NCBI GenBank assembly: GCA_029860345.1
Contig: JAOUBJ010000008.1
Location: 124,001 to 188,000 of the forward strand
DNA from: Candidatus Zixiibacteriota bacterium
Lineage (GTDB): Bacteria; Zixibacteria; MSB-5A5; GN15; FEB-12
Direction of reading: 5' to 3'
DNA: 64,000 nucleotides
Positions 1 to 64,000 of this stretch are shown one piece after another. The position numbers were made by a program, and so were the translations under genes. The notes below the pieces were generated by a model. The model was not told the origin of the DNA and ran no database searches. It saw only the letters and a program-made list of their open reading frames with translations. Positions within the stretch are counted from its first letter, which is position 1; each line of letters starts with the position of its first letter.

Positions 1-1806
1 GTAGTCCATATTGTCGGCGCCGACCGACATGACAAAAAGATCAATACCGGGATCGTAGAGGTTGTTGCTATTAATGTCAACATACGGCTCACCGACAATC
101 GAGTCTCCATCGCGATACACTTCCGGGTCACGATTGTTGATTCGACTGACACGACCCTCGTCCAGGATTCCATTGCCGTTTTTATCTCTCAGGAAGTCGC
201 CCTGGTCCCAGACACCGTTGCCGTTGAGATCAATGAACGGCTCGCCTTCCAGATTGTCGATTATGCCGTTCTCATTGAAGCGAAAGTCCGAAAAAGTGAA
301 TGTTCCACCTTGCTGGTTGATCTCGATAAGGCCGCTCTCACCATAAGTGTAGGCGGGTCCGGTGAAGTCGAAACCATAGCTCGCGGTGTCGGGGAACAAA
401 TTGATGATCGGCTCCGGCGGGTCGTAGACACCGTTACCGTTGCGGTCATCGTAATCTTCCCACTCCGTGTTCAGCATGAAGTCTTCGGGATCAAGCCCGT
501 GCCCGGGACTGGCCGGATCGCCCGGTCGGCGGTTCAGACTGTTCTTGGTGTAAGAAATAACCGCCTCGTAGTTCATGTTGCGCGACACTGACTGCGAAAC
601 CTCAAGCGAGGCCGACTTCCAGCGATCAACCTGAACCGGAGCGGTGTTCGGTGAATAACGATAACTCCAGTTGAAGTGCGTCCACCGATTCTGAGAATCT
701 TTGTATGAGAAAATAAGCTTCAGGTTCTGCAGAGGCCTGAACTTCAGGTTGGCCATCCAGTAGTACTTATTGTTCTTACGTTCAGGAACATCCAGCCCGA
801 ACAAATTGAACGACCCATAATTGCGGCGAGTCAAAGGAGAGTCGTATGACTCGTACTGGTAGATGCCGTCGTCTTTATCGACCTCGCCATAGAAATAGTA
901 GGTGAACTCTTTGTCTGCCATGTAGCCCAATCCGAGGGCCGGCAGGATCTTGTTTTTGAAAATCGGGTCCGGACCGCTGACGGATGCACGAACATAATCG
1001 TTGTTACGCGAGTATTTGTTAAGCGAGTTGTTACCGAAGTCATCGGTGATAAACTGGAAATTGATCCGGGTGTTATCTTTCGAACCTGTTTGCGTGGTAA
1101 TCTTGACGATACCCGACAAAGCGTTGCCATACTCCGGATCGAATCCGTCTTTGATAACCGTAAACTCCTGGATGGAACCTGACACCAACGAAAGATTGGC
1201 CCCGGCTTCACCCAGACCACCCAACGGATCACCGATCGGCACACCATCAACGATGTAGGCAACCTCACCGGCGCGTCCACCGCGAATGAAAATCTCACCG
1301 GAAGCGTTGGTCACAACACCAGCCACCTGGGTCAACAACTCATCGACCGAGGTTACCGGCTGGGTCATGATCTGTTCCTTGGTGATGGTGAGCTGGTGAG
1401 AAGTCTCGAACTTATCGATGATATCCACCTCGCCCCGGACGGTGATAACCTCACCGATGTCGGTGACTTTCTTGTCCAGTATCTGAGATACCTCAACGGT
1501 AAGGTCCGACTTGACTTCGACATCGGTCACCTCGACCACATTGTATTCGAGATGCGATATCTTCACCGTGTACTTGCCCGGTTCCAGCCTTCGGATGGTG
1601 TACTTTCCCTCGAAGTTGGTCATAGCGCCGAAACTGGTGCCCGCAATCGAGACGGAAGCACCGACGACCCCTTCACCTGTTTCTTTATCGGTAATAGTAC
1701 CCTTGATCTGTCCGACAGCCGCTGCGTAGAGGTTCACCGGCCCAATTACAATCAACAAAGCCAGAACCGTTAATGGAATCAAAAATTTCCTGAGCCCAAA
1801 AGGCAT
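1..1806 (-). CDS. TonB-dependent receptor, N-terminal 602 residues (C-terminus beyond window)
   Basis: The frame is open from the start at 1806 to the window edge, so the beta-barrel end is missing. The order seen is: signal peptide (about 1-28, with a hydrophobic FLIPLTVLALLIVIG core), a carboxypeptidase-regulatory-like domain (about 30-110, GTITDKETGEGVVGASV), and a plug domain with IFIRGGRAGEVAYIVDGVPI and GFDPEYGNALSGIV, then barrel strands. Such receptors import substrates across the outer membrane using TonB energy. The start is set by TAGGAGGA just upstream of an ATG-GTG-ATG run; the third codon (1806) has the best spacing. Unusually, the barrel part contains several EF-hand-like loops (DRNGNGVYD, DLNGNGVWD, DKNGNGILD, DINSNNLYD), which suggest calcium binding in an extracellular loop. 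The substrate is unknown. Confidence 0.9.
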   Translation of the reverse strand, partial: MPFGLRKFLIPLTVLALLIVIGPVNLYAAAVGQIKGTITDKETGEGVVGASVSIAGTSFGAMTNFEGKYTIRRLEPGKYTVKISHLEYNVVEVTDVEVKSDLTVEVSQILDKKVTDIGEVITVRGEVDIIDKFETSHQLTITKEQIMTQPVTSVDELLTQVAGVVTNASGEIFIRGGRAGEVAYIVDGVPIGDPLGGLGEAGANLSLVSGSIQEFTVIKDGFDPEYGNALSGIVKITTQTGSKDNTRINFQFITDDFGNNSLNKYSRNNDYVRASVSGPDPIFKNKILPALGLGYMADKEFTYYFYGEVDKDDGIYQYESYDSPLTRRNYGSFNLFGLDVPERKNNKYYWMANLKFRPLQNLKLIFSYKDSQNRWTHFNWSYRYSPNTAPVQVDRWKSASLEVSQSVSRNMNYEAVISYTKNSLNRRPGDPASPGHGLDPEDFMLNTEWEDYDDRNGNGVYDPPEPIINLFPDTASYGFDFTGPAYTYGESGLIEINQQGGTFTFSDFRFNENGIIDNLEGEPFIDLNGNGVWDQGDFLRDKNGNGILDEGRVSRINNRDPEVYRDGDSIVGEPYVDINSNNLYDPGIDLFVMSVGADNMDY

Positions 1807-2101
1807 CACCATTCCTCCTACGGTCTATGTAGTATCACTTATATTTTTTCCCAACCAACCTTAATCATGACACTACAGACAGAGCTTGATACAACGTGTG
1901 AACCGTTCAACCGATTCGATCGTTATGCATTAGCTAATAGTTGCCTGTAGTCTCCAGTATCTTTTGATTCCCAGGGTCTTTCGCCTAAGCGGGAACCAGC
2001 TTTCAAGCCTACAAAATAGGCCTATGGCCTCGGCAAAGTCAAGCGGTTTTTCCCGTTACCCGCACGGAACAGAGCCATATAATGCCACACTTATAGACTG
2101 A

Positions 2102-2917
2102 TTACGTACCCTGGTTGTGCAAAAAAAATCGTCGATTCAATGGTGAGAGTTTTATGGCCGAAGCCAAGTCGTTTTGCTCGGTTAGTTCAGCATGACAGAA
2201 AGAGCCGGATCTGAATTCGACGTTTAGACTTCGAGCCAAAACCTTGGCCAACAAACGGCCCCCATGTAATCTGTGCTCATCGCTAATCGGCTGCGAATCA
2301 ACCGAGTAGGATGCAACCGGACCGCCCGGACGATACAAGGCCGGATGTGCAACCACTCCGTTCAGTTTGATCGCACCGTGTTGGAGAATGGTATCGCCAT
2401 ATTTACGAGCAGCCGACGCGACTATTTTTCTTCCATCGGCAACAACTTCATAGCGGGATCGCGAAGCAAAACAGGGAGCTCGATGAAAAAAATCCGGCCG
2501 GGAATCCAAAGCACCTGACCTGCGACAGTAATCTGCCGGTTTGCCCATAGTAGTAGCAAACTCAGTCAAAGCCTCGGCCACCACACGAAACAGGTGCGAA
2601 GGAGCCTCTGTCCAGGGTCGACCATCCCACTCGCCGAGATTAACCGCCAGGCAATAGGTCAACTCTGTTTGGTCGTGTAACAAGGCACGCCCACCGGTAA
2701 TACGCCTTATCACCGGAGTGTTCTCTAACTGCGAAAAATCCAGCGCCCGCTCCTTCGCCTGATTGACCCCGAAAGTGATAGTGGGCATCTCCCAGCCATA
2801 CAGCCGCAAATACAGCGTACCCGAACCACGACAAGCCTGCTGGAACATCCATTCATCGCAGGCCATATTGTAGTACGGATCGCACTCTGTCTGATTGTAG
2901 AAAACCGCACTGCTCAT
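2102..2917 (-). CDS. lipM: LipM-like octanoyltransferase / lipoate-protein ligase A family
   Basis: A 271-residue protein of the biotin/lipoate ligase (BPL/LplA/LipB) fold. Signature segments are RRITGGRALLHDQTELTYC (about 71-89), RAPCF with Cys149, and DGRKIVASAARKYGDTILQH (about 161-180) followed by GAIKLNG. A cysteine at about position 150 is the catalytic nucleophile of the LipM octanoyltransferases, so transfer of octanoyl from acyl carrier protein to lipoyl domains is more likely than ATP-dependent lipoate ligation. That is inference from one residue and the family pattern. It probably acts in the cytoplasm on 2-oxoacid dehydrogenase E2 or GcvH. It lies alone, with no lipA partner in view. 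The ribosome-binding site before the ATG is weak. Confidence 0.85.
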   Translation of the reverse strand: MSSAVFYNQTECDPYYNMACDEWMFQQACRGSGTLYLRLYGWEMPTITFGVNQAKERALDFSQLENTPVIRRITGGRALLHDQTELTYCLAVNLGEWDGRPWTEAPSHLFRVVAEALTEFATTMGKPADYCRRSGALDSRPDFFHRAPCFASRSRYEVVADGRKIVASAARKYGDTILQHGAIKLNGVVAHPALYRPGGPVASYSVDSQPISDEHRLHGGRLLAKVLARSLNVEFRSGSFCHAELTEQNDLASAIKLSPLNRRFFLHNQGT

Positions 2918-3797
2918 GGTGTCAAATTACGATCCAGGCTGGTGTGGCGCAAGCGGGATCGTCCGGTCGGCCGACCGGCGGGTAAACCTGGACAAGCGGT
3001 TGGCGGTGATAAATCACCGATAAATGGGTCTTGCGCTTCGCGGCCTTCTCATGTCATGCTGAGCGCAGTCGAAGCATGAGCCAAATCAACGTCATTCTGA
3101 GCGCACCCCCAATCTCACCCTGAGCACCCCAACCTGACCCTGAGCGGAGTCGACGCGTGCTCATTGTCGGGCGGCGCCCTCAAAGTTGCTTTGGGGGTGG
3201 TTATGTCACCGCCCCATACAAGGTTTGAGGCGGCCACCCGTGCAGGCTGGGTCGCAATGGCAAGTTTCTCCGGTTCCTGCGTTGGCCGAAGGCGAGCGTA
3301 TGTACCGGAGGCCTCAAAAGCTGCTTTTACACAACGCCTTAGTGAGATTCGAAGGGTAACGACCACGCCCAGGGCGTGGTCAGAACGCTGCTAAACCACA
3401 TTTTGATACAGCCTCATTGTTTGGGGCTAGCCCAGCCGCCCGGCCTGGCAACTCAAAATATGCAAAAAAAGCCGCCGGCCGCCGATTTTGCACTGACAGA
3501 CACTGGCAGTGGGCCCTTCTATATTTGTTCGTAGATTATGTTGCGCTCTGTGATCGATTTGGGCTAGGGAGAGGGGGCGAAAAGTTCGCGAAGGACCTTT
3601 TTGCCCTCTTTTTTTGTGTTTTTTGGATTGTAGGCGGAAGTTACATGCGTTTCTCTGGGTGGGGATTTGGTGATTCTCCTGTATTCCAAGTTGCACGGCA
3701 GGTATCAAAGTGGGTAGTTTTCTCAACTGTGCTCGGCGAGCCTCCGGCTGAATACCGGCTGGAGAGAGCTTCTGTCCTTATATTGGGGGAAAAATAC
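2918..3797. other. Gene-free region with dispersed repeats
   Basis: About 0.9 kb without a convincing gene. The first part holds degenerate copies of the dispersed element TGAGCGCAGTCGAAG (near 3058, 3100 and 3130) and a stretch rich in translated-looking but unsupported frames. From about 3417 the composition changes to long A and T runs, with a hairpin and T tract at 3570-3615. A frame at 3417-3818 is open but has no ribosome-binding site or recognisable protein, and was rejected. Confidence 0.5.
3570..3615 (+). terminator. Intrinsic-terminator-like hairpin with T7 tract
   Basis: AGAGGG..C.AAAAG pairs imperfectly with CCTTTTTGCCCTCT around a TTCGCGAAGG loop and is followed by seven T. No gene ends just upstream, so it may end an unannotated transcript from the plus strand. 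The tail GCCCTCTTTTTTTG closely matches, in opposite orientation, the tail of the candidate small RNA at 3798-3881. Confidence 0.45.
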
Positions 3798-3881
3798 AAA
3801 AAAAAAGAGGGCGGGTAGATCGATGGTAGAGGGGGCTAGGGAGCTACCAGTGGACGACCTACCCAGGTCCTCGTCTTAATT
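3798..3881 (-). ncRNA. Candidate small structured RNA
   Basis: A near-consensus promoter (3888-3915) points into about 84 bases with no good reading frame. The transcript would fold into a two-storey hairpin. The outer stem pairs 3855-3864 with 3813-3822 (10 pairs, one G-U), and the inner stem pairs 3844-3849 with 3824-3829 (6 pairs). It ends at a run of nine U (A9 on the plus strand, 3798-3806). Promoter, fold and U tract line up in the right order and at sensible distances. I do not recognise a known RNA family: there is no 6S, SRP, tmRNA or RNase P signature. Function is unknown. Confidence 0.45.
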
Positions 3882-3887
3882 GATCTC

Positions 3888-3929
3888 AGTATAGTAGAAT
3901 CAGACTGGTTGTCAACCCTTAGTTGACAA
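3888..3929 (-). promoter_or_regulatory. Strong sigma-70 promoter with inverted repeat over the -35
   Basis: On the minus strand TTGACA (3910-3915) and TATACT (3888-3893) are 16 bases apart, the best promoter match in the window. An 8-base inverted repeat, TTGTCAAC-N5-GTTGACAA (3909-3916 and 3922-3929), covers and extends upstream of the -35, as a repressor operator would. It drives the candidate small RNA and no protein gene. Confidence 0.6.
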
Positions 3930-4131
3930 AAAAATATCGGGGCACCGGCAGCGCGTTCCTGGTCGTTCGGCCATGGCCGTCCTGCTCTTCCACGGGGAGT
4001 GCTGGGCGACCGGCTGTCTGAGACTCACTGTCACTCTCAGAAAATGACGAAGGCCGTCGATTACCGTCGACCGTGTGCTTCGTGGGCGGCAGACCTCCCG
4101 GTTTGCCCCGCAATCAATCGATCAAAAAACC

Positions 4132-4195
4132 TTGAAACGCAGGCCTATCGGTCGTATATTGCCCCTGTGTCATAGAACCCGTCGGGGCGGGTTCT
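4132..4195 (+). promoter_or_regulatory. Promoter and 5' UTR hairpin of the 14-repeat propeller gene
   Basis: TTGAAA (4132-4137) and TATATT (4155-4160) are separated by exactly 17 bases. Downstream, AGAACCCG-N6-CGGGTTCT (4174-4195) is a perfect 8-pair hairpin in the leader. The next dockerin gene has the same arrangement: a 17-base spacer, TATATT, then a CCCGTC/GACGGG hairpin. Confidence 0.7.
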
Positions 4196-4226
4196 GTCTG
4201 GCGCGAATATCACATAAGGAGGAAGC

Positions 4227-6815
4227 ATGAAACGCATCATGAGATCGTGTGTACTCGCTGCATCGTGTCTGGTTGTCGCCGGTGTGCTAGCTACCGGCCT
4301 CACGTCGGTGAATGCGAACGAGGTGAAGACAAACGGGCGAAGTATCGAGGAATTCGTAAACCCGGACGGTAGTTTCGATCTGGAGGATGCGCGACTTTCC
4401 GGCTTTGAAGGACCGCTGGACATGAAGGGGTTTGAATCGGCTATAGATTCGATCACCGGGCAACCGATGTTCAAGCCATCCGGAACCAGAGAAACCGACG
4501 ACCACCCGGAAGACATCTACTGGGACAACAGTATCTCACCGACCCTCGCCGGTGTAGATGACATCATCTATACGGCGACAGTCTACGATGGACGGCTTGT
4601 TGTCGCCGGTCGATTCTATCTGGCGGGCGACGTGATCTTGGATCACATAGCTGCGTGGGATGGCAGCAGTTGGTCTGACCTGGGAGCCCAGATGAATTCT
4701 CGGGTCGAGGCTTTGACCGTTTACGATGGGAAGCTGATTGCCGGAGGCTCTTTCACAAGAGCTGGCGGTGTCGAGGCAAGCTGCATAGCAGCCTGGGATG
4801 GGAGTACTTGGTCTTCCCTGGGTCAAGGATTAGGTGGTTGGGTCAGCGCTTTGACCGTGTACGACGGTGAATTGATAGCGGGAGGATGGTTCATTTCGGC
4901 TGGAGGCTCACCAGTAAACAGGATAGCTGCCTGGGATGGGAGTAGTTGGTCACCACTGGGATCGGGTTTGGAGGGCGATGGAATCGCATACGGGTTTTCT
5001 CTGACCGTCTTCGACGGAAATCTGATTGCGGGTGGGGGCTTCACTACGGCAGGAGGAGTGGCGGCAAACAACATAGCCTCCTGGGATGGCGCCAATTGGT
5101 CGCCACTGGGATCAGGGACGGATCATCTTGTTTACTCGCTGGGTTCTTACGATGGAAAACTGATAGCTGGAGGCAAATTCCTAACGGCAGGCGGCGTGGA
5201 GGCGACATTCATTGCCTCTTGGGACAGTACCGAGTGGTCACCACTTGGATCCGGGATGAACAAGAGTTCCGTTTTTTCTCTATTTGAGTACAATGGGAAG
5301 TTAGTAGCAGCAGGGAATTTCACTACAGCCGGTGGAGTGGAAGCGAGCAAGATAGCCTCCTGGGATGGGATCAATTGGACACCCTTTTCTTCGGGGATGA
5401 ACCACATTGTCTATGCCCTTACCCAGTACGAGGGAAATCTGATAGCCGTGGGTGAGTTCACATCGGCCGGAGGAGCCGGGGCATCCAGGGTGGCCTCCTG
5501 GAATGGAAACAGTTGGTCGGCGCTGGGGTCGGGAATAAGTGGTGCGATAAATGCCCTGGCTGTATACGATGGCAAAGTTATTGCGGGGGGCGAGTTCCGG
5601 GCGGCCTTCGGTGTACCGATGAACTTTCTCGCAGCCTGGGATGGAACCAGTTGGGCCTCACTCGGATCGGGAATGGACGGGACTGTCTTTGCCGTGACCT
5701 TGTACGCCGGGAAATTGATAGCCGGGGGTTCATTCACAACGGCCGGAGGTGTGACAGCAAACTCTATTGCCTCCTGGGATGGCAGCAGTTGGTCGCCCCT
5801 GGGATCGGGGATGGCGGGAGAGTACCCCGATGCCCGTGCCCTGGCTGTCTACGACGGGAAACTGATAGCAGGAGGTCGGTTCGACACAGCCGGCGGCGTG
5901 GAAGTGAACCATATAGCCTCTTGGGATGGGATCTCTTGGTTGCCGTTGGATTCGGGGATGAATGGTTCTGTCCGTTCGCTGGCCGCTTACGACGGGGAGC
6001 TGATAGCTGGAGGGTTTTTCGACACGGCAGGAGGAGTGGAAGCACAATACATTGCCTCATGGAATGGCAGCAACTGGTCGTCCGATCTGTCGCAGATGAA
6101 CGGATGGGTCTTTGCCCTAAACGTGTACGATGGGACACTGATTGCGGGCGGATCGTTCACGACGGCCGGAAGTGTGACAGGAACCAGTTTGGCCGCCTGG
6201 GACGGAAGCGGTTGGTCTTCTCTTGGGTTGGGGGTCTCAGGAAGAGTCCTCTCTCTGACAATACATGAAGGGAACCTGATATCGGGAGGACGACACACGC
6301 ACGCCGACGGCGCTGAGGTGAGCAAGATAGCATCCTGGAATGGCCACAGTTGGTCACCACTGGCATCGGGAATGAACACTGAGGTTCGCGCCCTATCCAC
6401 ACATGACGGTAAACTGTTTGCAGGAGGTACATTCACGTTCGCGGGAAACAAGGTCTCGGCCTATATGGCGGAGTGGACCTCCCCCCCGGATGCTGACAAC
6501 GATGGCACATCCGACGGCAACGACAACTGTCCGACCGACTACAACCCCGGGCAGGAAGATGCCGATGCAGACGGCGTCGGCGACATATGCGAAGCGACCT
6601 GCTGCACGCTAAGAGGTGACATCAACCGCGACTTCGCAGGTCCCGACATATCGGACCTGGTGTATTTGGTAGACTTCATGTTTAACGGCGGACCGGAACC
6701 GCCCTGTGAGCAGGAGGCAAACATTGACGCCGGCGGCGGGATCGACATTTCCGATCTCGTTTACATAGTTGACTACATGTTCAATGGCGGACCGCTACCG
6801 CCGGCGTGTCCTTAG
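4227..6815 (+). CDS. Secreted 14-repeat beta-propeller-like protein with dockerin
   Basis: 862 residues, start fixed by AAGGAGGA before the ATG. A signal peptide (about 1-31, cut near VNANE) is followed by a linker and then 14 repeats of about 46 residues (about 112-755). Each repeat carries the pattern YDGKLIAGGSFTTAGG, then IASWDGSSWSPLGSGM, resembling Kelch/delta-60-type propeller blades. Fourteen blades would make two seven-bladed propellers. Next come one thrombospondin type 3-like calcium repeat (DADNDGTSDGNDNCP) and a C-terminal dockerin-like module with two [17 protein letters not shown] repeats bracketed by CC and a final C. Likely surface-exposed or bound through the dockerin. The ligand is unknown. 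Confidence 0.85.
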   Translation: MKRIMRSCVLAASCLVVAGVLATGLTSVNANEVKTNGRSIEEFVNPDGSFDLEDARLSGFEGPLDMKGFESAIDSITGQPMFKPSGTRETDDHPEDIYWDNSISPTLAGVDDIIYTATVYDGRLVVAGRFYLAGDVILDHIAAWDGSSWSDLGAQMNSRVEALTVYDGKLIAGGSFTRAGGVEASCIAAWDGSTWSSLGQGLGGWVSALTVYDGELIAGGWFISAGGSPVNRIAAWDGSSWSPLGSGLEGDGIAYGFSLTVFDGNLIAGGGFTTAGGVAANNIASWDGANWSPLGSGTDHLVYSLGSYDGKLIAGGKFLTAGGVEATFIASWDSTEWSPLGSGMNKSSVFSLFEYNGKLVAAGNFTTAGGVEASKIASWDGINWTPFSSGMNHIVYALTQYEGNLIAVGEFTSAGGAGASRVASWNGNSWSALGSGISGAINALAVYDGKVIAGGEFRAAFGVPMNFLAAWDGTSWASLGSGMDGTVFAVTLYAGKLIAGGSFTTAGGVTANSIASWDGSSWSPLGSGMAGEYPDARALAVYDGKLIAGGRFDTAGGVEVNHIASWDGISWLPLDSGMNGSVRSLAAYDGELIAGGFFDTAGGVEAQYIASWNGSNWSSDLSQMNGWVFALNVYDGTLIAGGSFTTAGSVTGTSLAAWDGSGWSSLGLGVSGRVLSLTIHEGNLISGGRHTHADGAEVSKIASWNGHSWSPLASGMNTEVRALSTHDGKLFAGGTFTFAGNKVSAYMAEWTSPPDADNDGTSDGNDNCPTDYNPGQEDADADGVGDICEATCCTLRGDINRDFAGPDISDLVYLVDFMFNGGPEPPCEQEANIDAGGGIDISDLVYIVDYMFNGGPLPPACP

Positions 6816-7052
6816 ACCTCAATAGGGAGTATTGAAAAGGTCCCGGTTGGCGTCATTGCGAGGACGCCGAAGGCGGACGCGGCAATCTCATGCCTCGACT
6901 CCGCTCGGCATGACACGTGTGCCGCGAACTAAGATTGCCGCCTTCGCGGGTGTGACATGTGTGACGCGGGCATGAAAACTGAACGCGTTTTATAGCCCTA
7001 AGTGCGCTGAGCGCAGTCCAGACTCGTGCTGCCAAAAGCAGCCAAAAACAGT
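6816..7052. repeat. Intergenic dispersed palindromes
   Basis: No gene seen. It contains degenerate copies of the CTCGACTCCGCTCGGCATGAC-type repeat (near 6894 and 7008) and GCCGCCTTCGCGGGTGTGAC-type hairpins (near 6930) that recur in other gaps. These are genome-scattered repeats, not coding DNA. Confidence 0.6.
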
Positions 7053-7113
7053 TTGGAACAAGGACACTCCAATCGTATATTATGGATGCGTCAAGCGACC
7101 CGTCCAGACGGGT
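7053..7113 (+). promoter_or_regulatory. Promoter and 5' UTR hairpin of the Asp-box gene
   Basis: TTGGAA (7053-7058) and TATATT (7076-7081) have a 17-base spacer. ACCCGTC-CA-GACGGGT (7098-7113) is a perfect 7-pair hairpin about 17 bases downstream. This is the same layout as upstream of the gene at 4227, so the two are probably co-regulated or share a leader function. Confidence 0.7.
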
Positions 7114-7148
7114 TCTATCAGCAACGAAGACTGACTTCCGGAGGAATT

Positions 7149-9392
7149 ATGAGACACATCAATGTGACATTGGACGTCCTCGGCGTTTCCAGAAGCGGCA
7201 AAGGCAGCATTGTGATGTGGGCAGTGGTACTGCTGGCATTATTCACTCTCACGGATCGAGCCGACGCCCGGGTCTGGGAACATACAAGCGGACCGCTGGG
7301 GGGGGGAGTCGATTTCCTTGCCAGCGACTCAAGCGGTTACATGTTTACCAGCGGCTATGTCGGCAAGTGCTTTCGTTCTGCCGACGATGGAGATAACTGG
7401 ACGCAGCTCAGCGTTGACTGGAATGCCGGTGTGAGTGCGTTCGCAGTCAACGCCACCGGTGACATTTTTGTTGGTACCGATGGTGACGGCATTTATCGCT
7501 CCACTGACAACGGCGACAACTGGACGCAGCTCAACCTTGGCATGACGGTTTTATCCGCAAAGGATTTGGCCATCAGCCCCACCGGTGACATTTTCGCCGG
7601 GATTTGGTATCACGGCATTTATCGATCGTCCGACAACGGCGACACCTGGACGCTGGTCAATGGTAGTGTGCCGGTTACTTCTGTCTATTCTCTCGCCGTC
7701 AACTCAAGCGGTGACATATTTGCCGGTACTCGTAATGACGGTGTTTATCGTTCTACCGACAATGGCGACAACTGGACACAGATCGTCACTGGTTTGTCGT
7801 CAGCCCTGAGAATCTACTCTCTCGCCGTAAACTCCGGCGATGCCATTTTTGCCGGAACTGCAACCTACGGTGTGTATCGTTCTACTGACAACGGCGATAA
7901 TTGGTCGCAGATCAACAGCGGCATGGGCAATGGTACGGTCTCTGAAATAGCCATTGGCTCCACCGACGACATGTTTATCACTAACTCATTTACGGGTGTT
8001 TATCGTTCGACTGATAATGGAGATACCTGGACACAGGTCAACAGTGGATTATCGACGACAGCTGTCCAGGCCCTGGCCTTCGGGTCCAGCGGTAACATAT
8101 TTGTAGGCACAAAGGGCAGTGGTGTTTTTCGGTCGGGTGACAGTGGTGCCAACTGGGTCGAGATCAACAATGGCCTGACAGCTACCAGACCCTCGGCCCT
8201 CGCATTTAACGCAGGCGGCGACATTTTTGCCGGTACAATCGGCGATTTCTTTCGTTCGACCGACAACGGTGACACCTGGACTCAGATCAGTTTAAGTACG
8301 GGCTATACTTCGGTCCAGGCAGCCGCCGTCAACTCCGGAGGTGACATATTTGCAGGCGTCAGTTCTGGTGGTGTCTATCGTTCCACAGACAACGGCGACA
8401 ACTGGGCACAGACAACCAATGGACTGGGGAGCCCCACGGTCGGTGCTTTCGCCATAAGCACAGGTGGTGAGGTTTTTGCCGGTACTTTAGGTTCAGGTGT
8501 CTTTCGTTCAAATGACAATGGCGACAACTGGATACCGATCAACGATGGGATGATCAACCTGTATGTCAACGCTCTGGCTATCAACTCAGGCGGTGACATC
8601 TTTGCCGGGACGCGGGCCGGCAGTGTTCACCGTTCTACCAACAATGGCGATAACTGGACGCAGATCGAGCTGAGTCCGACGGTTTTTAGTGTCAGATCAC
8701 TGGCCATCAACTCGGCCGGTGACATTTTTGCCGGCACTAGTGCAGACGGCCTTTATCGTTCTACTGACAACGGCGATACCTGGACACAAATCTACAATTA
8801 TGCAAGTCTACCTTCGATCCGGGCAATCGTAGTCAATACCAGCGATGATCTGTTTATCACGAATTCTTTTGACGGCGTTCTACGTTCTACGGACAATGGA
8901 GATACCTGGATGGCGCTCAATTATGGCCTTCCCGGTTTAGAACTCCATGCTCTCGCCATCAGTTTCACCGACGACATAGTTGCCGGTATCTGGGGTGAGG
9001 GCGTTTACCGCTTGACTGAGTGCCCGGACGTTGATGCCGACTGGGTCTGTGATGCCTTTGACAACTGCCTCAATACGGCCAACGGCCCGCAAACAGATAA
9101 TGACCAGGACGGCCTTGGGGATGCCTGCGAATGTTGCTGTTCTCTGCGCGGGGATGTGGATCAATCCGGCACCTTGCCTGCACCCGACATTGCTGATCTG
9201 ACCTTCCTGGTAGACTTCATGTTCGCGGGCGGGCTTGCTCCGTCTTGTATGGGCAACGCTGATGTCGATGGTGATGCCGAGTGCCAGCCTACGTGCGGCG
9301 ACAGTCCTGATATCAGTGACCTGGTGTATCTTGTGGACTACATGTTCCAGGGTGGTCCGGCACCATTAGTTTGTCCGAGCGGCTGCAAGTAA
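7149..9392 (+). CDS. Secreted Asp-box (BNR) propeller protein with dockerin
   Basis: 747 residues. The frame runs further upstream, but those codons overlap the promoter; the ATG at 7149 has GGAGGA at good spacing and begins a long signal peptide (cut near ADARVWE). Thirteen clear Asp-box motifs (YRSTDNGDNWTQ) plus one degenerate copy repeat every 42-44 residues, again 14 blades, as in sialidase or Vps10-type propellers. No catalytic sialidase residues were identified, so binding or structure is more likely than glycosidase activity. A TSP3-like stretch (DNDQDGLGDACE) follows. The dockerin-like C-terminus is richer in cysteines than the others and ends VCPSGCK. Confidence 0.85.
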   Translation: MRHINVTLDVLGVSRSGKGSIVMWAVVLLALFTLTDRADARVWEHTSGPLGGGVDFLASDSSGYMFTSGYVGKCFRSADDGDNWTQLSVDWNAGVSAFAVNATGDIFVGTDGDGIYRSTDNGDNWTQLNLGMTVLSAKDLAISPTGDIFAGIWYHGIYRSSDNGDTWTLVNGSVPVTSVYSLAVNSSGDIFAGTRNDGVYRSTDNGDNWTQIVTGLSSALRIYSLAVNSGDAIFAGTATYGVYRSTDNGDNWSQINSGMGNGTVSEIAIGSTDDMFITNSFTGVYRSTDNGDTWTQVNSGLSTTAVQALAFGSSGNIFVGTKGSGVFRSGDSGANWVEINNGLTATRPSALAFNAGGDIFAGTIGDFFRSTDNGDTWTQISLSTGYTSVQAAAVNSGGDIFAGVSSGGVYRSTDNGDNWAQTTNGLGSPTVGAFAISTGGEVFAGTLGSGVFRSNDNGDNWIPINDGMINLYVNALAINSGGDIFAGTRAGSVHRSTNNGDNWTQIELSPTVFSVRSLAINSAGDIFAGTSADGLYRSTDNGDTWTQIYNYASLPSIRAIVVNTSDDLFITNSFDGVLRSTDNGDTWMALNYGLPGLELHALAISFTDDIVAGIWGEGVYRLTECPDVDADWVCDAFDNCLNTANGPQTDNDQDGLGDACECCCSLRGDVDQSGTLPAPDIADLTFLVDFMFAGGLAPSCMGNADVDGDAECQPTCGDSPDISDLVYLVDYMFQGGPAPLVCPSGCK

Positions 9393-9949
9393 CATTGCAG
9401 TGTTGCACATGTTCCTTTTCCCCGCCATGGGCGGGGGATGAGACCCTGTGCATAGCGGACCGGCAAAATCAAAAGCTTCAACCCACAGCAAGGGGAGTGT
9501 GGACATACCCCTGAAGCCGTCAGGTGACCTGTGTTGCAGTGTTGGTGCTGTCAGGCGACTCGCCTGACGGCCATTGGGTTGGGCGGCAGGTGTCGGGCGG
9601 GGTCGCCCAACACCACCTGTGAGCCAAGCCTTTTTCGACATATCCCAAGGTGATGGGTCACCCGTGTCAAGTGAAGATGGATTCCCGCCTACGCGGGAAT
9701 GACAGAGGGGACGCGCGTAGCGCGAGATGGTGATTTATCACCCTTCAACTCCGCTCAGGATGAGGTTGGGTGTGCTTAGGCTGAGGTTGGCTGGACTCAG
9801 GATTAGGTTTCTGAAACCCGGACTGAAGTCCGGGCCACGCAGTCACTAATTTCATGCGGGCACCAATACACCCCTCGACTGCGCTCGGGGTGACGTGGTG
9901 AAGATGGATGCCGGATCAAGTCCGGCATGACAAAGCGTGGGCTGTCCAC
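9393..9949. repeat. Intergenic mosaic of dispersed repeats
   Basis: No gene seen. It holds a CCCCGCC/GGCGGGG hairpin near 9420, the element GGGGTCGCCCAACACCACCT (about 9598-9618, again at about 14770-14790), two hairpins of the ATTCCCGCCTACGCGGGAAT type (near 9680) and copies of the GACTCCGCTCAGG repeat (near 9740 and 9875). Confidence 0.6.
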
Positions 9950-9974
9950 AAAAAAACGGATGGGAATCCATCCG
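9950..9974 (-). terminator. Intrinsic terminator of the sigma-54 activator gene
   Basis: On the minus strand CGGATGG-ATTC-CCATCCG is followed by seven T. It lies about 30 bases after the stop codon of the gene ending at 10006. Confidence 0.85.
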
Positions 9975-10005
9975 CGCGTTGTCATCTAAAGTGTCGGGGG
10001 TGAGT

Positions 10006-12951
10006 TTATGTCGCTCGTTTGAACTGATCCAGATCGATGTCGTACTGCTTGATCTTAAGCCGCAAAGTTGACTCCGGAATGTTCAGAAAAGCGGCTGCAT
10101 GTTTCTTGATTCCGCGCTTGGCGGCCAGAGCTTTCTCAATAAAGACCCGCTCGTGCCCGGCCAGGTAATCATACAAACCATACCGATCATTGAATTCAAT
10201 GGCATCAATCGAAGCGGTTGCTGCTTCCGCATCGCCATTACCGCCCGATTCTACTCTTGGCTGGCTGCAAATCTTCTCGGACACCAACTCGATATTGATT
10301 TCGGCACTGTCACCGGATAACAGGATCAGTTTCTTGATTTCGTTTTCCAATTCGCGAACGTTGCCCGGCCAATCATAAGCCACCAGCACACGCAGCACCT
10401 CAGCGGATAGCTGTTTGCCGCTCTGGTTCAGGAAATGTTCGATCAAAAGCGGGATGTCCTCACGTCGATCACGCAAGGGCGGAAGGCGGAATGTCATGGC
10501 CGACAGTCGATAGTAAAGATCCTGCCGGAACTGTTTGGCCGTCATCAGTTCTTTGAGGTCTCGGTTGGTGGCCGACACAATTCGGACATCCACCTGCCGA
10601 GGTGTCGTCTCACCCAGCCTGACAATCTCCTTTTCTTCGAGAATGCGCAGTACTTTGGCCTGTATTGAGAGGGGCATATCACCGATCTCATCAAGGAAGA
10701 AAGTCCCTCGGTCGGCTTCTTCAAACAGACCCGGTTTGTCACGGTCGGCGCCGGTGAAGGCACCGCGTCGATATCCGAAAAGCTCGGATTCCAGAAGCGA
10801 CTCGGGCAGGGCGGCACAATTGACCGATATAAATCTCTGGTCCTTGCGATCCGAATTGTAATGAATGGCCCGGGCCAAAAGGTCTTTGCCGCAACCTGTT
10901 TCACCTTCCACTGAGAGAGATATGTTTGAGTTCACCACTTGCCGCAACTGAGCAAGCATCGACAACATCTCAGGGCTGCAGGTAATAATGTTCGGGAAAG
11001 CCGCCTCTTTCATTAATTGACTCTTGAGACGACGATTATCCTCAAGCAGTTTGTTCTTCTGAATCTCGACCCATTTGAACGCGATCAGTTCTGAGAACCC
11101 GACGGCAAAGTTCAGTTGTATCTGATTGAACGGGCTGAGACAATTATCGGTTGATAGCCGATCAAGATAGAGATAGCCCACAGCGCCGTCGCTGGTTTGG
11201 AACGGTACGACAATAACGCTTGCGACAACATCGGCCACATCGCTGAACAGTTCATTAATGAAAGGATCACGACGGCAGTCCAGAAGAAGCGTCGGCCGGT
11301 CGGGTGCGATCTCTTCACCGATCAAGCCGCCAAAGCGCTCAGTGAATCTCTTGATATGAGCACCATCTACCGGGAATGACGACAGCACCGTCTCATCGGA
11401 GGCGTCCGGCACAAAAATCAAGGCGCGGTCTCCACCTGTCTTCTCCAGTAACACCGAAAGTATGGTTTCCATCTGGGAACCCTGAAGATTGGACAGTTCG
11501 TCCGGACTGATCAGTGTGCCGAAAATCTTAAAGTTGTTTTCATTTGAGACCGACAGGGCTACTGCCTGTTCGGATAGTGACCTGAGATACTTGGTTACCG
11601 CCCGTACTTTGGTGGCGGCATCAAGAGCGGCAAAGCCTTTTTCGGCCCGGCTCAGTTTTCTGAATCCGGAAGCGAGATCACCCTGCCGGCAGGCGAACAT
11701 TCCGGCCCTGAAATTGGCTTCGCTCATCCAGTAGTTCAGTTTTAGGCGACGGAAAAGGCGGTGTGCTTCATCCAAAGAAGCCCGGACCTTTTCCGAATCC
11801 TCGCATTGCGCCGCCATGCAGATATCGGAATAGACCAACAAGGTGCGAGCCAGTTCATACGGGTCACCCACATCTTTGAGCACCTCAATGGCCGTTCGGC
11901 CATGCTCCAGGGCGGCTTCGTAATCTGCCTGGGCCGCGAAAACACGGGCTATGACACTTCGCGATAAACCGATCTCCAGTTTCTCACCCAGGGCCAGCGC
12001 GAGTTCCAACGCCTTCTGGCCGTATTTCATAGCTTCGTCGAAATTATCCAGCGTCAGTTCCACTTCGGCCAATCGACGGGCCGACTGAGAGACCAGAGCG
12101 GAACCCGGCGACAGGGTAAGACCAGCCCGGTATGCCTCGCTCAGAATGGCCTTGGCCTTAAAGATGTCTCCCTTTTCATAAGCCAGTTCACCGGCGTATT
12201 CCAGATAAATGACACGTTCGTACTTGAGATCGATGCGGTTAATAATCTCCAGGGCGCAATCCAGGCTGCGCTGCGCCACCAGGAACTGGCGCTTGATCAT
12301 CTGGAGCAACCCGAGCGACAGCAGGTTCATCGCTTCGGACATATCTTCGTGATTGTCGTGGTTTCTCTTGACCGTTGCTTCCAGGTCCTTTTCGGCCTGC
12401 ACCCATTGGCCGGTGCGAATGCGTGTCCGTCCCAGGTTACCCGTAAGCTGGGCAACTTTGCGCGGGTTGTCGCCGATCATACCCAGAGCGGTTTCCAGGA
12501 AATTGACACAAGCGGAATAATCACAATGCAGGTAGGCAATACCTGCCAACTGGTTGAGAGAGTCTACCTGTCCGTCGACGTCGGTGGCTCGACGATATGC
12601 GGCCACCGCGTCACGCCCTCGGATTTCAGCGTTTTTCAGGTCTCCCAACATGCGGTAGGCTTTAGAAAGCACCAACTGCGCACGACCATAGCGTCTATTA
12701 AGTGGGAATTCACCGAGAATCTTAGCCGCCTTAAGACCATCTTCGACAGCGTCTTTATAATTACCCTCAATGAGACTGCCGTCGGCCGACAGCAACAGAT
12801 AGAGGGCGCGCTCGTGAAGATGGGTCCCAAAGTCATCTTCACTCAACTGCCGCAATTCACGCAGTGAGTGCTGATGCCTTCTTTGGCGAAACTGCTCCTC
12901 AATGGCCAGCAGTCTGGGATCAAAACTGATCTTCGGTGAGGAAAGATTCAT
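10006..12951 (-). CDS. TPR-GAF sigma-54-dependent transcriptional activator
   Basis: 981 residues. Residues 1 to about 440 are tetratricopeptide repeats, about 480-620 look like a GAF sensory domain, and about 650-880 are a sigma-54 AAA+ domain. That domain has Walker A GETGCGKD, the sigma-54 contact loop GAFTGAD, and ATNRDLKEL near the sensor I position. The C-terminus (about 925-975) is a Fis-type helix-turn-helix (KHAAAFLNIPESTLRLKIK). There is no receiver domain, so control is probably by ligand or protein binding to the TPR/GAF part rather than phosphorylation. Walker A has C where T is usual. The gene is 48 bases downstream of a small secreted protein gene and should share its promoter. 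rpoN itself is at 60252. Confidence 0.92.
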   Translation of the reverse strand: MNLSSPKISFDPRLLAIEEQFRQRRHQHSLRELRQLSEDDFGTHLHERALYLLLSADGSLIEGNYKDAVEDGLKAAKILGEFPLNRRYGRAQLVLSKAYRMLGDLKNAEIRGRDAVAAYRRATDVDGQVDSLNQLAGIAYLHCDYSACVNFLETALGMIGDNPRKVAQLTGNLGRTRIRTGQWVQAEKDLEATVKRNHDNHEDMSEAMNLLSLGLLQMIKRQFLVAQRSLDCALEIINRIDLKYERVIYLEYAGELAYEKGDIFKAKAILSEAYRAGLTLSPGSALVSQSARRLAEVELTLDNFDEAMKYGQKALELALALGEKLEIGLSRSVIARVFAAQADYEAALEHGRTAIEVLKDVGDPYELARTLLVYSDICMAAQCEDSEKVRASLDEAHRLFRRLKLNYWMSEANFRAGMFACRQGDLASGFRKLSRAEKGFAALDAATKVRAVTKYLRSLSEQAVALSVSNENNFKIFGTLISPDELSNLQGSQMETILSVLLEKTGGDRALIFVPDASDETVLSSFPVDGAHIKRFTERFGGLIGEEIAPDRPTLLLDCRRDPFINELFSDVADVVASVIVVPFQTSDGAVGYLYLDRLSTDNCLSPFNQIQLNFAVGFSELIAFKWVEIQKNKLLEDNRRLKSQLMKEAAFPNIITCSPEMLSMLAQLRQVVNSNISLSVEGETGCGKDLLARAIHYNSDRKDQRFISVNCAALPESLLESELFGYRRGAFTGADRDKPGLFEEADRGTFFLDEIGDMPLSIQAKVLRILEEKEIVRLGETTPRQVDVRIVSATNRDLKELMTAKQFRQDLYYRLSAMTFRLPPLRDRREDIPLLIEHFLNQSGKQLSAEVLRVLVAYDWPGNVRELENEIKKLILLSGDSAEINIELVSEKICSQPRVESGGNGDAEAATASIDAIEFNDRYGLYDYLAGHERVFIEKALAAKRGIKKHAAAFLNIPESTLRLKIKQYDIDLDQFKRAT

Positions 12952-12999
12952 CGTTTCTTCCGGTCCCTACGCTTCGATTGTTCTTCGGTCGATCGTTTT

Positions 13000-13350
13000 C
13001 TACTGGGCGGTCACATTGCCGCTGCTTTCTTCTACCACTACCCGTTTCTCATCGGAGGTTTCGTTTTCACCCCCGAAGATATACGTGACGATCTCGTAGG
13101 ATAACTGGAAGGCAAACCCGGACAGCCAATCGGGACCAAAACCGTCGCCGATTGAAGTCGTTCCCTCAAAGTTTAGGGAATCGCCGGGCGGAGGAACGAT
13201 GGAGTCACCGTCACTACCGTTTCCATCATCACCGCCACCGGTGTCATCCACATCCCACGGATCCTCAACAGAAAGTACAGGAGCGGAGATAAAGCAGACT
13301 AGAGCAAGCGAGAGCAACATAATCGCTGCAATCAGTCTTGAACCCTTCAT
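13000..13350 (-). CDS. Small secreted acidic protein, unknown function
   Basis: 116 residues with a clear Sec signal peptide (about 1-27, AAIMLLSLALVCFISAPVLS), an Asp/Gly/Ser-rich stretch (VDDTGGGDDGNGSDGDS), a more hydrophobic segment (DWLSGFAFQLSYEIVTYIFG) and a charged tail. AAGGAGGAAAAGCAA precedes the ATG. It is the first gene of a two-gene operon with the TPR-GAF sigma-54 activator. I recognise no family. The pairing suggests it is either an exported target of the regulator or a signal sensed by it; both are speculation. Confidence 0.75.
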   Translation of the reverse strand: MKGSRLIAAIMLLSLALVCFISAPVLSVEDPWDVDDTGGGDDGNGSDGDSIVPPPGDSLNFEGTTSIGDGFGPDWLSGFAFQLSYEIVTYIFGGENETSDEKRVVVEESSGNVTAQ

Positions 13351-13461
13351 TTGCTTTTCCTCCTTCAGTTTGCGCCACCGGATTGGCCGTCCGGTGTCGA
13401 AACTTAGGATGGCGCGCTATTTGCGCACCTTAGGTTAAAAATCGCATATCTTGCCACGCAT

Positions 13462-13490
13462 AGGATAACAATTCAGTATACACTTGTCAA
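13462..13490 (-). promoter_or_regulatory. Promoter of the secreted protein-sigma-54 activator operon
   Basis: TTGACA (13485-13490) and TATCCT (13462-13467) on the minus strand, 17 bases apart. The roughly 100-base leader contains the perfect hairpin CACCGGA-N7-TCCGGTG and two GCGCAAA motifs. The regulator is therefore made from a sigma-70-type promoter. Confidence 0.7.
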
Positions 13491-13560
13491 GCAAGAATTT
13501 ACAAATCGCAGATTCTGCGCCACGCTGTTATACCCTCCGTTATAAAACAAAACAGCCCGA

Positions 13561-14604
13561 TCATACCGTTTGTTCCAGCAAAGAGGCTAACTCGGTGCAG
13601 ACCTCCTCAACGCTGATTTCGGCCATGCACTGCATCTGCCTCTCCCCTTTCAGCGGGCAAACATTCTTAACACAACTGATACAGCCAAGCTGCCGGCGGT
13701 AAATCATCCGCTTGAGCGGCGATATTGGTGAGGTCTCGCTCGGATCGTCGGCGCCCGACAGAACCACCAGAGGCGCCCCGACCGCGGCAGCCAGGTGAGC
13801 CGGACCGGAATCGTTGCCCAGGAAGAACCGGGCCCGGGAAATAAGAGCGGCCAATTCGCGCAGCGTTGTCTTTCCGGCCAAATTGGTGACTTGGTGGGTC
13901 CCGGCCGCCGTCGCTATCTCATTGCCCAGGGTCGAGTTGTCTTTAGTCCCGACCAGGATTACACTCAGGCCGAAACGTGTTATAATCTGTTTGATCGCCT
14001 GTGTGTAATTCTCACTCCCCCACCGCCGCGAGGCCGCCACCGCTTGAAAGGCCACAACCGCAAAAGCATCGGTTTCACCTACGTCAAAGCGGGTCAGCAT
14101 CTGATTGGCCAGCTCAGTGTCTGCTTCGTTCAGAAACAACTTGGGTCTGACAAACTCAAGCTCAGCCCCGGACCCACGTCTGAGCAGATTGAAATAGGTC
14201 TCGCTACGATGTGACGAGTTAAGTGGAGTCGGCAACGGCAGCGGGCGGGTCAACAACATTCGGCGACCGTCGGCGATGTAACCGATTCGCTGTTTAACAC
14301 CGGCCAGTTTGAAGCCGGCCGCCGCGCCGAAAGATGGTGGAAGAATATAGCCCAGGTCGTAACTCCCCGGTGCTATGATGTCCTTGATTTTCATCACGCC
14401 GATCAGACCATGAACATGCGCGGTTGGAATCTTCAGAACGTGATCCACACCCGGGTTGGATTCATACAGTTCAGCCAGATGTTCGGGAGTCAGAACGGTA
14501 ACGCGGGAGCCGGGGTAGGCTTCGCGAGTCTCGTTCACCATCGGCAGCGACATGACGCAATCCCCCAGGTGATTGGGGGTGCGGATGATAATCGCCTGAG
14601 ACAT
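13561..14604 (-). CDS. waaF: LPS heptosyltransferase (glycosyltransferase family 9)
   Basis: 347 residues, normal for the ADP-heptose:LPS heptosyltransferase family. The N-terminus IIIRTPNHLGDCVMSLPM matches the first Rossmann fold; GNDSGPAHLAAAVGAP (about 253-268) is the nucleotide-sugar binding motif. A cysteine cluster near the C-terminus (CISCVKNVCPLKG) is typical of heptosyltransferase II proteins. It would add heptose to the inner core on the cytoplasmic face of the inner membrane. No other core genes are adjacent. The ribosome-binding site is weak, so the start relies on the conserved N-terminus. Confidence 0.88.
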   Translation of the reverse strand: MSQAIIIRTPNHLGDCVMSLPMVNETREAYPGSRVTVLTPEHLAELYESNPGVDHVLKIPTAHVHGLIGVMKIKDIIAPGSYDLGYILPPSFGAAAGFKLAGVKQRIGYIADGRRMLLTRPLPLPTPLNSSHRSETYFNLLRRGSGAELEFVRPKLFLNEADTELANQMLTRFDVGETDAFAVVAFQAVAASRRWGSENYTQAIKQIITRFGLSVILVGTKDNSTLGNEIATAAGTHQVTNLAGKTTLRELAALISRARFFLGNDSGPAHLAAAVGAPLVVLSGADDPSETSPISPLKRMIYRRQLGCISCVKNVCPLKGERQMQCMAEISVEEVCTELASLLEQTV

Positions 14605-14818
14605 TAGGGCCTGTTGCTAAACCTCTCTACCCCGAGACAAGGGACCCGGGATGACGGTGCTGTCATGCGACTCTCGTGACAGCCGTGAAACCAGCGCCGT
14701 GGACAGCATGGTAACCCATGAGCCAGTGGAACGGCGCCAAGCGAAAGAAACCGATTTATCGGTGTCGAGCGGGGTCGCCCAACACCACCTGTGATCGACG
14801 GGCTCTCCGACCGAGACA
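14605..14818. repeat. Dispersed repeat copy between waaF and tolC-like gene
   Basis: Contains GCTGTCATGCGACT with CGTGACAGC and a second copy of GGGGTCGCCCAACACCACCT (about 14770-14790), shared with 9598-9618 and, inverted and partial, with 41727-41748. Confidence 0.55.
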
Positions 14819-16264
14819 TTAGTCGAGGTAATTACCTTCCAATTGGATTCTGGTGGAGTAGTATTTTTTTAACTCCTCCAGATGATCGTTCTTGGCTTCC
14901 AACAAAGATATCTCGGACTCAAGGTAGGTCAACTTTGAAATCTGGCCGTCATCCAGTCGCGACTTTGCGATGCCCAGTTTGGTTTCGGCAATGCCGATTT
15001 TCTGCCTGAGCACATCGAGCTTGCGAAAGCTGACATCGGCTTGATTGAGCAGAGTCGCAATCTGAGCCTGGACCGATTTCTCAGTCTTTTCGTACTCCAA
15101 CCTGGCTTGATCGGCCGACAGTCGAGCCGCCTTGACGGCCGCGCCGGAGGCGCCACCATCCCAGAGTGGGTAGGATAGATCCAGCTTGACCTCCCAACTG
15201 TTGGTCTTGAGGTCGTCGGTAATTCCCGCGTCTTCAACTTCACCTCGGCTCATATTATAGTTGGCCGTCAGGGTCCCGGAGAGTCCGTGGGCCGATTCGG
15301 TAAAGCCGGCCGTCCGTTTCTGCTTGTCGTATTCGTACTTCGCCTTCTGGAGCGGAGCGCTGTTTTCCCACTCGGTCAAAAAACGCTGACGAGTGTCCTG
15401 ATCGATATGTCTGACCGAATCGGGCGGCATCAGAGTCTGCGAAGCAACCGACTCCACGTCCAAAAGAGTGGCCAGCGTGCGCCGCTGTTCGGCGGCTACA
15501 TCTTCAGATTCAAACTGCTTCAGTTCCGCATCCAGTCGTCCGGCCAGAGTCTCCAGCCATTGATCGTCGGAGACAATACCGTCGGCTAGCTTGGCTGAAT
15601 CGATGCCGACTTGCAGTTGAGCCCGTTCCAATTCGGCCTCGCTACGATCACGGCTGAGTTTGCTCTGCAACACACCGATGAACGCTTCCACCACCTCAGT
15701 CTTGAGATTTGCCGTTTCCTCCGCCCGTTTCAGTTGGGCCAGTTCGAGATCATCGCGACGGTTGCTGAGGTCATATTTCGGTTGTGACGGTTGCAGCACC
15801 GGCTGGGTGAGCGAAAAGCTGAATCGACCGAGCTGACTGCTTTCGTCAACCTGAACTCCGTCTCGGTTGGGATGTTCTCCATCGCTGTCTGTCAGGTCGG
15901 CTCTGGCAGTGAGTTCACCGCCGGTGATGAGACTCTGTTTCAATGAAATGTCGGCGGCGAGATTCCTGAACGGTTCGCGCATGGTGCTCTTGGTGTCGGT
16001 ACCGTACAAGTATCCCCAGCGTTCATTGGAGCCGTATGACGGCGCCGTTGCATTGATAGAAATCTCAGGCAGATAGAATCCGATCTTCTCGGCGAAGTAC
16101 TGCTGTTCGGCTACTTCAAAGTTGCCTTCAATGATGCCGCCGCGCCCGGTGCGATTGACGGCGATGTCGATTGCCTCGTCCAAAGTCAGCACCTCAGCCG
16201 AAGCCGATGGTACGAACATCAGAAGGAGACATCCAATCCCAACAGTTTTAGCCAACAGCTTCAT
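14819..16264 (-). CDS. TolC-family outer membrane efflux channel
   Basis: 481 residues with a signal peptide (cut near ASAEVLTLDEAI) and two long alpha-helical repeats rich in heptads. This is the usual outer-membrane factor layout, and the start LTLDEAIDIAVNR is typical of the family. AAGGAG lies 9 bases before the ATG. It follows the MacA/MacB-like genes on the same strand and is the likely outer-membrane exit duct of that pump. However, a 432-base block of dispersed repeats separates it from the permease gene. Confidence 0.88.
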   Translation of the reverse strand: MKLLAKTVGIGCLLLMFVPSASAEVLTLDEAIDIAVNRTGRGGIIEGNFEVAEQQYFAEKIGFYLPEISINATAPSYGSNERWGYLYGTDTKSTMREPFRNLAADISLKQSLITGGELTARADLTDSDGEHPNRDGVQVDESSQLGRFSFSLTQPVLQPSQPKYDLSNRRDDLELAQLKRAEETANLKTEVVEAFIGVLQSKLSRDRSEAELERAQLQVGIDSAKLADGIVSDDQWLETLAGRLDAELKQFESEDVAAEQRRTLATLLDVESVASQTLMPPDSVRHIDQDTRQRFLTEWENSAPLQKAKYEYDKQKRTAGFTESAHGLSGTLTANYNMSRGEVEDAGITDDLKTNSWEVKLDLSYPLWDGGASGAAVKAARLSADQARLEYEKTEKSVQAQIATLLNQADVSFRKLDVLRQKIGIAETKLGIAKSRLDDGQISKLTYLESEISLLEAKNDHLEELKKYYSTRIQLEGNYLD

Positions 16265-16696
16265 ATTATTCTGCTCCTTTGTAATCAGTGCCTGCGGTAC
16301 CCACCTCCCGCAGCGCTTTGGGTGGAGTATCTGTACCCCGCGCCCAGTGAACAGCGCGCGAAGCGCCAGAAACAGGCTTGCCTGTCATCCTGAGCGCAGT
16401 CGAAGGGTGAACTAAATTCGCCGTGTGCTTCAAATAACACACCCCTAAATCCCCTCTCAAGAGGGGACTTTGCAGAAAGATAAATCCAATGCTATCACGA
16501 TCCGGTGCGCCCGGAGCGAAGTGTCGGGGGCTCTTCATGGCCGGAGTTGGCCGTGTCACCCTGAGCGCAGTCGAAGGGTTCTTCATCTCGCCACCATGCC
16601 CCACGGTACGGCGCGGAGTGCCGGACATCCATTCGTGGGCCTCCCGAAAGAGGTGCCCGAAGGGCGGCGTGTGTTACTTGAATCGAAGTCGCCCAC
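16265..16696. repeat. Dispersed-repeat block inside the efflux gene set
   Basis: 432 bases with no gene. It holds two copies of CCTGAGCGCAGTCGAAGGGT (near 16385 and 16560) and a CCCCTCTCAAGAGGGG palindrome (near 16455). Open frames across it are artefacts of these repeats. The block splits an otherwise co-directional permease-tolC pair. Confidence 0.65.
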
Positions 16697-18004
16697 CTAC
16701 TCATACCTCAAGGCATCGATTGGGTCCAGCCGTGCCGCCTGGCGGGCCGGGTAAAGCCCGAAGACAATCCCCACCGTAGCCGACACACCTACCGCCAACA
16801 CGATTGAATAAACCGACACCACCGTGGGCCAGTCGGCATAGAATGCGATGACTTTGGCCAGGATCAAGCCTATAGCACACCCGACCACACATCCGATCAA
16901 GCAGATTGTCACTGCTTCGATCAGGAACTGCCGCATGATATCGCTGCGGGTGGCGCCGATAGCGCGACGGACACCTATCTCGCGGGTGCGCTCGAGCACC
17001 GTGGCCAGCATGATGTTCATAATTCCGATACCGCCCACCAGGAGTGAAATCCCGGCGATAGTCCCCATTACAATATTGAATATCCGTTGCGTCTTTTGTG
17101 ACTGGCGCAAGAGCGACTCAGGCACCACCACTTCGTAGTCTTCCACGCCAGCATGGCGACGGGCCAGAATGCGTTCGACCAGTTTGGTAACGGTGGCCAC
17201 ATGTTCGAGTTCGGTCACGGTAACCGTAAGTTGATCGACCTCCGGCGTGTTGAACTTTTCTTCGTCGGAGGAACTGATAGAAATCCACCGTCCGCCGCCG
17301 CGAATGGACGGCCCACCCGAGAACTGACGCTCGATTTTCTTGGCGGCCGTACTATACGGAATATAGACATCCTCGTTGAAATTCTTGAGCTCGAATCCCT
17401 CCACTTTGCCACGCGCGATGTACTTGTCGGCCATGATGCCGACGACAGTGAAACTCAGGTCACCAATCTTGACCGATTTCCCCAGTGCATCCTCGAAGGC
17501 AAACAAGGCCCGCTTGGCTTTGGCTCCCAATACACAGACCTGAGCAAAGGCTTCCACATCGGAGCCGGTGACAAACCGGCCGTACTCGACTTCGATGGAT
17601 GAAGACAGTACAAAGTGGGGCAAAGTGGCCACCACTCGCGCCTCTGCTTCCTGCGAACCGTGGTATATCTTTGGAAAAGCCTCGTATCTTTGTGGCACCA
17701 CGTTGGCCACCAGGTCTGAATATGATGCTATGTTTTCGCCGTCGGCCAGGGACAGACCGGGCGAACGGGCCAGACCCTGATCGGAACTGAGTTCGGTGTT
17801 GGGGGCCACGGCATTGATGATGATATTGTTGATGCCCAGAATCGATATCTGTTCCAGTGCCTCGCGCTTGGCGCCCTCGCCGATCGACAGCATGGCAATC
17901 ACGGCGCCGACGCCGAAGATCACGCCGAGCATAGTCAGCGCTGTCCGCATCTTGTGTTCGCGGAGCGAATCAAACGAGATTTGAGATACGCGTGAGTATT
18001 CCAT
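16697..18004 (-). CDS. MacB-like ABC transporter permease (no ATPase domain)
   Basis: 435 residues from the ATG at 18004. The frame continues 22 codons upstream, but family members begin close to SLREHKMRTALTMLGVIFGV, so the later start is chosen. It has one N-terminal membrane segment, a large periplasmic MacB_PCD-type domain (about 50-290), and three C-terminal membrane segments (FtsX-like, with the motif TREIGVRRAIGATRSDI between). It starts 20 bases after the MacA-like gene stop. True MacB carries an ATPase domain that is absent here, and no ATPase gene adjoins, so it must borrow one. It probably moves a peptide, lipoprotein or drug across or out of the inner membrane. Confidence 0.88.
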   Translation of the reverse strand: MEYSRVSQISFDSLREHKMRTALTMLGVIFGVGAVIAMLSIGEGAKREALEQISILGINNIIINAVAPNTELSSDQGLARSPGLSLADGENIASYSDLVANVVPQRYEAFPKIYHGSQEAEARVVATLPHFVLSSSIEVEYGRFVTGSDVEAFAQVCVLGAKAKRALFAFEDALGKSVKIGDLSFTVVGIMADKYIARGKVEGFELKNFNEDVYIPYSTAAKKIERQFSGGPSIRGGGRWISISSSDEEKFNTPEVDQLTVTVTELEHVATVTKLVERILARRHAGVEDYEVVVPESLLRQSQKTQRIFNIVMGTIAGISLLVGGIGIMNIMLATVLERTREIGVRRAIGATRSDIMRQFLIEAVTICLIGCVVGCAIGLILAKVIAFYADWPTVVSVYSIVLAVGVSATVGIVFGLYPARQAARLDPIDALRYE

Positions 18005-18023
18005 AGAAACCGGCGGATCGACT

Positions 18024-19283
18024 CTAGCGACCTTTTCCCTTGCCACCCTTTCGGCCGCCCCGCGATCCATTGGCCATGCGGCCTTTGTTCAGCTCGGGTT
18101 CGGTCGCTTTATCGCCCGGCATCCCCTGCTCGTCCAGAGTCGGGTTAAGGAGGCAGATATCCTCTCCCCCCTCCAGACCCGACACTACCTCGATAGCCAC
18201 ATCGTTGCGGCGGCCTACTTCGATCTCACGTTTCTTTTTGTTTCGGAGATAGACAACCGTCTGGCCTTCATTCTCAAAGACCGCCTCCAACGGCACCGAA
18301 ACCAGATCCGGCAGTCGTTCGATAATGATGTCGCATGATGACGACATGCCCGGTTTGAGGCTTTCATCGTGATCGAGGATGGCGACTTCGACATCGAAGA
18401 CATTGATATTCGAGCCGCGCTCTTTCTTGCGCGCCAACGTTCCCTTTTTGGCCACAATACCGGAATATTCTTTCTCCGGCACAGCATCCAGCCTGACTTC
18501 AACTTCCTGCGCCGAGTCCACTTTGCTGGCATCAACTTCGGAGACAGCCGTCTTGACAATCATTTCAGAAAGGTCCGGCAGTTTCACCAGTCCCATGCCG
18601 GGCCAGGGGGAGTCGCCCTCCTGAACCTTATCCATGCCGCTCCCTTTCCAGATTTCGAGATAGACAACCAGGCCCGGAATCGGGGCCATGACTGTCAATT
18701 GATCGAGTTCTCTCTGGGCCTGATCACGCTTGTCCTGAGCCCGCTGAACTTCAACTTCAGATTTATCAACGTCCCCTTTTAGCTGGTCGAGCTTGGCATC
18801 GAAATTAAGTTCGGCCAGTTCTTTTTCCATCGCGGCTTCTTTGGCAATGCGAGGAGCATCGTGCTTTTTCTCATCGTAGTTGCGTCGCGACCGTTCCAGT
18901 TCCAGCGTGAGTTGTTTTTCCTGTATGGTGTATTCTTTTCGCGCTCGCTCCAGCGCAGATTTTTTGATCTTCAACTCAGAATTGAAATTGGCCACTTCGG
19001 CTGTCTGCTCTGAAGCATCGAACCTGATCACCGGTTGGCCTTCCTCCACCGTGGAACCTTCCGGAGCCAGCCAGGTGATGGTCAGTCCGCGGATGCGCGG
19101 TGCGCTCAGAGTGTAAGCTCGTTTGGCATCGACAGTGCCGTTAGCTTTTTGGGAAATGACAAACTCGCCTTTGGTCACTCGGGTGGTGGGGATGTCGGCG
19201 CTGGTCGAGAAAACAGCGTTGACACCATAGTAGCCGCCCAACACAATTACCAGAACGATGGCACCATATACATATTTCTTCAT
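18024..19283 (-). CDS. macA: MacA-like periplasmic adaptor (HlyD/RND adaptor family)
   Basis: 419 residues from the ATG at 19283, preceded by GAAGGAAACCTC. An N-terminal membrane anchor (about 5-24, YGAIVLVIVLGGYYGV) is followed by a lipoyl/barrel-sandwich half, a long coiled-coil hairpin (about 95-200, rich in E, K and R), the second lipoyl half and a beta-barrel domain (VSVPLEAVFENEGQTVVYL). The tail is basic and glycine-rich (SRGGRKGGKGKGR). It links the inner-membrane permease to a TolC-type channel. An earlier in-frame start exists but would put 22 charged residues before the anchor. Confidence 0.88.
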   Translation of the reverse strand: MKKYVYGAIVLVIVLGGYYGVNAVFSTSADIPTTRVTKGEFVISQKANGTVDAKRAYTLSAPRIRGLTITWLAPEGSTVEEGQPVIRFDASEQTAEVANFNSELKIKKSALERARKEYTIQEKQLTLELERSRRNYDEKKHDAPRIAKEAAMEKELAELNFDAKLDQLKGDVDKSEVEVQRAQDKRDQAQRELDQLTVMAPIPGLVVYLEIWKGSGMDKVQEGDSPWPGMGLVKLPDLSEMIVKTAVSEVDASKVDSAQEVEVRLDAVPEKEYSGIVAKKGTLARKKERGSNINVFDVEVAILDHDESLKPGMSSSCDIIIERLPDLVSVPLEAVFENEGQTVVYLRNKKKREIEVGRRNDVAIEVVSGLEGGEDICLLNPTLDEQGMPGDKATEPELNKGRMANGSRGGRKGGKGKGR

Positions 19284-19539
19284 GAGGTTTCCTTCACCTA
19301 TTCTACTTTCGCCTGCGTTCGGAGGGCTGTCTGCTTGCTCAAAGGCCATCCGACTACACTATGTACTGCCGAAAGTACACAAAGTTGCACCGGCAGGCAA
19401 CGATATCAGTTCAGTTTCAATTACTTGGGAGTAACGCAAGGCTTTCGCGATCTGCCGGCCCGCATGCTGCCGCCTGGGGCGTCCCTGTTTCGCCTGGCCG
19501 ATTTACATAGCGCTAAAGGAGGGAATGTGCCAATAGAGG

Positions 19540-19659
19540 TCGCGAAGCGGCATAGGAGCCATTTATGGACCGCGAAACGGCAAAAGAGCCATTTATGGCC
19601 CGCAAAGCGGCATAAGAGCAGTTTGTGGCCCGCGAAACGGTCAAAAAGCCTTTTAAGGT
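19540..19659. repeat. Four-copy 30-bp tandem repeat
   Basis: Four units of exactly 30 bases with the core CGCGAAACGGCAAAAGAGCC followed by ATTTATGGC. The fourth copy is degenerate and abuts the stop codon of the next gene. Each unit contains small inverted repeats (CCGC-TTT-GCGG and CCAT-TT-ATGG). A single related unit occurs near 34245. There are no spacers between units, so it is not a CRISPR array. Confidence 0.8.
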
Positions 19660-20537
19660 CAGTCTACTTTCCAGCGGCGATGCGTCCAGAGCCACTGATC
19701 CGGGTATTGACGGATACAATGTTCGAAATATTTGGTGTAGGCGGTGGTCAGAGTGTGGATGTCGGCTTCGTCATCCCCGGTGGCCTTGGGATAAATCGGA
19801 TCACCGGCCATAACTACGTGACGTTCGGCCGATTCCCTTCGCATAACAAACGGCAAGAGCGGCGCGCCGGATTTGACGGCAAAAGCAGCCGGTCCTTTCG
19901 GCGTTGCGGCGGGTCGACCAAAGAAATCCACTGTCACCCCCGAGGGCGCATGCTGGTCGGCGATCATGCCGATAAACCTGTTCGCTTTCAAGGCCTTGAA
20001 GGCCGGTCTTAGCGATCGATCGATTGAGATCAGGCCAACCCCGATCTCTCGACGGAATCCGTTCAACAGCCGGTTTACTTTTTCATTGTGCTGCACTCCG
20101 GTCAAGAAGTCCATGGGGAATCCTCGCGAACCTACCCATGCGCCGAACAATTCGAAACTGCCAAAATGGGCTGTGACCACAATGCCCCCCTTGCCCTTAT
20201 CGTGTACGGCTTTCATCTGGTCCAGACCGTCGCCTATGATAATGCTGTCCAACCCTGTTTCGATCGTGCGTCCCAACCTGGCAAACTCAATCAGAGTACG
20301 ACCGGTGTTCTTAAACACCTGTTTCACGATCAGGTCACGGTCCGTCTCACTCAGCGTCTCCCTCATGGCCCGCCTGAGGTTTTCATGAGTGATCCGGCGA
20401 CGCGAGGCCAACACCAGATGAGCGAGCGAACCCAGGGCGGCGCCGAACGACTCGGCTAACCGCACCGGAAGCGCCTGGGCCAATCGGACGCCAAGGAGCG
20501 TGAAGAAGTACTCGATTTCATGGCTCAACTGCGCCAT
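19659..20537 (-). CDS. LpxL/HtrB-type lipid A acyltransferase
   Basis: 292 residues of the lysophospholipid/lipid A acyltransferase family. The catalytic HX4E box is seen as TAHFGSFELFGAW (about 120-132). MIADQHAPSGVTVDFFGRPA matches the second conserved block and WLWTHRRWK the C-terminal one. It would add a secondary acyl chain to lipid A on the inner membrane. Its ATG overlaps the end of the upstream membrane peptidase gene by 13 bases, so the two are translationally coupled. Confidence 0.9.
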   Translation of the reverse strand: MAQLSHEIEYFFTLLGVRLAQALPVRLAESFGAALGSLAHLVLASRRRITHENLRRAMRETLSETDRDLIVKQVFKNTGRTLIEFARLGRTIETGLDSIIIGDGLDQMKAVHDKGKGGIVVTAHFGSFELFGAWVGSRGFPMDFLTGVQHNEKVNRLLNGFRREIGVGLISIDRSLRPAFKALKANRFIGMIADQHAPSGVTVDFFGRPAATPKGPAAFAVKSGAPLLPFVMRRESAERHVVMAGDPIYPKATGDDEADIHTLTTAYTKYFEHCIRQYPDQWLWTHRRWKVD

Positions 20538-21496
20538 GGTTCGTCGTCATCGGCTTGTTCCGGGTTGTCGGGATCACCGTAATCGAAATCGGTCGAGTGC
20601 AGTTTCTCCTCTTCTTCCCACTTTTTGTAGTACTGCCGCCTCTTTTTGAAGCGAACAAAACTTGCGACAATCACTATCAGAGCCAAACCCAGCCATAAGA
20701 ACATGGTGTCCATAAAAAGCATCACTATATTGAAACGTTGATCTAGATACTCGTGGAACTCGATTTCAAACTCCGGCGCCGTTGCGCCGGTGGAAGCCAT
20801 CAAAGCGGAGTTGAGGCTTGCCCCTCGGGCCAGGTTTCCAAGCAGCACAGCCAGTGCGTTGTCGCCGTAGTTGTCATAGATATACTTAACGGCCAGATAT
20901 GACTGAGCGTAGGCAACGTGCGCTCTGCTTTCGTTGTAGCGGTTCATGTTTTCGATCTCGCTCAGAGTCAGGAAATCACCAAAAACAGCGGCTCGGTTCA
21001 TGGCCAGATTGTCCGACCAACTCCATTCCATCGAAGCAAACATCGCAATCCCCTCATGAAGCCAGCGAGGCGCCGAATACAGTCCGGTCTTGTGGCTCAC
21101 GGCCAGATGGGCATATTCGTGGATCAACAGTTCATCGAGAGATTTGCCGAGGTTGAACTTGTCGGGCGATTTGATGGCGATCAACTTCCGTTCGGCAAAA
21201 GCCGCCGCCGCCCCCCAGTCTGGGAATCGACCCCGAATCAGGTCATTAAACTGCCTGAGATTACCGACAATATGGATCGACGGTTTGTAGGTCAGGGTGT
21301 CTTCCAGAAGATCGACCAGGCGGAAGCGTGCGTAAGTAAGCGCCGAATCGGTTATCTCAAGAAAACGTGGATTATCGAGATAGTAAGTGAAGTACTCACG
21401 CTCGATAGGCTGCGGCCGGGCAGGTACCGTTGCCGCCGTCATGTTGGGCAGCAGCGCCAACAGTACGGTGATGAAAATGGTCGGTCGCAAGCTCAT
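20525..21496 (-). CDS. Membrane-anchored zinc metallopeptidase (peptidase MA-like)
   Basis: 323 residues. A signal peptide (about 1-22), then a gluzincin active site: LIHEYAHLAVSH gives HExxH, and WLHEGIAMF supplies the third zinc ligand Glu. A single C-terminal membrane helix (FLWLGLALIVIVASFV) and a charged cytoplasmic tail follow. It is probably a periplasm-facing protease; the substrate is unknown. An upstream TTG in frame is possible, but the ATG at 21496 starts the signal peptide properly. TATATT sits 6 bases before this ATG with no ribosome-binding site, which suggests a leaderless mRNA. Confidence 0.82.
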   Translation of the reverse strand: MSLRPTIFITVLLALLPNMTAATVPARPQPIEREYFTYYLDNPRFLEITDSALTYARFRLVDLLEDTLTYKPSIHIVGNLRQFNDLIRGRFPDWGAAAAFAERKLIAIKSPDKFNLGKSLDELLIHEYAHLAVSHKTGLYSAPRWLHEGIAMFASMEWSWSDNLAMNRAAVFGDFLTLSEIENMNRYNESRAHVAYAQSYLAVKYIYDNYGDNALAVLLGNLARGASLNSALMASTGATAPEFEIEFHEYLDQRFNIVMLFMDTMFLWLGLALIVIVASFVRFKKRRQYYKKWEEEEKLHSTDFDYGDPDNPEQADDDEPWRS

Positions 21497-21571
21497 CGGG
21501 GCAATATATACTGTCTGACCGATTGGCGAAAGGGACAAGTTGAGGTCGTTCGGGGTCGAGGATAGAAACGT

Positions 21572-22240
21572 TCATGCCCAGACGTCTTGCTTGTGTTCCC
21601 AGTATGATCGTACATCCTGGAATCGAGCAATGCGTTCGTTAATCTTCAAAACCTCTTTCGGATAGAACTCGAACATCGTCTCGCAGAGAGACAACATCCA
21701 TGCTTTTCTCGAAAACCCGTGGTTAATGTCAATACGATTCGAGTTTGCTATCTGAATCTGTCCCCAGCCTAAAGCACCAACGGTCAAGCAACCCCAATCT
21801 AGGAATTCGATGGGGCTGAAACTTACGTCGGTAACTTCGACCCGATTACCTTCGACGGAATACTTGACCAGAATGAGAGCAAAGATGTTCTTATCATCTT
21901 CATAAAACCTTGATAAGCGCTCAACGGACGTTAAGTTAGGCATATTGAACTTAGTGTCAGCGCGATGAGTTTTGACGTCCACCACGCAATAGAAGTCTTC
22001 TGTGTCCGTATAGGCTATATCCGCCATAGCCCTGCGTGCGAAGTCGGCAGAGTACTCTTTGCACCAATCACCTAGCAAGGTATCAAACATGTCAGCTATA
22101 AGCGCCTCGATCGCATCCCCCGCTGCTCTCGTGCTACCTGCAGTCTGCCTAGAAAGGAAGTCAGGTACGGAATTGAGATGTGCTTTCGTTTTCTCCGCGA
22201 CAGTTGAATAGTGACCGGTATAGAAAAACGATGACTTCAT
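21572..22240 (-). CDS. Type II restriction endonuclease (PD-(D/E)XK), specificity unknown
   Basis: 222 residues. The call rests on context (its ATG overlaps the methyltransferase stop by 4 bases) and a PD-(D/E)XK-like core, DIAYTDTEDFYCVVDVKT (about 94-111), where DVK would bind the metal. I do not recognise the exact family or target. The two genes look AT-richer than their neighbours by eye and interrupt a run of envelope and housekeeping genes, consistent with acquisition by transfer. Confidence 0.72.
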   Translation of the reverse strand: MKSSFFYTGHYSTVAEKTKAHLNSVPDFLSRQTAGSTRAAGDAIEALIADMFDTLLGDWCKEYSADFARRAMADIAYTDTEDFYCVVDVKTHRADTKFNMPNLTSVERLSRFYEDDKNIFALILVKYSVEGNRVEVTDVSFSPIEFLDWGCLTVGALGWGQIQIANSNRIDINHGFSRKAWMLSLCETMFEFYPKEVLKINERIARFQDVRSYWEHKQDVWA

Positions 22241-23232
22241 GAGAACATCTCCCCCTGACCATCTTTACTTTCACTCTTCTTAGATCGATCAGAAAGCGAG
22301 TTCCTCTCCCAGAAGACTCCATCTGAATAACCCTGTATCGACTGGTTTGCTTCGGCCGCATTCAGGCGCTTGACAGCCCAACAGCAGTATTCCTGGTTTA
22401 ACTCTATGCCTACAAACCGTCGTCTGAGTTTCTTCGACACAACAGCCGTAGTTCCACTCCCGAGGAATGGGTCCAGGACTAGGTCATCCGGATTCGAGCT
22501 TGCGAGGATCAGTTTAGCAATCAACTTCTCCGGCTTCTGAGTTGGGTGATCAGTATTCTCTGTCATCGACCAAAAGGGTACTGTTATATCAGTCCAGACA
22601 TTGGACGGGTACGTCAGCCTGAAGTTTCCATTAGCTTCTTCTGTCCAGTCCTTGGGCTTCCCGTCCTGATTGCGGTAGGGGGCAATTACTCTTCTCTTGA
22701 GTTTGACATTATCCACGTTGAATGTATACTCTTCGGAGTTAGTGCAATGCCAAATGTCCTCAGTGTTATTCTTCCAATTGTGCACCGCTCCCCTTCCTTT
22801 CTCTCTCTCCCAGGTGATTCGATTTCGAATGACCATGTGCTCCTCAAGGACCGGGGCAACAAGCAGTGATGTGCTCCAATCAGCACAGACGTAGATAGTT
22901 GCTGTTCGCCTCAAAGTTGGTTTGATTAACTCGATTACCGAAGCAAACCACTTCTGATAATCCCCACTTTCCCTTCGTCGGAATAAGTGTCCGTTGTAGT
23001 TCTTCGACAGATTATAGGGTGGATCTAACACCAACAAATCAACGCTCTCATGGGGTAAGAACGGCATGGCTGCGACCATATCCTGATTAATAACGGTGTC
23101 TGCAACGTCTTCGACACAAACATCGTCTGCTACCTTGATTAGTGATTTGCTTAACTCCCGGAGTTCTTCATCTGTGCAGTAGAGTGTCCGGTTTCTCGGT
23201 GCCCGCTGATTCACGTTTAGTCTCTCTTCCAT
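22237..23232 (-). CDS. Adenine-specific DNA methyltransferase, beta class
   Basis: 331 residues. The catalytic motif IV DPPYNLSKNYNG (about 71-82) comes before the SAM-binding motif DPFLGSGTTAVVSKKLRRRF (about 255-274), the order of beta-class N6-adenine methyltransferases. Between them lies the target-recognition region. HPTQKPEKLI is the usual family helix. It protects the host from the adjoining endonuclease. The recognition sequence cannot be read from the protein. It is transcribed first, as is common when protection must precede cutting. Confidence 0.92.
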   Translation of the reverse strand: MEERLNVNQRAPRNRTLYCTDEELRELSKSLIKVADDVCVEDVADTVINQDMVAAMPFLPHESVDLLVLDPPYNLSKNYNGHLFRRRESGDYQKWFASVIELIKPTLRRTATIYVCADWSTSLLVAPVLEEHMVIRNRITWEREKGRGAVHNWKNNTEDIWHCTNSEEYTFNVDNVKLKRRVIAPYRNQDGKPKDWTEEANGNFRLTYPSNVWTDITVPFWSMTENTDHPTQKPEKLIAKLILASSNPDDLVLDPFLGSGTTAVVSKKLRRRFVGIELNQEYCCWAVKRLNAAEANQSIQGYSDGVFWERNSLSDRSKKSESKDGQGEMFS

Positions 23233-23377
23233 CAGATTCGTGCGCTTTCCAACTGCGATTTGCCATCATTCTAAGCATGGCTCTGGTTTATCTATGCCAT
23301 AAGTATACATTCGCTCTATTGCCCTGTCTACTGAAAAAGTAAAAATGGAAATGTGATCAGCCATTGTATCAAACCGA

Positions 23378-23406
23378 TTGACCCAACAGATGATTCTGTG
23401 TATGAT
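23378..23406 (+). promoter_or_regulatory. Promoter of the ferritin-like gene
   Basis: TTGACC (23378-23383) and TATGAT (23401-23406) with a 17-base spacer, about 50 bases before the start codon. Confidence 0.65.
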
Positions 23407-23455
23407 AGTCACGTAGCTGAACCGACGGCAACGATAGCACGAATTTGGAGTGATG

Positions 23456-23944
23456 ATGAGTATTTATGATTTTGCCATGCAGATGGAACTCGACGGCAAG
23501 GCCTATTACGAAGATCTGGCCGCAAAGACCGACCTTCCACAACTGAAAAAGGTCCTTTTGGAAATGGCTTCAGATGAACAGAAACATTACAACCTGTTCA
23601 AGGCGATGAAAGATGGTGAGCCGGCAGGTTATGACGCCGAACAGGCCACCACGATTTTTGACTCGGTGAAAAACGTGTTCGAGCAGTTGAAAGAATCCGG
23701 TGATGAGTTTTCAGGAGTCGGCGTTGTCCGCGACGGTTGGGCCAAGGCTCGTGAGGTTGAGAAAAAGGCGGAAGACTTCTATCGTCAGAAGGCGGATGAA
23801 GTGGATGACCCCAATCAGAAACAGATTCTCTTGAAGATAGCCGACGAAGAACACAAGCACTGGACCGTGATCGATCATGTCATCAGTTTTCTGGATCAAC
23901 CGGGCAGTTGGTTGGAAAACGCCGAATGGGGTGACCTGGGCTAG
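23456..23944 (+). CDS. Ferritin-like diiron protein (rubrerythrin family)
   Basis: 162 residues forming a four-helix bundle. Ligand motifs are MELDGKAYYEDLA, SDEQKH (ExxH), EVEKKAEDFYRQKADE and ADEEHKH (second ExxH), the four helices of a rubrerythrin-type diiron site. The C-terminal rubredoxin domain of classic rubrerythrin is absent. A role in peroxide reduction or iron handling is likely. GTG, ATG and ATG are consecutive; GGAG at 23447-23450 best serves the third (23456). Confidence 0.88.
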   Translation: MSIYDFAMQMELDGKAYYEDLAAKTDLPQLKKVLLEMASDEQKHYNLFKAMKDGEPAGYDAEQATTIFDSVKNVFEQLKESGDEFSGVGVVRDGWAKAREVEKKAEDFYRQKADEVDDPNQKQILLKIADEEHKHWTVIDHVISFLDQPGSWLENAEWGDLG

Positions 23945-24275
23945 TAAAGAATACTCTTCGTTGGTCATGAGCCCTGCGCTCCTGACAACTGATCTCGATG
24001 ATTCCCTTCAGCCTTCATAGTAGGTCGGGACCTCTTGTGGTCCCGACAAGTTCCCTTCAAGCCTCGTAAGTTCTTGTAGGTTGGAACCCCTGACCCAAAG
24101 GGTTCGCGAAGCGAGGTTCCGACATCCGTTGTCCCCGTAGCCGACGAAGTAGTTCGGTTGGTTGGCACCCCCAAGTTCGGTTTGGGCGTGGTGATAAACC
24201 GCTTGACAATCGGGACACTATTGTGAAACCTGAACCATAGATGTAAACAAAAGCGTTTGGAGGTTCACGCACGAT
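23945..24275. repeat. Intergenic hairpin repeats
   Basis: Two dispersed elements. GTCGGGACC-N6-GGTCCCGAC (24024-24047) belongs to the family also seen at 33945 and 41570. A longer element (24077-24122) begins GTAGGTTGGAACCCCTGACC and ends GAGGTTCCGAC, and recurs inverted at 34234-34296. GGAGG at 24259-24263 serves the next gene. TTGACA at 24203 has no good -10. Confidence 0.7.
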
Positions 24276-25178
24276 TTGGCTGCAAAACTACATCTCGGCA
24301 TCTGGCTGCAAAAACGATGGCAGGCAACCAAGTCGTTTCTGGTTCACTACTTTGGCGGGTTGTATCATCGCGTCGATGAACACCATATCTTTCTAATGGC
24401 CTCGGGGCTGGCTTTCTCCCTGATAGTTTGCGTCATCCCCCTCGTGCTAATCGTGTTTGCGGTGCTGGGAATGATCCTTCAGGAGCCGACCATTCGCGAA
24501 CGAATCGAGTTGTTTATCAACACGGCCATTCCCTACTCGGAGTACGCCGAGGTAATCAAGCAACTGGTATTCGCCCGGGTCGAGGAGTTCATCGGTCACA
24601 AGCGTATCGCCGGTGTCATAGGTGGCTTTGGTTTGGTGCTGGCCGCAACCAGTTTGTTTAGCAGCATGCGAACGACGCTCAACAAAGTCTACAATGTCAC
24701 CGCCACGGGATCGATCCTTATAGGCAAACTGCGCGACCTGGGTTTGATCCTGATGGTTCTAATCTACTTTCTGTTGTCTATCGCCATCCTGCCCGCTATC
24801 CGAATGCTCGAACAGTTCACTTATAATAGTGAAACAGTCGCTGGGTTTGTCGACAGTTTACCGGAAGGCATGCTTTTTCAACTGATTACGTTCGTGCTGG
24901 TTTTTATCAGCTTCTTGATTGTGTACACGGCTATTCCGCACCAGAGGCCACACATCAAGATGATTCTGGTCTCTGCCTTCTGGGCTGCGGTTCTCTGGCA
25001 GGTGGCTCAGCATTTGTTTGGGTACTATGTGTCAAACTTCGTAACACTGAAACGAATCTACGGCACCTACGCGCTGTTCTTAGCGGTTGGTTTCTGGATC
25101 TACTACAGTGCCATTGTTTTCATTGTCGGCGCCGAGATCGGTCGACTCTACAAAGAGCGCAACACCGGCCTTGCCTAA
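24276..25178 (+). CDS. YihY/BrkB-family integral membrane protein
   Basis: 300 residues with six hydrophobic segments, starting at FLMASGLAFSLIVCVIPLVL (about 40-59). Family hallmarks include TTLNKVYNV (about 131-139), a TAIPHQRPHIKMI loop and a final IYGTYALFLAVGFWIYYSA segment. It was once annotated as ribonuclease BN, now considered wrong; the function of the family is unclear, possibly envelope transport. It starts at a TTG, 12 bases after GGAGG. Its last 99 bases overlap a convergent gene on the other strand. Confidence 0.82.
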   Translation: MAAKLHLGIWLQKRWQATKSFLVHYFGGLYHRVDEHHIFLMASGLAFSLIVCVIPLVLIVFAVLGMILQEPTIRERIELFINTAIPYSEYAEVIKQLVFARVEEFIGHKRIAGVIGGFGLVLAATSLFSSMRTTLNKVYNVTATGSILIGKLRDLGLILMVLIYFLLSIAILPAIRMLEQFTYNSETVAGFVDSLPEGMLFQLITFVLVFISFLIVYTAIPHQRPHIKMILVSAFWAAVLWQVAQHLFGYYVSNFVTLKRIYGTYALFLAVGFWIYYSAIVFIVGAEIGRLYKERNTGLA

Positions 25179-25550
25179 CTCTGCTTTCAACATATCCTCG
25201 AGCGAACCCTGTCCGGAGTAATGAATGAATAAGGCGCGCATACTGTGCTGTTCGTAGGTTTTTTGTTTTTGTTTTACTCGGTCGCGGTAGTGTGGCATGT
25301 GACCATAGCCGCAAATCTCGACAAACAGATCATGCTCAGGCAGAAAGAAATCGGGACGAAACTGTCGACCGGCCAATAGTATCAGCGGCTCGTACTGAAA
25401 CTGGATATGATGCTTGGTGAAGAAGTCGGCACAGCGACGTTCGTACTTCGAGCGCACCGTCACCCCGGACTCAGTCGGCAGGATGGCTTCAAACCGACGC
25501 TGACGCGGCAACCGGACACCGCGCGCGGGCGCCGGTTTACCGGTTTTCAT
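25080..25550 (-). CDS. Small nuclease-like protein (PD-(D/E)XK-type fold)
   Basis: 156 residues. The core VRSKYERRCADFFTKHHIQF then FRPDFFLPEHDLFVEICGYG resembles the many small endonuclease-like proteins (Vsr and T7 endonuclease I-like) where PD and E-x-x form the metal site. The usual final K is not clear, so activity is uncertain. The frame is open far upstream, but a promoter at 25580-25609 fixes a later start. The ATG at 25550 has GGAAG 7 bases before it. It overlaps the BrkB-like gene end tail to tail by 99 bases. Confidence 0.68.
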   Translation of the reverse strand: MKTGKPAPARGVRLPRQRRFEAILPTESGVTVRSKYERRCADFFTKHHIQFQYEPLILLAGRQFRPDFFLPEHDLFVEICGYGHMPHYRDRVKQKQKTYEQHSMRALFIHYSGQGSLEDMLKAELGKAGVALFVESTDLGADNENNGTVVDPETNR

Positions 25551-25579
25551 AATGCGCTTCCGAGATCTCATACAATGGC

Positions 25580-25609
25580 AATATACACACGACCGGGTGG
25601 CATGGTCAA
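25580..25609 (-). promoter_or_regulatory. Promoter of the small nuclease-like gene
   Basis: On the minus strand TTGACC (25604-25609) and TATATT (25580-25585) are 18 bases apart and about 30 bases before the chosen ATG. Confidence 0.6.
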
Positions 25610-25974
25610 ACCCGGTTTGGCCAAGGGCTGCTGAAAAGAGCTCGGCCAACGAATTGGAGACAGCCGCCCGGCGGACCTCTAGCGTTGTGCGCGCCGAGTC
25701 TTCAGACTCGGCTTCAATGGCCCACGCGATCTGTAGATCATGATTGCACAGCACCTGCCATTGGCGGCGGGTCCGGAGACGGACCCACCCTACGAGGACT
25801 GTCGGCGCACGAGGACGTACACCGACCACGTTAGGTGAGATGAACGTTGCGCTGGGTCCTTGGCTGCCGAAAGCAGGGTGAGAGCCGGCGCTTCAGCAAC
25901 AGCCACCGCAGGGTCACATCTCCACCTTCGGTGAAGCCAGGACCCTGCTGAACATCCAACGTGCACCCACGATA

Positions 25975-26712
25975 CTACTTACCCAACCCCACCAACCCTT
26001 TGAGGTTGTTCACTTCGGCAATGGTCAGTTCGCGCCAATGACCGGATTCGATACCTCGACAGGTGATGCCGCCGAACTCCAGACGGGTGAGAGTAACCAC
26101 CGGGTGTCCGACCAATTTGCACAATTGCTTCACCTCTCGCTTGCGCCCTTCGGTGAGCACCAACCTGATGGTCGACGATTTCTCATCGTGACGAAGTATC
26201 CTCACTCGGGCATGACCGCGCGCGCCGTCTTCGAGTTTGATACCGGCGGCAATTCTGGCCGAGTCTCTTTCCATGAACTTGCCTTTTACTTTGGCCTCAT
26301 AGAGACGCGGTACCTGGAACTTGGGATGAGTCAATCGATAGGCCAACTCGCCGTCGTTGGTCATCAGAAGAACACCCTCGGTGTCATAATCGAGCCGCCC
26401 GATTGGATACACTCGGGCATTTAGCCGCTTGAGCAATTGGCGCACCGTTCGCCGCTTGAACGGGTCGTGCAGCGTGGTCATCACGCGCGATGGTTTGTTC
26501 AGCACCACGTAAACATGCGTGTCGGCCGGCTTAACCTCGGTGCCGTCCACCAGCACTTTGTCTTTTGTACTGTCGATCAACTCGCCGACCTTGGCAGTAT
26601 GATCGTTGATTGTCACCCTCTGTTGTTCGATGAGTTTCTCGGCCCCGCGTCGCGAAGTTACACCGCAGATTGATAGATACTTGTTAATCCGTACCGGGTT
26701 GTTCTCGGTCAA
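25975..26712 (-). CDS. rluB: 23S rRNA pseudouridine synthase, RluB/RsuA family
   Basis: 245 residues. An N-terminal S4 RNA-binding domain (VRINKYLSICGVTSRRGAEK, about 7-26) is followed by the catalytic domain with GRLDYDTEGVLLMTNDGEL (about 104-122), where the Asp is the catalytic residue. REVKQLCKLVGHPV is the conserved C-terminal block. It isomerises a uridine in 23S rRNA. It starts at a TTG with GGAGG about 10 bases upstream. Confidence 0.92.
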   Translation of the reverse strand: MTENNPVRINKYLSICGVTSRRGAEKLIEQQRVTINDHTAKVGELIDSTKDKVLVDGTEVKPADTHVYVVLNKPSRVMTTLHDPFKRRTVRQLLKRLNARVYPIGRLDYDTEGVLLMTNDGELAYRLTHPKFQVPRLYEAKVKGKFMERDSARIAAGIKLEDGARGHARVRILRHDEKSSTIRLVLTEGRKREVKQLCKLVGHPVVTLTRLEFGGITCRGIESGHWRELTIAEVNNLKGLVGLGK

Positions 26713-27023
26713 GCTGCTCTTGCCTCCGCTGATACTTATTTCCTCCCCGGATGCCTAAAACGATAATCTCGCTGGGTGGCCGTCTCAAACCTTGTTTGGG
26801 GCGGATACCAGCATCTTAAATTCACCCTTCGACTCCGCTCAGGGTGACACAGTCAAGCTGTGTTCTTCGGGATAGGCGCGCAACACAACCCACCTTGGGT
26901 GCTTAGCGCCAGTAAAGTGCTTTATCACCGCGAAGCGGAAAGAACAGGCTTGCCTGTTTGAGGGTGCAACCCGTCGCCACTGGCAATACAGCCCCGAATC
27001 ACACTCACCCACCTGCCGCCTCG
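26713..27023. repeat. Intergenic dispersed repeats
   Basis: No gene seen. It contains CACCCTTCGACTCCGCTCAG (near 26823) and an AGAACAGGCTTGCCTGTTT palindrome (near 26942). A related AACAGGCTTGCCTG also occurs near 16370. Confidence 0.55.
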
Positions 27024-28013
27024 TCAGCCGGTGGTGTCCATATCCACAATGACCGGAGAGGACGTCTCATCCTCCACAGCATCCTCGATCTCAGCATTAT
27101 CAACAGAGACTGGCGCCTCGGTGCGGTCTGAACATTCCAACTCCTCCGCCTGTGATGGTTCCGGAGGGGTCACCAGGTTGTCCAATTCGTCCGGTTCGTC
27201 GGCATCGGATTCGACACTTGGGACCACAACATCTTCGGCGACTACATCAGAATCCGGTTCGAGGCCTTCTGCCGGGGAGACAACAACTGTCTCATCAACT
27301 ACCGGCTCAGGCTCTTGACTAACCGGCTCACCGTCCGATTCGGCAGTGTGCTCCGTCGTCGGTTCATCCATGTCGTCGGAGACGGGCTCGTAGGTGCCAT
27401 CGGCCACGTTTAGTTTCGGGACGGCCGCTTCTTCATCCGAAGGCTGAGCCAGTTCAAGTTGGGTCTGGCTCTTTGGTTCATGCTCAGCAATCAGTTCTTC
27501 GATTTCGGACATCTTTGGCAAATCGCCAAGAGTAGCCAACCCAAAAAACTTCAGAAACTCGTCGGTGGTTCCATACTGAAGCGGTTTCCCCACTGTCTTG
27601 GCCCGGCCCCGAATAGTGATCAGCTTTTTCTGAAGCAGATTGTGCACGACACCGTCGGTGGCCACGCCGCGGACATGTTCGATCTCAGCCTTGGTTACCG
27701 GCTGCCGGTAGGCCACGATGGCCAGTGTCTCAAGTGAGGCGCGAGTGAGACGCATCTTGCGACGACGTGCGAATAACTCCTGTACATATCCGGCAAACTC
27801 CGGCACGACATAAAACTGGAACCCACCGGCCACTTCGCGCACGCGGAATGAGCAGCCGGCCTGCATATACCGGTTGTTCAACTCGGCCACTGCTTTGCCT
27901 GCTGAACTGGGGGTCAGCCCGCGAACCATTTCGGCCAGTTTGCGCGCCGGCAAGGGCTCGGGTGATGCCAGGATCAGTGCCTCTACGACAGAAAGCTTGG
28001 AGGAGTTTTCCAT
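27024..28013 (-). CDS. scpB: Segregation and condensation protein B with long acidic tail
   Basis: 329 residues. Residues 1 to about 175 are the ScpB winged-helix pair (VVEALILASPEPLPARKLAE, then SLETLAIVAYRQPVTKAEIE and RGVATDGVVHNLL). With ScpA and SMC it forms the condensin-like complex that organises the chromosome. The remaining roughly 145 residues are almost all E, D, V, P and S and look disordered, much longer than in usual ScpB. It starts 2 bases after scpA ends, so the two are translationally coupled. Confidence 0.92.
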   Translation of the reverse strand: MENSSKLSVVEALILASPEPLPARKLAEMVRGLTPSSAGKAVAELNNRYMQAGCSFRVREVAGGFQFYVVPEFAGYVQELFARRRKMRLTRASLETLAIVAYRQPVTKAEIEHVRGVATDGVVHNLLQKKLITIRGRAKTVGKPLQYGTTDEFLKFFGLATLGDLPKMSEIEELIAEHEPKSQTQLELAQPSDEEAAVPKLNVADGTYEPVSDDMDEPTTEHTAESDGEPVSQEPEPVVDETVVVSPAEGLEPDSDVVAEDVVVPSVESDADEPDELDNLVTPPEPSQAEELECSDRTEAPVSVDNAEIEDAVEDETSSPVIVDMDTTG

Positions 28014-28015
28014 AC

Positions 28016-28813
28016 TTAGTTGGTTACCTCAATTTGTTGCTTGTGAGCGATCAGATCGACCGACGTCTTCTTGGCTGCGAATCGATCACCGCGATAGACG
28101 CGCAGTTGAGCAAACGGCTTCGACTGCGCCAGGACCACCCGACGAGCGCGGGTCAATTCCAACAAGGCTATGAATGTCACTACTGCTACTATTTTGCGGG
28201 GGATATCCGAGAACAACTGGGTGAATGTCGCAAACTCCTGATCGGTCAGAGCCTGCATGATAAACTCCATCCGCTGCTCCACGGTGAAGTCCTCGGCGTC
28301 CACCTCGTGAAAGGTTTCCTCGTGTTTGGCTTCAATTACGTCCTTGAATGCCGAGATCAGGTCAAAGAGTGTGATATCGGAGTACTCATCGATACGCGGA
28401 TCGATTTTTTCAACCGGTGAGTCCGGCACGAAATTGCGTTCCTCGAGGATGGCTTTTTCCTTAAGAATCTCACCCGCTTCTTTATATTTCTTGTATTCCA
28501 TCAGAGCCTGAATCAACTCTTCGCGCGGATCGGCTTCATCGGGGTCGTTTTCATCACGTGGCAAGAGCCAACGTGCCTTGATCCGTATGAGCGTGGCCGC
28601 CATCAACACAAACTCACCGGCCACTTCCAGATTCAAGGTCTGCATGAGGTCGATATACTTCAGATACTGTCGGGTGATACGCGCAATCGGGATGTCATAA
28701 ATGTCGACTTCCTCCTTGCGAATGAGATGCAGCAACAGATCCAAAGGACCGTGAAAAACGGCCAGGTCGACCCGGTAATCTTCGGACGCAACAGCTTCTG
28801 AAGTAGCGGTCAT
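28016..28813 (-). CDS. scpA: Segregation and condensation protein A
   Basis: 265 residues, the normal ScpA/kleisin length. FHGPLDLLLHLIRKEEVDIY (about 19-38) is the family N-terminal signature, and the C-terminal winged helix holds FIALLELTRARRVVLAQ. It bridges SMC heads and binds ScpB. The start overlaps the trpS stop by one base (TAATG), so trpS-scpA-scpB form one operon. Confidence 0.95.
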   Translation of the reverse strand: MTATSEAVASEDYRVDLAVFHGPLDLLLHLIRKEEVDIYDIPIARITRQYLKYIDLMQTLNLEVAGEFVLMAATLIRIKARWLLPRDENDPDEADPREELIQALMEYKKYKEAGEILKEKAILEERNFVPDSPVEKIDPRIDEYSDITLFDLISAFKDVIEAKHEETFHEVDAEDFTVEQRMEFIMQALTDQEFATFTQLFSDIPRKIVAVVTFIALLELTRARRVVLAQSKPFAQLRVYRGDRFAAKKTSVDLIAHKQQIEVTN

Positions 28814-29844
28814 TATTTTTTGCCTCGATAATTGAGTTTCATGGCACCTCGCACCTTACCCATGACATTCTCGGCTCGCTTTCGTGCCCGATCCCGTCCG
28901 ACAGCCAGAATGTCCCAGACATCGTCCGGATGTTTCAGAAGCTCAGCACGGCGATCACGGATCGGTTGCAGGTTCGCGTTGAGCCGTCCATTCAGAAGCA
29001 TCTTACAGTCGACACAGCCCAACTCACCCGACTTACAGCCGGGTGCGATTTCGTTTTCGGGCTCCTCTGAGTAAACCTTGTGAAGCAGAAAGATTGGGCA
29101 CCTTTCCGGATGACCGGGGTCGCCCTTGCGCAGTTTCTCCGGGTCGGTGTAATATGATTTGAGAATCTTCTCGGTCTGTTTCTCGGTGGCGTCTATGGGA
29201 ATGTGGTTGTCGTAGGATTTTGACATTTTTCGATTGTCGGAGCCCGGTATCGTTGGGATTTTCGTCAGCAACGCCTCCGGCAGATTGAACACTTTCCGGT
29301 AAGTGTTGTTGAACCGCCCGGCAATGTCGGCAGCCAGCCAGATATGTTTCTCCTGGTCCTTGCCCACCGGTACTTTGTCGGCATTGTACAGACAGATATC
29401 GGCCGCCTGCAAAACCGGATAGCCCAGAAAACCATACGAGCTGAGGGTGTCCTTTTTCTCGATGTAAGTCGGCAGCCGATCCAGGGTAGGCACGGTGATC
29501 AGCATGCTGAACAACAGATGCAACTCCGAATGCTCAGGCACTTCCGACTGGACAAAGATAGCGCACTTCTCCGGATCAAGGCCGCCCGATATGAAATCAA
29601 GGGCTACCTGAAAGACCCTTTCCTTCAGCACCTTCGGGTTTTTCCAGTCGGCAGTGAGGGCGTGCAAGTCGACAATACAGCAAAACATCCAGTACTCGTC
29701 CTGCAGGGCTACCCAGTTTTTCAAAGCTCCTTCGAGGTTGCCTATATGAAGCGCCCCGGTCGGCTGCATCCCGGACAGAATCGTCTGCTTACCGGCTTTA
29801 GGGGCCGGTGTTGAGGAGGCTTGGTTCTCGCTTTTGTCGGTCAC
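28813..29844 (-). CDS. trpS: Tryptophanyl-tRNA synthetase
   Basis: 343 residues, class I aminoacyl-tRNA synthetase. The HIGH motif is PTGALHIGNLEG (about 28-39) and the KMSKS motif NRKMSKSYDN (about 206-215). It charges tRNA-Trp in the cytoplasm. It starts at GTG with AAGG 7 bases upstream and leads the trpS-scpA-scpB operon. The extra N-terminal 20 residues are Ser/Ala/Pro-rich. Confidence 0.96.
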   Translation of the reverse strand: MTDKSENQASSTPAPKAGKQTILSGMQPTGALHIGNLEGALKNWVALQDEYWMFCCIVDLHALTADWKNPKVLKERVFQVALDFISGGLDPEKCAIFVQSEVPEHSELHLLFSMLITVPTLDRLPTYIEKKDTLSSYGFLGYPVLQAADICLYNADKVPVGKDQEKHIWLAADIAGRFNNTYRKVFNLPEALLTKIPTIPGSDNRKMSKSYDNHIPIDATEKQTEKILKSYYTDPEKLRKGDPGHPERCPIFLLHKVYSEEPENEIAPGCKSGELGCVDCKMLLNGRLNANLQPIRDRRAELLKHPDDVWDILAVGRDRARKRAENVMGKVRGAMKLNYRGKK

Positions 29845-29872
29845 AGCACGCCTTTCCAGTTATACCGGGCAG

Positions 29873-29901
29873 ATTTTACGTATATCTGGTCGTCAAATCA
29901 A
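29873..29901 (-). promoter_or_regulatory. Promoter of trpS-scpA-scpB
   Basis: TTGATT (29896-29901) and TAAAAT (29873-29878) on the minus strand, 17-base spacer, about 30 bases before the GTG start. Confidence 0.55.
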
Positions 29902-29994
29902 TTAAAACTTTGCAGCTGACAAAGGGCCGACCCTCAGAACCGTACAATCAGGCGTCGGCCAGGTTAAAGCCCGGGTCAGGTGTCTAATTCAGGG

Positions 29995-30022
29995 TTGACT
30001 TAGATCATAAATGGAGTATATT
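29995..30022 (+). promoter_or_regulatory. Promoter of the small dockerin protein gene
   Basis: TTGACT (29995-30000) and TATATT (30017-30022), 16-base spacer. A leader of about 130 bases follows, with a GTTGC-N7-GCAAC hairpin near 30072. Confidence 0.6.
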
Positions 30023-30156
30023 GATTTCGATATTGTCTGTTCCAACGATTTATCTGCCCGGATTCGCGCCAGTTGCTACCAAAGCAACCGCGGGTTGACC
30101 GGTGGCATTTGCAGGTCCAACGTATTGTGTGCTCTGTTTCGAGCAGGAGAACTAGG

Positions 30157-30804
30157 ATGAGATCAAAGGTACTGAGACTAAGCCTCGCGATCGTATTGTT
30201 TCTTGCGTTTTCAACGACTGTGTTGGCGGCTAAAGATGAAAGAGACGCCCGGCCAGTCAAAAAGACTGATACCACCAAACAACCGACCAAACCAGCCACC
30301 AAACAGGCTCCGAAGGAACAGGATTCACCCAAAACTGTACCGACCATCCAGGAAACGACGCAACCGGTGACGATCACGCCTGGTACCGCCGACCCCCGCG
30401 CTGGTGAAGAGATCAACTGGCAGGTGCTGGCTGCAGGCGGCAACCTCAGCACCATGGGCACGATGATGCTTGGCTCCACAGTGGGCCAAACGGTGGCCGG
30501 ACAGTCGACGATGGGTAGCTTGACTCTGAACTCCGGTTTTCAGCAAAACTTCGAAAGCGGTGGCTCGGGTACCTGCTGTATTCCGCCGATGCGGGGTGAT
30601 GTCAACTACGACGCGAATGAACTGATCGATATCTCAGACCTGCTCTACCTGATCGATTTCATGTTCACCGGCGGGCTGGCTCCGGTCTGTCACGAAGAGG
30701 CGGATATCAACGGCGACGGCGCGGAACTTCTGGACATCAGTGATCTGGTCCACCTGATCGATTACATGTTTACCGGCGGCGCACCGCCGGCAGACTGCCC
30801 GTAG
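30157..30804 (+). CDS. Small secreted dockerin protein
   Basis: 215 residues from the ATG at 30157 (AGGAG at 7 bases; an upstream frame extension lies in the leader). A signal peptide (cut near VLAAKDERD) precedes a Lys/Thr/Pro-rich linker. Next is a short domain beginning EINWQVLAAGG with MGTMMLGSTVGQT and NSGFQQNF, then the dockerin-like module opening TCCIPPMRGDVNYD and ending DCP. The gene at 41001 encodes a paralogue with the same middle domain (QITWQMVSNGG, GFWQE). The middle domain is unrecognised. A perfect terminator follows. Confidence 0.82.
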   Translation: MRSKVLRLSLAIVLFLAFSTTVLAAKDERDARPVKKTDTTKQPTKPATKQAPKEQDSPKTVPTIQETTQPVTITPGTADPRAGEEINWQVLAAGGNLSTMGTMMLGSTVGQTVAGQSTMGSLTLNSGFQQNFESGGSGTCCIPPMRGDVNYDANELIDISDLLYLIDFMFTGGLAPVCHEEADINGDGAELLDISDLVHLIDYMFTGGAPPADCP

Positions 30805-30832
30805 TAGCAACGCCAAGAGCTTGGAGATTCAC

Positions 30833-30863
30833 ACGGCCTGTCAATTGATAGGCCGTTTTTTTG
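30833..30863 (+). terminator. Intrinsic terminator after the small dockerin gene
   Basis: ACGGCCT and AGGCCGT form a stem whose inner part, TCAATTGA, is itself palindromic. Seven T follow. It lies 30 bases after the stop codon. Confidence 0.93.
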
Positions 30864-30970
30864 TAGAATCACATGAGCCCAATCTCCAGACATCGAACTG
30901 AGGTCGCACCTAATACTTGGTTTCTTCTAGTTTTTCTCCGAACCATCGACGCCCCCAACAGACTAACAGC

Positions 30971-30998
30971 TTGACAAATTGGAGAAAATCGGTACATT
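30971..30998 (+). promoter_or_regulatory. Promoter of the MopE-repeat gene
   Basis: A perfect TTGACA (30971-30976) with TACATT 16 bases on (30993-30998); CATTAT (30995-31000) at 18 bases is an alternative -10. Confidence 0.6.
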
Positions 30999-31098
30999 AT
31001 AGCTACTATTGCCGATCCCGGCCGCGTATTCGATGTGAGTCAGAAATCAACTATCATCGGCAGACCTATTTGCTGCCCAAATGTTTTGAGGTCATAAG

Positions 31099-33825
31099 AT
31101 GCAAAGTGCTAACTGTTTCTTCACTCGTAATGGTTTGTCAATGCTCCTGCTCGTAAGTGTGGCCGTTGGCATCCTTGGCCTGGCTACTCCGGCCAACGCT
31201 CAGTTGTTTGGAGACGGCTCCAACGGGAGCTTCAACCCCGGCGCCGGGACCTACCATGTACCGTCTGACCGGAATTACGTCAACCTGACTATCAACGCCG
31301 GAGCGGTTTTTGAAACCCACGGCTACAACATCCGTGTTTCCGGGACTTTGATAAACAACGGGACTATTACCGACTCCTACTCGGGCGGCACAGGCGGCTC
31401 TGGTGGTCCTGGTGGCGCCGGTGGCACAGGTCACGGTCCGCACATTCCCCCTCAAACAGGCTCGCCCGGAGTCTCAGGTTCTTCCGGCACAGTCAGCGGG
31501 GCTGGTTTCGGAGGGGCCGGTGGTGGCGGTGGCGGCGGCGGCGGCGGCGCCTGGGATGGTCTTTATAATGAGTATGCCCGAGGCGGGCATGGCGGTACAG
31601 GGGGCAAGGGCGGCAGGGGCGGCGGAGTCGTGAGGATTTACGCCAAGACCCTCGACAATAACAACCTCATTAGCGCTAAAGGACTTAATGGTCTGCAGGG
31701 CTTGAACGGACAGGGTGGATTCTATCGATCCTGGTCTGTCTTATTCGTAAACTATGATTTGGCCGGCGGCGGCGGCGGCGGCGGTCGAGGCGGCAGGGGC
31801 GGCAACGGCGGCCGAATTGAACTCTATTACGGGACGCTTCTGACCAGTGGATCGGTCACTGCCGCCGGCGGCAACGGCGGATCCGGAGGTATCGGTGGCG
31901 GCGGAGTGAATACCAACTACAGTTCCCTTGGCAGTTCTTCTGAAGAAAGCGGAGCCAGCGGCTCAGGCGGTGCCGGTACCGGTGGCCGAGGGGAGATTAG
32001 TAGCGTCGGTAGTAATTCTGGCAGTGGTTCATCGACGAATTCATCGGGGCCCAATGGCACAGTAAGCTGGATCCCCACAACGGTCTGTTATGTCGACGCT
32101 GACGCTGATGGCTACGGCGATGCCAGCGATCCAGGCACGGATGTAATCGGCGGCTGTGGCGCCGGATTCTCAACAAACAACAACGACTGTGACGACTCAG
32201 ACCCCAACACCCATCCCGGCGCCACAGAGATCTGCGACGGACAGGATAACGACTGTGACGGTAACGTACCGGCGAACGAGCAGGATCTCGACGGTGACGG
32301 TTGGTCATCTTGCGCGGGTGACTGCAACGACGGAAATGTCAATGTATTTCCGGGAGCAACTGAGATTCTCTGCAACGGCGTCGACGAAAACTGTAATGGA
32401 TTAGCCGATGACGACATCAACGCCGATGGCGACCCGGTATCGTTCTGTAACGGGGACTGTGATGACAGTAATCCAAATCGCTATCCCGGCAATACAGAGA
32501 TTCAGTGTAACGGCATAGATGAAAACTGCAATGGAAATGGCGACGATGATGCCGATGCCGACGGCGACGGTTGGTCGGTCTGCGCCGGTGACTGTAATGA
32601 TCTTAACGCAGGAATACATCCTGGACACGCGGAAGTGCTGTGCAACGGTATCGACGACGACTGCAATCCGGGCACGCTCGATAATCCCGATGCCGACGGC
32701 GACGGAATCTCTATTTGCGCAGGCGACTGCGACGACAACGACCCCAACGTCTTCCCCGGCAATACAGAAATCCAGTGTAACGGGATAGACGACAACTGCA
32801 ACGGAATGGGCGATGACGATCCCGACCTCGACGGTGACGGTTGGTCCGTTTGCTCCGGTGACTGTGACGACACCGATCCCGCCGTCAACCCCGGCCAATC
32901 CGAAGTATTGTGCGACGGCATCGACAATGACTGTGTAGCCGGCACTCTCGACGATCAGGATGCCGACGGCGACGGTGTATCTGTCTGCGCCGGTGATTGT
33001 GACGACAACGACCCTGCCAGATTCCCCGGAAATGTGGAGATTCTTTGTAACGGCATAGATGATGACTGTGATGCGGTCACACTCGACGACATTGACGCCG
33101 ACTCTGACGGTGTCTCACTGTGTGCCGGTGATTGTGACGACAACGATCCGACTGTTTTCCCCGGCAATGTTGAACTACCGTGTAACGGAATAGATGACGA
33201 CTGCGACCCCGGTACGTTCGATGACGCTGACAACGATCTGGATGGAGTCTCGTTCTGCGCCGGCGACTGTGATGACAACGACCCGAATATATTCCCCGGC
33301 AATGTTGAAACAACGTGTGACGGCGTGGACAACGACTGTGATCCAGGTACGCTCGATGATCCCGATCTCGACGGCGATGGAGTCACACTGTGTGCCGGTG
33401 ACTGTGATGACACCGACGCGAGTATATTCCCCGGTAATGTTGAGACTACCTGTAACGGTATCGACGACGACTGCGATCCGGGAACGCTCGATGATCCCGA
33501 TGTTGATGGCGATGGAGTCACACTGTGTGCCGGTGACAACTGCCCTAACGATCCGAATCCGGGCCAGGGGGACTTGGACTTCGACGGTATCGGCGATGTA
33601 TGTGACCCGATATGTTGTTTCAGTCGTGGTGACATTGATCACAGCGGTCCACCTCTGGACATTGCCGACCTCGTCTACCTGGTAGACTATATGTTCAACG
33701 GTGGTCCCGCACCGCCGTGCATCGATGAAGCAGACTTTGGTCCGCCGGCCGGAATCGACATTGCTGATCTGGTGTATCTTGTGGACTTCATGTTTAACGG
33801 CGGCCCGGCACCACCGGGCTGTTGA
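31099..33825 (+). CDS. Secreted Gly-rich protein with MopE-type metal-binding repeats and dockerin
   Basis: 908 residues, GAGGT before the ATG. A signal peptide (cut near ANAQLF) is followed by a beta-rich domain (about 35-95) and a glycine-rich region (about 95-330) with runs of Gly interrupted by AWDG and VVRIYAK segments. Ten full 45-residue repeats follow, pattern DADGDGVSVCAGDCDDNDP then FPGNxEIxCNGIDDDC. These match the putative metal-binding motif named after the copper protein MopE and would bind calcium or copper. A partial TSP3 unit and the C-terminal dockerin-like module (CCFSRGDIDHS to PAPPGC) end it. The repeats are similar at DNA level (135-bp period), so copy number could vary between strains. 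Confidence 0.87.
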   Translation: MQSANCFFTRNGLSMLLLVSVAVGILGLATPANAQLFGDGSNGSFNPGAGTYHVPSDRNYVNLTINAGAVFETHGYNIRVSGTLINNGTITDSYSGGTGGSGGPGGAGGTGHGPHIPPQTGSPGVSGSSGTVSGAGFGGAGGGGGGGGGGAWDGLYNEYARGGHGGTGGKGGRGGGVVRIYAKTLDNNNLISAKGLNGLQGLNGQGGFYRSWSVLFVNYDLAGGGGGGGRGGRGGNGGRIELYYGTLLTSGSVTAAGGNGGSGGIGGGGVNTNYSSLGSSSEESGASGSGGAGTGGRGEISSVGSNSGSGSSTNSSGPNGTVSWIPTTVCYVDADADGYGDASDPGTDVIGGCGAGFSTNNNDCDDSDPNTHPGATEICDGQDNDCDGNVPANEQDLDGDGWSSCAGDCNDGNVNVFPGATEILCNGVDENCNGLADDDINADGDPVSFCNGDCDDSNPNRYPGNTEIQCNGIDENCNGNGDDDADADGDGWSVCAGDCNDLNAGIHPGHAEVLCNGIDDDCNPGTLDNPDADGDGISICAGDCDDNDPNVFPGNTEIQCNGIDDNCNGMGDDDPDLDGDGWSVCSGDCDDTDPAVNPGQSEVLCDGIDNDCVAGTLDDQDADGDGVSVCAGDCDDNDPARFPGNVEILCNGIDDDCDAVTLDDIDADSDGVSLCAGDCDDNDPTVFPGNVELPCNGIDDDCDPGTFDDADNDLDGVSFCAGDCDDNDPNIFPGNVETTCDGVDNDCDPGTLDDPDLDGDGVTLCAGDCDDTDASIFPGNVETTCNGIDDDCDPGTLDDPDVDGDGVTLCAGDNCPNDPNPGQGDLDFDGIGDVCDPICCFSRGDIDHSGPPLDIADLVYLVDYMFNGGPAPPCIDEADFGPPAGIDIADLVYLVDFMFNGGPAPPGC

Positions 33826-34357
33826 GTGACCGGACTCAACTCCGTCATTCCGGGCTTTGACCCGGAATCCACCTTCGGCTTGCTGAGATTCTTGTACGGC
33901 GGGTCAGTCCTCGCCTGCCCGCCGTGGCGTGAACCCGCCAGATTGTCAGGACCACAAGGGTCCTGACCTACTGCTTATGTCACCCCGTGCGGCGTCGAGT
34001 GGTGATGAGAGACCCACCCGCCGCAAAGCCTCTGGGTGGGGTACCGAAGCAGATTCTCACCTCATGGTGAGCGGAGTCGAACCATGAACTTCTACCCCAA
34101 ACAAAGTTTGAGGCGGCCACCCGAATCGAAGACAGGATTCTGGCCTTCGCCAGAATGACGCAGAAAGAGAAGATGGATTCCCGCCTTCGCGGGAATGACA
34201 CCCATAAATGGGGCTCTTCGCGCTTCGCGCGTCGTCGGAACCTCGCTTCGCGGCCATAAATGGCTGTCATCCCCTTCGGGTCAGGGGTTCCGACCTACTT
34301 GATGCGCCTTGGGTAGGTGCGCACCCTTCGACTGCGCTCAGGGTGACAAGTATTGCA
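33826..34357. repeat. Dense cluster of dispersed palindromes
   Basis: 532 bases without a gene. It holds ATTCCGGG/CCCGGAAT (33849), GTCAGGACC-N5-GGTCCTGAC (33945-33967), a GTGAGCGGAGTCGAACC repeat (34072), ATTCTGGCCTTCGCCAGAAT (34136), ATTCCCGCCTTCGCGGGAAT (34177) and a GGAACCTCGCTTCGCGG / GGGTCAGGGGTTCCGAC element (34234-34296). CTTCGACTGCGCTCAGGGTG lies at about 34327. At least six separate elements lie side by side. Confidence 0.75.
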
Positions 34358-34879
34358 TCAGTCCATGAACAAATACGGGCGCCAGTGGTCGGCGACCGAG
34401 ATGTTGCGCTGGATGAAAGTAATAAGAGTAGGACGGCGTGGACGTTTCAGAAGTTTCATGCCGGCTTCTTCAGGAGAACGGTCACCCTTCGAATTATTGC
34501 ACTTCGAACATGCACAGACCAGGTTCTCCCAGGTATCTCCCCCACCCTCCGTCTTGGGAATGACATGATCGACCGTCATGGGGCCTTTGGCATGGCCGCA
34601 ATATTGACAGCGATGGCCGTCGCGCACGATGACATTCTTGCGCGTGAGCATGATCCGCTTGAAGGGGACTTTCCGATACCGCCACAAGCGCACAACCGAA
34701 GGACAATCGAACGCGTCGTCGACAGTGTGGATTTTTAGGCTGTCGGCGGTCTCGATCATCTCGGCCTTACCCTGGAACATGAGCACGATGGCCCGTCTGG
34801 CAGAACAGACCGTCAGCGGCTCATAGTTCTGGTTGAGCATCAAAACAGATCGATTGATAACGGAACCGTTTGCTCTCAT
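34358..34879 (-). CDS. HNH endonuclease family protein
   Basis: 173 residues. The HNH core is [20 protein letters not shown] (about 92-111), then [15 protein letters not shown], with two CxxC pairs for zinc and the DH of the catalytic site. The N-terminal half, with [20 protein letters not shown], is typical of the common stand-alone bacterial HNH proteins whose role (repair or recombination) is not settled. It is not tied to any mobile element here. Confidence 0.88.
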
Positions 34880-35078
34880 ATCTCAACTCACTCATGACTC
34901 CTCGGTCGCAACTATAAGACGGTATCGCCTTACCGTTCGTCCACCCGTGGCCCTGCTTGTTGTAAGTATCGACTCCCACGGCGGGAGCTACAGTCCGACG
35001 GGGTCATATCTGCGTAAGTTAAGAAAAGTGGCGCCTATATCAAAATGTTTTTTGGAACCACACCAGCAAATAAACCAA
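34880..35078. other. Intergenic, nothing recognised
   Basis: Upstream of the cohesin-like gene. No gene, repeat family member or structured RNA was seen in it. Confidence 0.4.
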
Positions 35079-35107
35079 TTGACAAAAGGGACCCATGCGC
35101 CTATCTT
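35079..35107 (+). promoter_or_regulatory. Promoter of the cohesin-dockerin gene
   Basis: TTGACA (35079-35084) and TATCTT (35102-35107) with a 17-base spacer. The leader of about 110 bases ends with ACAAAA-CGC-TTTTGT just before GGAGGA, a small hairpin that could modulate translation. Confidence 0.65.
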
Positions 35108-35220
35108 CAGGGAGCACGGGATAAAATATACGATAGTTCCGACCAGAAAGATGCTGCCCATAGCACCAACGCTAACGCTTTAGACAACGGTACTACAAAA
35201 CGCTTTTGTACGGAGGAAAA

Positions 35221-37332
35221 ATGTCAAAGCGTACCAACCTCACTTGGGCCCAATCCCCGATGGATCTGTCGCGTTCATGTATCTTAATAGTCCTGTGCAT
35301 CCTGATGGTGTCATTCGTCGTCGGCGGCGCCCGGGCCAAGACAGTTGTCCGCATCAACAATCTCCCCTATGTCCAACCGGGCGACACTGTATCTATCGCG
35401 GTCAGCCTGGATAGCGTAACGGCAGGTCTGGACATGGCCGGATTCGACTTTATGATCAGTTGGGACAGGAGGGCTCTTCGGTTTATTGCCGCTCAACCCG
35501 GCCAGTTGCTTATTGACTGCGGCTGGGAGTATTTCAACTCCAGAGCGGACTCTTTGGACTGGGACGGATATCCGGCCACCATTCCGGTGGTCCGGGTCGT
35601 GAGTCTGGCCGATATGGCCAACGGGGACAATCACCCCACGTGCAACGCAACATCTCCGGGGGAGTTGGCAATACTAACCTTCGAAGCGAGCAACCACCCC
35701 AACAATCTTAGCCGCACATTCGGGCTTCATTTTGTGTGGGCCGATTGCGGCGACAACAGTATGGCCACAGTCGAAGGCAGCTTCTATATATCCGACGCAG
35801 TTTTCGAGAACGGCTCGGACTGGGCTATGGATACCTGGTTGCCCACCTTACGCGGCGCACCCGACGAATGCTCGGGCCCTGGTGCGGTTCGCGAGATCGA
35901 CTTTTACAACGGTCTGATCACGATGGCCCCCTCGGATTATGTGGGCGGGTCCGCCGTGTCGATCATTGGTGAGCCCTACACCTGGTTGGGATGGCCGGCC
36001 TCCGCGCAAATCGTCATCCAGAACCACAGGGCGCCGTGGTCCTCCTCCGGATTCGATCTGCTCGTTCGATATGATGCCGATGGCTTGAGGCTCCACTCTG
36101 TTCAGCAGGGCAGCGATCTCTTAGCCTGGGCTTGGGAGTACTTCCAATACGCATCCGATTCAACAGAGGGGCTGGTCCGCTTGGTTGCCATTGGGGATAT
36201 CAACAACGGAGACGTCCATCCGTCGAATCTGATTGACCAAGAGTGTGAACTGGCAACGCTCAACTTCATGGTAAGAAATGATCTGGCCAATATCGGACGG
36301 AAACTATCGCTAAGTTTTCAATGGATTGACTGCGGCGACAACACTTTTGCCAGTGCCCCCAGTGGTGACTCGCTCTATATCTCCGGCGATGTCTATGATG
36401 AATACGGCTTTCTGATAACTACTGATGACCCCTTCCCAACAACTCAGGGCGCGCCGAGCGAGTGCCTGACCGCCACGACCGTGCGTCGGTCGGTCGATTA
36501 CTACCAGGGCTTCATCCAAGTCGCTAATTCGAATCCGTCGGATGATACTGATCGTGGTGATGTCAATCTCAACGCCGTGCCTTATGAGGTTGCTGATTGG
36601 GTTCTGTTCACGAATTACTTCTTCTACGGCCTGAGTGTTTTCAACGTCAATATTGAAGCCCAGATCGCCAGTACTGATGTCAATAACGACGGGCTCATAC
36701 TGACGTTGGCCGATCTGATGTATTTTTATCGCATTGTAGTAGGTGATACTGAGCCGATCTGGAAAACCGGCGCCGTTGACGACACTGTTATAATCATCCA
36801 GGACACGATCGCCCACACGCTGTCTGTCACCTACCCTGACAGCCTGGCCATGCTGTACCTCACTTTCGACGGCACTATGGATTCACTACACTTCGAATCC
36901 GAGACGCATAGCGCCGGATACAATCACGATGGATATGCCACACGAGTGCTTGTCAGACCATCGCTAAACTACGGTGGCGGCGTTCCGGTACTACCGAGCG
37001 GCTTCCTAATGGACTACATTGGTGATGCCATGGCAGTCAGCGCGCATGCCGAGTATGACGGCGTTAATCCGATCCCTGCCATTGTTGTGATCGGCGACGG
37101 CGCACCCTGCTGCGTAATCCGTGGTAACATCAACCACGATCCGACCGGAGTGCTGGACATAGCAGATCTGGTCTACCTGGTGACATACATGTTCGACCTG
37201 GGACCGGCGCCGCCATGCCCCGGTGAGGCCGACGTGAATTCCGACGGCACTGGTGACATCGACATCGCAGACTTGATCTACCTGGTGGACTATATGTTCA
37301 ACGGCGGCCCGCCGCCGGTGCCGTGTCCGTAG
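35221..37332 (+). CDS. Secreted protein with two cohesin-like and two dockerin-like modules (candidate scaffoldin)
   Basis: 703 residues from the ATG at 35221, preceded by GGAGGAAAA. A signal peptide ends near GGARAK. Residues about 41-190 and 250-390 are two related beta-sandwich modules. Their features (PGDTVSIAVSLDSV, GFDFMISWDRRALRFI, ELAILTFEA and, in the second, GFDLLVRYDADGLRLHSV) resemble cohesins and related carbohydrate-binding sandwiches. Residues about 444-510 form an internal dockerin-like pair (RGDVNLNAVPYEVADWVLF and STDVNNDGLILTLADLM). After a further domain, residues 629-703 are the common C-terminal dockerin. If real, it could hold the other dockerin proteins. A perfect terminator follows. 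The cohesin call is inference from pattern only. Confidence 0.75.
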   Translation: MSKRTNLTWAQSPMDLSRSCILIVLCILMVSFVVGGARAKTVVRINNLPYVQPGDTVSIAVSLDSVTAGLDMAGFDFMISWDRRALRFIAAQPGQLLIDCGWEYFNSRADSLDWDGYPATIPVVRVVSLADMANGDNHPTCNATSPGELAILTFEASNHPNNLSRTFGLHFVWADCGDNSMATVEGSFYISDAVFENGSDWAMDTWLPTLRGAPDECSGPGAVREIDFYNGLITMAPSDYVGGSAVSIIGEPYTWLGWPASAQIVIQNHRAPWSSSGFDLLVRYDADGLRLHSVQQGSDLLAWAWEYFQYASDSTEGLVRLVAIGDINNGDVHPSNLIDQECELATLNFMVRNDLANIGRKLSLSFQWIDCGDNTFASAPSGDSLYISGDVYDEYGFLITTDDPFPTTQGAPSECLTATTVRRSVDYYQGFIQVANSNPSDDTDRGDVNLNAVPYEVADWVLFTNYFFYGLSVFNVNIEAQIASTDVNNDGLILTLADLMYFYRIVVGDTEPIWKTGAVDDTVIIIQDTIAHTLSVTYPDSLAMLYLTFDGTMDSLHFESETHSAGYNHDGYATRVLVRPSLNYGGGVPVLPSGFLMDYIGDAMAVSAHAEYDGVNPIPAIVVIGDGAPCCVIRGNINHDPTGVLDIADLVYLVTYMFDLGPAPPCPGEADVNSDGTGDIDIADLIYLVDYMFNGGPPPVPCP

Positions 37333-37346
37333 AAGTGAAATACAAT

Positions 37347-37373
37347 GGCAGGATCCTGGCGATCCTGCCTTTT
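37347..37373 (+). terminator. Intrinsic terminator after the cohesin-dockerin gene
   Basis: GGCAGGATC-CTGGC-GATCCTGCC, a perfect 9-pair stem, followed by TTTT, 15 bases after the stop codon. Confidence 0.85.
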
Positions 37374-37625
37374 ACTCCCAGCCAACCCCGGGGATTGTAA
37401 AAGCCATGCTATCATGGGCATACAAGCCTGTGTTGCGTCGATTCCGATAATTCGCCTCGCGCTTTCACCTTCGAGACAACCAAAGACCATTCAAGCGAGC
37501 TTGACAAAACAGCCGGATGCGTTCTCGCACAATACTTGGCGCGAACCTTTCTGTAGTAAAAGAGACTAATAGGTAGACAGTAGGTGTGGCGAAGACACTA
37601 ACAAAAGTAACAGAAGAGGTTTGGC

Positions 37626-40600
37626 ATGAAACGCATCACTCAAATGCAGGCGATGGTGGTAGTCATGGTGACGGTCCTGGCTTTGGTGGCTATGGCCGAC
37701 GTGCCGCAGATGATGAACTACCAAGGGAGACTGACCGATCAGTCCGGTGAGCCCCGTGACACTGTCGTGTCGGTTTCATTTGCGGTTTACCGCGATGCCA
37801 CTGGCGGTGAGGCAGTATGGAGTGAAACTCACCCCGATGTAATCGTAGTAGCCGGTCGGTTAAATGTTCGTTTGGGCTCTGTTGATCCGATCAGCGATGC
37901 CGTATTTGACGGAAGCGAGCGCTGGCTAGGGATCACGATCGGTGACGACGCGGAGACTTCACCTCGGACTCGTCTTACCTCGGCCGGCTACTCGCACCGA
38001 GTGAGTACGGTCGACGGAGCAACGGCGGGGAATCTTGTCGGAGATCTAAACGTCTCAGGCGCTATAACCAGTGGACAGCCGCCGGACCCGGGGATGGAAG
38101 CGGCATCCAATCAGATCTTTATCAACGGATCGGACGGTGTCATAATCTCCAGAGAGGGGCAGGTTTACCTGGGGAGAGGTCAGCCGTCCGACAGCCCCGA
38201 TTACCCCGACTTTTCCGATATCCAGGTCGGTGTCGGCACTCGAACGCCACAGCATACTCTGGACGTAGCCGGCGACATTCATGCCAGTGGAACCCTGGCG
38301 ATCGGCAACTCGATTTACCACGACGGCGTACTGAACCAGGTGCGAACCTCAGGCCCCACCTTGTCGCTGGGACGTGAGCCGAGTTACGGCACCTTTGATG
38401 ATATCAAGGTCGGCATTGGAACCGCGACGCCTGGTTCCAAACTTGATGTAGCCGGAACTGCTCGCATGACCGGCTTCCAACTGACCACTGGCGGGACCAA
38501 TGGATTTGTGCTTACTTCAGACGGCAGCGGCGTCGGCACTTGGCAGCCCACACCCGACTTTACGCCCCCGCCCAGTGACGGCGACTGGGAGCTCGGTCAT
38601 CCTAATCCCGATGTGCTGTTCACAATGGGAGATTGGGGCGTTGCGCGGCAGGGTGCGACATTGCACGGAGTGGCTGCAAACACGCACATCAACTTGGGTG
38701 GCTCCAGCGTCACCGGCACAGCCGGCAACGATCATCCCTTTGCCACGGTTAGCGGCGGTTTCGAGCACATAGCCGGCGGCCCATACAGTAGCATTGGGGG
38801 CGGATATCGGAATAGAGCTTGGGAGGAATACGCAGTCGTGGCCGGAGGATATCGCAACCGGGCCAAGGGCAGATTCTCGTCCGTTCTCGGAGGCGACGAC
38901 AACATTGCTGAACACGAGATGACGGTGATCGGCGGCGGTGCTCACAATCGCGCCGTGGGCTCGTACTCGGTCGTAACCGGTGGCTATCACTGTCACGCGT
39001 ATGATGACATGGACGTAGTGGGTGGCGGCCGGTACAATATCGCCGGGATGGACGACGGCGTCAATCAGGAGGCCCACTATGCCACCGTAGCCGGGGGCGG
39101 CCAGAACAATGCATGGAAGAAAGGTACGTTTATCGGCGGTGGTTACAATAATCATGCCGACGGCCAGTTCGCCAGTATCGTCGGCGGCACCTACAACCGG
39201 GTATACGCCGTCTTAGGCTCTATCGGCGGCGGCGGCAGCACTGTGTCAGGTGACGCGAGCACAGCCAACCTTGTTTATGACCGTTGGGGTACTATCGGCG
39301 GCGGCGGCGACAACCTGGCCGGCAACGATGACGGCGATATGCTCAGCGCCGAATTCGCCACCGTGGGCGGCGGTCAGGGCAACGAAGCCACAGGAAGTCA
39401 TACTACAGTTGGTGGTGGTTATCTCAATACGGCGACGGATTCCTGGTCTACCATCGGCGGCGGATACCAGAACTCCGTGGATGGACGGCAGGCAACAATC
39501 TCGGGAGGTAGAGGAAATGTAATACGGGCAGAAGGCACGTCCTACAGTTTTTCATCAGTCATTGGGGGAGGTTGGTTCAATGATCTCCATGGCAAGTATT
39601 CAACGATCGGAGGCGGTAGACAACATGTGATAAAGGGCTTTTACAGTACCATTGCGGGTGGTGGTGCCTGCTCTACTTTAGCGAGTGGTGCGACCATCTC
39701 GGGCGGTGGCTGGGATTTCACCCTGGTCGCTGGGGACGGGAACCCTTTACCTGAGGCGTATGAGACCGGTCATGTTGTCTATGATCATTATGGTACCATC
39801 GGCGGCGGCATGACCAACAGGGTTGGTACCGTTGGATCAGATGTCGAAGATGCACAGTGGGCTACCATTAGCGGCGGTGCGAACAATACTGCCAGCGCGG
39901 CTCATGCCACAATCGGCGGCGGCCATGACAACTATGCCTCCGGCGAGTTCAGCACCATCGGCGGGGGCAAATCCTGCGCTGCAAAGGACTATTACGCCGT
40001 TGTCGGCGGCGGAAACGGGAACATCGCCTCGGCTGGACATGCCACCGTTGGCGGAGGCTTTGACAACAAGGCAACGGCCAACTTATCCACGGTGGGTGGC
40101 GGACGAAGCAATCTGGCCAGCGGCCCCCAATCGACGGTTGGCGGCGGGTATGGCGACACGGCCACAGGAGACTTCTCCACCATCGCAGGTGGTTACTGGA
40201 ACAAGGCGTACGGCAGCATAAGCACGGTAGGCGGCGGCGCCTGGGATACTGCGTCCGGGGATTTTTCAACGGTGCCCGGAGGATGGGGCAACATAGCTGA
40301 GGGCGACTATTCGCTGGCGGCCGGTCGGAGAGCGCGCGCCGAACACCTGGGGACATTCGTCTGGGGTGATGCTACCGATGCGGTGTTCAATTCTACCGAT
40401 GTCAATCAGTTTCTCATCCGCGCCGATGGTGGCGTCGGTATTAACGTGGACGATCCATCAGAGGATCTCGATGTGTTAGGAACCGCTAAGTTGAGAAACA
40501 TGCCGGCTGACCCTGGGGGCACGTACTCTGTCATGGTCGACGCTACCGGAGTATTGTACAAGGGTGCATCAAGCAAAAGGTATAAGGAAGACATCAAACC

Positions 40601-40979
40601 GCTAAAGACTGACTCGCGCCAGACTCTCCTGTTGGAGCCGGTCAGATTCCGGTGGAAAGATTCTGGTAACGAAGACGTTGGGTTGATCGCTGAGGATGTG
40701 GCTAACGTGATTCCGGAACTGGCTGTATACGATAGCAACGGCAGACCTGACGGTGTTCGGTACGACAAAGTAGCCCTCTATCTTCTGGGTACGGTGAAGG
40801 ATCAAAGCCGCTTAATTGAGGAACAGAAGACTGAACTGAGCCTGTTGCGACAGCAAAACAGTTCCGAGATTCAAACCTTGAAAGAGGAAATGGCCCAGCT
40901 GCAGGAGCTCTTTGAAACTGTCCTGGCTCAACAGAACGATACCAAGGTCAACGGTACAAGTCTCGCGGCCAAGAATTGA
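37626..40979 (+). CDS. Giant surface adhesin with YadA-like head repeats and S74 self-cleaving chaperone domain
   Basis: 1117 residues. A signal peptide (cut near AMADVPQ) and an N-terminal domain (MMNYQGRLTDQSGEP, SFAVYRD) are followed by a linker and about 40 short repeats of 14-16 residues (about 360-910), such as ATVGGGQGNEATGSHT and TVGGGYLNTATDSWS. These are the left-handed roll of trimeric YadA-type heads. The C-terminus (about 980-1117) is a peptidase S74/endosialidase chaperone domain, SSKRYKEDIKPL, with Ser982 and Lys987 as the likely catalytic pair, then a coiled coil. S74 domains trimerise the fibre and cut themselves off. No outer-membrane anchor is seen. The gene is 21 bases before a dockerin gene. 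Confidence 0.85.
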   Translation: MKRITQMQAMVVVMVTVLALVAMADVPQMMNYQGRLTDQSGEPRDTVVSVSFAVYRDATGGEAVWSETHPDVIVVAGRLNVRLGSVDPISDAVFDGSERWLGITIGDDAETSPRTRLTSAGYSHRVSTVDGATAGNLVGDLNVSGAITSGQPPDPGMEAASNQIFINGSDGVIISREGQVYLGRGQPSDSPDYPDFSDIQVGVGTRTPQHTLDVAGDIHASGTLAIGNSIYHDGVLNQVRTSGPTLSLGREPSYGTFDDIKVGIGTATPGSKLDVAGTARMTGFQLTTGGTNGFVLTSDGSGVGTWQPTPDFTPPPSDGDWELGHPNPDVLFTMGDWGVARQGATLHGVAANTHINLGGSSVTGTAGNDHPFATVSGGFEHIAGGPYSSIGGGYRNRAWEEYAVVAGGYRNRAKGRFSSVLGGDDNIAEHEMTVIGGGAHNRAVGSYSVVTGGYHCHAYDDMDVVGGGRYNIAGMDDGVNQEAHYATVAGGGQNNAWKKGTFIGGGYNNHADGQFASIVGGTYNRVYAVLGSIGGGGSTVSGDASTANLVYDRWGTIGGGGDNLAGNDDGDMLSAEFATVGGGQGNEATGSHTTVGGGYLNTATDSWSTIGGGYQNSVDGRQATISGGRGNVIRAEGTSYSFSSVIGGGWFNDLHGKYSTIGGGRQHVIKGFYSTIAGGGACSTLASGATISGGGWDFTLVAGDGNPLPEAYETGHVVYDHYGTIGGGMTNRVGTVGSDVEDAQWATISGGANNTASAAHATIGGGHDNYASGEFSTIGGGKSCAAKDYYAVVGGGNGNIASAGHATVGGGFDNKATANLSTVGGGRSNLASGPQSTVGGGYGDTATGDFSTIAGGYWNKAYGSISTVGGGAWDTASGDFSTVPGGWGNIAEGDYSLAAGRRARAEHLGTFVWGDATDAVFNSTDVNQFLIRADGGVGINVDDPSEDLDVLGTAKLRNMPADPGGTYSVMVDATGVLYKGASSKRYKEDIKPLKTDSRQTLLLEPVRFRWKDSGNEDVGLIAEDVANVIPELAVYDSNGRPDGVRYDKVALYLLGTVKDQSRLIEEQKTELSLLRQQNSSEIQTLKEEMAQLQELFETVLAQQNDTKVNGTSLAAKN

Positions 40980-41000
40980 CATCGACGGAGTGGATATGTT

Positions 41001-41558
41001 ATGAAACGCTCACAATATACAATGGTTACGGCGATGCTGATGACGACGCTGCTGGTCGGTTCCGCGTTCGGCGATGGCCGCAAGATCGACGCACCGGCGA
41101 AAACCAGCCAAACAGTCGATCAGCAGCTAAGTCTCCAACTGCGGAGTGCCGTGACCACGACCAGTTCCGGTCAGCAGATCACCTGGCAAATGGTCTCTAA
41201 TGGCGGGACCGACGGTTCCTCGCCCAATCACGTACTGGTCGGCACGGTCAGCCAGACTGCTACCGGCTACGGCGAATCCGAGAGTTTCGGCCTCAGCCAT
41301 GGTTTTTGGCAGGAATCAGGCGGCGGTGGCACATGCTGCCTGCCAACCATCCGGGGCAACGTCGATTACGACATCAGCGACAATACTGATATTTCCGATC
41401 TGGTCTACATGGTCGACTACATGTTTACCGGCGGACCGGCACCCCCTTGTTTCGAGGAAGCCGATATGGACGCCAGTATGACCATCGACATCTCTGATTT
41501 GGTTTATCTGGTCGACTATATGTTTACCGGTGGACCGGCGCCGTTGGCGTGTCCGTAA
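41001..41558 (+). CDS. Small secreted dockerin protein, paralogue of the 30157 gene
   Basis: 185 residues. A signal peptide (cut near AFGDGRK) is followed by a Gln/Thr/Ser-rich stretch and the same short domain as in the gene at 30157 (GQQITWQMVSNGG, LVGTVSQTATGYGESESFG, HGFWQE). The dockerin-like module opens TCCLPTIRGNVDYD and ends LACP. It starts 21 bases after the S74 adhesin and lacks a promoter of its own, so the two are probably co-expressed. The middle domain is unrecognised. Confidence 0.82.
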   Translation: MKRSQYTMVTAMLMTTLLVGSAFGDGRKIDAPAKTSQTVDQQLSLQLRSAVTTTSSGQQITWQMVSNGGTDGSSPNHVLVGTVSQTATGYGESESFGLSHGFWQESGGGGTCCLPTIRGNVDYDISDNTDISDLVYMVDYMFTGGPAPPCFEEADMDASMTIDISDLVYLVDYMFTGGPAPLACP

Positions 41559-41566
41559 ACATTCAG

Positions 41567-41622
41567 TAGGTCAGGACCCTTGCGGTCCTGACGTTTGGGT
41601 CAGGTCCATAAAGGACCTGACC
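41567..41622. repeat. Two tandem dispersed hairpins
   Basis: GTCAGGACC-N5-GGTCCTGAC (41570-41592) then GGTCAGGTCC-N5-GGACCTGACC (41598-41622). They belong to the family at 24024 and 33945. Lying just after a stop codon they may act as mRNA 3' ends. Confidence 0.75.
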
Positions 41623-41672
41623 TACAAGAGACTCGCTACTGAGGATGTCACAATCGCAGCAAACCAAAGAAG

Positions 41673-41696
41673 CCACCCTCGCGCGGGTGGTTTTTT
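41673..41696 (+). terminator. Intrinsic terminator of the adhesin-dockerin operon
   Basis: CCACCC-TCGCGC-GGGTGG followed by six T, about 115 bases after the dockerin gene stop. Confidence 0.85.
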
Positions 41697-41751
41697 ATTG
41701 CTTATCGAATCTGCTGATGGTGGTGGTGGGCGACCCCGCTCGACACAGGCA

Positions 41752-41852
41752 AGGCGACAAATCGCTTTTTGGCGCCGCCCCCCTGTATCAGGGTTTGCAA
41801 GGCAATCCTTGGCTACTGTTTCGATGCTGTCAGGCGAGTCGCCTTACAGCAC
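41752..41852. repeat. 100-bp direct repeat, left copy
   Basis: Starts AGGCGACAAATCGC, contains GCCGCCCCCCTGTATCAGG and ends CTGTCAGGCGAGTCGCCTTA. A second copy in the same orientation lies at 43442-43541, so the pair flanks the NtrC-type gene exactly. Each copy carries inverted GGCGA/TCGCC ends. Confidence 0.8.
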
Positions 41853-41930
41853 CCGCCCCACCCCCAAAGAGGCTTTGAGGGTGCCACCCGGCCTCGCCCC
41901 TGGACTCCGCTCGGGGTGACATCTGAAAGA

Positions 41931-43310
41931 CTAGTCGTCGTCTGCGTCGTCTTTGCCTATCGAGTATTTCTTGATTTTATCAAACAACGTCGTGTAGTCG
42001 ATCTTGAGAATCTTGGACGCCTTGCGCTTGTTGTTGCGCACCTCTTTCAAGACGCGCAGGATGGCAGCCTTCTCGGCGCGCGCCTGGGCATGAGCACCTA
42101 TCTCCTTGAGCCCGGCTCCCTCCCGCAGTCTGATCTCATCGGTTGAACGAATACGGATAGCCAGATGCTCCGGCGTGACTTTCTTGCCTTCGGCCAGTAT
42201 AACGGCACGTTCGACGGTGTTCTCAAGCTCACGCACGTTGCCCGGCCAGTGATATTTCTCAAGCAGACCAATAGCATCACGCGAGAAGCTCTTGGGCTTT
42301 CCCTTCTTGTTGCACGTGTGCCGAGCCAAGAAATACTCAGCCAACTCCTTGACATCTTCGGGCCGTTCACGAAGGGGTGGAATCAGGATCGGAAACACCG
42401 ACAGCCGATAGTACAAATCCTCGCGGAACTTCTTGATCTTGATCTGCTCGGAGAGATCCATGTTGGTGGCTGCGATGACCCGGACATCCACGTCGATGGA
42501 CTTGGTGCCGCCGAGACGTTCGAAGTTCTTTTGCTGCAGGACGCGCAGGAGTTTTGCTTGTAACGATATATCCATGTCGCCGATTTCATCCAGGAATATT
42601 GTCCCGGTATCGGCGATTTCGAACTTACCCATCTTTCGGGCGTGCGCACCGGTGAATGCACCTTTCTCCGAACCAAACAGTTCGTTTTCCAGAAGTTCGT
42701 GCGGGATGGCCGCGCAGTTGAGCGTGACAAAGGGACGATCCTTGCGCGGTGAAAGCAGATGGATCGATTTCGCAAACAGTTCCTTACCGGTTCCGGTTTC
42801 ACCGTTCAATAGTACGGCAGCATCGGCTCCGGCCACTTTCTGGATCAGTTTGCAAATCTCGACCATCTTCGGATTCTTGCCTATGATATCCTGGAACCCC
42901 TCCTGCGCGAACAGTTCTTCTCTCAGCAGGCTGTTCTCGGCCAGCAAGCGTCGGTTTTCCATTGCCCGGTTGATCAGCACACAAAGATGCTCGGTGTCGA
43001 AAGGTTTGGTGATAAAATCGAAGGCGCCCTTTTTCATGGCGGCCACGGCATCTTCAATAGTGCCGTAGGCGGTCATCACAATAACCGATGTGTCGTGGTC
43101 GGTTTTCTTGACCCCATCGAGCACCGTCAGGCCGTCCACATCGGGCATCTTCAGATCGGTGACGACAACATCGTAGGACTTGTTTTGGATCAGATCGAGA
43201 GCTTTCTGCCCGTTGCCGGCCGAGTCGACGCGATGTCCTTCTTCGGCCAACGTCTCTCGAAGCATGTTGCGCATGGAATCTTTGTCATCAACAACAAGAA
43301 TACTGGACAC
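41931..43310 (-). CDS. NtrC-family sigma-54 response regulator
   Basis: 459 residues. Receiver domain 1-120 (SILVVDDKDSMRNML, phospho-acceptor Asp in VVVTDLKMPDVDG, Lys in FDFITKPFD). Sigma-54 AAA+ domain about 140-375 with Walker A GETGTGKELFAKSIH and GAFTGAH. A Fis-type helix-turn-helix lies near the C-terminus (RKASKILKIDYTTLFDKIKK). It starts at GTG with GAGGTG at 8 bases. No histidine kinase gene adjoins, so the partner must be elsewhere. It would activate RpoN-dependent promoters. Confidence 0.95.
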   Translation of the reverse strand: MSSILVVDDKDSMRNMLRETLAEEGHRVDSAGNGQKALDLIQNKSYDVVVTDLKMPDVDGLTVLDGVKKTDHDTSVIVMTAYGTIEDAVAAMKKGAFDFITKPFDTEHLCVLINRAMENRRLLAENSLLREELFAQEGFQDIIGKNPKMVEICKLIQKVAGADAAVLLNGETGTGKELFAKSIHLLSPRKDRPFVTLNCAAIPHELLENELFGSEKGAFTGAHARKMGKFEIADTGTIFLDEIGDMDISLQAKLLRVLQQKNFERLGGTKSIDVDVRVIAATNMDLSEQIKIKKFREDLYYRLSVFPILIPPLRERPEDVKELAEYFLARHTCNKKGKPKSFSRDAIGLLEKYHWPGNVRELENTVERAVILAEGKKVTPEHLAIRIRSTDEIRLREGAGLKEIGAHAQARAEKAAILRVLKEVRNNKRKASKILKIDYTTLFDKIKKYSIGKDDADDD

Positions 43311-43441
43311 GTTTATTCACCTCAAAGCATGGTCCGGCTTCTTTGCAGCGGCCAAAGAAGCGCCTACTATTGAGCTTTATCGGATAAACGTGGGCTGCTT
43401 ATGAGCCAACCGTTGCGCAATAATAGAACAGAAGACAGGTC

Positions 43442-43541
43442 AGGCGACAAGTCGCTTCCTGGTGCCGCCCCCCTGTATCAGGTTTTGCAAAGTGGACACC
43501 GGTTACTGTTTCAAGGCTGTCAGGCGAGTCGCCTTACCGCA
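43442..43541. repeat. 100-bp direct repeat, right copy
   Basis: Second copy of the element at 41752-41852. Long identical blocks remain (GCCGCCCCCCTGTATCAGG, GCTGTCAGGCGAGTCGCCTT), with scattered changes in between. Confidence 0.8.
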
Positions 43542-43575
43542 CTTTATACGGGGGTTAGATAGACCAAGCTCTCAA

Positions 43576-44250
43576 TCACTTCAGGCTTTTCGCAGCTCGG
43601 ATGCCAACCGGGGAATGAGTGTAGCCGCCGACATTCACCTGCATCTGGTACACACCGGTGTAGCCGGACTTTGTTGGTATCCACATAAGCTGGTGGCGCC
43701 CGGGAGCCATCAGCGAATCAACCATTGATTGCACGATAAACCGCCCACGGCGGTTCAATATGCTGATCGAGACCAAAGCCGAATCGTCATCCAACTCAAG
43801 CCACAGTTTGTCTGAGATAGAATCCACGTAATCGATTCGACTGTTCAACTCCCAGCGGTGATAGAGCACCTCCAATTCCCCATCGGAACGGTCGCCACAA
43901 TCATCGACCACATAACGGTAATGTCCGGGCTCAACCAGACGGCCGTAATCGTCTCTTTTGTTCCAGTAGAAATTGTAGTAGCCTGAGGACATTAACCGGT
44001 CCACCAGGGAGCGGACAATATGATTGAGACTATCAAGGACATTGATCCTAACCCGGCAGTTGCCACCTCGTTCAAGCGGCAGCCAGATACGCACCCGTTG
44101 GGCGTCGACCGTGTCGGCGGGCGGGTAAGACAGCTCGGCCATGGTCTGCACCACCAGGCTGTCCTCGGCAACAGCGTCAGACGAATTGAAAGCAAGGGCG
44201 AGTATGGCCACAATTGTCGTCCACCGACACAATGATTTCAGAAAATACAT
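43576..44250 (-). CDS. Secreted protein with two FlgD-like Ig domains
   Basis: 224 residues with a signal peptide (cut near AVAEDS). Two similar beta-sandwich units follow. The first carries VRINVLDSLNHIVRSLVDRL and GYYNFYWNKRDDYGRLVEPG; the second has VSISILNRRGRFIVQSMVDS and GRHQLMWIPTKSG. This is the FlgD Ig-like pattern common at the ends of secreted proteins in FCB bacteria; here it makes up the whole mature protein. TATAAT lies 8 bases before the ATG with no ribosome-binding site, so a leaderless mRNA is possible. Confidence 0.72.
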   Translation of the reverse strand: MYFLKSLCRWTTIVAILALAFNSSDAVAEDSLVVQTMAELSYPPADTVDAQRVRIWLPLERGGNCRVRINVLDSLNHIVRSLVDRLMSSGYYNFYWNKRDDYGRLVEPGHYRYVVDDCGDRSDGELEVLYHRWELNSRIDYVDSISDKLWLELDDDSALVSISILNRRGRFIVQSMVDSLMAPGRHQLMWIPTKSGYTGVYQMQVNVGGYTHSPVGIRAAKSLK

Positions 44251-44402
44251 AGGCCAATATTATACAATGCAGCGACGGCGGCCAGTTCAAAAAACGACTG
44301 ATTGCTGAGATAACCGGTGTCCTCCTATGCAGCCTGTTTAGGGCGGCGTCCCTGCGCCGAAGGTCCGCCGCAGGAGGGATGCCGCCGATACTGGCAGGAT
44401 TA

Positions 44403-44475
44403 CAGTCCGCCGCGGCGGACTGCCCCACTCCAGGGAATAGCGGCGGATCACGCCGAGTCGCTAATCCGACTCGGC
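44403..44475. repeat. GC-rich palindrome and hairpin after the RND operon
   Basis: CAGTCCGCCGCGGCGGACTG (44403-44422) is a perfect 20-base palindrome. GCCGAGTCG-N6-CGACTCGGC (44452-44475) is a perfect 9-pair hairpin about 45 bases after the RND stop codon. It has no T tract, so it may protect the mRNA 3' end rather than stop transcription. Confidence 0.6.
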
Positions 44476-44519
44476 AGAACCCACCGAACAACAAACGGAG
44501 ACTCTCTGGTCAAACCCAC

Positions 44520-47500
44520 CTATATCGGTTTCGAACTGTGGCGGAATAGCCGACCAATGTCCTGCCCAACTACGTACAGACACGGCACCAGTACCAAGGT
44601 CAAGGGGGTAGCCAGCAGTAATCCCCAGCCCAGCGCCAGCGCCATTGGCGCCATGAACACCGCTGTACCACCTATTCCATAAGCCAGTGGCAAGAGTGCC
44701 GAAACCGTGGTCAGGGTGGTGAGGATTATGGCCCGCAGTCGGTCCGAGGTGCCTTCGGCGACAACCTTCAGAATGGATTCTTCCGGTTTCCTTTTTCTCA
44801 GCTCATTGATGTGGTTAACCAATACCAATGAGTCGTTGACCACTACCCCCGACAAACCCACAATGCCCATAATGGCCATGAAGCTGAACGGCTCACCGTG
44901 GAACCCGAACGCCGCTACGACCCCGATGATCCCGAAGGGAATGGCAATCATAACCAGAATAGGTTGCGTGAAAGAGTTGAAGAGAATGACCAGCAGGAAA
45001 TAGACGGCGATGATAGCTATAATAAACGTGCGGAAGAGTCCGGCCATCGATTCCTCGGTTTCAAACGCTTCGCCACCGAGCGTCAATTGCATCCCGGGCC
45101 AATCCCGGTCGATGTCGAAATGAGCCAGTAGGGCGTCGGTAACTTCCAGTGAAGTTGTGGACCTGGTGTCGATATCCGCTTCAATGGTCACTGCTCTTTC
45201 ACCATCAAAGTGTCTATAGTTCGACGGTCCGGGACCGGCTTTGAGTCGGGCCACATCTTTGAGAGGTATGAGCCGGCCGCGTTGATTGGGGATAGGCAGT
45301 TCATTGAGATAGTCCAGTTTGGTGCGCGCCTTCTCGTGCATCATGATGCGGAAGTCGGTATCTTCGTCCCCGTAGCGCACGGCGGTAACAACTTCACCGT
45401 CGTAAGCAATCCGAACATTGCGGGCTACATCGGCCACCGTCAAACCCAGGCGAGATAGTCGATCATAGTTGATATCAATCTCAACCTGGTCTTTGCCGGG
45501 GCGGTCGTCGCGACCGATATCCTTCACTCCGTCGACCGAAGCAAGCCAGGTCTCGACAGAGTCGGTGAGTTTCCGACGAAGGTCGTCATCGGAACCGATG
45601 ACTCGCACGTTGATCGGTTTACCTACCGGCGGCCCACCGGATTCGACGAAGACTGTGATCTTCTCAACATCTTCAATCTGCTTAACCTGTTCACGCAGTT
45701 CCTCGACAATTACATCGGCCGTTCTGGTGCGCTCCGAATATGGTGTCAGGAGCACTTTCATGGCGGCGTAGTTTTCCGTTTCGGCCATGACAAACATCTC
45801 GGTATAGTTGGTGCCGATGCGGGTGTTGTACGAAGCCAGTTCGTCAGGCGGCAGCGCACTCAGAAGTTTTTCTATCTCCTTTGCTTTGTCCGAAGTTGCC
45901 GGCAACGAAGTCCCGGTCGGTAACTCCAGAAACATGATAAACGAATCGGCCGTGTCCGCGGGAAACAGTACGAACTTGATATATGTCTGACCGTACCACA
46001 GTGACACCGCCAGCACGGCGACAAACAGAGGAATGAGCAGGTAGCGAACTCTGAGCAAACCGTGAACGACGCGTCGATACCGATCTCGCAGAGCATCGAA
46101 CCATCGATGATCGGTCGCCTTGGCCGACTGACGACGCAGGCCCGGAACCAGGTGCGCCGGCAGAGCCACCATTGCCTCGCCCAGGGAAATGAACAAGGCC
46201 AGGCTGATAGCAAGCGGGATCGGCACGATATACTTTCCAAATATACCGGGCATGAAGAACATCGGCGCAAACACCAAAAACGTGGTGAGAATAGTCGTGA
46301 CTACCGGCTGGAAAACTCCCTGTATTCCGTTTACTGCGGCGTCAAGAGGGGTGTCTCCCAGTTCACGTCGTCGGGCTATGTTCTCAGCTATTATGATCGC
46401 GTCGTCGACGATTATCCCAATCACTAAGATCATGCCGGAAAGTGTAATCGTGTCCAGGTACATACCGAACAGCGGCAACAGAAACATCGTCCCCAGCAAG
46501 GCCACCGGAATCCCCAGAGCTACCCACAAAGCAGTGCGGAAATTGAGGAAGATGGTCAGCATGATCAACACCAGTAATAAGCCAATCCATCCGTTGGAAA
46601 GCACCACATCAAAACTGTCACGCACATAACGAGAGGAGTCGTTGATGTGGAGAATCTCGATATCTTCCGGCAGGTTTTCGCGTTCCCGGGACACCAGATC
46701 TTTGATAGCATCGCAGGTGCGAATGGCGTCCGCTTTTTCGCCTATGAACACCATGAACGAAATCGCCGGAACACCGTTCAGCCGGGACAGAACTCGCTCG
46801 TCCTCAAAGTCGTTGCTTATCCTGGCCAAATCGCTGACCTTTACGGTCGGACCTTCGAAAGTTGAACGCACGATAACATCGCCGACGTCCAAGGGGTCTC
46901 TGAACTGGGCCAGCGTGACCAGATTCTTCTCACTGGTGTAGGATTCAAAACTACCGGTAGTTCCTCGGATGTTTCGTCCCCGGATGGCACTGATGATTTC
47001 GCGCAGAGGAATCTGGTACTCACGGGCCGCTTCCGGAGATACCTCGATCTTGATTTCGCGTGATCGGTAGCCGAAAGGGTCCAGGCGAGCAACTCCGGGA
47101 ATGTTCTTAAGCTTCTTTTCAAGCAGGCGCGCCTGTTCCCGCAACTCCGGGTAGGGAACATCTCCGGACAGCCCGACTTCGATAACATCGTTGAGAGCCG
47201 AGCTGAGTTCCGTGACCAGGGGGGATTCGGTTACTTCCGGCGGCAGATCAGTCACCCGGTTGACAGCCTCGCGGATTTCGTTCTTGACCTTGTCCTGATC
47301 ACTGGCATCGATGTCGATGGTGACCATTATAGCCGAGACGTTTTCCATCGAAACCGAGGTGATGTTCTCAATACCGATAATGCTCTTGAGCTCTTCTTCG
47401 ACTTTGTTGGTGACATTGAGTTCAACATCTTCGGGTGAGGCACCTGGGTAGCGCGTCATAATAGACATCATGCCGAAGTCGACCAGCGGATAAATGTCGC

Positions 47501-47603
47501 GCTTGATGCCCATCAGAGTGTTGAGACCCAGCATCACGGTCATCAGCGTAATCAGAGTAGCCAGTTTACTTCGAGCTGCGAAAAACCGGAAGATCGCTTG
47601 CAT
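44520..47603 (-). CDS. RND-family efflux permease (AcrB/HAE type)
   Basis: 1027 residues, the full RND length: 12 membrane segments in two halves, each with a large periplasmic loop. TM4 keeps the proton-relay acids in ILVIGIIVDDAIIIAENIAR (about 390-410). The matching second-half segment is GLSGVVVNDSLVLVNHINEL. It pumps small molecules, metals or lipids out of the periplasm or inner membrane using protons. It overlaps the tolC-like stop (TGATG), so translation is coupled. No membrane-fusion adaptor gene is present in the operon, which is unusual for an RND pump. Confidence 0.93.
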   Translation of the reverse strand: MQAIFRFFAARSKLATLITLMTVMLGLNTLMGIKRDIYPLVDFGMMSIMTRYPGASPEDVELNVTNKVEEELKSIIGIENITSVSMENVSAIMVTIDIDASDQDKVKNEIREAVNRVTDLPPEVTESPLVTELSSALNDVIEVGLSGDVPYPELREQARLLEKKLKNIPGVARLDPFGYRSREIKIEVSPEAAREYQIPLREIISAIRGRNIRGTTGSFESYTSEKNLVTLAQFRDPLDVGDVIVRSTFEGPTVKVSDLARISNDFEDERVLSRLNGVPAISFMVFIGEKADAIRTCDAIKDLVSRERENLPEDIEILHINDSSRYVRDSFDVVLSNGWIGLLLVLIMLTIFLNFRTALWVALGIPVALLGTMFLLPLFGMYLDTITLSGMILVIGIIVDDAIIIAENIARRRELGDTPLDAAVNGIQGVFQPVVTTILTTFLVFAPMFFMPGIFGKYIVPIPLAISLALFISLGEAMVALPAHLVPGLRRQSAKATDHRWFDALRDRYRRVVHGLLRVRYLLIPLFVAVLAVSLWYGQTYIKFVLFPADTADSFIMFLELPTGTSLPATSDKAKEIEKLLSALPPDELASYNTRIGTNYTEMFVMAETENYAAMKVLLTPYSERTRTADVIVEELREQVKQIEDVEKITVFVESGGPPVGKPINVRVIGSDDDLRRKLTDSVETWLASVDGVKDIGRDDRPGKDQVEIDINYDRLSRLGLTVADVARNVRIAYDGEVVTAVRYGDEDTDFRIMMHEKARTKLDYLNELPIPNQRGRLIPLKDVARLKAGPGPSNYRHFDGERAVTIEADIDTRSTTSLEVTDALLAHFDIDRDWPGMQLTLGGEAFETEESMAGLFRTFIIAIIAVYFLLVILFNSFTQPILVMIAIPFGIIGVVAAFGFHGEPFSFMAIMGIVGLSGVVVNDSLVLVNHINELRKRKPEESILKVVAEGTSDRLRAIILTTLTTVSALLPLAYGIGGTAVFMAPMALALGWGLLLATPLTLVLVPCLYVVGQDIGRLFRHSSKPI

Positions 47604-49042
47604 CAGGAATCTCCCGCATCATGACCGTGCAACTGATCGGTAAGAGCCCGATACTGCAAGAGCAGTTTGTGGTAGGTCAGCGCATTGGCGGCAAAGATCA
47701 ATTGAGCGGCCTGCTCCGAGTCACGACTCTGTATCACGAAAGTCAACTGGCCACGCCCCTGATCGTAGAGCTTCTGCTCCTGATCGGTCTTAGTGCGGGC
47801 CGATAGTATCTGCTCTTGATTGAGCTTGAGCACCCTCGTGAGTTCTTTGATGCGTGTATGCACATTAGCCGTGGCCGAAGTCAGATCGAGGGTCAGTTCT
47901 TCATAACGTTTCTGAAGCCTGAGACTCAGAAGGTCGTTGCGGGCGATTTCCGATTTTGCCGTCCTGTTGCCCAATGGGAAACCCAGCCTAAGTCCGAGGC
48001 GTGCTTCCGGCTTGTCCATGGCCAGGGACTGACCGAGGTTCTCATCAGCCCTCTTCAAGCCAAGCTGGGCCACCAACGACAGGTCCGCCTTCTCCCGATT
48101 GACCAGTCCTGAGCGCAGGGCGACCAGTTGATCGAGTTTGAGGCCGACCGATTTTAGAAGCCGCGAGTCGTTTGTCAATTGTCCGCGTGCATCCTCCAAT
48201 GTCGGCAGTTGGACGATTTGGTAGAGATCATAGCGAGGCGATCCTTCATTGTAACTGTCGTTCTGGACCAGCACGGCCAATTCGGCTTGCACCGCCCGGG
48301 TTTCAGATTCGATCAGGAAGAGGTTTTGCCTGGCGATCCGTACAGCATCCTCAGCACGAATAACATCGACTTCATCGATCAAGTTCGCCTCACGCCTCTT
48401 TTGCGTATTGGCCAGTTGTTCCTGACTCAGGCTCAAGCGTTCGGCTACGATCCGATGCTGTTCGTTCAGATAGACCCAATCGAGAAACCGCGAGGCGGCT
48501 GCGGCCAGGAAGTCCTCTTCGTTTTCTGTGGCCATCACTTCGGCCAGATCGATGTCGAACTGTTTCAGGTCAAATTGCAGGCGATCCAACAGGCCGGCTT
48601 TGTTGCGTTTCAGAGGATGCTCGTAGGCTACAAACAGTTTCTGTTCGTAAAACGAGTCACCCACACCGAGAAAGGGATCAAGCTTCATGTCGGCATAGCC
48701 GGATGAAAACGATGCCGAAAGCCGACCACCGGTGCTCCAAAACAACCGGTCGAGACCACCCGTTAGGGTCACAGCGTCGGTTCTCTCCGGGCCGGAGATG
48801 GCTAAAGCCGGCTCCTCGTGCGACAAAAACAGTGACGATTGAACATTCCAGTCCTCTCGCCCCAGCAGGCTCTTTTGTTCTTCCGCTTCGATCTGAGCGG
48901 TAAGTTTCTCTCGGTCGAACAAAGGATGTGACTGCTTGAGATGGTCGAGAAACTGTTCCTGTGTGATGGGCTCAGCCTGAGCGCCGACCGCCAGGGTGGC
49001 AACGACCATCGACAACCATCCAACAACTCGTGAGTATCGCAC
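47603..49042 (-). CDS. TolC-family outer membrane channel of the RND operon
   Basis: 479 residues: a signal peptide (cut near GAQAEPI), then two rounds of long coiled helices (for instance ELAVLVQNDSYNEGSPRYDL and LGLRLGFPLGNRTAKSEIAR) typical of outer-membrane factors. It lies between a DUF6268-like outer membrane gene and the RND permease, in a TetR-led operon. Confidence 0.88.
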   Translation of the reverse strand: MRYSRVVGWLSMVVATLAVGAQAEPITQEQFLDHLKQSHPLFDREKLTAQIEAEEQKSLLGREDWNVQSSLFLSHEEPALAISGPERTDAVTLTGGLDRLFWSTGGRLSASFSSGYADMKLDPFLGVGDSFYEQKLFVAYEHPLKRNKAGLLDRLQFDLKQFDIDLAEVMATENEEDFLAAAASRFLDWVYLNEQHRIVAERLSLSQEQLANTQKRREANLIDEVDVIRAEDAVRIARQNLFLIESETRAVQAELAVLVQNDSYNEGSPRYDLYQIVQLPTLEDARGQLTNDSRLLKSVGLKLDQLVALRSGLVNREKADLSLVAQLGLKRADENLGQSLAMDKPEARLGLRLGFPLGNRTAKSEIARNDLLSLRLQKRYEELTLDLTSATANVHTRIKELTRVLKLNQEQILSARTKTDQEQKLYDQGRGQLTFVIQSRDSEQAAQLIFAANALTYHKLLLQYRALTDQLHGHDAGDS

Positions 49043-49074
49043 TTTGGCATTCTCCTGGTTATGGTTTAGGTTTG

Positions 49075-50013
49075 TCAGCCACCAAACTTGAGGCCGACCC
49101 GGGCGTACTGTTTCGGCTTTAGATCGTATGATGCTTCTTCGTGGTCGCTATCGAAAAACTCGAACCGATGCAAACCGACCAGGCCTGCCTCCAGGTGCAA
49201 CTGGACCCATGGTGTCAACTTAATACGCGCCGCCGGACCCAAAGTCAGCATAGTGTATCGCATGTTCGGATTCGCAACGCCATATATTTCGGGGTCGCCG
49301 TGGAAATTGTTGCCGTCGCCGGAGGTCATCAGTCCCAGATCGAGTCGCTGTGAGTGACGATACCAGAATTCCACACTGACCGGCAGAATGGCTTTGGCTT
49401 GAAGGTTCTTCCCGTTGTTCCAATCAAAGGCGAGCAGAGGCATAGGCGCCGCGTTTCCAAATTGGGTCGAGTAGGCCGCTCCAATACCGAGCGAGAAGCG
49501 GTCACTGAAATGACGGATTGCAATGGCGGCCGTTTGAAAGTGGAAGTCATCCTCGGACAGTCCCGCCTTGAGGTCGGAGGCCATCGAAGGCGTGGCCAAG
49601 GCCCAAAGTGACCACTTCTGCGACAGCCGCCGCTGCAACATCAGGGTATAGCCTGCTGCGTGGGCTTGCGTAAAGTCCGCGGTCAGCCGGTTGAATTCAA
49701 AGTCAATAACCTGGTAACTCAGTTCGTGTATCAGCACCGTTCGTCCTTCGGCAAACACCTGCGGATAGGTCAGAGTCGCACGGAACTTATGAAGCCGCAT
49801 CTGTGGATCGTCCAGCGAAGTTGTGTCGGAACCGACGATCGATCGGACCTCATCTTTGAAACTCTGGTAGGGCAGGATGTCGCTGGTGATGGTCAGTGTC
49901 GGTTTTGCCTGCGCCTTTAGCGTGGCCGGAAGCCATCCTGATACCAGTGCACATACAATCATGATTACTGTCAGTTTGGCCGGCAGTTCTCTTGTAAACA
50001 TTGTCTTCCTCAT
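49075..50013 (-). CDS. Outer membrane beta-barrel-like protein (DUF6268-like)
   Basis: 312 residues with a signal peptide (cut near LKAQAKP) and alternating strands ending in aromatic or Gly residues (ARVGLKFGG at the C-terminus). This suggests a small outer membrane barrel. TLTITSDILPYQSFKDE near the start recalls the DUF6268 family; that assignment is tentative. It is 33 bases upstream of the tolC-like gene and is part of the RND operon. A second ATG four codons later (50001) has GAGGA at 5 bases and may be the true start. Confidence 0.7.
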   Translation of the reverse strand: MRKTMFTRELPAKLTVIMIVCALVSGWLPATLKAQAKPTLTITSDILPYQSFKDEVRSIVGSDTTSLDDPQMRLHKFRATLTYPQVFAEGRTVLIHELSYQVIDFEFNRLTADFTQAHAAGYTLMLQRRLSQKWSLWALATPSMASDLKAGLSEDDFHFQTAAIAIRHFSDRFSLGIGAAYSTQFGNAAPMPLLAFDWNNGKNLQAKAILPVSVEFWYRHSQRLDLGLMTSGDGNNFHGDPEIYGVANPNMRYTMLTLGPAARIKLTPWVQLHLEAGLVGLHRFEFFDSDHEEASYDLKPKQYARVGLKFGG

Positions 50014-50046
50014 CTTCGTGTCTTCTTGTGGAGGGTTTGTGATTGT

Positions 50047-50610
50047 TCAACGACAGTCAGCTATGGTTGCCTTGATCACAACCGTGCCGACCGAGTCGAG
50101 TATACTGACTATATGTTCATCCGATTCATCGTCGACCAGTCCCACGCACAACAGCGATGCGAGTCCGTGCGTAAAGACCCACATCTTGGTGAGCATGTAC
50201 TTGCTGTCTTCGTCGGCCATCGCCTCAAACCTGGGGTCCTTGGCGAATTCGCTCGTCAAGGCCTGTAGGAATTCGTCCACGACAATCCGGAATTCCTTGC
50301 GCTCAAGAAATATCGCTCGGTAGAGCCGGGCGTGGTCGCGCGCAAATTTGGCGATCCCGACGCCCATGCTCAGAAAGACACGGTCGGTATGGGGCCGGGA
50401 CGTATAATCGATCAGCAGGTCCCTGGCTTTGCGAACCGCAGCCACTTCCAGCTCTTTCATGTTATCAAAGTGAGCGTAAACTGGGGCGGTCGACGAGCCG
50501 AGTTGACCGGCTACGTTTCGTGCTGTCAGGCCGCTCAGGCCCCGGTCCTTTAGTACTTCAAAGGCGGCCTGGACAACGTCGGGTTTGGCGAATTGGATTT
50601 TTGGTGTCAC
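50047..50610 (-). CDS. TetR-family repressor of the RND operon
   Basis: About 187 residues from a GTG at 50610. A TTG at 50631 is also in frame but has no ribosome-binding site and abuts the operator. The N-terminal helix-turn-helix is LTARNVAGQLGSSTAPVYAH (about 28-47); the C-terminal part is the ligand-binding and dimer domain. It is first in an operon with the DUF6268-like, TolC and RND genes and should repress it through the two palindromes upstream (50632-50671), releasing on binding a pump substrate. Confidence 0.85.
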   Translation of the reverse strand: MTPKIQFAKPDVVQAAFEVLKDRGLSGLTARNVAGQLGSSTAPVYAHFDNMKELEVAAVRKARDLLIDYTSRPHTDRVFLSMGVGIAKFARDHARLYRAIFLERKEFRIVVDEFLQALTSEFAKDPRFEAMADEDSKYMLTKMWVFTHGLASLLCVGLVDDESDEHIVSILDSVGTVVIKATIADCR

Positions 50611-50631
50611 GTTTTTGGCTTTCCACAACAA

Positions 50632-50692
50632 ATGTTACATAACATGCGTTAGCTTACGAGCGTTACATAACAAATGTTGCACGAAAAGTCAA
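50632..50692 (-). promoter_or_regulatory. TetR-type operators and promoter of the RND operon
   Basis: Two copies of GTTACATAAC, centres 28 bases apart. One sits in the longer perfect palindrome ATGTTA-CA-TAACAT (50632-50645), the other at 50662-50671. TTGACT (minus strand, 50687-50692) with TATGTA 17 bases away (50664-50669) would place the -10 inside the second operator, a classic repression layout. Confidence 0.7.
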
Positions 50693-50792
50693 GGATATCC
50701 TCAAGCCGCGCATATCCCGACTATTCTATTGCGATACAACAGATTCGAGGACAGACGCAAAGCCGGACCTACCGATGCCTGCCCGCTAAGCT

Positions 50793-51467
50793 CTAGCCAG
50801 TGAGTGTCTGCTTGATTCGCCTGATCTCATTCAAGTGCAAAAAGCAGTGACGGGTTGGGGGCATGAGCAGCAGCCCCGCAACCGACTTTTTGGCCCAATA
50901 GTCGACAATCCCCCGCCCCGCCGGGAGCATCGCCTTTTCGTCCCATATTCGCCGCAGGCTCTCCGGGTCGATCCTTCGCTTGAAGTCCTCCGCCCGCAGC
51001 CTGTTAACTATGCGGCGAGTTGCCCGGCCAACAGCCAGCCGATATTGCCGCAAGGCCGGCACATCCAACAATGAACTAACCGCCCCGACTTCCTCGTTGC
51101 TCATGCCATTCCCGGTATGGGTGACATGAATCTCAAGCCTGTCGAGCCACGCCGTCCCAAGCAGCACCTGGGTACTGTCGGCTACCAGCAAGTTCATGGT
51201 AACATCTTCTACTCGTGCAAGATGCCAGACAATCCACGCAATTGAATGATTGCTGTTTGGAGGGATTCGCTTGAAAGATTCTGGGCTAAGATTATTCAGC
51301 AGGTCATCCTCGAACGAAAAAAGCGAATCATCCGACAGTTTTGCAGAATGGACCATAGAATGCTGGGCAAGAAACAACTCGACCGCCGTTTCTTGATCGC
51401 CGGAAACTTCCAAAGCATGTCTCAGAAGCTTGTGTCGGTCGTTCCACGTTTTGCGATTGTGATCCAT
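50793..51467 (-). CDS. DinB-like putative metalloprotein
   Basis: 224 residues. NSNHSIAWIVWHLARVEDVT (about 71-90) and a C-terminal histidine in PPTRHCFLHLNEIRRIK fit the DinB/YfiT four-helix superfamily, where three His bind a divalent metal. Such proteins act in low-molecular-weight-thiol transfer or are uncharacterised. TATAAT (minus strand, 51473-51478) is only 5 bases before the ATG, with no ribosome-binding site, so the mRNA may be leaderless. It stands alone. Confidence 0.68.
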   Translation of the reverse strand: MDHNRKTWNDRHKLLRHALEVSGDQETAVELFLAQHSMVHSAKLSDDSLFSFEDDLLNNLSPESFKRIPPNSNHSIAWIVWHLARVEDVTMNLLVADSTQVLLGTAWLDRLEIHVTHTGNGMSNEEVGAVSSLLDVPALRQYRLAVGRATRRIVNRLRAEDFKRRIDPESLRRIWDEKAMLPAGRGIVDYWAKKSVAGLLLMPPTRHCFLHLNEIRRIKQTLTG

Positions 51468-51606
51468 GTTGCATTATACGCGACGATCCGGCTTTCCCAC
51501 AGAACTTTCACTGCCGGTACCGACCAGGTCGAGATCAGTTCGCTCAGAAAGTGAGTAACAACAGTGTGCTACAGTGAGTCAGGGCTCGGCCAATCCCAAA
51601 AAACGG

Positions 51607-51634
51607 TTGACTTATCTGCGCTTTCTGTTATAAT
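51607..51634 (+). promoter_or_regulatory. Promoter of the M14 carboxypeptidase gene
   Basis: TTGACT (51607-51612) and a consensus TATAAT (51629-51634), 16-base spacer. It lies about 300 bases upstream of the start codon. Confidence 0.75.
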
Positions 51635-51640
51635 CTCTTT

Positions 51641-51936
51641 TGAGAGAATAAGTTACGGGTCGGGCTGAAAAGGTCGGATTTGTCTGGTATGGAAATGACC
51701 CGGCATGGTTAACCGGCACCGTAGTTTCTGATGTTAGTAGAATTCATGCGCCGGTGGCGTGAGGCCCGGTCATGTTGGTCCCATCCGATTTGATCACGTC
51801 GTGATTGCATTTCGAGTTTCTAAGGATGTATGCCGACTAAGCCGATAGCGCCTTAAGTGCTTGCAGGATTTTTGCCCGGCAGAAGCACCGACCCACCTGC
51901 GACCAAAGGTAAGGCTGCGGCGAGGATTTTGAGCTT
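51641..51936 (+). other. Long leader of the M14 carboxypeptidase mRNA
   Basis: About 295 bases between the promoter and the ATG with no open gene. CGGGTC near 51657 can pair with GACCCG near 51700, and CCGGC near 51715 with GCCGG near 51752, so it may be structured. I do not recognise a riboswitch class. Confidence 0.4.
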
Positions 51937-54900
51937 ATGAGAAGAAAGTCAGTTCTGTCTTTTGTTCTGCTGGTGTTGCTGTTTTCGACGGCGGCCGGCT
52001 ACGACTTCAATGGAGAGAGATATCTGAAGATATCGATCCGCGATAGAGCAGACCTGCCGAAGCTCTCCGGCCTGTTGTCGATCGACGACGTTCAGGGCGA
52101 GACCGTTTTTGCCTATACGCACGAGAGCAAACTGAACGAGTTGTCAACCCTGGGCTTCACTTACGAAGTCTTGCCTCATCCATCAAGTCTGGTGGATCCA
52201 GCCATGTCATCGGACAAGGTCGACGTAAAAGTTTGGGATGTGTATCCGACCTACGATGCCTATGTGGCCATGATGTACCAGTTCGCAGCCGACTTCCCGG
52301 CGCTGTGCCGAATCGAAAACGTCGGTACCACTGTTAACGGACGAGCATTACTCTTCGCTGTAATCTCGGACAATGTCGGAACTGAAGAGGACGAACCGGA
52401 AGTTATGTACACCAGTTCCATCCACGGTGACGAAACGACCGGTTCGGTGTTGATGCTGCGGCTGATCGACTCTTTGCTCACCACCTACGGCTCGGATGCC
52501 AGGATTACCAACATGGTGGACGAGATGGAGATTTGGATCAACCCTTTCGCCAACCCGGACGGCACCTACGCAGGCGGCAATCACACTGTTTCGGGTGCGA
52601 CACGTTCTAACGCCAACGGCTACGATCTGAACCGCAACTTTCCCGATCCGGAAGACGGCCCCACACCCGGCGGCACCCGGCAGATCGAAACCACGCACAT
52701 GATGAACCTGGCCGATGCGCACAACTTTGTACTCTCGATGAATTTCCACGGTGGCACCGAAGTTCAGAACTATCCCTGGGACACCTGGGTGCAACGTCAT
52801 GCCGACGAAGACTGGTGGCAACGTGTCTGCCACGCCTACGCCGACACGGCGCAGCAATACAGCCCAGGCGGCTACATGACCGGTTACAATGACGGCATTA
52901 CAAATGGATATGACTGGTACACGATCTCCGGCGGCCGTCAGGATTACATGACCTACTTTCAGCACGGCCGCGAAGTCACCAACGAAATCTCCGACACCAA
53001 ACTCCTCCCAGCCAGCCAGCTTCCGGCCTGGTGGGGCTACAATCGGCTGGCCCTACTTCAGTGGCTGGAGAACGCCTTGTACGGCGTTCGGGGAATAGTA
53101 ACCAATGTCAACAACGGACTTCCGGTGGTAGCGATGATCGAAGTGTTGAGTCATGACGTAGACTCCAGCCAGGTGTACACCGATCCGGATGTCGGCAATT
53201 ATCATCGAATGTTGGCCGCGGGCAGTTGGGACCTCAGGTTCACGGCGCTGGGATATATACCACAGACGATTTACGGCGTGTCGGTAACCGATTTCAACAC
53301 GACCGTTCTGGACGTACAGATGGAACCATTGTCCGACGATCCGGTGGTGGAATTCGGCAGTCACGACGCAGGTAGTCTGGACCCGGGCGATTTCGCCAGT
53401 ATGTTCGTCACGCTGGTCAACAACGGCGGCGGTGATGCAACCAATCTGTCGGGAACGCTGACTTGTGCCGACAGCTTCATAACGATCAGTCAGGACTATT
53501 CCACCTACCCGACCATTACTGCTCTGGGCGGTAGTTCTGCTTCCAACAGCGCCTACCAGTTCAACATTTCCGCCGCTTGTCCGGAAGAACATCCGGTCGA
53601 CTTCGTGATGCATCTGGCTGGTGACGCTTACACAGACAGCGTTGTGTTCGGCATGACTATAGGTTTGAAGGTTGAGGATTTCGAGTCGGCTGACTTCTCG
53701 ACCTATCCCTGGCAGATGTCCGGCAGTCAATCGTGGGTGATCAACGGTACCGCGTATGAAGGCAACTACTCGGCCAAGTCGGGCAGTATCTCTCACAACC
53801 AGTCGAGCACTATGTCGGTCTCTTTGAACGGCCTGACGGCCGGGACCATCAGTTTCTACTACAAAGTATCTTCCGAGGCCAACTATGACTACTTGAGGTT
53901 CTATATCGACGGCGCTCAGAAAGCTCAGTGGGCAGGGGACGTCAACTGGACACTGGCCGAGTTTGCGGTCACCGATGGTGATCACACTTTCCGCTGGACT
54001 TACTCAAAAGATGGCAATACTACCAACGGCAGCGACTGCGGTTGGGTCGATTATATTATCTTCCCGGCTTCCAGCTCCGACCGTGACGGCGATGGTGTGC
54101 TCAACGCCAACGACAACTGCCCCGACACCCCCAATCCACTTCAGGAAGACGGAGATGTCGATGGTGTCGGCGACGTGTGTGACAACTGCGAGTTTGTTGC
54201 TAACTCGTTACAAGAAGATGACGACACCGACGGCATCGGTAACGTTTGCGATAATTGTCCCACGGTGTCCAACGCATCCCAGAGCGACGGCGACGGCGAT
54301 GACTATGGCGATGTCTGTGATAATTGCGCGGAGGTTGCCAACCCGTTGCAAACCGACAGTGATTCCGATAACGTGGGCGACGTTTGCGACAATTGCGTGA
54401 CTGTCGACAATACGTCACAGACTGACTTCGATAGCGATGGCGTCGGCGACGCCTGCGATAACTGTTTCAATGTCGTTAACCCGGCACAGGAAGATAGCGA
54501 TGCCGACGGGAAGGGTAATCTCTGCGACAATTGTGAAGGGGTGGCCAATCCTGGGCAGGACGATACCGACTTTGACGGCATCGGTGACAGTTGCGACAAC
54601 TGCATCGCGCGACACAACCCGTCACAAATCGACACTGACGCCGATGGACTGGGCAATGGCTGCGATAATTGTCTCGACGATGCCAACCCGTTGCAAGAGG
54701 ACCTGGACTCAGATGGCGTTGGTGACAGTTGCGACAATTGCCTTACAATCTACAACCCGCTTCAGGAAGACGCTGACTCCAACGGGGTCGGTGACGCCTG
54801 CAATTATGTGTGCGGCGATATCGATAACTCAGGCGAGGGTCCCGATATCAGTGATCTGATATACTTGGTTGATTGGATGTTCACCGGTGGTCCACCGCCT

Positions 54901-55014
54901 GTCGAGTGGGGCTCAGCCGATGTCGATGGCTCCGGTGGTACCGCTGACATAGCTGATCTGGTCTATCTTGTGGACTTCATGTTCAACGACGGGCCTGCGC
55001 CGGTCTGTTACTGA
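51937..55014 (+). CDS. Secreted M14 zinc carboxypeptidase with TSP3 repeats and dockerin
   Basis: 1025 residues. A signal peptide (cut near AAGYDF) and pro-region precede an M14 domain (about 95-390). Zinc ligands are in [10 protein letters not shown] (HxxE) and SMNFHGG. The substrate Asn-Arg motif is YDLNRNFPD, and the catalytic Glu lies in [10 protein letters not shown] regulatory-like domain ([16 protein letters not shown]), a CARDB-like stretch and a jelly-roll-like domain (about 580-710) follow. About nine TSP3 calcium repeats ([12 protein letters not shown]) and the dockerin-like end ([10 protein letters not shown] to APVCY) complete it. It digests peptides outside the cell. This dockerin has one cysteine fewer at the front and lacks the middle one. 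Confidence 0.92.
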
Positions 55015-55015
55015 C

Positions 55016-55717
55016 CTATCCAAACAATTTCTGCACCCGTGCAATGTCACGCTGAGCCTGGTGGTAGTCTTCAAGGCGACCGATATCAAGCCAATAACCA
55101 TCATACCGGTAGGTGCCGACAGCTTCACCCTGTTCAAGTAACTTGAGCATCAGATCGTCGAACCCAAACGGCCTGCCCTCCGGGACGACAGCAAGCAGTT
55201 CACGGGAAAAAACATAGACACCCATCGAGACGGAGAGCAGTTGTTCAGGCTTCTCCGTGAACGATGTAACCAGGCCGTCGGAGTCTGTCTCCAATACACC
55301 GTAGTCGACCGTATTGATCCTATGGTGCACAGCCACGGTCAGTCCGGCATTGCTTTTTAGATGATGATCGAACAACTTGCCAAAATCCAGATCGGTAAGA
55401 ATGTCACCGTTGGCCACAAGGAAGTGATCCGGCAGTGTCGGAATTGTCTTCACCGGCCCCACGGTTGATAACGGCTGGTTTTCCTGTGCGTAGACAATCT
55501 CCAGTCCGAATCGCTCACCGTCGCCAATCGCCGCTTTGATCAGATGGGCCAGGTGATTGACCGCAACATGCACACGGGTCACGCCGCATTGTTTCATGCG
55601 GGTGAGCAGGATTTCAATGATCGGTCGGTCACCGACAGGCGCCAGGGGTTTCGGAATCTCATCGGTGAGCGGTTGCAGGCGTGTTCCCTTGCCGCCGGCC
55701 AGGATTACAGCTTCCAT
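55016..55717 (-). CDS. Sugar-1-phosphate nucleotidylyltransferase
   Basis: 233 residues of the NTP-transferase family. MEAVILAGGKGTRLQPLTDE with IPKPLAPVGDRPI is the nucleotide-binding signature. VANGDILTDLDF holds the metal Asp, and FTEKP and YWLDIGRLEDYHQA are further family blocks. It makes an NDP-sugar from a sugar-1-phosphate; which sugar cannot be read. It is short, lacking the C-terminal beta-helix. It lies 50 bases downstream of an NDP-sugar epimerase gene and probably works in the same glycan pathway. GGAG sits 6 bases before the ATG. Confidence 0.9.
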   Translation of the reverse strand: MEAVILAGGKGTRLQPLTDEIPKPLAPVGDRPIIEILLTRMKQCGVTRVHVAVNHLAHLIKAAIGDGERFGLEIVYAQENQPLSTVGPVKTIPTLPDHFLVANGDILTDLDFGKLFDHHLKSNAGLTVAVHHRINTVDYGVLETDSDGLVTSFTEKPEQLLSVSMGVYVFSRELLAVVPEGRPFGFDDLMLKLLEQGEAVGTYRYDGYWLDIGRLEDYHQAQRDIARVQKLFG

Positions 55718-55767
55718 TGCGGACTCCGTTTCACGCGGTAACGACAGGATGTCGGCAGGTCCGGTCC

Positions 55768-56757
55768 TCAGACATTCCTGTACACTTCGTTGTCGGGATC
55801 GACCACGATCCCTGTTTTTATTGCGTTGGCAATTTCACGGATACCATCGATAACCCGGCGGGTCAGGTTGAATCTCAATGCCTGCTGGATTTTCGTAAAG
55901 TCGACCCGATAGTCACGCGGGTCTTCATCTTTGTGGACGTAGACGACATTATCATGCCCCGGGCCAAGCTCCCGGACGATCATCTGAACCAGTGTCTCTT
56001 TTTGGAAATTCTCCCGTGTGTCCCCTACGTTGAACGCTTGCCCGGACACTATGTCGGTGTCTGCCTCAAGCGCCATCAGACAGGCTGCCGCCAGGTCGGA
56101 GGCATGGGTGTAAGGTCGCCAAAATTTCTGCCCGTATATCTCCAGCTTTCGCTTGAGAGTCAACTCGCGAGTGAATTCGTTGACGGTAAGATCAAAACGT
56201 GGACGAGAGGAGAGACCATAGGCGGTAGCGAAGCGCAGGATGACGGGATGAAAACCATCTGAGCCTTGGGCCAGCAGGTGTTTCTCGAAGGCAACCTTAT
56301 GCTCGGCATAGAGTGATACCGGTTTCAAGGGTGAGGTTTCGTCCACCAATGTGTCAGTGTTACCCATCCGGCCGTAGTTGCTGCAAGTCGAGGCAAAAAC
56401 AAAACGTTTGACGCCGGACGCGACGGCCAGCTCGCCAAGACTGGCAGAGCCCAGGCCGTTCACCTCATGGGCCAGTTCGGGGTTTTGTGCACAAGCGGGA
56501 TCGCCCACAATTGCGGCCAGATGCACGACCTTGTCGACACCGTCCAACGCCTCCCCTACGTCCGCCTTGGTGCGAATGTCACCGTGTAGAAAGTCGAATC
56601 GTTCATGAGATAGATAGGGCAGTAAGCCATGACCGCCAAAAGTCAGGTTGTCCAGAACGCGAACTCTGGACCCCGAAGCCAACAGTCTTCCGACGAGATG
56701 CGAACCGATATAGCCCGCCCCCCCTGTGACCAGCACTGTGTCAACGTGGCCGGACAT
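55768..56757 (-). CDS. NAD-dependent sugar epimerase/dehydratase (extended SDR)
   Basis: 329 residues. The Rossmann motif is VTGGAGYIGSHLV (about 9-21). FASTCSNYG and YAEHK give the Ser/Tyr/Lys catalytic set of extended short-chain dehydrogenases, and RPYTHASDLAAA is the usual substrate-side motif. It acts on a nucleotide sugar for a surface glycan. It probably forms an operon with the nucleotidylyltransferase. Confidence 0.9.
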   Translation of the reverse strand: MSGHVDTVLVTGGAGYIGSHLVGRLLASGSRVRVLDNLTFGGHGLLPYLSHERFDFLHGDIRTKADVGEALDGVDKVVHLAAIVGDPACAQNPELAHEVNGLGSASLGELAVASGVKRFVFASTCSNYGRMGNTDTLVDETSPLKPVSLYAEHKVAFEKHLLAQGSDGFHPVILRFATAYGLSSRPRFDLTVNEFTRELTLKRKLEIYGQKFWRPYTHASDLAAACLMALEADTDIVSGQAFNVGDTRENFQKETLVQMIVRELGPGHDNVVYVHKDEDPRDYRVDFTKIQQALRFNLTRRVIDGIREIANAIKTGIVVDPDNEVYRNV

Positions 56758-57026
56758 TGAGAGATACCAATCCTCTTATGCTGTGGGCGGCAGGCGTCCT
56801 CCCCTGAATAGGTCTGTTGGCTTGTCGCTGCCTCGACTGCACTCGGCATGACCTTCTCGTGGCACCCGAGGACGTACAGCACGGACGAAGAAGCTCGTCA
56901 TCCCTGCAACAGCGGGAAGCCGGTAGTACAGCCATGAGAGTGGGCACCTGCTTCCGCAGGAATGACAGAGGGTGCGATAGGGTGATCATCCTGTACCAGC
57001 TTGAGTTCGCCAAACCTGTGGCTCGC
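56758..57026. repeat. Intergenic dispersed repeats
   Basis: Contains GCCTCGACTGCACTCGGCAT (near 56830) and CCTGCTTCCGCAGGAATGAC (near 56948), both members of families seen in other gaps. No gene. Confidence 0.55.
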
Positions 57027-59201
57027 TTAAGGCCTTTCAACCAGTTCCTGAGCTTTGGCCAGTTTCTCGCCGGTTAAACCCAACATAATAGCTTTCTGAA
57101 GGTTCTCTTTGGCCTGGTCTTTGCCTTCGGCCTCCATAGCCAATCCGAGCCAGTAAAACGGCTCCGGTCGGTCGGTGTAGGTATGAGAGGCCTTGAGCGC
57201 CTCGCCTCGGCACAGATCATAGCGCCCGGCCTGATAGTTGACAAAGCAGAGGTTCATCCACACTTCCAGGGCTGCGTAACTGTCAGATAGCGCCTCGCGG
57301 GCGATGTTGCTGGCCCGATCCAGGTCTATCCCATCGCCGGCCAGCAGGCGGGAGTAGTAGTGATTCGTGGCCAGATTGTCACGATCGCGCGTCCGGTTTT
57401 CTTCGAACAACTCCCAGGCCTCGTTCTTTCTCTCCAGTCCATGAAGCGCCCATGCTCTGATGGCATAACTGTCAACATCTTCCTCAAGGGACAAAGCCCG
57501 ATCACTGAGGTCCAGCGCTTGCTGATAGTTGCCCAGCTTGCACGCCCAAACCGCGGCCAGTTGCAGCGCATTGGGATCTGAATCCTGAGCTTCGAGCAAT
57601 TCGAGCACAGGACCTATCTTTTCAAGTTGCCCGGTCCACTCGGCGATGTCCAAAAGTTCCAGCGCGGGCGACAGGTCTCCTTTGACCAGTGCAAAATTGT
57701 CGGTAAGGATGTTCAAAGCCTGGTCGAACTGCTTGTTCTCGGCAAGGATCACAGCTTTGTTCATGCGGATCATGGGATAGGTCTGTTCAAATTGTGGATA
57801 CTCTTCAAAGAGAGCCAGTGCCTCAGAATGCTGTTGCAAGCCTCGATACATAGCCACCATGTTATCAAAAGCAGGGCGGTACCAACGGTTGATTTCAAGT
57901 GACTTGGTGTAGAGTCGCTCGGCTTGGTCGTACTTTCGGCAGACCGGATCGGCGTTAACATCGGCGATCCCTGTCAGCCAGTCCGGCTGTGAACGATGGT
58001 AATCTTCGAGAAGTGTGACAAATTCTTTGTAGCCGTCGAAATCGCCGGTCCTTTGCATGAGGAATGCGAGCCGGGTCTTCACTTCAAGAGTGTTGGCATA
58101 CTCGCTGGGCAACTCCTGAAGAAACTGCACGTTTTCAACACCGGCCAGACTCACAGGACTTTGGATCAACAACGAGTAGTTCATGTATTTTTCAAAGGCC
58201 GGCAGATAGCCGCGATTTGTAATATGGCTCCGTGTGGCTTCCAAATCGCTGCCGGCAGAAACGAGGTCATAGCTTTCGGATCGAGCTTTGATATCAATGG
58301 TAATGGACATCAGGGAGTTCTCGGTCAAACGACGATAGTCATCCGAAGCCCGTCTTGCCTGGGCGTGTTTTCCGGCGGCACGATAATAACGCAGAAGCAT
58401 TCCGGCCCGAACAATCTCGCCGCAGCCCTTAGCCTCCATTTGGGCGATGGCCAAGCGGGCGTCGTGAAGGTAGCGCAACCGGATACAGCGATAGAAATGA
58501 CTCAGGAGTATGTCATGATCGTCGGATGCCAAATCCAGGGCACGGCGGCTGAAGACAATTGAAGAGTCGATCAGACCGACTGTCTCACACAGGTCTGCCG
58601 CGCTCACCAGGCTTTCGACCGTTTCTGGTATGTCTTTCATGGCCTGCCGGCGTATGGCGGCTGCCGTGTCGACCTCGTAGCGCAGATGAAGAAGTCTGGC
58701 CGTAGTCAGGTCAATGACGGCAGGATGCGCACCCAGGTTCGCTGCATTCGAGATTTCGCGCTCGGCCGCCCGAGATTGCCCGACTCCGATCAGAGCTTCG
58801 GCCGACATCAGACGCCGGTTTGGATCGTCAGGCTGCAGCGTGACAAAGTCGGCGGCGGCCTTAACTGCGAAATTGTATTCGCCGAGGTAGGAGAACGACC
58901 GACACAATCCCTCCAGCGCGGGACCATACTCGGCGTCAACCGTAGCCACCAGCATGTACTCGTGGGCGGCGTCCTGATAACATAGCTGTCGCTCCAGAAT
59001 AAGGCCACGGCTATACGGAATCAGGATCGAGCCGGGGTCAACCATGCCGATTTCCTCAATCGTTGCCTGAGCCGATTCAAAGCTGTATTCATCAATCTGC
59101 GTCATAACCCTCGCATGGAGGGACTCAAGTTTCTCCTGGGGCGTCTGGCTACAACCGGCCATCAGGGCGGCTAAGATGCTGACAACTAACACTTTCTTCA
59201 T
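57027..59201 (-). CDS. TPR-repeat lipoprotein
   Basis: 724 residues from the ATG at 59201. An earlier in-frame start gives an unlikely N-terminus, while MKKVLVVSILAALMAGCSQT is a textbook lipoprotein signal with lipobox LMAGC. The rest is helical with many 34-residue TPR-like units (for example YQQALDLSDRALSLEEDVDS near 580). It would be a lipid-anchored periplasmic scaffold. Divergent from lptB, which may hint at an envelope-assembly role, but the partner is unknown. Confidence 0.85.
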   Translation of the reverse strand: MKKVLVVSILAALMAGCSQTPQEKLESLHARVMTQIDEYSFESAQATIEEIGMVDPGSILIPYSRGLILERQLCYQDAAHEYMLVATVDAEYGPALEGLCRSFSYLGEYNFAVKAAADFVTLQPDDPNRRLMSAEALIGVGQSRAAEREISNAANLGAHPAVIDLTTARLLHLRYEVDTAAAIRRQAMKDIPETVESLVSAADLCETVGLIDSSIVFSRRALDLASDDHDILLSHFYRCIRLRYLHDARLAIAQMEAKGCGEIVRAGMLLRYYRAAGKHAQARRASDDYRRLTENSLMSITIDIKARSESYDLVSAGSDLEATRSHITNRGYLPAFEKYMNYSLLIQSPVSLAGVENVQFLQELPSEYANTLEVKTRLAFLMQRTGDFDGYKEFVTLLEDYHRSQPDWLTGIADVNADPVCRKYDQAERLYTKSLEINRWYRPAFDNMVAMYRGLQQHSEALALFEEYPQFEQTYPMIRMNKAVILAENKQFDQALNILTDNFALVKGDLSPALELLDIAEWTGQLEKIGPVLELLEAQDSDPNALQLAAVWACKLGNYQQALDLSDRALSLEEDVDSYAIRAWALHGLERKNEAWELFEENRTRDRDNLATNHYYSRLLAGDGIDLDRASNIAREALSDSYAALEVWMNLCFVNYQAGRYDLCRGEALKASHTYTDRPEPFYWLGLAMEAEGKDQAKENLQKAIMLGLTGEKLAKAQELVERP

Positions 59202-59349
59202 ACTTGTTCGATCCTTCGTGACTGCTGCGATGAGCATATAACTCGTTTCGGGTTTTGAAGTTAATACATTTATACACCTGGGCAAGGCAATATTTCCCAG
59301 CAGTCGAGAAAGGCCACTAGCAAAAACCGTGCTGTTTTGCGGAAATTGT

Positions 59350-59378
59350 TTGTATTAGACCTTAAGACGAATTATATT
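59350..59378 (+). promoter_or_regulatory. Promoter of lptB, apparently leaderless
   Basis: TTGTAT (59350-59355) and TATATT (59373-59378), 17-base spacer. The ATG of lptB is only 5 bases after the -10 and has no ribosome-binding site, so transcription should start at or next to the start codon. Confidence 0.55.
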
Positions 59379-59383
59379 CAGAT

Positions 59384-60109
59384 ATGATCACATTAGCATC
59401 GAACAGCCTGGTGAAGCACTATCGCAAACGAGCCGTTGTCAATGAAGTTACTATGGAAGTCAATTCAGGCGAGGTGGTAGGCTTGCTGGGTCCCAACGGG
59501 GCCGGCAAGACGACAACCTTCTATATGATGATTGGCTTTGTACGGCCCGATTCGGGCAAGGTCTTTCTGGGTGATCGCAATATCGGACGCATGGCCATGT
59601 ACAAACGAGCCAAGGCCGGGATTGGATACCTGGCCCAGGAAGCGTCGGTTTTCCGCAAGATGTCAGTCGAGGACAATATCAAAGCTATCCTGCAATTTCG
59701 CCGGATCGGCCGCAAGAAGCGCAAACAAAAGCTTGAGGACCTGCTTGAAGAATTGGACCTGGGCAACCTTCGAAAAAGTATGGCCTACACTCTTTCAGGT
59801 GGGGAAAGACGCCGGGTGGAGATTACGCGGGCCCTGGTCAACGATCCCAAGTTCATGCTTTTGGACGAGCCGTTTGCGGGGATCGATCCGATTGCCGTCG
59901 AGGAGATACAAAAGATAATAAACCGTCTGGTCGAACGAGGCTTGGGCGTTTTGATTACCGATCACAACGTGCGCGAGACTTTGTCCATTTGTAATCGTGC
60001 GTATATAATGTGCGACGGCAAGATACTCAAGTCCGGTAGCTCGGAGTTTCTGGCCAACGATGCAGAAGCACGCAAGATATATCTGGGTGAGAAATTTCGG
60101 CTCAATTGA
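59384..60109 (+). CDS. lptB: LPS export ABC transporter ATPase LptB
   Basis: 241 residues, exactly the LptB size. Walker [20 protein letters not shown] (about 34-52), Q-loop [18 protein letters not shown], signature [15 protein letters not shown], Walker [16 protein letters not shown] and H-loop [10 protein letters not shown] all match LptB. It powers extraction of LPS from the inner membrane through LptFG. Followed by rpoN and hpf as in many Gram-negative genomes. Near-certain evidence that the cell makes LPS. Confidence 0.96.
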
Positions 60110-60251
60110 TCGCGGAAGGACCAATGTCTAATTACTGAACGATCTGGTCGGATGGTATTAACCCAGGCCAGACTGCTTCCGACACTACTAAAGAGACGCC
60201 GAATACGTCGAAACTGGCCCGGTAAAGAGTCTTGAGATAACGGATGATATC

Positions 60252-61652
60252 ATGAAATTACAACTTCGCCCACAATTGAAGCAAATGCTCGCACCGCAGT
60301 TGATCCAGTCTCTGAAGATGCTTCAGATGCCTGCGCTCAAACTGGAGCAAACCATAAGACACGAGCTGGCCACCAATCCCCTTTTGGAAGAAGTTGAAGA
60401 TTTACAGGCTGATGAGAAGCTGGACGCCGAGCAGGAATCGGAGTTCGATGTCGCCGACAAAACTGACAAGGACGAATCTGTCGACTGGGATCAATTCTTC
60501 TCAGAGGAGGACGAAGGCTACAAAGTGAGCCAACCACGAGAGCAGACCGAGGACAGTTTCGAGGGTCCGGCAGCTCAGGAGACGACGCTCTTTACCCACC
60601 TTTCCGACCAGTTGGCTATGCTGAAATTGACCGATGACGAGCATCTTATTGCTGAGTATATCATAGGCAACATCGCTCCCGACGGCTATCTGGTAATCAG
60701 TGTGCCGGAAATGGCTGCCGAGTTGAAGATGGACGAAGCCGGTATCGAGGCGGTGCTGGCTATGGTGCAGAGGTTCGATCCGGTCGGTGTGGCCGCGCGG
60801 GACCTTCGGGAGTCATTGCTTATTCAGCTTCGCGAACGGGATTTGGAGGGTAGCCTGGCCTGGCGTATAGTGGATGAACATATTAATGATCTGGACCGCA
60901 AGTCGATTCTACAGGTGGCCCGGATGATGGGCGTCCCGGAAGAGCGGGCACAGGCGGCACTGGAAGTCATCAAGAGTCTTTCACCGACCCCGGCTCACGG
61001 ACGGTTTGATTCGGGCGCCATGCCGGTGGTGCCGGACCTGATAGTGGAGAGACTTGACGACAAGTTTCTGGTCCTGCACAACGACGATTATGTCCCGAGG
61101 TTGAGAGTGAACGCCAGCTATCGCAATCTCATTCGGCGCGGCAACGAAACGCCTAAAGATACCAAACAGTACATACGCCAGAAACTGGAACAGGCGCGCT
61201 GGTTGATCAATGCCATTCAGCAGAGGCGGTCAACAATGATTCGTGTGATGGAGGCGATCATCGACAAGCAGCACGATTTCTTTGAGCGCGGACCGGCCTT
61301 TCTAAAACCGCTGATCATGGAGGACATCGCGCAGGTGGTAGAGATGAACGTTGCCACCATCAGCCGGGTCTCGCGCGGTAAATATGTGCAGACGCCGTTC
61401 GGCGTCAGGGAGATCAAGTACTTCTTTAATCCCGGTATCTCCAAAGAAGACGGCGAGGACATGTCGAAACGTTCGGTCAAGCAACGCATCGAGGAAATCA
61501 TTAAAATCGAACCGCTCGACAAGCCGTTTTCGGATCAGGAGATTTTCAGAAGGCTCAATCAAGAAGGCATCCGGCTGGCCCGTCGCACCGTCACCAAATA
61601 TCGCGAAGAATTGAAGATACCATCGGCCCGCCTTCGTAAAAGAGTTGTTTAG
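60252..61652 (+). CDS. rpoN: RNA polymerase sigma-54 factor
   Basis: 466 residues. Region I is glutamine/leucine-rich (LKQMLAPQLIQSLKMLQMPA), then an acidic region II (about 50-100), the core-binding domain, and the C-terminal DNA-binding part with helix-turn-helix (IAQVVEMNVATISRVSRGKY). The RpoN box is RRTVTKYREEL. It directs RNA polymerase to -24/-12 promoters that need AAA+ activators, two of which are in this window. It has only a weak ribosome-binding site and follows lptB by 142 bases. Confidence 0.97.
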   Translation: MKLQLRPQLKQMLAPQLIQSLKMLQMPALKLEQTIRHELATNPLLEEVEDLQADEKLDAEQESEFDVADKTDKDESVDWDQFFSEEDEGYKVSQPREQTEDSFEGPAAQETTLFTHLSDQLAMLKLTDDEHLIAEYIIGNIAPDGYLVISVPEMAAELKMDEAGIEAVLAMVQRFDPVGVAARDLRESLLIQLRERDLEGSLAWRIVDEHINDLDRKSILQVARMMGVPEERAQAALEVIKSLSPTPAHGRFDSGAMPVVPDLIVERLDDKFLVLHNDDYVPRLRVNASYRNLIRRGNETPKDTKQYIRQKLEQARWLINAIQQRRSTMIRVMEAIIDKQHDFFERGPAFLKPLIMEDIAQVVEMNVATISRVSRGKYVQTPFGVREIKYFFNPGISKEDGEDMSKRSVKQRIEEIIKIEPLDKPFSDQEIFRRLNQEGIRLARRTVTKYREELKIPSARLRKRVV

Positions 61653-62047
61653 TTGGGCCCGGACCCGGTTCTCGGAAAAGTCTTGGTGGCCGGGATTCTG
61701 CGTGTTTTTTCTGATAGTGCTCACCGAAGAAAGCTTGGGGACTTCTCAACTTCGACACCACAATATTCGTATAATTTTGTAGTAGCGATTTGGTCTGACT
61801 TATGCCATTATTAGAGTGAGGATGAAATCTGTGGATAGCTCCCGGTACGATGAGAGCAAGCCTGTGAAACCTCAGCCCTCACGGCCCCGGGATTTGCGGC
61901 CTCGAGCAGGTGGGTGATGGCCCCAGGTTGATGAAGGAATAAAGCACTTTGTGAATGGAAAAACCGACAGAACGTCGCCTCGGACTCAGGCGCTGTCATG
62001 ATGATAAACCAATTGATGGATTTCGCCAGGAAAGGAGAAATTCAGCC
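61653..62047. other. Gap between rpoN and hpf
   Basis: About 395 bases. TATAAT near 61770 could be a -10 but lacks a good -35. A GC-rich stretch (61838-61920) can form local hairpins, but no known RNA family was recognised. GGAGAAATTCAGCC at the right end serves hpf. Confidence 0.4.
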
Positions 62048-62407
62048 ATGCAAAAAACGATAACTGCTCGCCATTTTGATCTCACCGATGAGATGCGGGA
62101 ACGAGCTGAGAGCGAAATGGACAGCCTGACACGTTATTTCGAAAACATAATCTCAGCCGAACTTGTCCTGGACCTGGAGCGTCATCTGCACAAGGCTGAG
62201 CTGAGAGTGAAGGTTTACAACCACAGCATAACCGGCACCGGCGAAACCGACGACATGTACAACTCCATTTCGGTGTCGGTCGACAAAGTAAAAGGGCAGT
62301 TGAAAAAGTATAAAGGGAAGCTCAAAGACAAACGACCTGAAGAAATCAGTGAGGTCATAAACGAATTGACACGACCCCAGACCGATGTCGACGAGATCGA
62401 CCAGTAG
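62048..62407 (+). CDS. hpf: Short ribosome hibernation promoting factor
   Basis: 119 residues from the ATG at 62048 (AAGGAG 11 bases upstream). MQKTITARHFDLTDEMRERA, YFENIISAELVLDLERHLHK and AELRVKVYNHSITGTGETDD fit the sigma-54 modulation/YfiA family. The long form with a C-terminal dimerisation domain is not present, so a short HPF that needs RMF or acts alone. It binds the 30S decoding centre in resting cells. Its place after rpoN is widely conserved. Confidence 0.94.
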   Translation: MQKTITARHFDLTDEMRERAESEMDSLTRYFENIISAELVLDLERHLHKAELRVKVYNHSITGTGETDDMYNSISVSVDKVKGQLKKYKGKLKDKRPEEISEVINELTRPQTDVDEIDQ

Positions 62408-62431
62408 TCAGCGCCACCATCAGAATTCATC

Positions 62432-62461
62432 AAAGCCCGTCCGCAATCGGACGGGCTTTTT
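62432..62461 (+). terminator. Intrinsic terminator of hpf
   Basis: AAGCCCGTCCG-CAAT-CGGACGGGCTT, a perfect 11-pair stem running into TTTTT. Confidence 0.96.
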
Positions 62462-62783
62462 GTGTTCTGAACCTGCATAAAAGTGCTGGTTTTCCGCCAC
62501 CTGTCGGTTTGGGTATTGCCTGTTCGGACTGATCGATGACGGATTCGATTCTGGTCGGCACAGCAAATCACTTCTTTCGAGACTTACTTCCCTTTCTGAG
62601 TCCCGTGACCCTGGAATACGCCTATTGGTATAAGAAACCTGCACATAGCCATGCGATGGTGCCTTGGATCTCATCGCTTGACCAAGGGGACCGTCGGAAT
62701 CGCTCGGTTCGTCATGGCTTCGATTCGCGGTCCCACGCTGCCTTGGCACACTTTTTACATTGTTGGCGGTTGAGGTATACTCA
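62462..62783. other. Gap after hpf, nothing firm
   Basis: No gene. GGGACCG (62689) and CGGTCCC (62730) with TTCGATTC between recall the ends of a tRNA, but the interval is too short. TTGGCAC-N4-TTTTTACA (near 62743) is a weak -24/-12 look-alike before the next gene. Confidence 0.35.
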
Positions 62784-63251
62784 ATGGATCAACAACTTGC
62801 CTCGATATTTGTCAATGCGTCATCGCTTCTGCTGATAGGCGGTATGACGGCTGCTCTGCTCTTCCTGGGCATCGGTCTCAGAGAGATCAGAAGCGGCTTG
62901 TTGGAAGGACTGCTCTACCTTGGCGTGGCCGCCTTTTTCGCCGCTTCCCATTTCTACTACTTGTGGAATATCCCTGAAGGTTCCAGGTTTGCCGCAACGG
63001 TTGCCCACCTTGATTTGTGGGACTGGGTGACGATTATGTTTGTCCCGGCCTTGATCACAATGTTTTTGGCTCGCTCTCTGGTGGACCTGGTCAAACTGCA
63101 ACGTCGCCCGGCTTTGACCCGGATGTTTTTTGGGCTGACCCTGCTCTGCTTTGTGTACATGGTTGGGGCTACCTGGCCGACCGATGCCAAAGCGATCGTT
63201 GCCGTTTTCTATGGGTTCACCTGGCTTGACCTTGAAAAGAGCGATCACTGA
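62784..63251 (+). CDS. Small integral membrane protein, unknown function
   Basis: 155 residues with four hydrophobic segments (for instance LLLIGGMTAALLFLGIGL, LLYLGVAAFFAASHFYYLW, TIMFVPALITMFLARSLV and MFFGLTLLCFVYMVGA). The ATG at 62784 has GAGG 8 bases before it; an upstream in-frame start lacks this. I recognise no family. Its end overlaps the convergent Nudix-like gene by 7 bases. Confidence 0.65.
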   Translation: MDQQLASIFVNASSLLLIGGMTAALLFLGIGLREIRSGLLEGLLYLGVAAFFAASHFYYLWNIPEGSRFAATVAHLDLWDWVTIMFVPALITMFLARSLVDLVKLQRRPALTRMFFGLTLLCFVYMVGATWPTDAKAIVAVFYGFTWLDLEKSDH

Positions 63252-63988
63252 GGATGCCGGCTGAGATACTCCCTGAGCAGCAGTAGGTTCATCGCCGCTT
63301 CGAAATTGATCTCCGGCGGTACCCTATCTTTCCCCTCGAGAATACCTGTCAACGGCCGAAAAAAGAACTCATCAAACTCTCTTGTCTCAGCATCAAGCTT
63401 GTCCAACTTCTCCGTCATTTCCCGGGCGGACAATTCTGTCACCAAGGCCGCGAAGAGCTGCGGTCGTTCGCCACGGAACACCTCGCGCCCGTAGGCCAGC
63501 GGTACCAACCGGTACTCATCCGATGAAAGAGACAACTCTTCGGCGGCTTCGTCCGAGATAGCATTCTCCAGAAGGTCGAACAGGTTGTCGCCCAGATTAC
63601 TCACCTCCACCGATCCGGCCATCGAGGGTCCTAAAGTCGACTCAAGCGACGATAGCCCAGCACTCCGCCTGACGATCAACAAACTGTCCCCACCCTCCTG
63701 CTGCACAATCACCCAGGCAGCGACACCCAGACAGACGGCCAGAGGATTGTCACAAAGGGCGCGTGACGGGTACTGCGAAAGATAGTACTCACGCAAGCAG
63801 CCATCGGTCTGGCCGAACGACTCTTGCTTGTAGTCGAGGGCCAGGCAGCTTGCGGCATGATGACCGTACCGACAGGGCTGAACGGTGAGCTTTTTGTCCA
63901 AACCGTCTAAGTCGGCTGTCACCAGTTTCAGAATGTTGGGGCCGGTATGGATGCGTCCTTCGGTCGTCATGGTTCGCTCGACTTCCAT
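63245..63988 (-). CDS. Nudix-like protein, possibly incomplete at the N-terminus
   Basis: At least 247 residues; the frame stays open to the window edge, so the true start may lie outside. An N-terminal part with DYKQESFGQTDGCLREYY precedes a Nudix-like region: LLIVRRS, then LGPSMAGSVE and ENAISDEAAEELSL, where the EE pair and preceding Glu match a Nudix box. The usual arginine and final glycine are replaced. YGREVFRGERPQLFAALV is like eukaryotic-type Nudix neighbours. Activity is doubtful if the box is really degenerate. Confidence 0.5.
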   Translation of the reverse strand: MEVERTMTTEGRIHTGPNILKLVTADLDGLDKKLTVQPCRYGHHAASCLALDYKQESFGQTDGCLREYYLSQYPSRALCDNPLAVCLGVAAWVIVQQEGGDSLLIVRRSAGLSSLESTLGPSMAGSVEVSNLGDNLFDLLENAISDEAAEELSLSSDEYRLVPLAYGREVFRGERPQLFAALVTELSAREMTEKLDKLDAETREFDEFFFRPLTGILEGKDRVPPEINFEAAMNLLLLREYLSRHPQ

Positions 63989-64000
63989 TGCAAAGCGGGC

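Follow-up and report, generated by a model that had tools for sequence, protein, structure and literature searches.

In mycobacteria, the C-rich loops of 6C/B11 bind G-tracts in 5' UTRs, according to PMC10470900, which cites Mai et al. 2019, and in Rhizobiales the SmelA075 and SmelA099 families present constant anti-Shine-Dalgarno CCUCCUCCC loops on freely varying stems (PMC3927594). The high-affinity site of CsrA/RsmE-type proteins is a CANGGANG hexaloop (PMC4894983). In the present study we describe an RNA family which is apparently specific to Ca. Zixiibacteriota and previously undescribed; a search of the literature on small or noncoding RNA in Zixibacteria returned nothing relevant.

The window analysed here is a stretch of 64,000 nucleotides from a Candidatus Zixiibacteriota genome (contig JAOUBJ010000008.1). 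The sequence-only reading of this DNA had proposed a new small RNA of 84 nt, preceded by TTGACA-16-TATACT as the best promoter in the window. This promoter is present as claimed and lies on the minus strand, which had been left unstated, with the transcription start expected at about 3881. Its score of 11/12 is the highest in the window, but four sites tie at that value and it is not the sole best one; at one other site (22703-22730, plus strand) both hexamers are identical to those of the small RNA promoter. The features of the locus are the following.

3910-3915, minus strand: -35 hexamer TTGACA, seen in the sequence and recurring upstream of family members
3888-3893, minus strand: -10 hexamer TATACT, with a 16-nt spacer from the -35 hexamer, kept in sister genomes
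3909-3929, minus strand: inverted repeat TTGTCAAC-TAAGG-GTTGACAA, perfect over 8 bp with a 5-nt gap, overlapping the -35 box
3798-3881, minus strand: predicted small RNA, whole transcript, ends inferred; fold z -3.6 and family conservation
3869-3872, minus strand: stem P1, 5' arm GAGG, pairing with 3807-3810
3855-3865, minus strand: stem P2, 5' arm UGGGUAGGUCG, pairing with 3812-3822
3844-3849, minus strand: stem P3, 5' arm UGGUAG, pairing with 3824-3829
3830-3843, minus strand: apical loop CUCCCUAGCCCCCU, C-rich and near-invariant in the family (consensus UUUCCUAGCCCCCU)
3824-3829, minus strand: stem P3, 3' arm CUACCA, from the fold and covariation
3812-3822, minus strand: stem P2, 3' arm, from the fold
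3807-3810, minus strand: stem P1, 3' arm CCUC, terminator stem, from the fold and covariation
3798-3806, minus strand: U9 tail, intrinsic terminator, seen in the sequence and U-rich in most family members
3553-3623, plus strand: hairpin-terminator in convergent orientation, containing GGGCUAGGGAG and AGAGGGGGC, which complement the small RNA loop; in the source genome only
2102-2917, minus strand: gene for lipoate-protein ligase (LplA), lying downstream of the small RNA, the conserved neighbour in sisters

The 84-nt RNA from 3881 to 3798 folds with an energy of -27.2 kcal/mol (z -3.6), and none of 200 shuffles folded equally well. The structure runs from four basal pairs GAGG/CCUC through an 11-pair stem, a 5-nt bulge on the 5' side and a 6-pair stem to a 14-nt loop, and ends in U9. 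The hairpin of 10 plus 6 pairs proposed earlier was found, the longer stem counting 11 pairs with the terminal U-G and 10 without it; the U9 end is located at 3806-3798, and the stretch is non-coding as had been said, with no coding frame and a conserved secondary structure. Both the promoter of its own and the intrinsic terminator looked for in the general kind of trans-acting bacterial sRNA are present. The inverted repeat over the -35 box, a possible operator, is imperfect and only partly retained in sister genomes. A switch between the loop and P1, in which GAGGG would pair with the loop CCCUC, was ruled out, as the P1 variants AAGGG and GGGAG change in step with their 3' arm, independently of the loop.

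When 61 relatives were searched at the DNA level, four genomes from within the genus proved to carry the promoter-RNA-terminator unit at 85-86% identity; the similarity there is confined to the promoter and the RNA, and conservation is far above chance. The core GGTAG-loop-CTACC was recovered from many genomes in the family and the order. Covariance models extended this distribution to most of the phylum: the first one, built on 13 sequences, matched 101 of 132 Ca. Zixiibacteriota genomes and the second, built on 53 sequences, 108 of 132, with a single weak match (25 bits) among about 254 genomes outside the phylum. A laxer rerun on the match-less genomes left all seven of family f19 without the RNA. 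In a scan of 84,980 species genomes, the core pattern was present on 62 contigs, almost all of which are labelled Zixiibacteriota, and the phage and plasmid collections searched contained no match. Neither the RNA (at gathering or E up to 10) nor five relatives (at gathering) matched Rfam. A perfect TTGACA is found within 70 nt upstream in 68/95 family copies (about 1.9 expected), most members end in a U-rich 3' run, and the promoter and intrinsic terminator are conserved phylum-wide.

The covariation test was carried out on 53 distinct sequences and 21 pairs. The cells are paired in 89.9% of cases, and 13 of the 21 pairs have changed on both sides. Double-change cells number 60; shuffles give 18.7 +/- 3.9, with 0 of 500 reaching 60, and slid-partner controls at most 21. 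RNAalifold independently recovers the outer and apical stems. The outer pair of P1 covaries between GC and AU across the family, and in every paralog P2 differs in sequence while its pairing persists. Conservation of the stems among relatives, the test on which the earlier proposal had been staked, is therefore borne out by these 60 double changes, and the small RNA reading gains support from the conserved stems, promoter and terminator, from which we infer that the gene is transcribed. On comparative grounds, we conclude that this is a genuine gene for a small RNA, and that it belongs as one copy to a phylum-wide family.

The loop UUUCCUAGCCCCCU(CU) is near-invariant throughout the phylum, including all paralogs, and takes the form UUCCAGCCCCCCU in distant families. 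Paralogs with unrelated lower stems (GGAUGAA/UUCAUCC, CGAUCGGG and GGGGUAGGUU) adopt the same shape and carry the same loop; the 14-nt loop and the asymmetric 5' bulge are constant and the stem sequences vary freely. Judged by this conservation, the functional element is the loop and not the stems, a point that had gone unnoticed in the sequence-only reading.

We consider it fairly probable that the RNA is an independently transcribed, Hfq-independent and trans-acting sRNA, the C-rich loop of which pairs with G-rich ribosome-binding sites. Its own sigma-70 promoter would give an RNA of about 75-85 nt forming a single long hairpin, whose base and U-run would double as the terminator and which would display a fixed 14-nt single-stranded loop. 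The C-run of the loop would pair with purine-rich G-runs in or beside ribosome-binding sites, thus blocking translation. The likeliest conserved target would be the mRNA of zf_Tbcl; its ribosome-binding site, AGAGGGGG(A), exactly complements CCCCCUCU of the loop. Since the last CU of CCCCCUCU lies inside the closing base pairs of P3, about six seed bases would be free initially. Hfq was found in 0/21 genomes searched, the controls being positive.

The zf_Tbcl gene emerged from an unbiased seed search in ten genomes for the loop-core complement AGAGGGGG at 2-12 nt before ATG. This search gave 84 places, in which zf_Tbcl, a small protein of 70 aa with a treble-clef domain (PF13451), was the sole recurring ortholog group (8/10 genomes). 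As a control of low power, another seed pattern was searched; of its approximately 190 matches 30 were sampled, and the 12 ORFs compared showed no recurrence. Matches to the seed in single genomes were observed at superoxide dismutase, sucD, nuoJ and ackA. The complement of 13 nt of the loop, sought in eight genomes, returned 12 self matches and 9 non-orthologous others, none of them conserved at any gene.

We examined 89 zf_Tbcl leaders. The ribosome-binding sites of Zixibacteria are ordinary AAGGAG/GGAGG; in families f1-f4 that of zf_Tbcl contains GAGGGG in 70/70 leaders (4/566 for other genes) and AGAGGGGG in 44/70 (2/566). The median energy of the duplex between the loop and these leaders is -17.85 kcal/mol, which 0.7% of other leaders reach, and a reversed-loop control on zf_Tbcl leaders scores fairly well, being equalled by 3.5% of the background. 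Runs of G5-G7 occur in f5, f9 and 2/3 of f10, while f11 and f18 have the RNA and a zf_Tbcl ribosome-binding site without a G-run. By complementarity alone, and with a correlation that is imperfect in f11, f18 and f19, zf_Tbcl mRNA can tentatively be taken as a target of the sRNA, at slightly under an even chance.

A serious contender, to which we also give somewhat less than an even chance, is that the G-rich site of zf_Tbcl serves CsrA only and that the sRNA has other targets. The CsrA gene is present in 18/18 genomes, and an ANGGAN hexaloop hairpin with at least 3 pairs is found upstream in 52/89 zf_Tbcl leaders, where about 2 are expected. This hairpin is conserved across the phylum, the sequence of its stem varies while the pairing stays, and its most frequent position is 26-29 nt upstream of the ribosome-binding-site GGA; examples are L309 (G000:C13:101473-101775), L298 and L304. 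Furthermore, a GGGGG run stands at the zf_Tbcl ribosome-binding site in 4/6 genomes of the RNA-less family f19, so that the G-run may serve something else, e.g. CsrA. However, CsrA binding requires GGA and not AGAGGGGG, and in f5, f9 and f10 the hairpin is absent from 11/12 leaders, although these families have G-runs and mostly the RNA. Because of the CsrA-type hexaloop hairpin and the presence of CsrA in 18/18 genomes, we regard the zf_Tbcl leader as a CsrA target and a candidate sRNA target, its regulation by CsrA being probable from established knowledge of the motif. That both act jointly in this Hfq-less bacterium, CsrA bridging the ANGGAN hairpin and the GGA while the sRNA loop competes or cooperates at the same G-run, is a rather doubtful extension.

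It is unlikely that the RNA works by sequestering a protein instead of by base pairing, its invariant loop being bound by e.g. a cold-shock-type or other C-rich-RNA binder. Such a function would fit the retention of the whole loop including UUUCCUAG, beyond the needs of a 6-8 nt seed, the constancy of the loop and bulge on changing stems and the absence of a long conserved mRNA complement; yet there is one loop per molecule whereas known protein-titrating RNAs carry many binding sites, the consensus has no GGA motifs for CsrA, and the seed complement recurs at the ribosome-binding site of one ortholog.

The ancestral copy, at G000:C27:18573-18652 in the source genome, follows cysteine-synthase-like (PALP) and DUF1573 genes, and the RNA is often located 50-250 nt past DUF1573 in the same orientation; in more distant families a NarL-type regulator is found at the ancestral locus. 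The copy in the window arose by duplication at the genus level and lies beside lplA. It is a lineage-specific paralog of the phylum-wide family, which the sequence-only reading had likewise missed; its lower stem has been rebuilt and its loop slightly altered to CUCCCUAGCCCCCU. Other lineages carry their own extra copies, some of them in tandem; pairs 200-300 nt apart were observed in distant families (G119:C119:5009/5216, G101:C60:5048/5330 and G102:C2:18786/19076). The genes that come after the RNA differ from copy to copy and are mostly oriented against it, and with no conserved downstream partner a cis leader is unlikely. That the hairpin serves chiefly to terminate transcription, or as the cis-acting leader of a neighbour, and is not a separate RNA, as its U-run end, its frequent place behind DUF1573 and the few paralogs preceding a same-strand gene might suggest, is very improbable, given the perfect -35 box just upstream in most copies, neighbours that change while the RNA persists, and a loop invariant across the phylum, which terminators are not known to keep.

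Local antisense partners were also sought, and only the plus-strand hairpin of the source genome and the tandem copy in G119 were found. The former (3553-3623, fold z -3.6) ends in a U-run, and its 5' arm GGGCUAGGGAGAGGGGGC can be aligned as a complement of the loop of the sRNA in two registers that overlap; it is a possible sponge RNA or relic. Elsewhere in the window, 4077-4109 is a copy of a dispersed GC-rich repeat of the GGCAGACC.CCCGGT.TGCCCCGC type, which occurs dozens of times in the genomes of Zixibacteria, and 4227-6815 and 7026-9392 (plus strand) encode two large secreted beta-propeller-like proteins whose C-terminal DISDLVYxVDYMFNGGP sequences are dockerin-like repeats.

The favoured reading of a trans-acting, Hfq-independent sRNA gives an entry point to post-transcriptional control in a phylum where such control has hardly been described, through a specific testable target and a link to CsrA in bacteria where Hfq was not found (21 genomes). 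The RNA is near-universal in this whole uncultured phylum, and its loop is conserved like a housekeeping RNA element. Hfq-dependent sRNAs need an Hfq in the genome, in contrast to the 0/21 found here. CsrB/RsmZ, which sequester CsrA, are likewise small RNAs in a CsrA-bearing genome, and the candidate target has a CsrA-type hairpin; they possess several GGA-loop hairpins, whereas the Zixibacteria consensus has none. SmelA075/SmelA099 share the constant C-rich loop with variable stems, but they have three or four hairpins with CCUCCUCCC loops, whereas the RNA described here has one hairpin with a UUUCCUAGCCCCCU loop and belongs to a different phylum. The actinobacterial 6C sRNA (Rfam RF01066; B11 in mycobacteria) is alike in its C-rich hairpin loop, in needing no Hfq and in pairing with G-tracts in 5' UTRs, a pairing which is proposed here. 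However, 6C has two C-rich loops, and the Zixibacteria RNA, from a different phylum, a longer mixed loop displayed on a terminator stem. Membership of 6C is excluded because the RF01066 model was unmatched (at gathering or E up to 10; five relatives at gathering) and a single hairpin with one loop replaces the two C-run stem-loops typical of 6C. Thus, the Zixibacteria RNA is not a 6C member but a new family, a single-loop form of the C-rich-loop anti-ribosome-binding-site RNAs.

Follow-up and report, generated by a model that had tools for sequence, protein, structure and literature searches.

A cellulosomal scaffoldin carries several enzyme-integrating cohesins, usually together with a carbohydrate-binding module. 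Large dockerin repertoires were described for cellulosome producers, with 222 dockerins in R. flavefaciens FD-1 (PMC2930009) and more than 200 in B. cellulosolvens (PMC5590126). Moreover, protein-degrading cohesin-dockerin complexes were proposed from genomes for freshwater Planctomycetes (Nemodlikiaceae), where the complex is called the "planctosome" (PMC6461901), and for Ca. Stygibacter of the Cloacimonadota (PMC8542988), and many cohesin-dockerin proteins were found in ANME archaea (PMC9012536). Given these three precedents, the general idea of a non-cellulosomal cohesin-dockerin complex, which a first-pass annotation of the DNA studied here had put forward as new for such a lineage, is not novel.

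The window of this study (the whole stretch of 64,000 nucleotides that was analysed) contains an open reading frame at 35221-37332 (+ strand) that encodes a polypeptide of 703 amino acid residues. Its features are as follows.

35221..35337, + strand: putative signal peptide, residues 1-39, ending in VSFVVGGARA; read off the translation.
35338..35946, + strand: cohesin-family module 1 (COH1), residues ~40-242; 220 bits with the profile of the window cohesin type.
35947..36543, + strand: cohesin-family module 2 (COH2), residues ~243-441; 228 bits with the same profile.
36550..36765, + strand: internal dockerin-like module (docI), residues ~444-515; profile match to a PDB dockerin.
36766..37104, + strand: X region, residues ~516-628; a putative small beta-sandwich, judged from sequence only.
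37108..37329, + strand: C-terminal dockerin (DOC), residues 630-703; profile E 3.5e-35, AF2 model and Foldseek.

The assignment of COH1 and COH2 to the cohesin family is supported by several searches. The whole protein scored 30.9 bits against Pfam Cohesin (PF00963; cut-off of 24.1) over two stretches, and COH1 alone, in which the Pfam Cohesin stretch spanned residues 52-97, scored 21.4 bits, slightly under the cut-off. When the single protein was compared with all PDB sequences by phmmer, two cohesins of C. thermocellum CipA were matched at E ~0.002. A profile built from 40 homologous modules matched 23 PDB chains, every one of them a cohesin (best E 2.3e-5), and the alignments mostly covered the N-terminal half. 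The cohesin identity that the first-pass annotation had proposed from pattern alone is supported by matches exclusively to PDB cohesins and to no other sandwich family. Individually, 23 of the 40 members of the profile also matched Pfam Cohesin. The window cohesin family is divergent, and W, C, N and C positions were invariant in the 40-module alignment. Different from cellulosomal cohesins, its members possess ~50 extra residues with invariant cysteines ahead of the last strand, as found by manual comparison. In addition, 34 of the 40 modules have D at the position aligned with Asp39 of CipA cohesin-2, which we take to be a dockerin-contact residue; in the 35221-37332 protein this position is residue ~77. 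The AF2 model of COH2-docI-X (pLDDT 35.5) came from an alignment of only four rows, which was too shallow for a fold.

No dockerin follows COH1, the next module being COH2, and COH2 is directly adjoined by docI. The top PDB match of the docI profile was the dockerin 3ul4_B (E 5.6e-5), which supports docI as a dockerin, and the D/N positions of its putative calcium ligands were invariant. The first-pass annotation correctly listed two cohesins and DOC and overlooked this second dockerin at residues 444-515. For DOC, the AF2 model had a pLDDT of 93.5 and a pTM of 0.80. The PDB entries ranked 1-31 by Foldseek were all dockerin chains, with probabilities of 0.85 to 1.00 and E-values no better than 0.006, which is usual for a module of 75 residues, and the top 20 PDB matches of the DOC profile were also dockerins. 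The modelled fold of DOC is that of a dockerin, i.e., a duplicated loop-helix. No match to Dockerin_1 (PF00404) was found in the 703-residue protein at E up to 1, and one sister dockerin protein matched Dockerin_1 weakly, under the cut-off. The calcium ligands of DOC are mostly present; the loop length varies and some copies are without ligands. The helix motif DI[AS]DLVYLVD[YF]MF is common to both halves of DOC in nearly all of 55 sequences, suggesting one shared class of partner and dual binding. The cysteines C2 and C73/C74, near the ends of DOC, were invariant in the alignments made, which suggests a disulfide that clasps both ends. Similarly, an intramolecular clasp reportedly exists in the dockerin of R. 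flavefaciens ScaA.

The DOC profile matched exactly seven places in the window (C8:130600, 133135, 154574, 157613, 161108, 165334, and 178808 in genome coordinates), all in the seven proteins that had been said to end in one dockerin module. In addition to the protein encoded by 35221-37332, they are as follows.

4227..6815, + strand: DUF5122/Rax2 beta-propeller protein with DOC at its end (Pfam and DOC profile).
7026..9392, + strand: Sortilin/BNR-propeller protein with DOC at its end (Pfam and DOC profile).
30073..30804, + strand: small protein with DOC at its end (DOC profile).
31099..33825, + strand: MopE-type metal-binding-motif repeat protein with DOC at its end (Pfam and DOC profile).
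41001..41558, + strand: small protein with DOC at its end (DOC profile).
51937..55014, + strand: M14 zinc carboxypeptidase with thrombospondin type 3 repeats and DOC at its end (Pfam and DOC profile).

For two of these genes the frames given earlier were right, and the starts at 7149 and 30157 fall inside longer open frames. As was also claimed, the 35221-37332 protein is the only one in the window with two tandem cohesin modules; the other window proteins are without cohesin. Its downstream neighbour (37626-40979, + strand) encodes a fibre-like protein of 1117 amino acid residues with many GGG-x-N repeats. This protein has an S74 (endosialidase chaperone) domain at its C-terminus, weakly resembles the N-terminus of a Bdellovibrio mosaic adhesive trimer, and is probably a trimeric adhesin.

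The source genome (4.76 Mb, 99% complete) contains at least 150 DOC-type dockerins, a floor, as 150 of 252 candidates were scored, all with E < 1e-21. The Pfam model Dockerin_1 matched 27 places in this genome. Because Pfam finds 27 of at least 150 dockerins, systems of this kind are under-counted. The dockerin genes are dispersed across nearly all large contigs, and there are 18 window-type cohesin modules in the genome, so that neither module is special to the window. At C10:75742-81763, about eight small dockerin-ended genes lie close together on one strand, possibly as an expanded array of paralogues. The proteases among the sampled dockerin-tagged proteins were of the M6, M12B, C25, and S8 families, with a weak M23 match and the M14 enzyme of the window, and the sample was also rich in propeller, PKD, and thrombospondin type 3 domains. 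No glycoside hydrolase, including those of the plant-cell-wall type that are dockerin-tagged in cellulosomes, was found in the six other window dockerin proteins and 30 sampled elsewhere.

Window-type cohesins were found in ~15-16 other proteins of the genome, most of which have type IX tails. A second cohesin type (B-type), also cohesin by profile, accounts for nine modules, five of which are in tandem in one protein of 2073 amino acid residues with a type IX tail. As a candidate scaffoldin, this five-cohesin protein is preferable to the 35221-37332 protein. The locus C2:191100-211883 (L096, L097) encodes a series of giant proteins with type IX tails, in which the five tandem B-type cohesins as well as dockerin-cohesin pairs are found, and is a candidate for the true scaffoldin locus; loci of this type were detected within the genus and, sporadically, elsewhere in the order. 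A role of the five-cohesin B-type protein as a general receptor was rejected, as B-type cohesins occur in only 13 of 61 genomes. A further protein, of 238 residues, consists of a single cohesin and a C-terminal dockerin.

The best explanation of these results, to which we give about an even chance, is that the 35221-37332 protein is exported and acts as an adaptor-type subunit within a large, non-cellulosomal network of cohesins and dockerins. The label of scaffoldin is plausible for a protein with these modules; given its own C-terminal dockerin, however, an adaptor role fits better. The network reading of the first-pass annotation is retained. That the network is built on this protein is unsupported, given the ~16 other cohesin proteins and the five-cohesin type IX protein. 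If it is an adaptor, its DOC would plug into a cohesin of a protein that the type IX secretion system keeps at the surface. COH1, which is unpaired, would be free at least to take a dockerin-tagged partner, such as a protease or a propeller protein, and COH2 may be engaged by its own docI. Calcium would steady the dockerins. The outcome would be a surface complex that grasps and digests protein-rich material.

Proteins that carry the window-type cohesin fall into two main classes. In the first, a long N-terminal part is followed by cohesin-docI-X and then a type IX tail. The second has the order cohesin(1-3)-docI-X-DOC without a type IX tail; it includes the 35221-37332 protein and is represented throughout the order, in a dozen genomes or more. 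Full-length orthologues with 57-58% identity were found in three congeners. Among them, DOC was the most conserved module (72-75%) and X the least (39-43%), with identities of 60-73% for docI and 53-61% for the cohesins. The window-type cohesin was identified in 60 of the 61 genomes, its own included, at 2 to 22 copies, and dockerins in all 61, at 19 to at least 95 matches, in which the internal type was partly counted. Across the 61 genomes, the correlation between cohesin and dockerin counts disappeared when genome size was controlled for (partial rho 0.16, p 0.23); the dockerin counts in it are lower bounds, and it is not used as evidence. No further relatives were found in viral contigs.

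In every docI protein examined, docI directly adjoins a cohesin with a gap of 0-9 residues, as judged from profile boundaries, and most single-cohesin proteins have the arrangement COH-docI-X. The cohesin in nearly every single-cohesin protein is fused to its own dockerin and may be occupied by it, which counts against the network reading. This arrangement, together with the invariance of the putative calcium ligands of docI, is what would be expected if COH2 and docI bound each other within the chain as a rigid, wall-like structural unit, leaving only COH1 and DOC, or DOC alone, to act between proteins. The same sequence pattern, however, would be expected from head-to-tail binding between chains, and tandem cohesins without a dockerin between them exist, including COH1 of this protein. 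We therefore regard a lock within the chain as rather unlikely, at about one chance in four.

The SprA translocon is encoded in the genome, in which TIGR04183 also marks 68 type IX tails. DOC lay no more than 9 residues from the stop codon in 36 of 40 sampled proteins, which were counted as C-terminal, and when contig, position, and frame length were compared, only 5 of the 150 dockerin matches were in the same frame as a type IX tail. The 35221-37332 protein itself lacks the type IX C-terminal sorting domain (TIGR04183/PF18962) and has the dockerin at its end. Tentatively, and with somewhat less than one chance in three, the C-terminal dockerin may be an address tag used genome-wide in this Gram-negative order, parallel to the type IX tail and almost exclusive of it. 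The tagged proteins would then be retained at the surface on cohesins of type IX proteins, and the cohesin(1-3)-docI-X-DOC adaptors would extend the lattice.

The near-exclusion of the two tails and the C-terminal position of DOC would also be seen if DOC were mainly a sorting or surface-retention tag that is used instead of the type IX tail and is read by a receptor other than the window-type cohesin, with the cohesin-like modules as inert sandwich spacers. In line with this, the relative G035 (97% complete) has 31 dockerin matches and one weak Pfam cohesin, and no window-type cohesin was found in it. Thus, these dockerins do not always depend on that cohesin. G035 is a real exception that counts against the network reading and a natural test case for other dockerin partners. 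The Foldseek matches of the AF2 model, however, show DOC to have a true dockerin fold, and each of the 61 genomes examined has Pfam cohesins. To our knowledge, cohesins are the sole partner class of dockerins, which also counts against such a tag. We judge it improbable, at roughly one chance in five.

A cellulosome-like role of the 35221-37332 protein, as the primary scaffoldin on which the proteins of the window cluster are assembled, is suggested by its two tandem cohesins near six other dockerin proteins. Such a role is very improbable, as the protein has two cohesins only and its own C-terminal dockerin, a Pfam search found no carbohydrate-binding module in it, dockerin genes lie over nearly all large contigs rather than being clustered in the window, and a five-cohesin protein is encoded elsewhere in the genome.

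The adaptor reading can be compared with the known systems. The gene content fits a planctosome-type set, with a putative adaptor that has a dockerin and cohesins and with dockerin-tagged peptidases. As proposed for the planctosome, the set would comprise an anchor that bears a cohesin, an adaptor in which both module types are combined, M12B and M14 peptidases tagged with dockerins, and thrombospondin type 3 repeats (PMC6461901). Different from it, dockerins number at least 150 in the genome here, which also has type IX tails and fusions of a cohesin with its own dockerin, whereas the planctosome is small, hypothetical and anchored by a lamin-tail domain. Similar to Ca. Stygibacter, C-terminal dockerins are found on S8 and C25 peptidases, and a tandem-cohesin candidate scaffoldin with a C-terminal surface-attachment domain is present (PMC8542988). 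However, the scaffoldin of Ca. Stygibacter has carbohydrate-binding domains and its enzymes include GH18 and GH57, none of which appeared in the sample here, and the COH-docI tandem is not described there (PMC8542988). The ANME proteins are also non-cellulosomal and combine a dockerin with several cohesins in one protein; different from the system here, they are archaeal, and their cargo includes transporter binding proteins (PMC9012536). The module families are the same as those of the adaptor and anchoring scaffoldins and type I dockerins in the cellulosomes of C. thermocellum, R. flavefaciens, and B. cellulosolvens, and the dockerin number is comparable to that of the richest cellulosome producers. 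In contrast to cellulosomes, cellulase-type cargo is absent from the sample, the modules are divergent, and the setting is Gram-negative with type IX secretion. The gene content suggests large cellulosome-like assemblies without cellulose enzymes.

What appears to be new is the scale of the system, its linkage to type IX secretion, in which two C-terminal tags almost exclude each other, and the fusion of a cohesin with its own dockerin across the order. This combination was not found described in the literature searched, outside of which most subscription journals lay, and a search for Zixibacteria together with dockerin found no paper. Should the modules bind, this uncultured order would possess a cohesin-dockerin system that equals the biggest cellulosomes in size, directed at protein and linked to type IX secretion. 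They would also be a source of new orthogonal cohesin-dockerin pairs, among them a disulfide-rich cohesin that comes already fused to a dockerin, and the cellulosome principle would be a general means of building bacterial surfaces.

Follow-up and report, generated by a model that had tools for sequence, protein, structure and literature searches.

The window, a 64,000-nt stretch of DNA from a member of the poorly known phylum Candidatus Zixiibacteriota, encodes on its forward strand (as are all features given below) a fibre protein of 1117 aa (positions 37626–40979), followed by a partner protein of 185 aa (41001–41558). As the preliminary description had it, both genes are in frame at these positions and lie 21 nt apart. 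We infer their co-transcription from this short gap and from two terminator-like hairpins, each a consensus match only, that both lie outside the pair: one between an upstream cohesin gene and the fibre gene (37347–37369), the other 3′ of the pair (41667–41696). The fibre combines a signal peptide, an N-domain like that of mosaic adhesive trimer (MAT) fibres, a YadA/UspA1-like head, an S74 domain and a polar C-terminal tail, and the partner a signal peptide, a ~48-aa beta motif and a C-terminal type I dockerin-like module.

Judged by eye, the predicted signal peptide of the fibre (37697 being the last position of the segment that starts at 37626) is a hydrophobic N-terminus with no lipobox cysteine. 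The adjoining YQGRL N-domain (37701–38021) appears, by profile comparison, to be related to the N-domain of Bdellovibrio MAT fibres: it matched Bdello_MAT_N with an E-value of 2.7e-5, albeit at 24 bits, under the curated NCBIfam cut-off of 60 bits, and 20 of the 21 family members aligned (out of 33 listed N-domains) matched at E ≤ 0.01, the best at 1.9e-10. AlphaFold2 modelled the domain as all-beta (mean pLDDT 85.5); comparison of the model with the PDB gave no match at E ≤ 0.001 and was uninformative on its partner. The YadA-like head proposed previously (38745–40283) was borne out, with 28 GG motifs between residues 374 and 886, spaced mostly 15 aa apart, and a resemblance to the UspA1 head (3pr7, E = 1.2e-8). 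While these head repeats are shared with the YadA/UspA1 trimeric autotransporter adhesins, the fibre has an S74 domain and a polar tail in place of their C-terminal beta-barrel anchor. Pfam detected no C-terminal anchor domain of the YadA (type Vc) kind, and the most hydrophobic 19-residue segment from residue 40 onward averaged 1.02 on the Kyte-Doolittle scale, in line with the earlier claim that the fibre has no membrane anchor. A likely coiled coil, identified by eye, lies near the C-terminus (40773–40934). The YadA-like head together with the S74 domain suggests the fibre to be trimeric.

The S74 intramolecular chaperone/protease domain (40569–40721) scored 37.3 bits against Pfam PF13884 (cut-off 22) over residues 982–1032. 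Its predicted catalytic pair is present, residue 982 being Ser (codon 40569–40571) and residue 987 Lys (codon 40584–40586). The pair was also conserved in relatives, with Ser in 69, Thr in 5, Cys in 1 and Ala in 1 of 76 domains and Lys in 75 of the 76, bearing in mind that these domains were picked by a model that already holds these positions; the 76 came from 78 S74 places, one place at a contig edge and one without an open reading frame being left out. Likewise, the dyad was present in 79/79 S74 domains retained from a scan of other genomes (best hits only). A family profile built from 13 of the 76 domains matched a long tail fibre distal subunit (6f45), myelin regulatory factor (7dc3) and a neck appendage protein (3gud). 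The fibre has domain and dyad in common with the S74/endosialidase chaperones of phage tail fibres and myelin regulatory factor, but here the S74 domain belongs to a bacterial fibre that is predicted to be secreted and has a YadA-like head. What known S74 proteins release is the C-terminal chaperone. The same is true of the Bdellovibrio S74 fibre Bd3182, whose cleavage at S782 has been demonstrated by experiment (PMC10769870). Given the conserved dyad residues and this tested homologue, the fibre is probably self-cleaving at S74, the cut falling before Ser982. As the C-terminal chaperone is the part released, cleavage alone should leave N-terminal attachment in place.

That the next gene encodes a dockerin protein, as stated earlier, is supported by family profile and predicted fold alike. 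The C-terminal module (41334–41555) comprises two Ca-loop/helix repeats, the first Ca loop exceeding canonical length by 2 residues (by eye). Alone, the window module gave no match to Pfam Dockerin_1 at E ≤ 1, yet 12 of 18 related modules, chosen by hand, did match (best 1.2e-15), and the family profile retrieved dockerin structures. The module was predicted to adopt a dockerin fold, with pLDDT >90 over most of its length. When the partner model was searched with Foldseek, ranks 1–24 were all dockerins (probability 0.72–1.00), although the best E-value was only 0.017 and the alignment covered 68 columns of the 185-residue query. The beta motif (41169–41312; family consensus GxxIxWQVxSxGG...GTxGQTAVG...HGFWQ) is conserved in fibre partners, as aligned from 17 of 19 motifs and, for the whole protein, 21 of 24 listed partners. 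Its model is of low confidence (10-residue means of about 45–51), and among the 17 aligned members, matches to any given Pfam family came from one member at most (best E = 0.016). A regular expression written for a putative Bacteroidota form of this motif picked up one protein (L214). In one beta-motif protein (G004:C207) the dockerin is replaced by a C-terminus of T9SS type, judged by eye from a YPNPFN motif.

The source genome encodes at least 150 dockerins. An ordinary MAT/S74 fibre could therefore lie by chance beside an unrelated dockerin protein, the small protein being one more member of a large secreted set and the fibre's N-domain binding a surface element, as the authors who described the Bdellovibrio MAT fibres propose for theirs (PMC10769870). 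On the dockerin control, we reject chance as the whole explanation: a MAT-type fibre adjoined 5/6 beta-motif dockerin genes and 3/144 other dockerin genes of the source genome (Fisher p = 5.6e-7; 150 places scored out of 238 candidates, with gene ends estimated from frame lengths). The specific association was repeated in relatives. Across 61 genomes, a MAT-type fibre lay within 200 nt of 42 of the best 62 beta-motif genes (from the best 63 of ~116 listed matches, 62 of which gave an open reading frame), and the pairs occurred in 30 of the 41 genomes of that set. The fibre was upstream in 41 of the 42 pairs, and 61 of the 62 beta-motif proteins bore a C-terminal dockerin. The other 20 beta-motif genes had no adjacent recognized fibre; five of them have less than 500 nt of contig upstream and two follow an S74 gene with an unrecognized N-domain.

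The pairing is not specific to S74 fibres, an idea we reject since just 12 of the 42 paired fibres carried S74. Conversely, the partner was found immediately downstream of 19/76 S74 genes and was absent there in 57/76, and this absence from most S74 fibres favors the unrelated-neighbour explanation, which the specificity of the adjoining type nevertheless leaves improbable. The preliminary description had suggested attachment of the fibre by another protein. In kind this fits, as a specific beta-motif/dockerin partner recurs after MAT-type fibres, in a pairing that is not tied to S74. A partner of another sort was sought beside S74 fibres of Bacteroidota and Neomarinimicrobiota, where T9SS sorting domains occurred on 8/33 downstream and 3/31 upstream neighbours (p = 0.19). 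A T9SS-sorted partner beside S74 fibres in Bacteroidota is hence not established, and these counts only hint that in these two phyla a neighbour's sorting domain might itself attach the fibre.

The position of the partner directly downstream in nearly all pairs (41/42) would also fit a secretion or assembly helper, for instance a trimerization or base-capping factor, with the dockerin merely concentrating the helper among other secreted proteins. The low-confidence monomer model of the beta motif could likewise mean that the motif folds on the fibre. Dockerin modules are known to function in stable docking. Their retention in 61/62 partners speaks against a mere helper, and we consider this explanation, too, to have only a small chance of being right.

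Cohesins were found in 21/21 genomes searched, with modest scores (best 44.9 bits, cut-off 24.1), so that some matches could be other Ig-like domains. In the source genome, numbers were lopsided, with 8 cohesin matches to at least 150 dockerins. A T9SS sorting domain ended 5/7 cohesin open reading frames of that genome, which also encodes 68 type A sorting domains and one SprA-like protein, and 23/23 in relatives with a visible C-terminus (28 of 30 loci considered, two source-genome loci being left out; mostly best matches per genome). The gene upstream of the fibre encodes a 708-aa cohesin-bearing protein (35206–37332) that itself ends in a dockerin-like module. It scored 30.9 bits against Pfam PF00963 as a whole protein (cut-off 24.1), and its best single stretch in the genome search reached 21.5 bits, below that cut-off. 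This protein is a possible docking component. As a recurrent part of the cassette it is rejected: a Pfam cohesin was present in 0/5 tested dockerin proteins upstream of other S74 fibres, and a terminator-like hairpin intervenes. Least likely of all, the dockerin-like module could serve this lineage as a C-terminal tag for sorting or retention, alongside the T9SS sorting domain and without binding cohesin, as the excess of dockerin copies over few cohesins, the position of 26/30 examined dockerins no more than 10 residues from the stop codon and the exchanged C-terminus of G004:C207 would allow, but fold and profile match cohesin-binding dockerins and every genome searched encodes cohesins.

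We give about even odds to the pair being a MAT-type trimeric fibre with a dedicated docking adaptor, linked to a T9SS-anchored cohesin. The fibre would be exported via Sec and trimerize along its YadA-like head, aided by the S74 chaperone, whose cut would release ~136 C-terminal residues and expose the mature tip. Lacking an anchor of its own, it would be held at its base, probably the YQGRL N-domain, by the beta motif of the partner, as the recurrent gene pairing suggests. The domain inventory points to the partner's dockerin plugging into a cohesin held at the surface by a T9SS sorting domain.

Self-cleaving MAT/S74 fibres are known already, from the S74 subgroup in Bdellovibrio bacteriovorus (Caulton et al. 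2024, PMC10769870); the beta-motif dockerin partner is less expected. With that subgroup, as described there, our fibre has in common a signal peptide and a conserved beta-rich N-domain (both predicted here), a long shaft (trimeric in MAT, predicted here) and a terminal S74 domain with SxxxxK. It differs by its YadA/UspA1-like head shaft, the conserved neighbouring protein and its sub-threshold N-domain score. In the MAT-defining paper, the N-domain is proposed to bind a surface element still to be found, and a term search of its main text returned neither 'dockerin' nor 'operon' (PMC10769870). The partner's predicted module shares its fold with cellulosomal type I dockerins, which pair with scaffoldins. 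In Ca. Stygibacter (Cloacimonadota), a cohesin scaffoldin bears a C-terminal surface-attachment domain (PMC8542988); cohesin proteins with a T9SS-type C-terminal domain and separate dockerin proteins occur both there and in the source genome. Whereas the cargo of cellulosomes and of Ca. Stygibacter is mainly degradative enzymes (PMC8542988), one cargo class here would be an adaptor associated with fibres. In number, the dockerins of the source genome are of the same order as the 222 reported for R. flavefaciens FD-1 (PMC2930009). In the open-licence PMC literature, no paper combined 'Zixibacteria' with 'dockerin' or 'tail fiber domain-containing protein' with 'T9SS type A sorting', and broader searches (titles, open-licence PMC) found none on the fibre/dockerin pair, all of which is weak evidence of absence.

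More tentatively, and with the odds somewhat against it, the MAT-type fibres of the phylum at large may be held by a modular plug, the beta motif clasping the fibre base and the dockerin docking into T9SS-displayed cohesins. If true, this plug would offer a specific candidate for the way in which MAT-type fibres attach to the surface, and cohesin-dockerin pairing would serve as a general surface-display system for adhesins, not as an enzyme scaffold. A conserved neighbour with a recognizable docking module is a testable candidate for what fixes MAT fibres to the cell, and points to a wide use of cohesin-dockerin pairing for adhesins in a T9SS-bearing lineage, beyond polymer degradation.

The fibre gene (37626-40979, forward strand; 1117 aa) and the 185-aa ORF that follows it (41001-41558, same strand) lie where the preliminary description had placed them, separated by 21 nt. 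Consensus matching found no terminator-like hairpin in this gap, and such hairpins flank the pair on both sides, all being consensus matches only (9 observed vs 4.2 expected from shuffles). The fibre protein runs from a hydrophobic N-terminus through an N-domain and a head with 28 GG motifs, spaced mostly 15 aa apart, to an S74 domain (residues 982-1032) and a polar C-terminal tail. Both Ser982 and Lys987 are present, and a Pfam search of the protein detected no YadA anchor, in line with the earlier reading of a fibre without membrane anchor. Its N-domain matched, below the curated cut-off, the NCBIfam model Bdello_MAT_N (E = 2.7e-5), named for the mosaic adhesive trimer (MAT) fibres of Bdellovibrio; among relatives, 20 of 21 N-domains matched this model at E ≤ 0.01 (best E = 1.9e-10). 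The window's own genome (4.76 Mb, 35 contigs, 99.3% complete) holds 27 N-domain matches, one of them a fragment. The domain is predicted to be all-beta, and comparison of the model with the PDB found no clear relative. This agrees with the Bdellovibrio N-domain, for which the MAT paper reports no PDB homologue and suggests binding to a surface element still awaiting identification (PMC10769870).

Seven S74 genes occur in the own genome, and 39 of the 61 genomes searched (own included) carry at least one. The proposed Ser/Lys dyad, sought in these relatives, proved conserved: of 76 domains, 69 have Ser at the catalytic position (Thr in 5, Cys and Ala in 1 each) and 75 have the Lys, while all 79 S74 domains retained from a scan of other genomes have both, although conservation is somewhat inflated since the models that selected either set contained the dyad. 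Given that autocleavage has been demonstrated for Bdellovibrio Bd3182 at the equivalent Ser (PMC10769870), the window fibre might likewise be cleaved before Ser982. The five domains with Thr for Ser (e.g. G060:C20, G053:C556, G027:C181 and, in the own genome, G000:C5:229086) retain the Lys; their cleavage is possibly slower or inactive.

In the partner protein (41001-41558), a signal peptide is followed by a beta motif of ~48 aa and, at the C-terminus, by a double EF-hand module. By itself this module gave no Pfam Dockerin_1 score; 12 of 18 related modules did, and a profile of the family matched the CelS dockerin (E = 1.1e-5). In the AlphaFold2 model pLDDT exceeds 90 across most of the module, and Foldseek returned dockerins throughout ranks 1-24 (probability 0.72-1.00). 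The own genome contains at least 150 similar modules (150 scored out of 238 candidates); in 26 of 30 examined, no more than 10 residues separate the module's end from the stop codon. Elsewhere in the window they occur, among other places, on secreted beta-propeller (DUF5122/Rax2), sortilin-like, MopE-repeat and M14 carboxypeptidase proteins (forward-strand genes 4227-6815, 7026-9392, 31099-33825 and 51937-55014).

The beta motif is rare, being found in six genes of the own genome. Five of these six dockerin genes adjoin a fibre gene, as compared to 3 of 144 dockerin genes without the motif (Fisher p = 5.6e-7); the sole exception also lies in the window (30073-30804, forward strand). The motif is present in 55 of 61 genomes. 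Among the 63 best of about 116 matches listed, 62 yielded an ORF, 61 with a C-terminal dockerin; 42 of the 62 lie on the same strand within 200 nt of a fibre gene, which is upstream in 41 pairs. The remaining 20 include five near a contig end and two following an S74 gene with an unrecognised N-domain. Conversely, 19 of the 76 S74 genes, in 14 genomes, have the partner next downstream (gaps -32 to 25 nt). Because the genomes are related, none of these counts represents independent events. S74 itself is ruled out as the driver of pairing, being present in only 12 of 42 paired fibres. At G000:C5:222977-235114 (L079, L152), four MAT-type fibre genes in a run precede one beta-motif dockerin gene, so a single adaptor may serve several fibres. 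In L166 (G004:C207), a beta-motif protein, the dockerin is replaced by a C-terminus resembling, by eye, a type IX secretion system (T9SS) signal (YPNPFN...KKMVLLK).

Cohesins were matched in all 21 genomes searched, 20 above cut-off. Of the seven cohesin ORFs in the own genome, five terminate with a T9SS type A sorting domain and two with a dockerin; in relatives, the type A model matched 23 of 23 cohesin ORFs with a visible end, mostly each genome's best matches. The own genome encodes 68 such domains and one SprA-like protein. These tags would fit a surface-displayed cohesin, the same idea as that proposed for Ca. Stygibacter (Cloacimonadota) in PMC8542988. Against such docking, cohesin scores are modest and cohesins are few relative to dockerins. 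A cohesin-bearing protein with its own terminal dockerin-like module (35206-37332, forward strand; 708 aa) is encoded 293 nt upstream of the fibre, beyond a terminator-like hairpin; as a recurrent neighbour it was rejected (0 of 5 tested), a further point against the docking model.

Next to S74 fibres of other phyla, T9SS sorting domains occur on 8 of 33 downstream (seven type A, one type B, counted as different proteins) vs 3 of 31 upstream neighbours (p = 0.19). Among proteins encoded immediately downstream of S74 fibres, four from Neomarinimicrobiota and Bacteroidota (L218, L229, L246, L270) start, by eye, with a segment resembling the beta motif; T9SS-type motifs were likewise seen by eye in L246 and L270. 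T9SS-sorted or beta-motif-like neighbours beyond the phylum are only hinted at.

The window fibre belongs to the already known MAT/S74 fibres. The new part is its recurrent association with a beta-motif/dockerin adaptor, where most cohesins of the genome bear T9SS tags; from this we infer a mechanism whereby the fibre would be docked via its adaptor.
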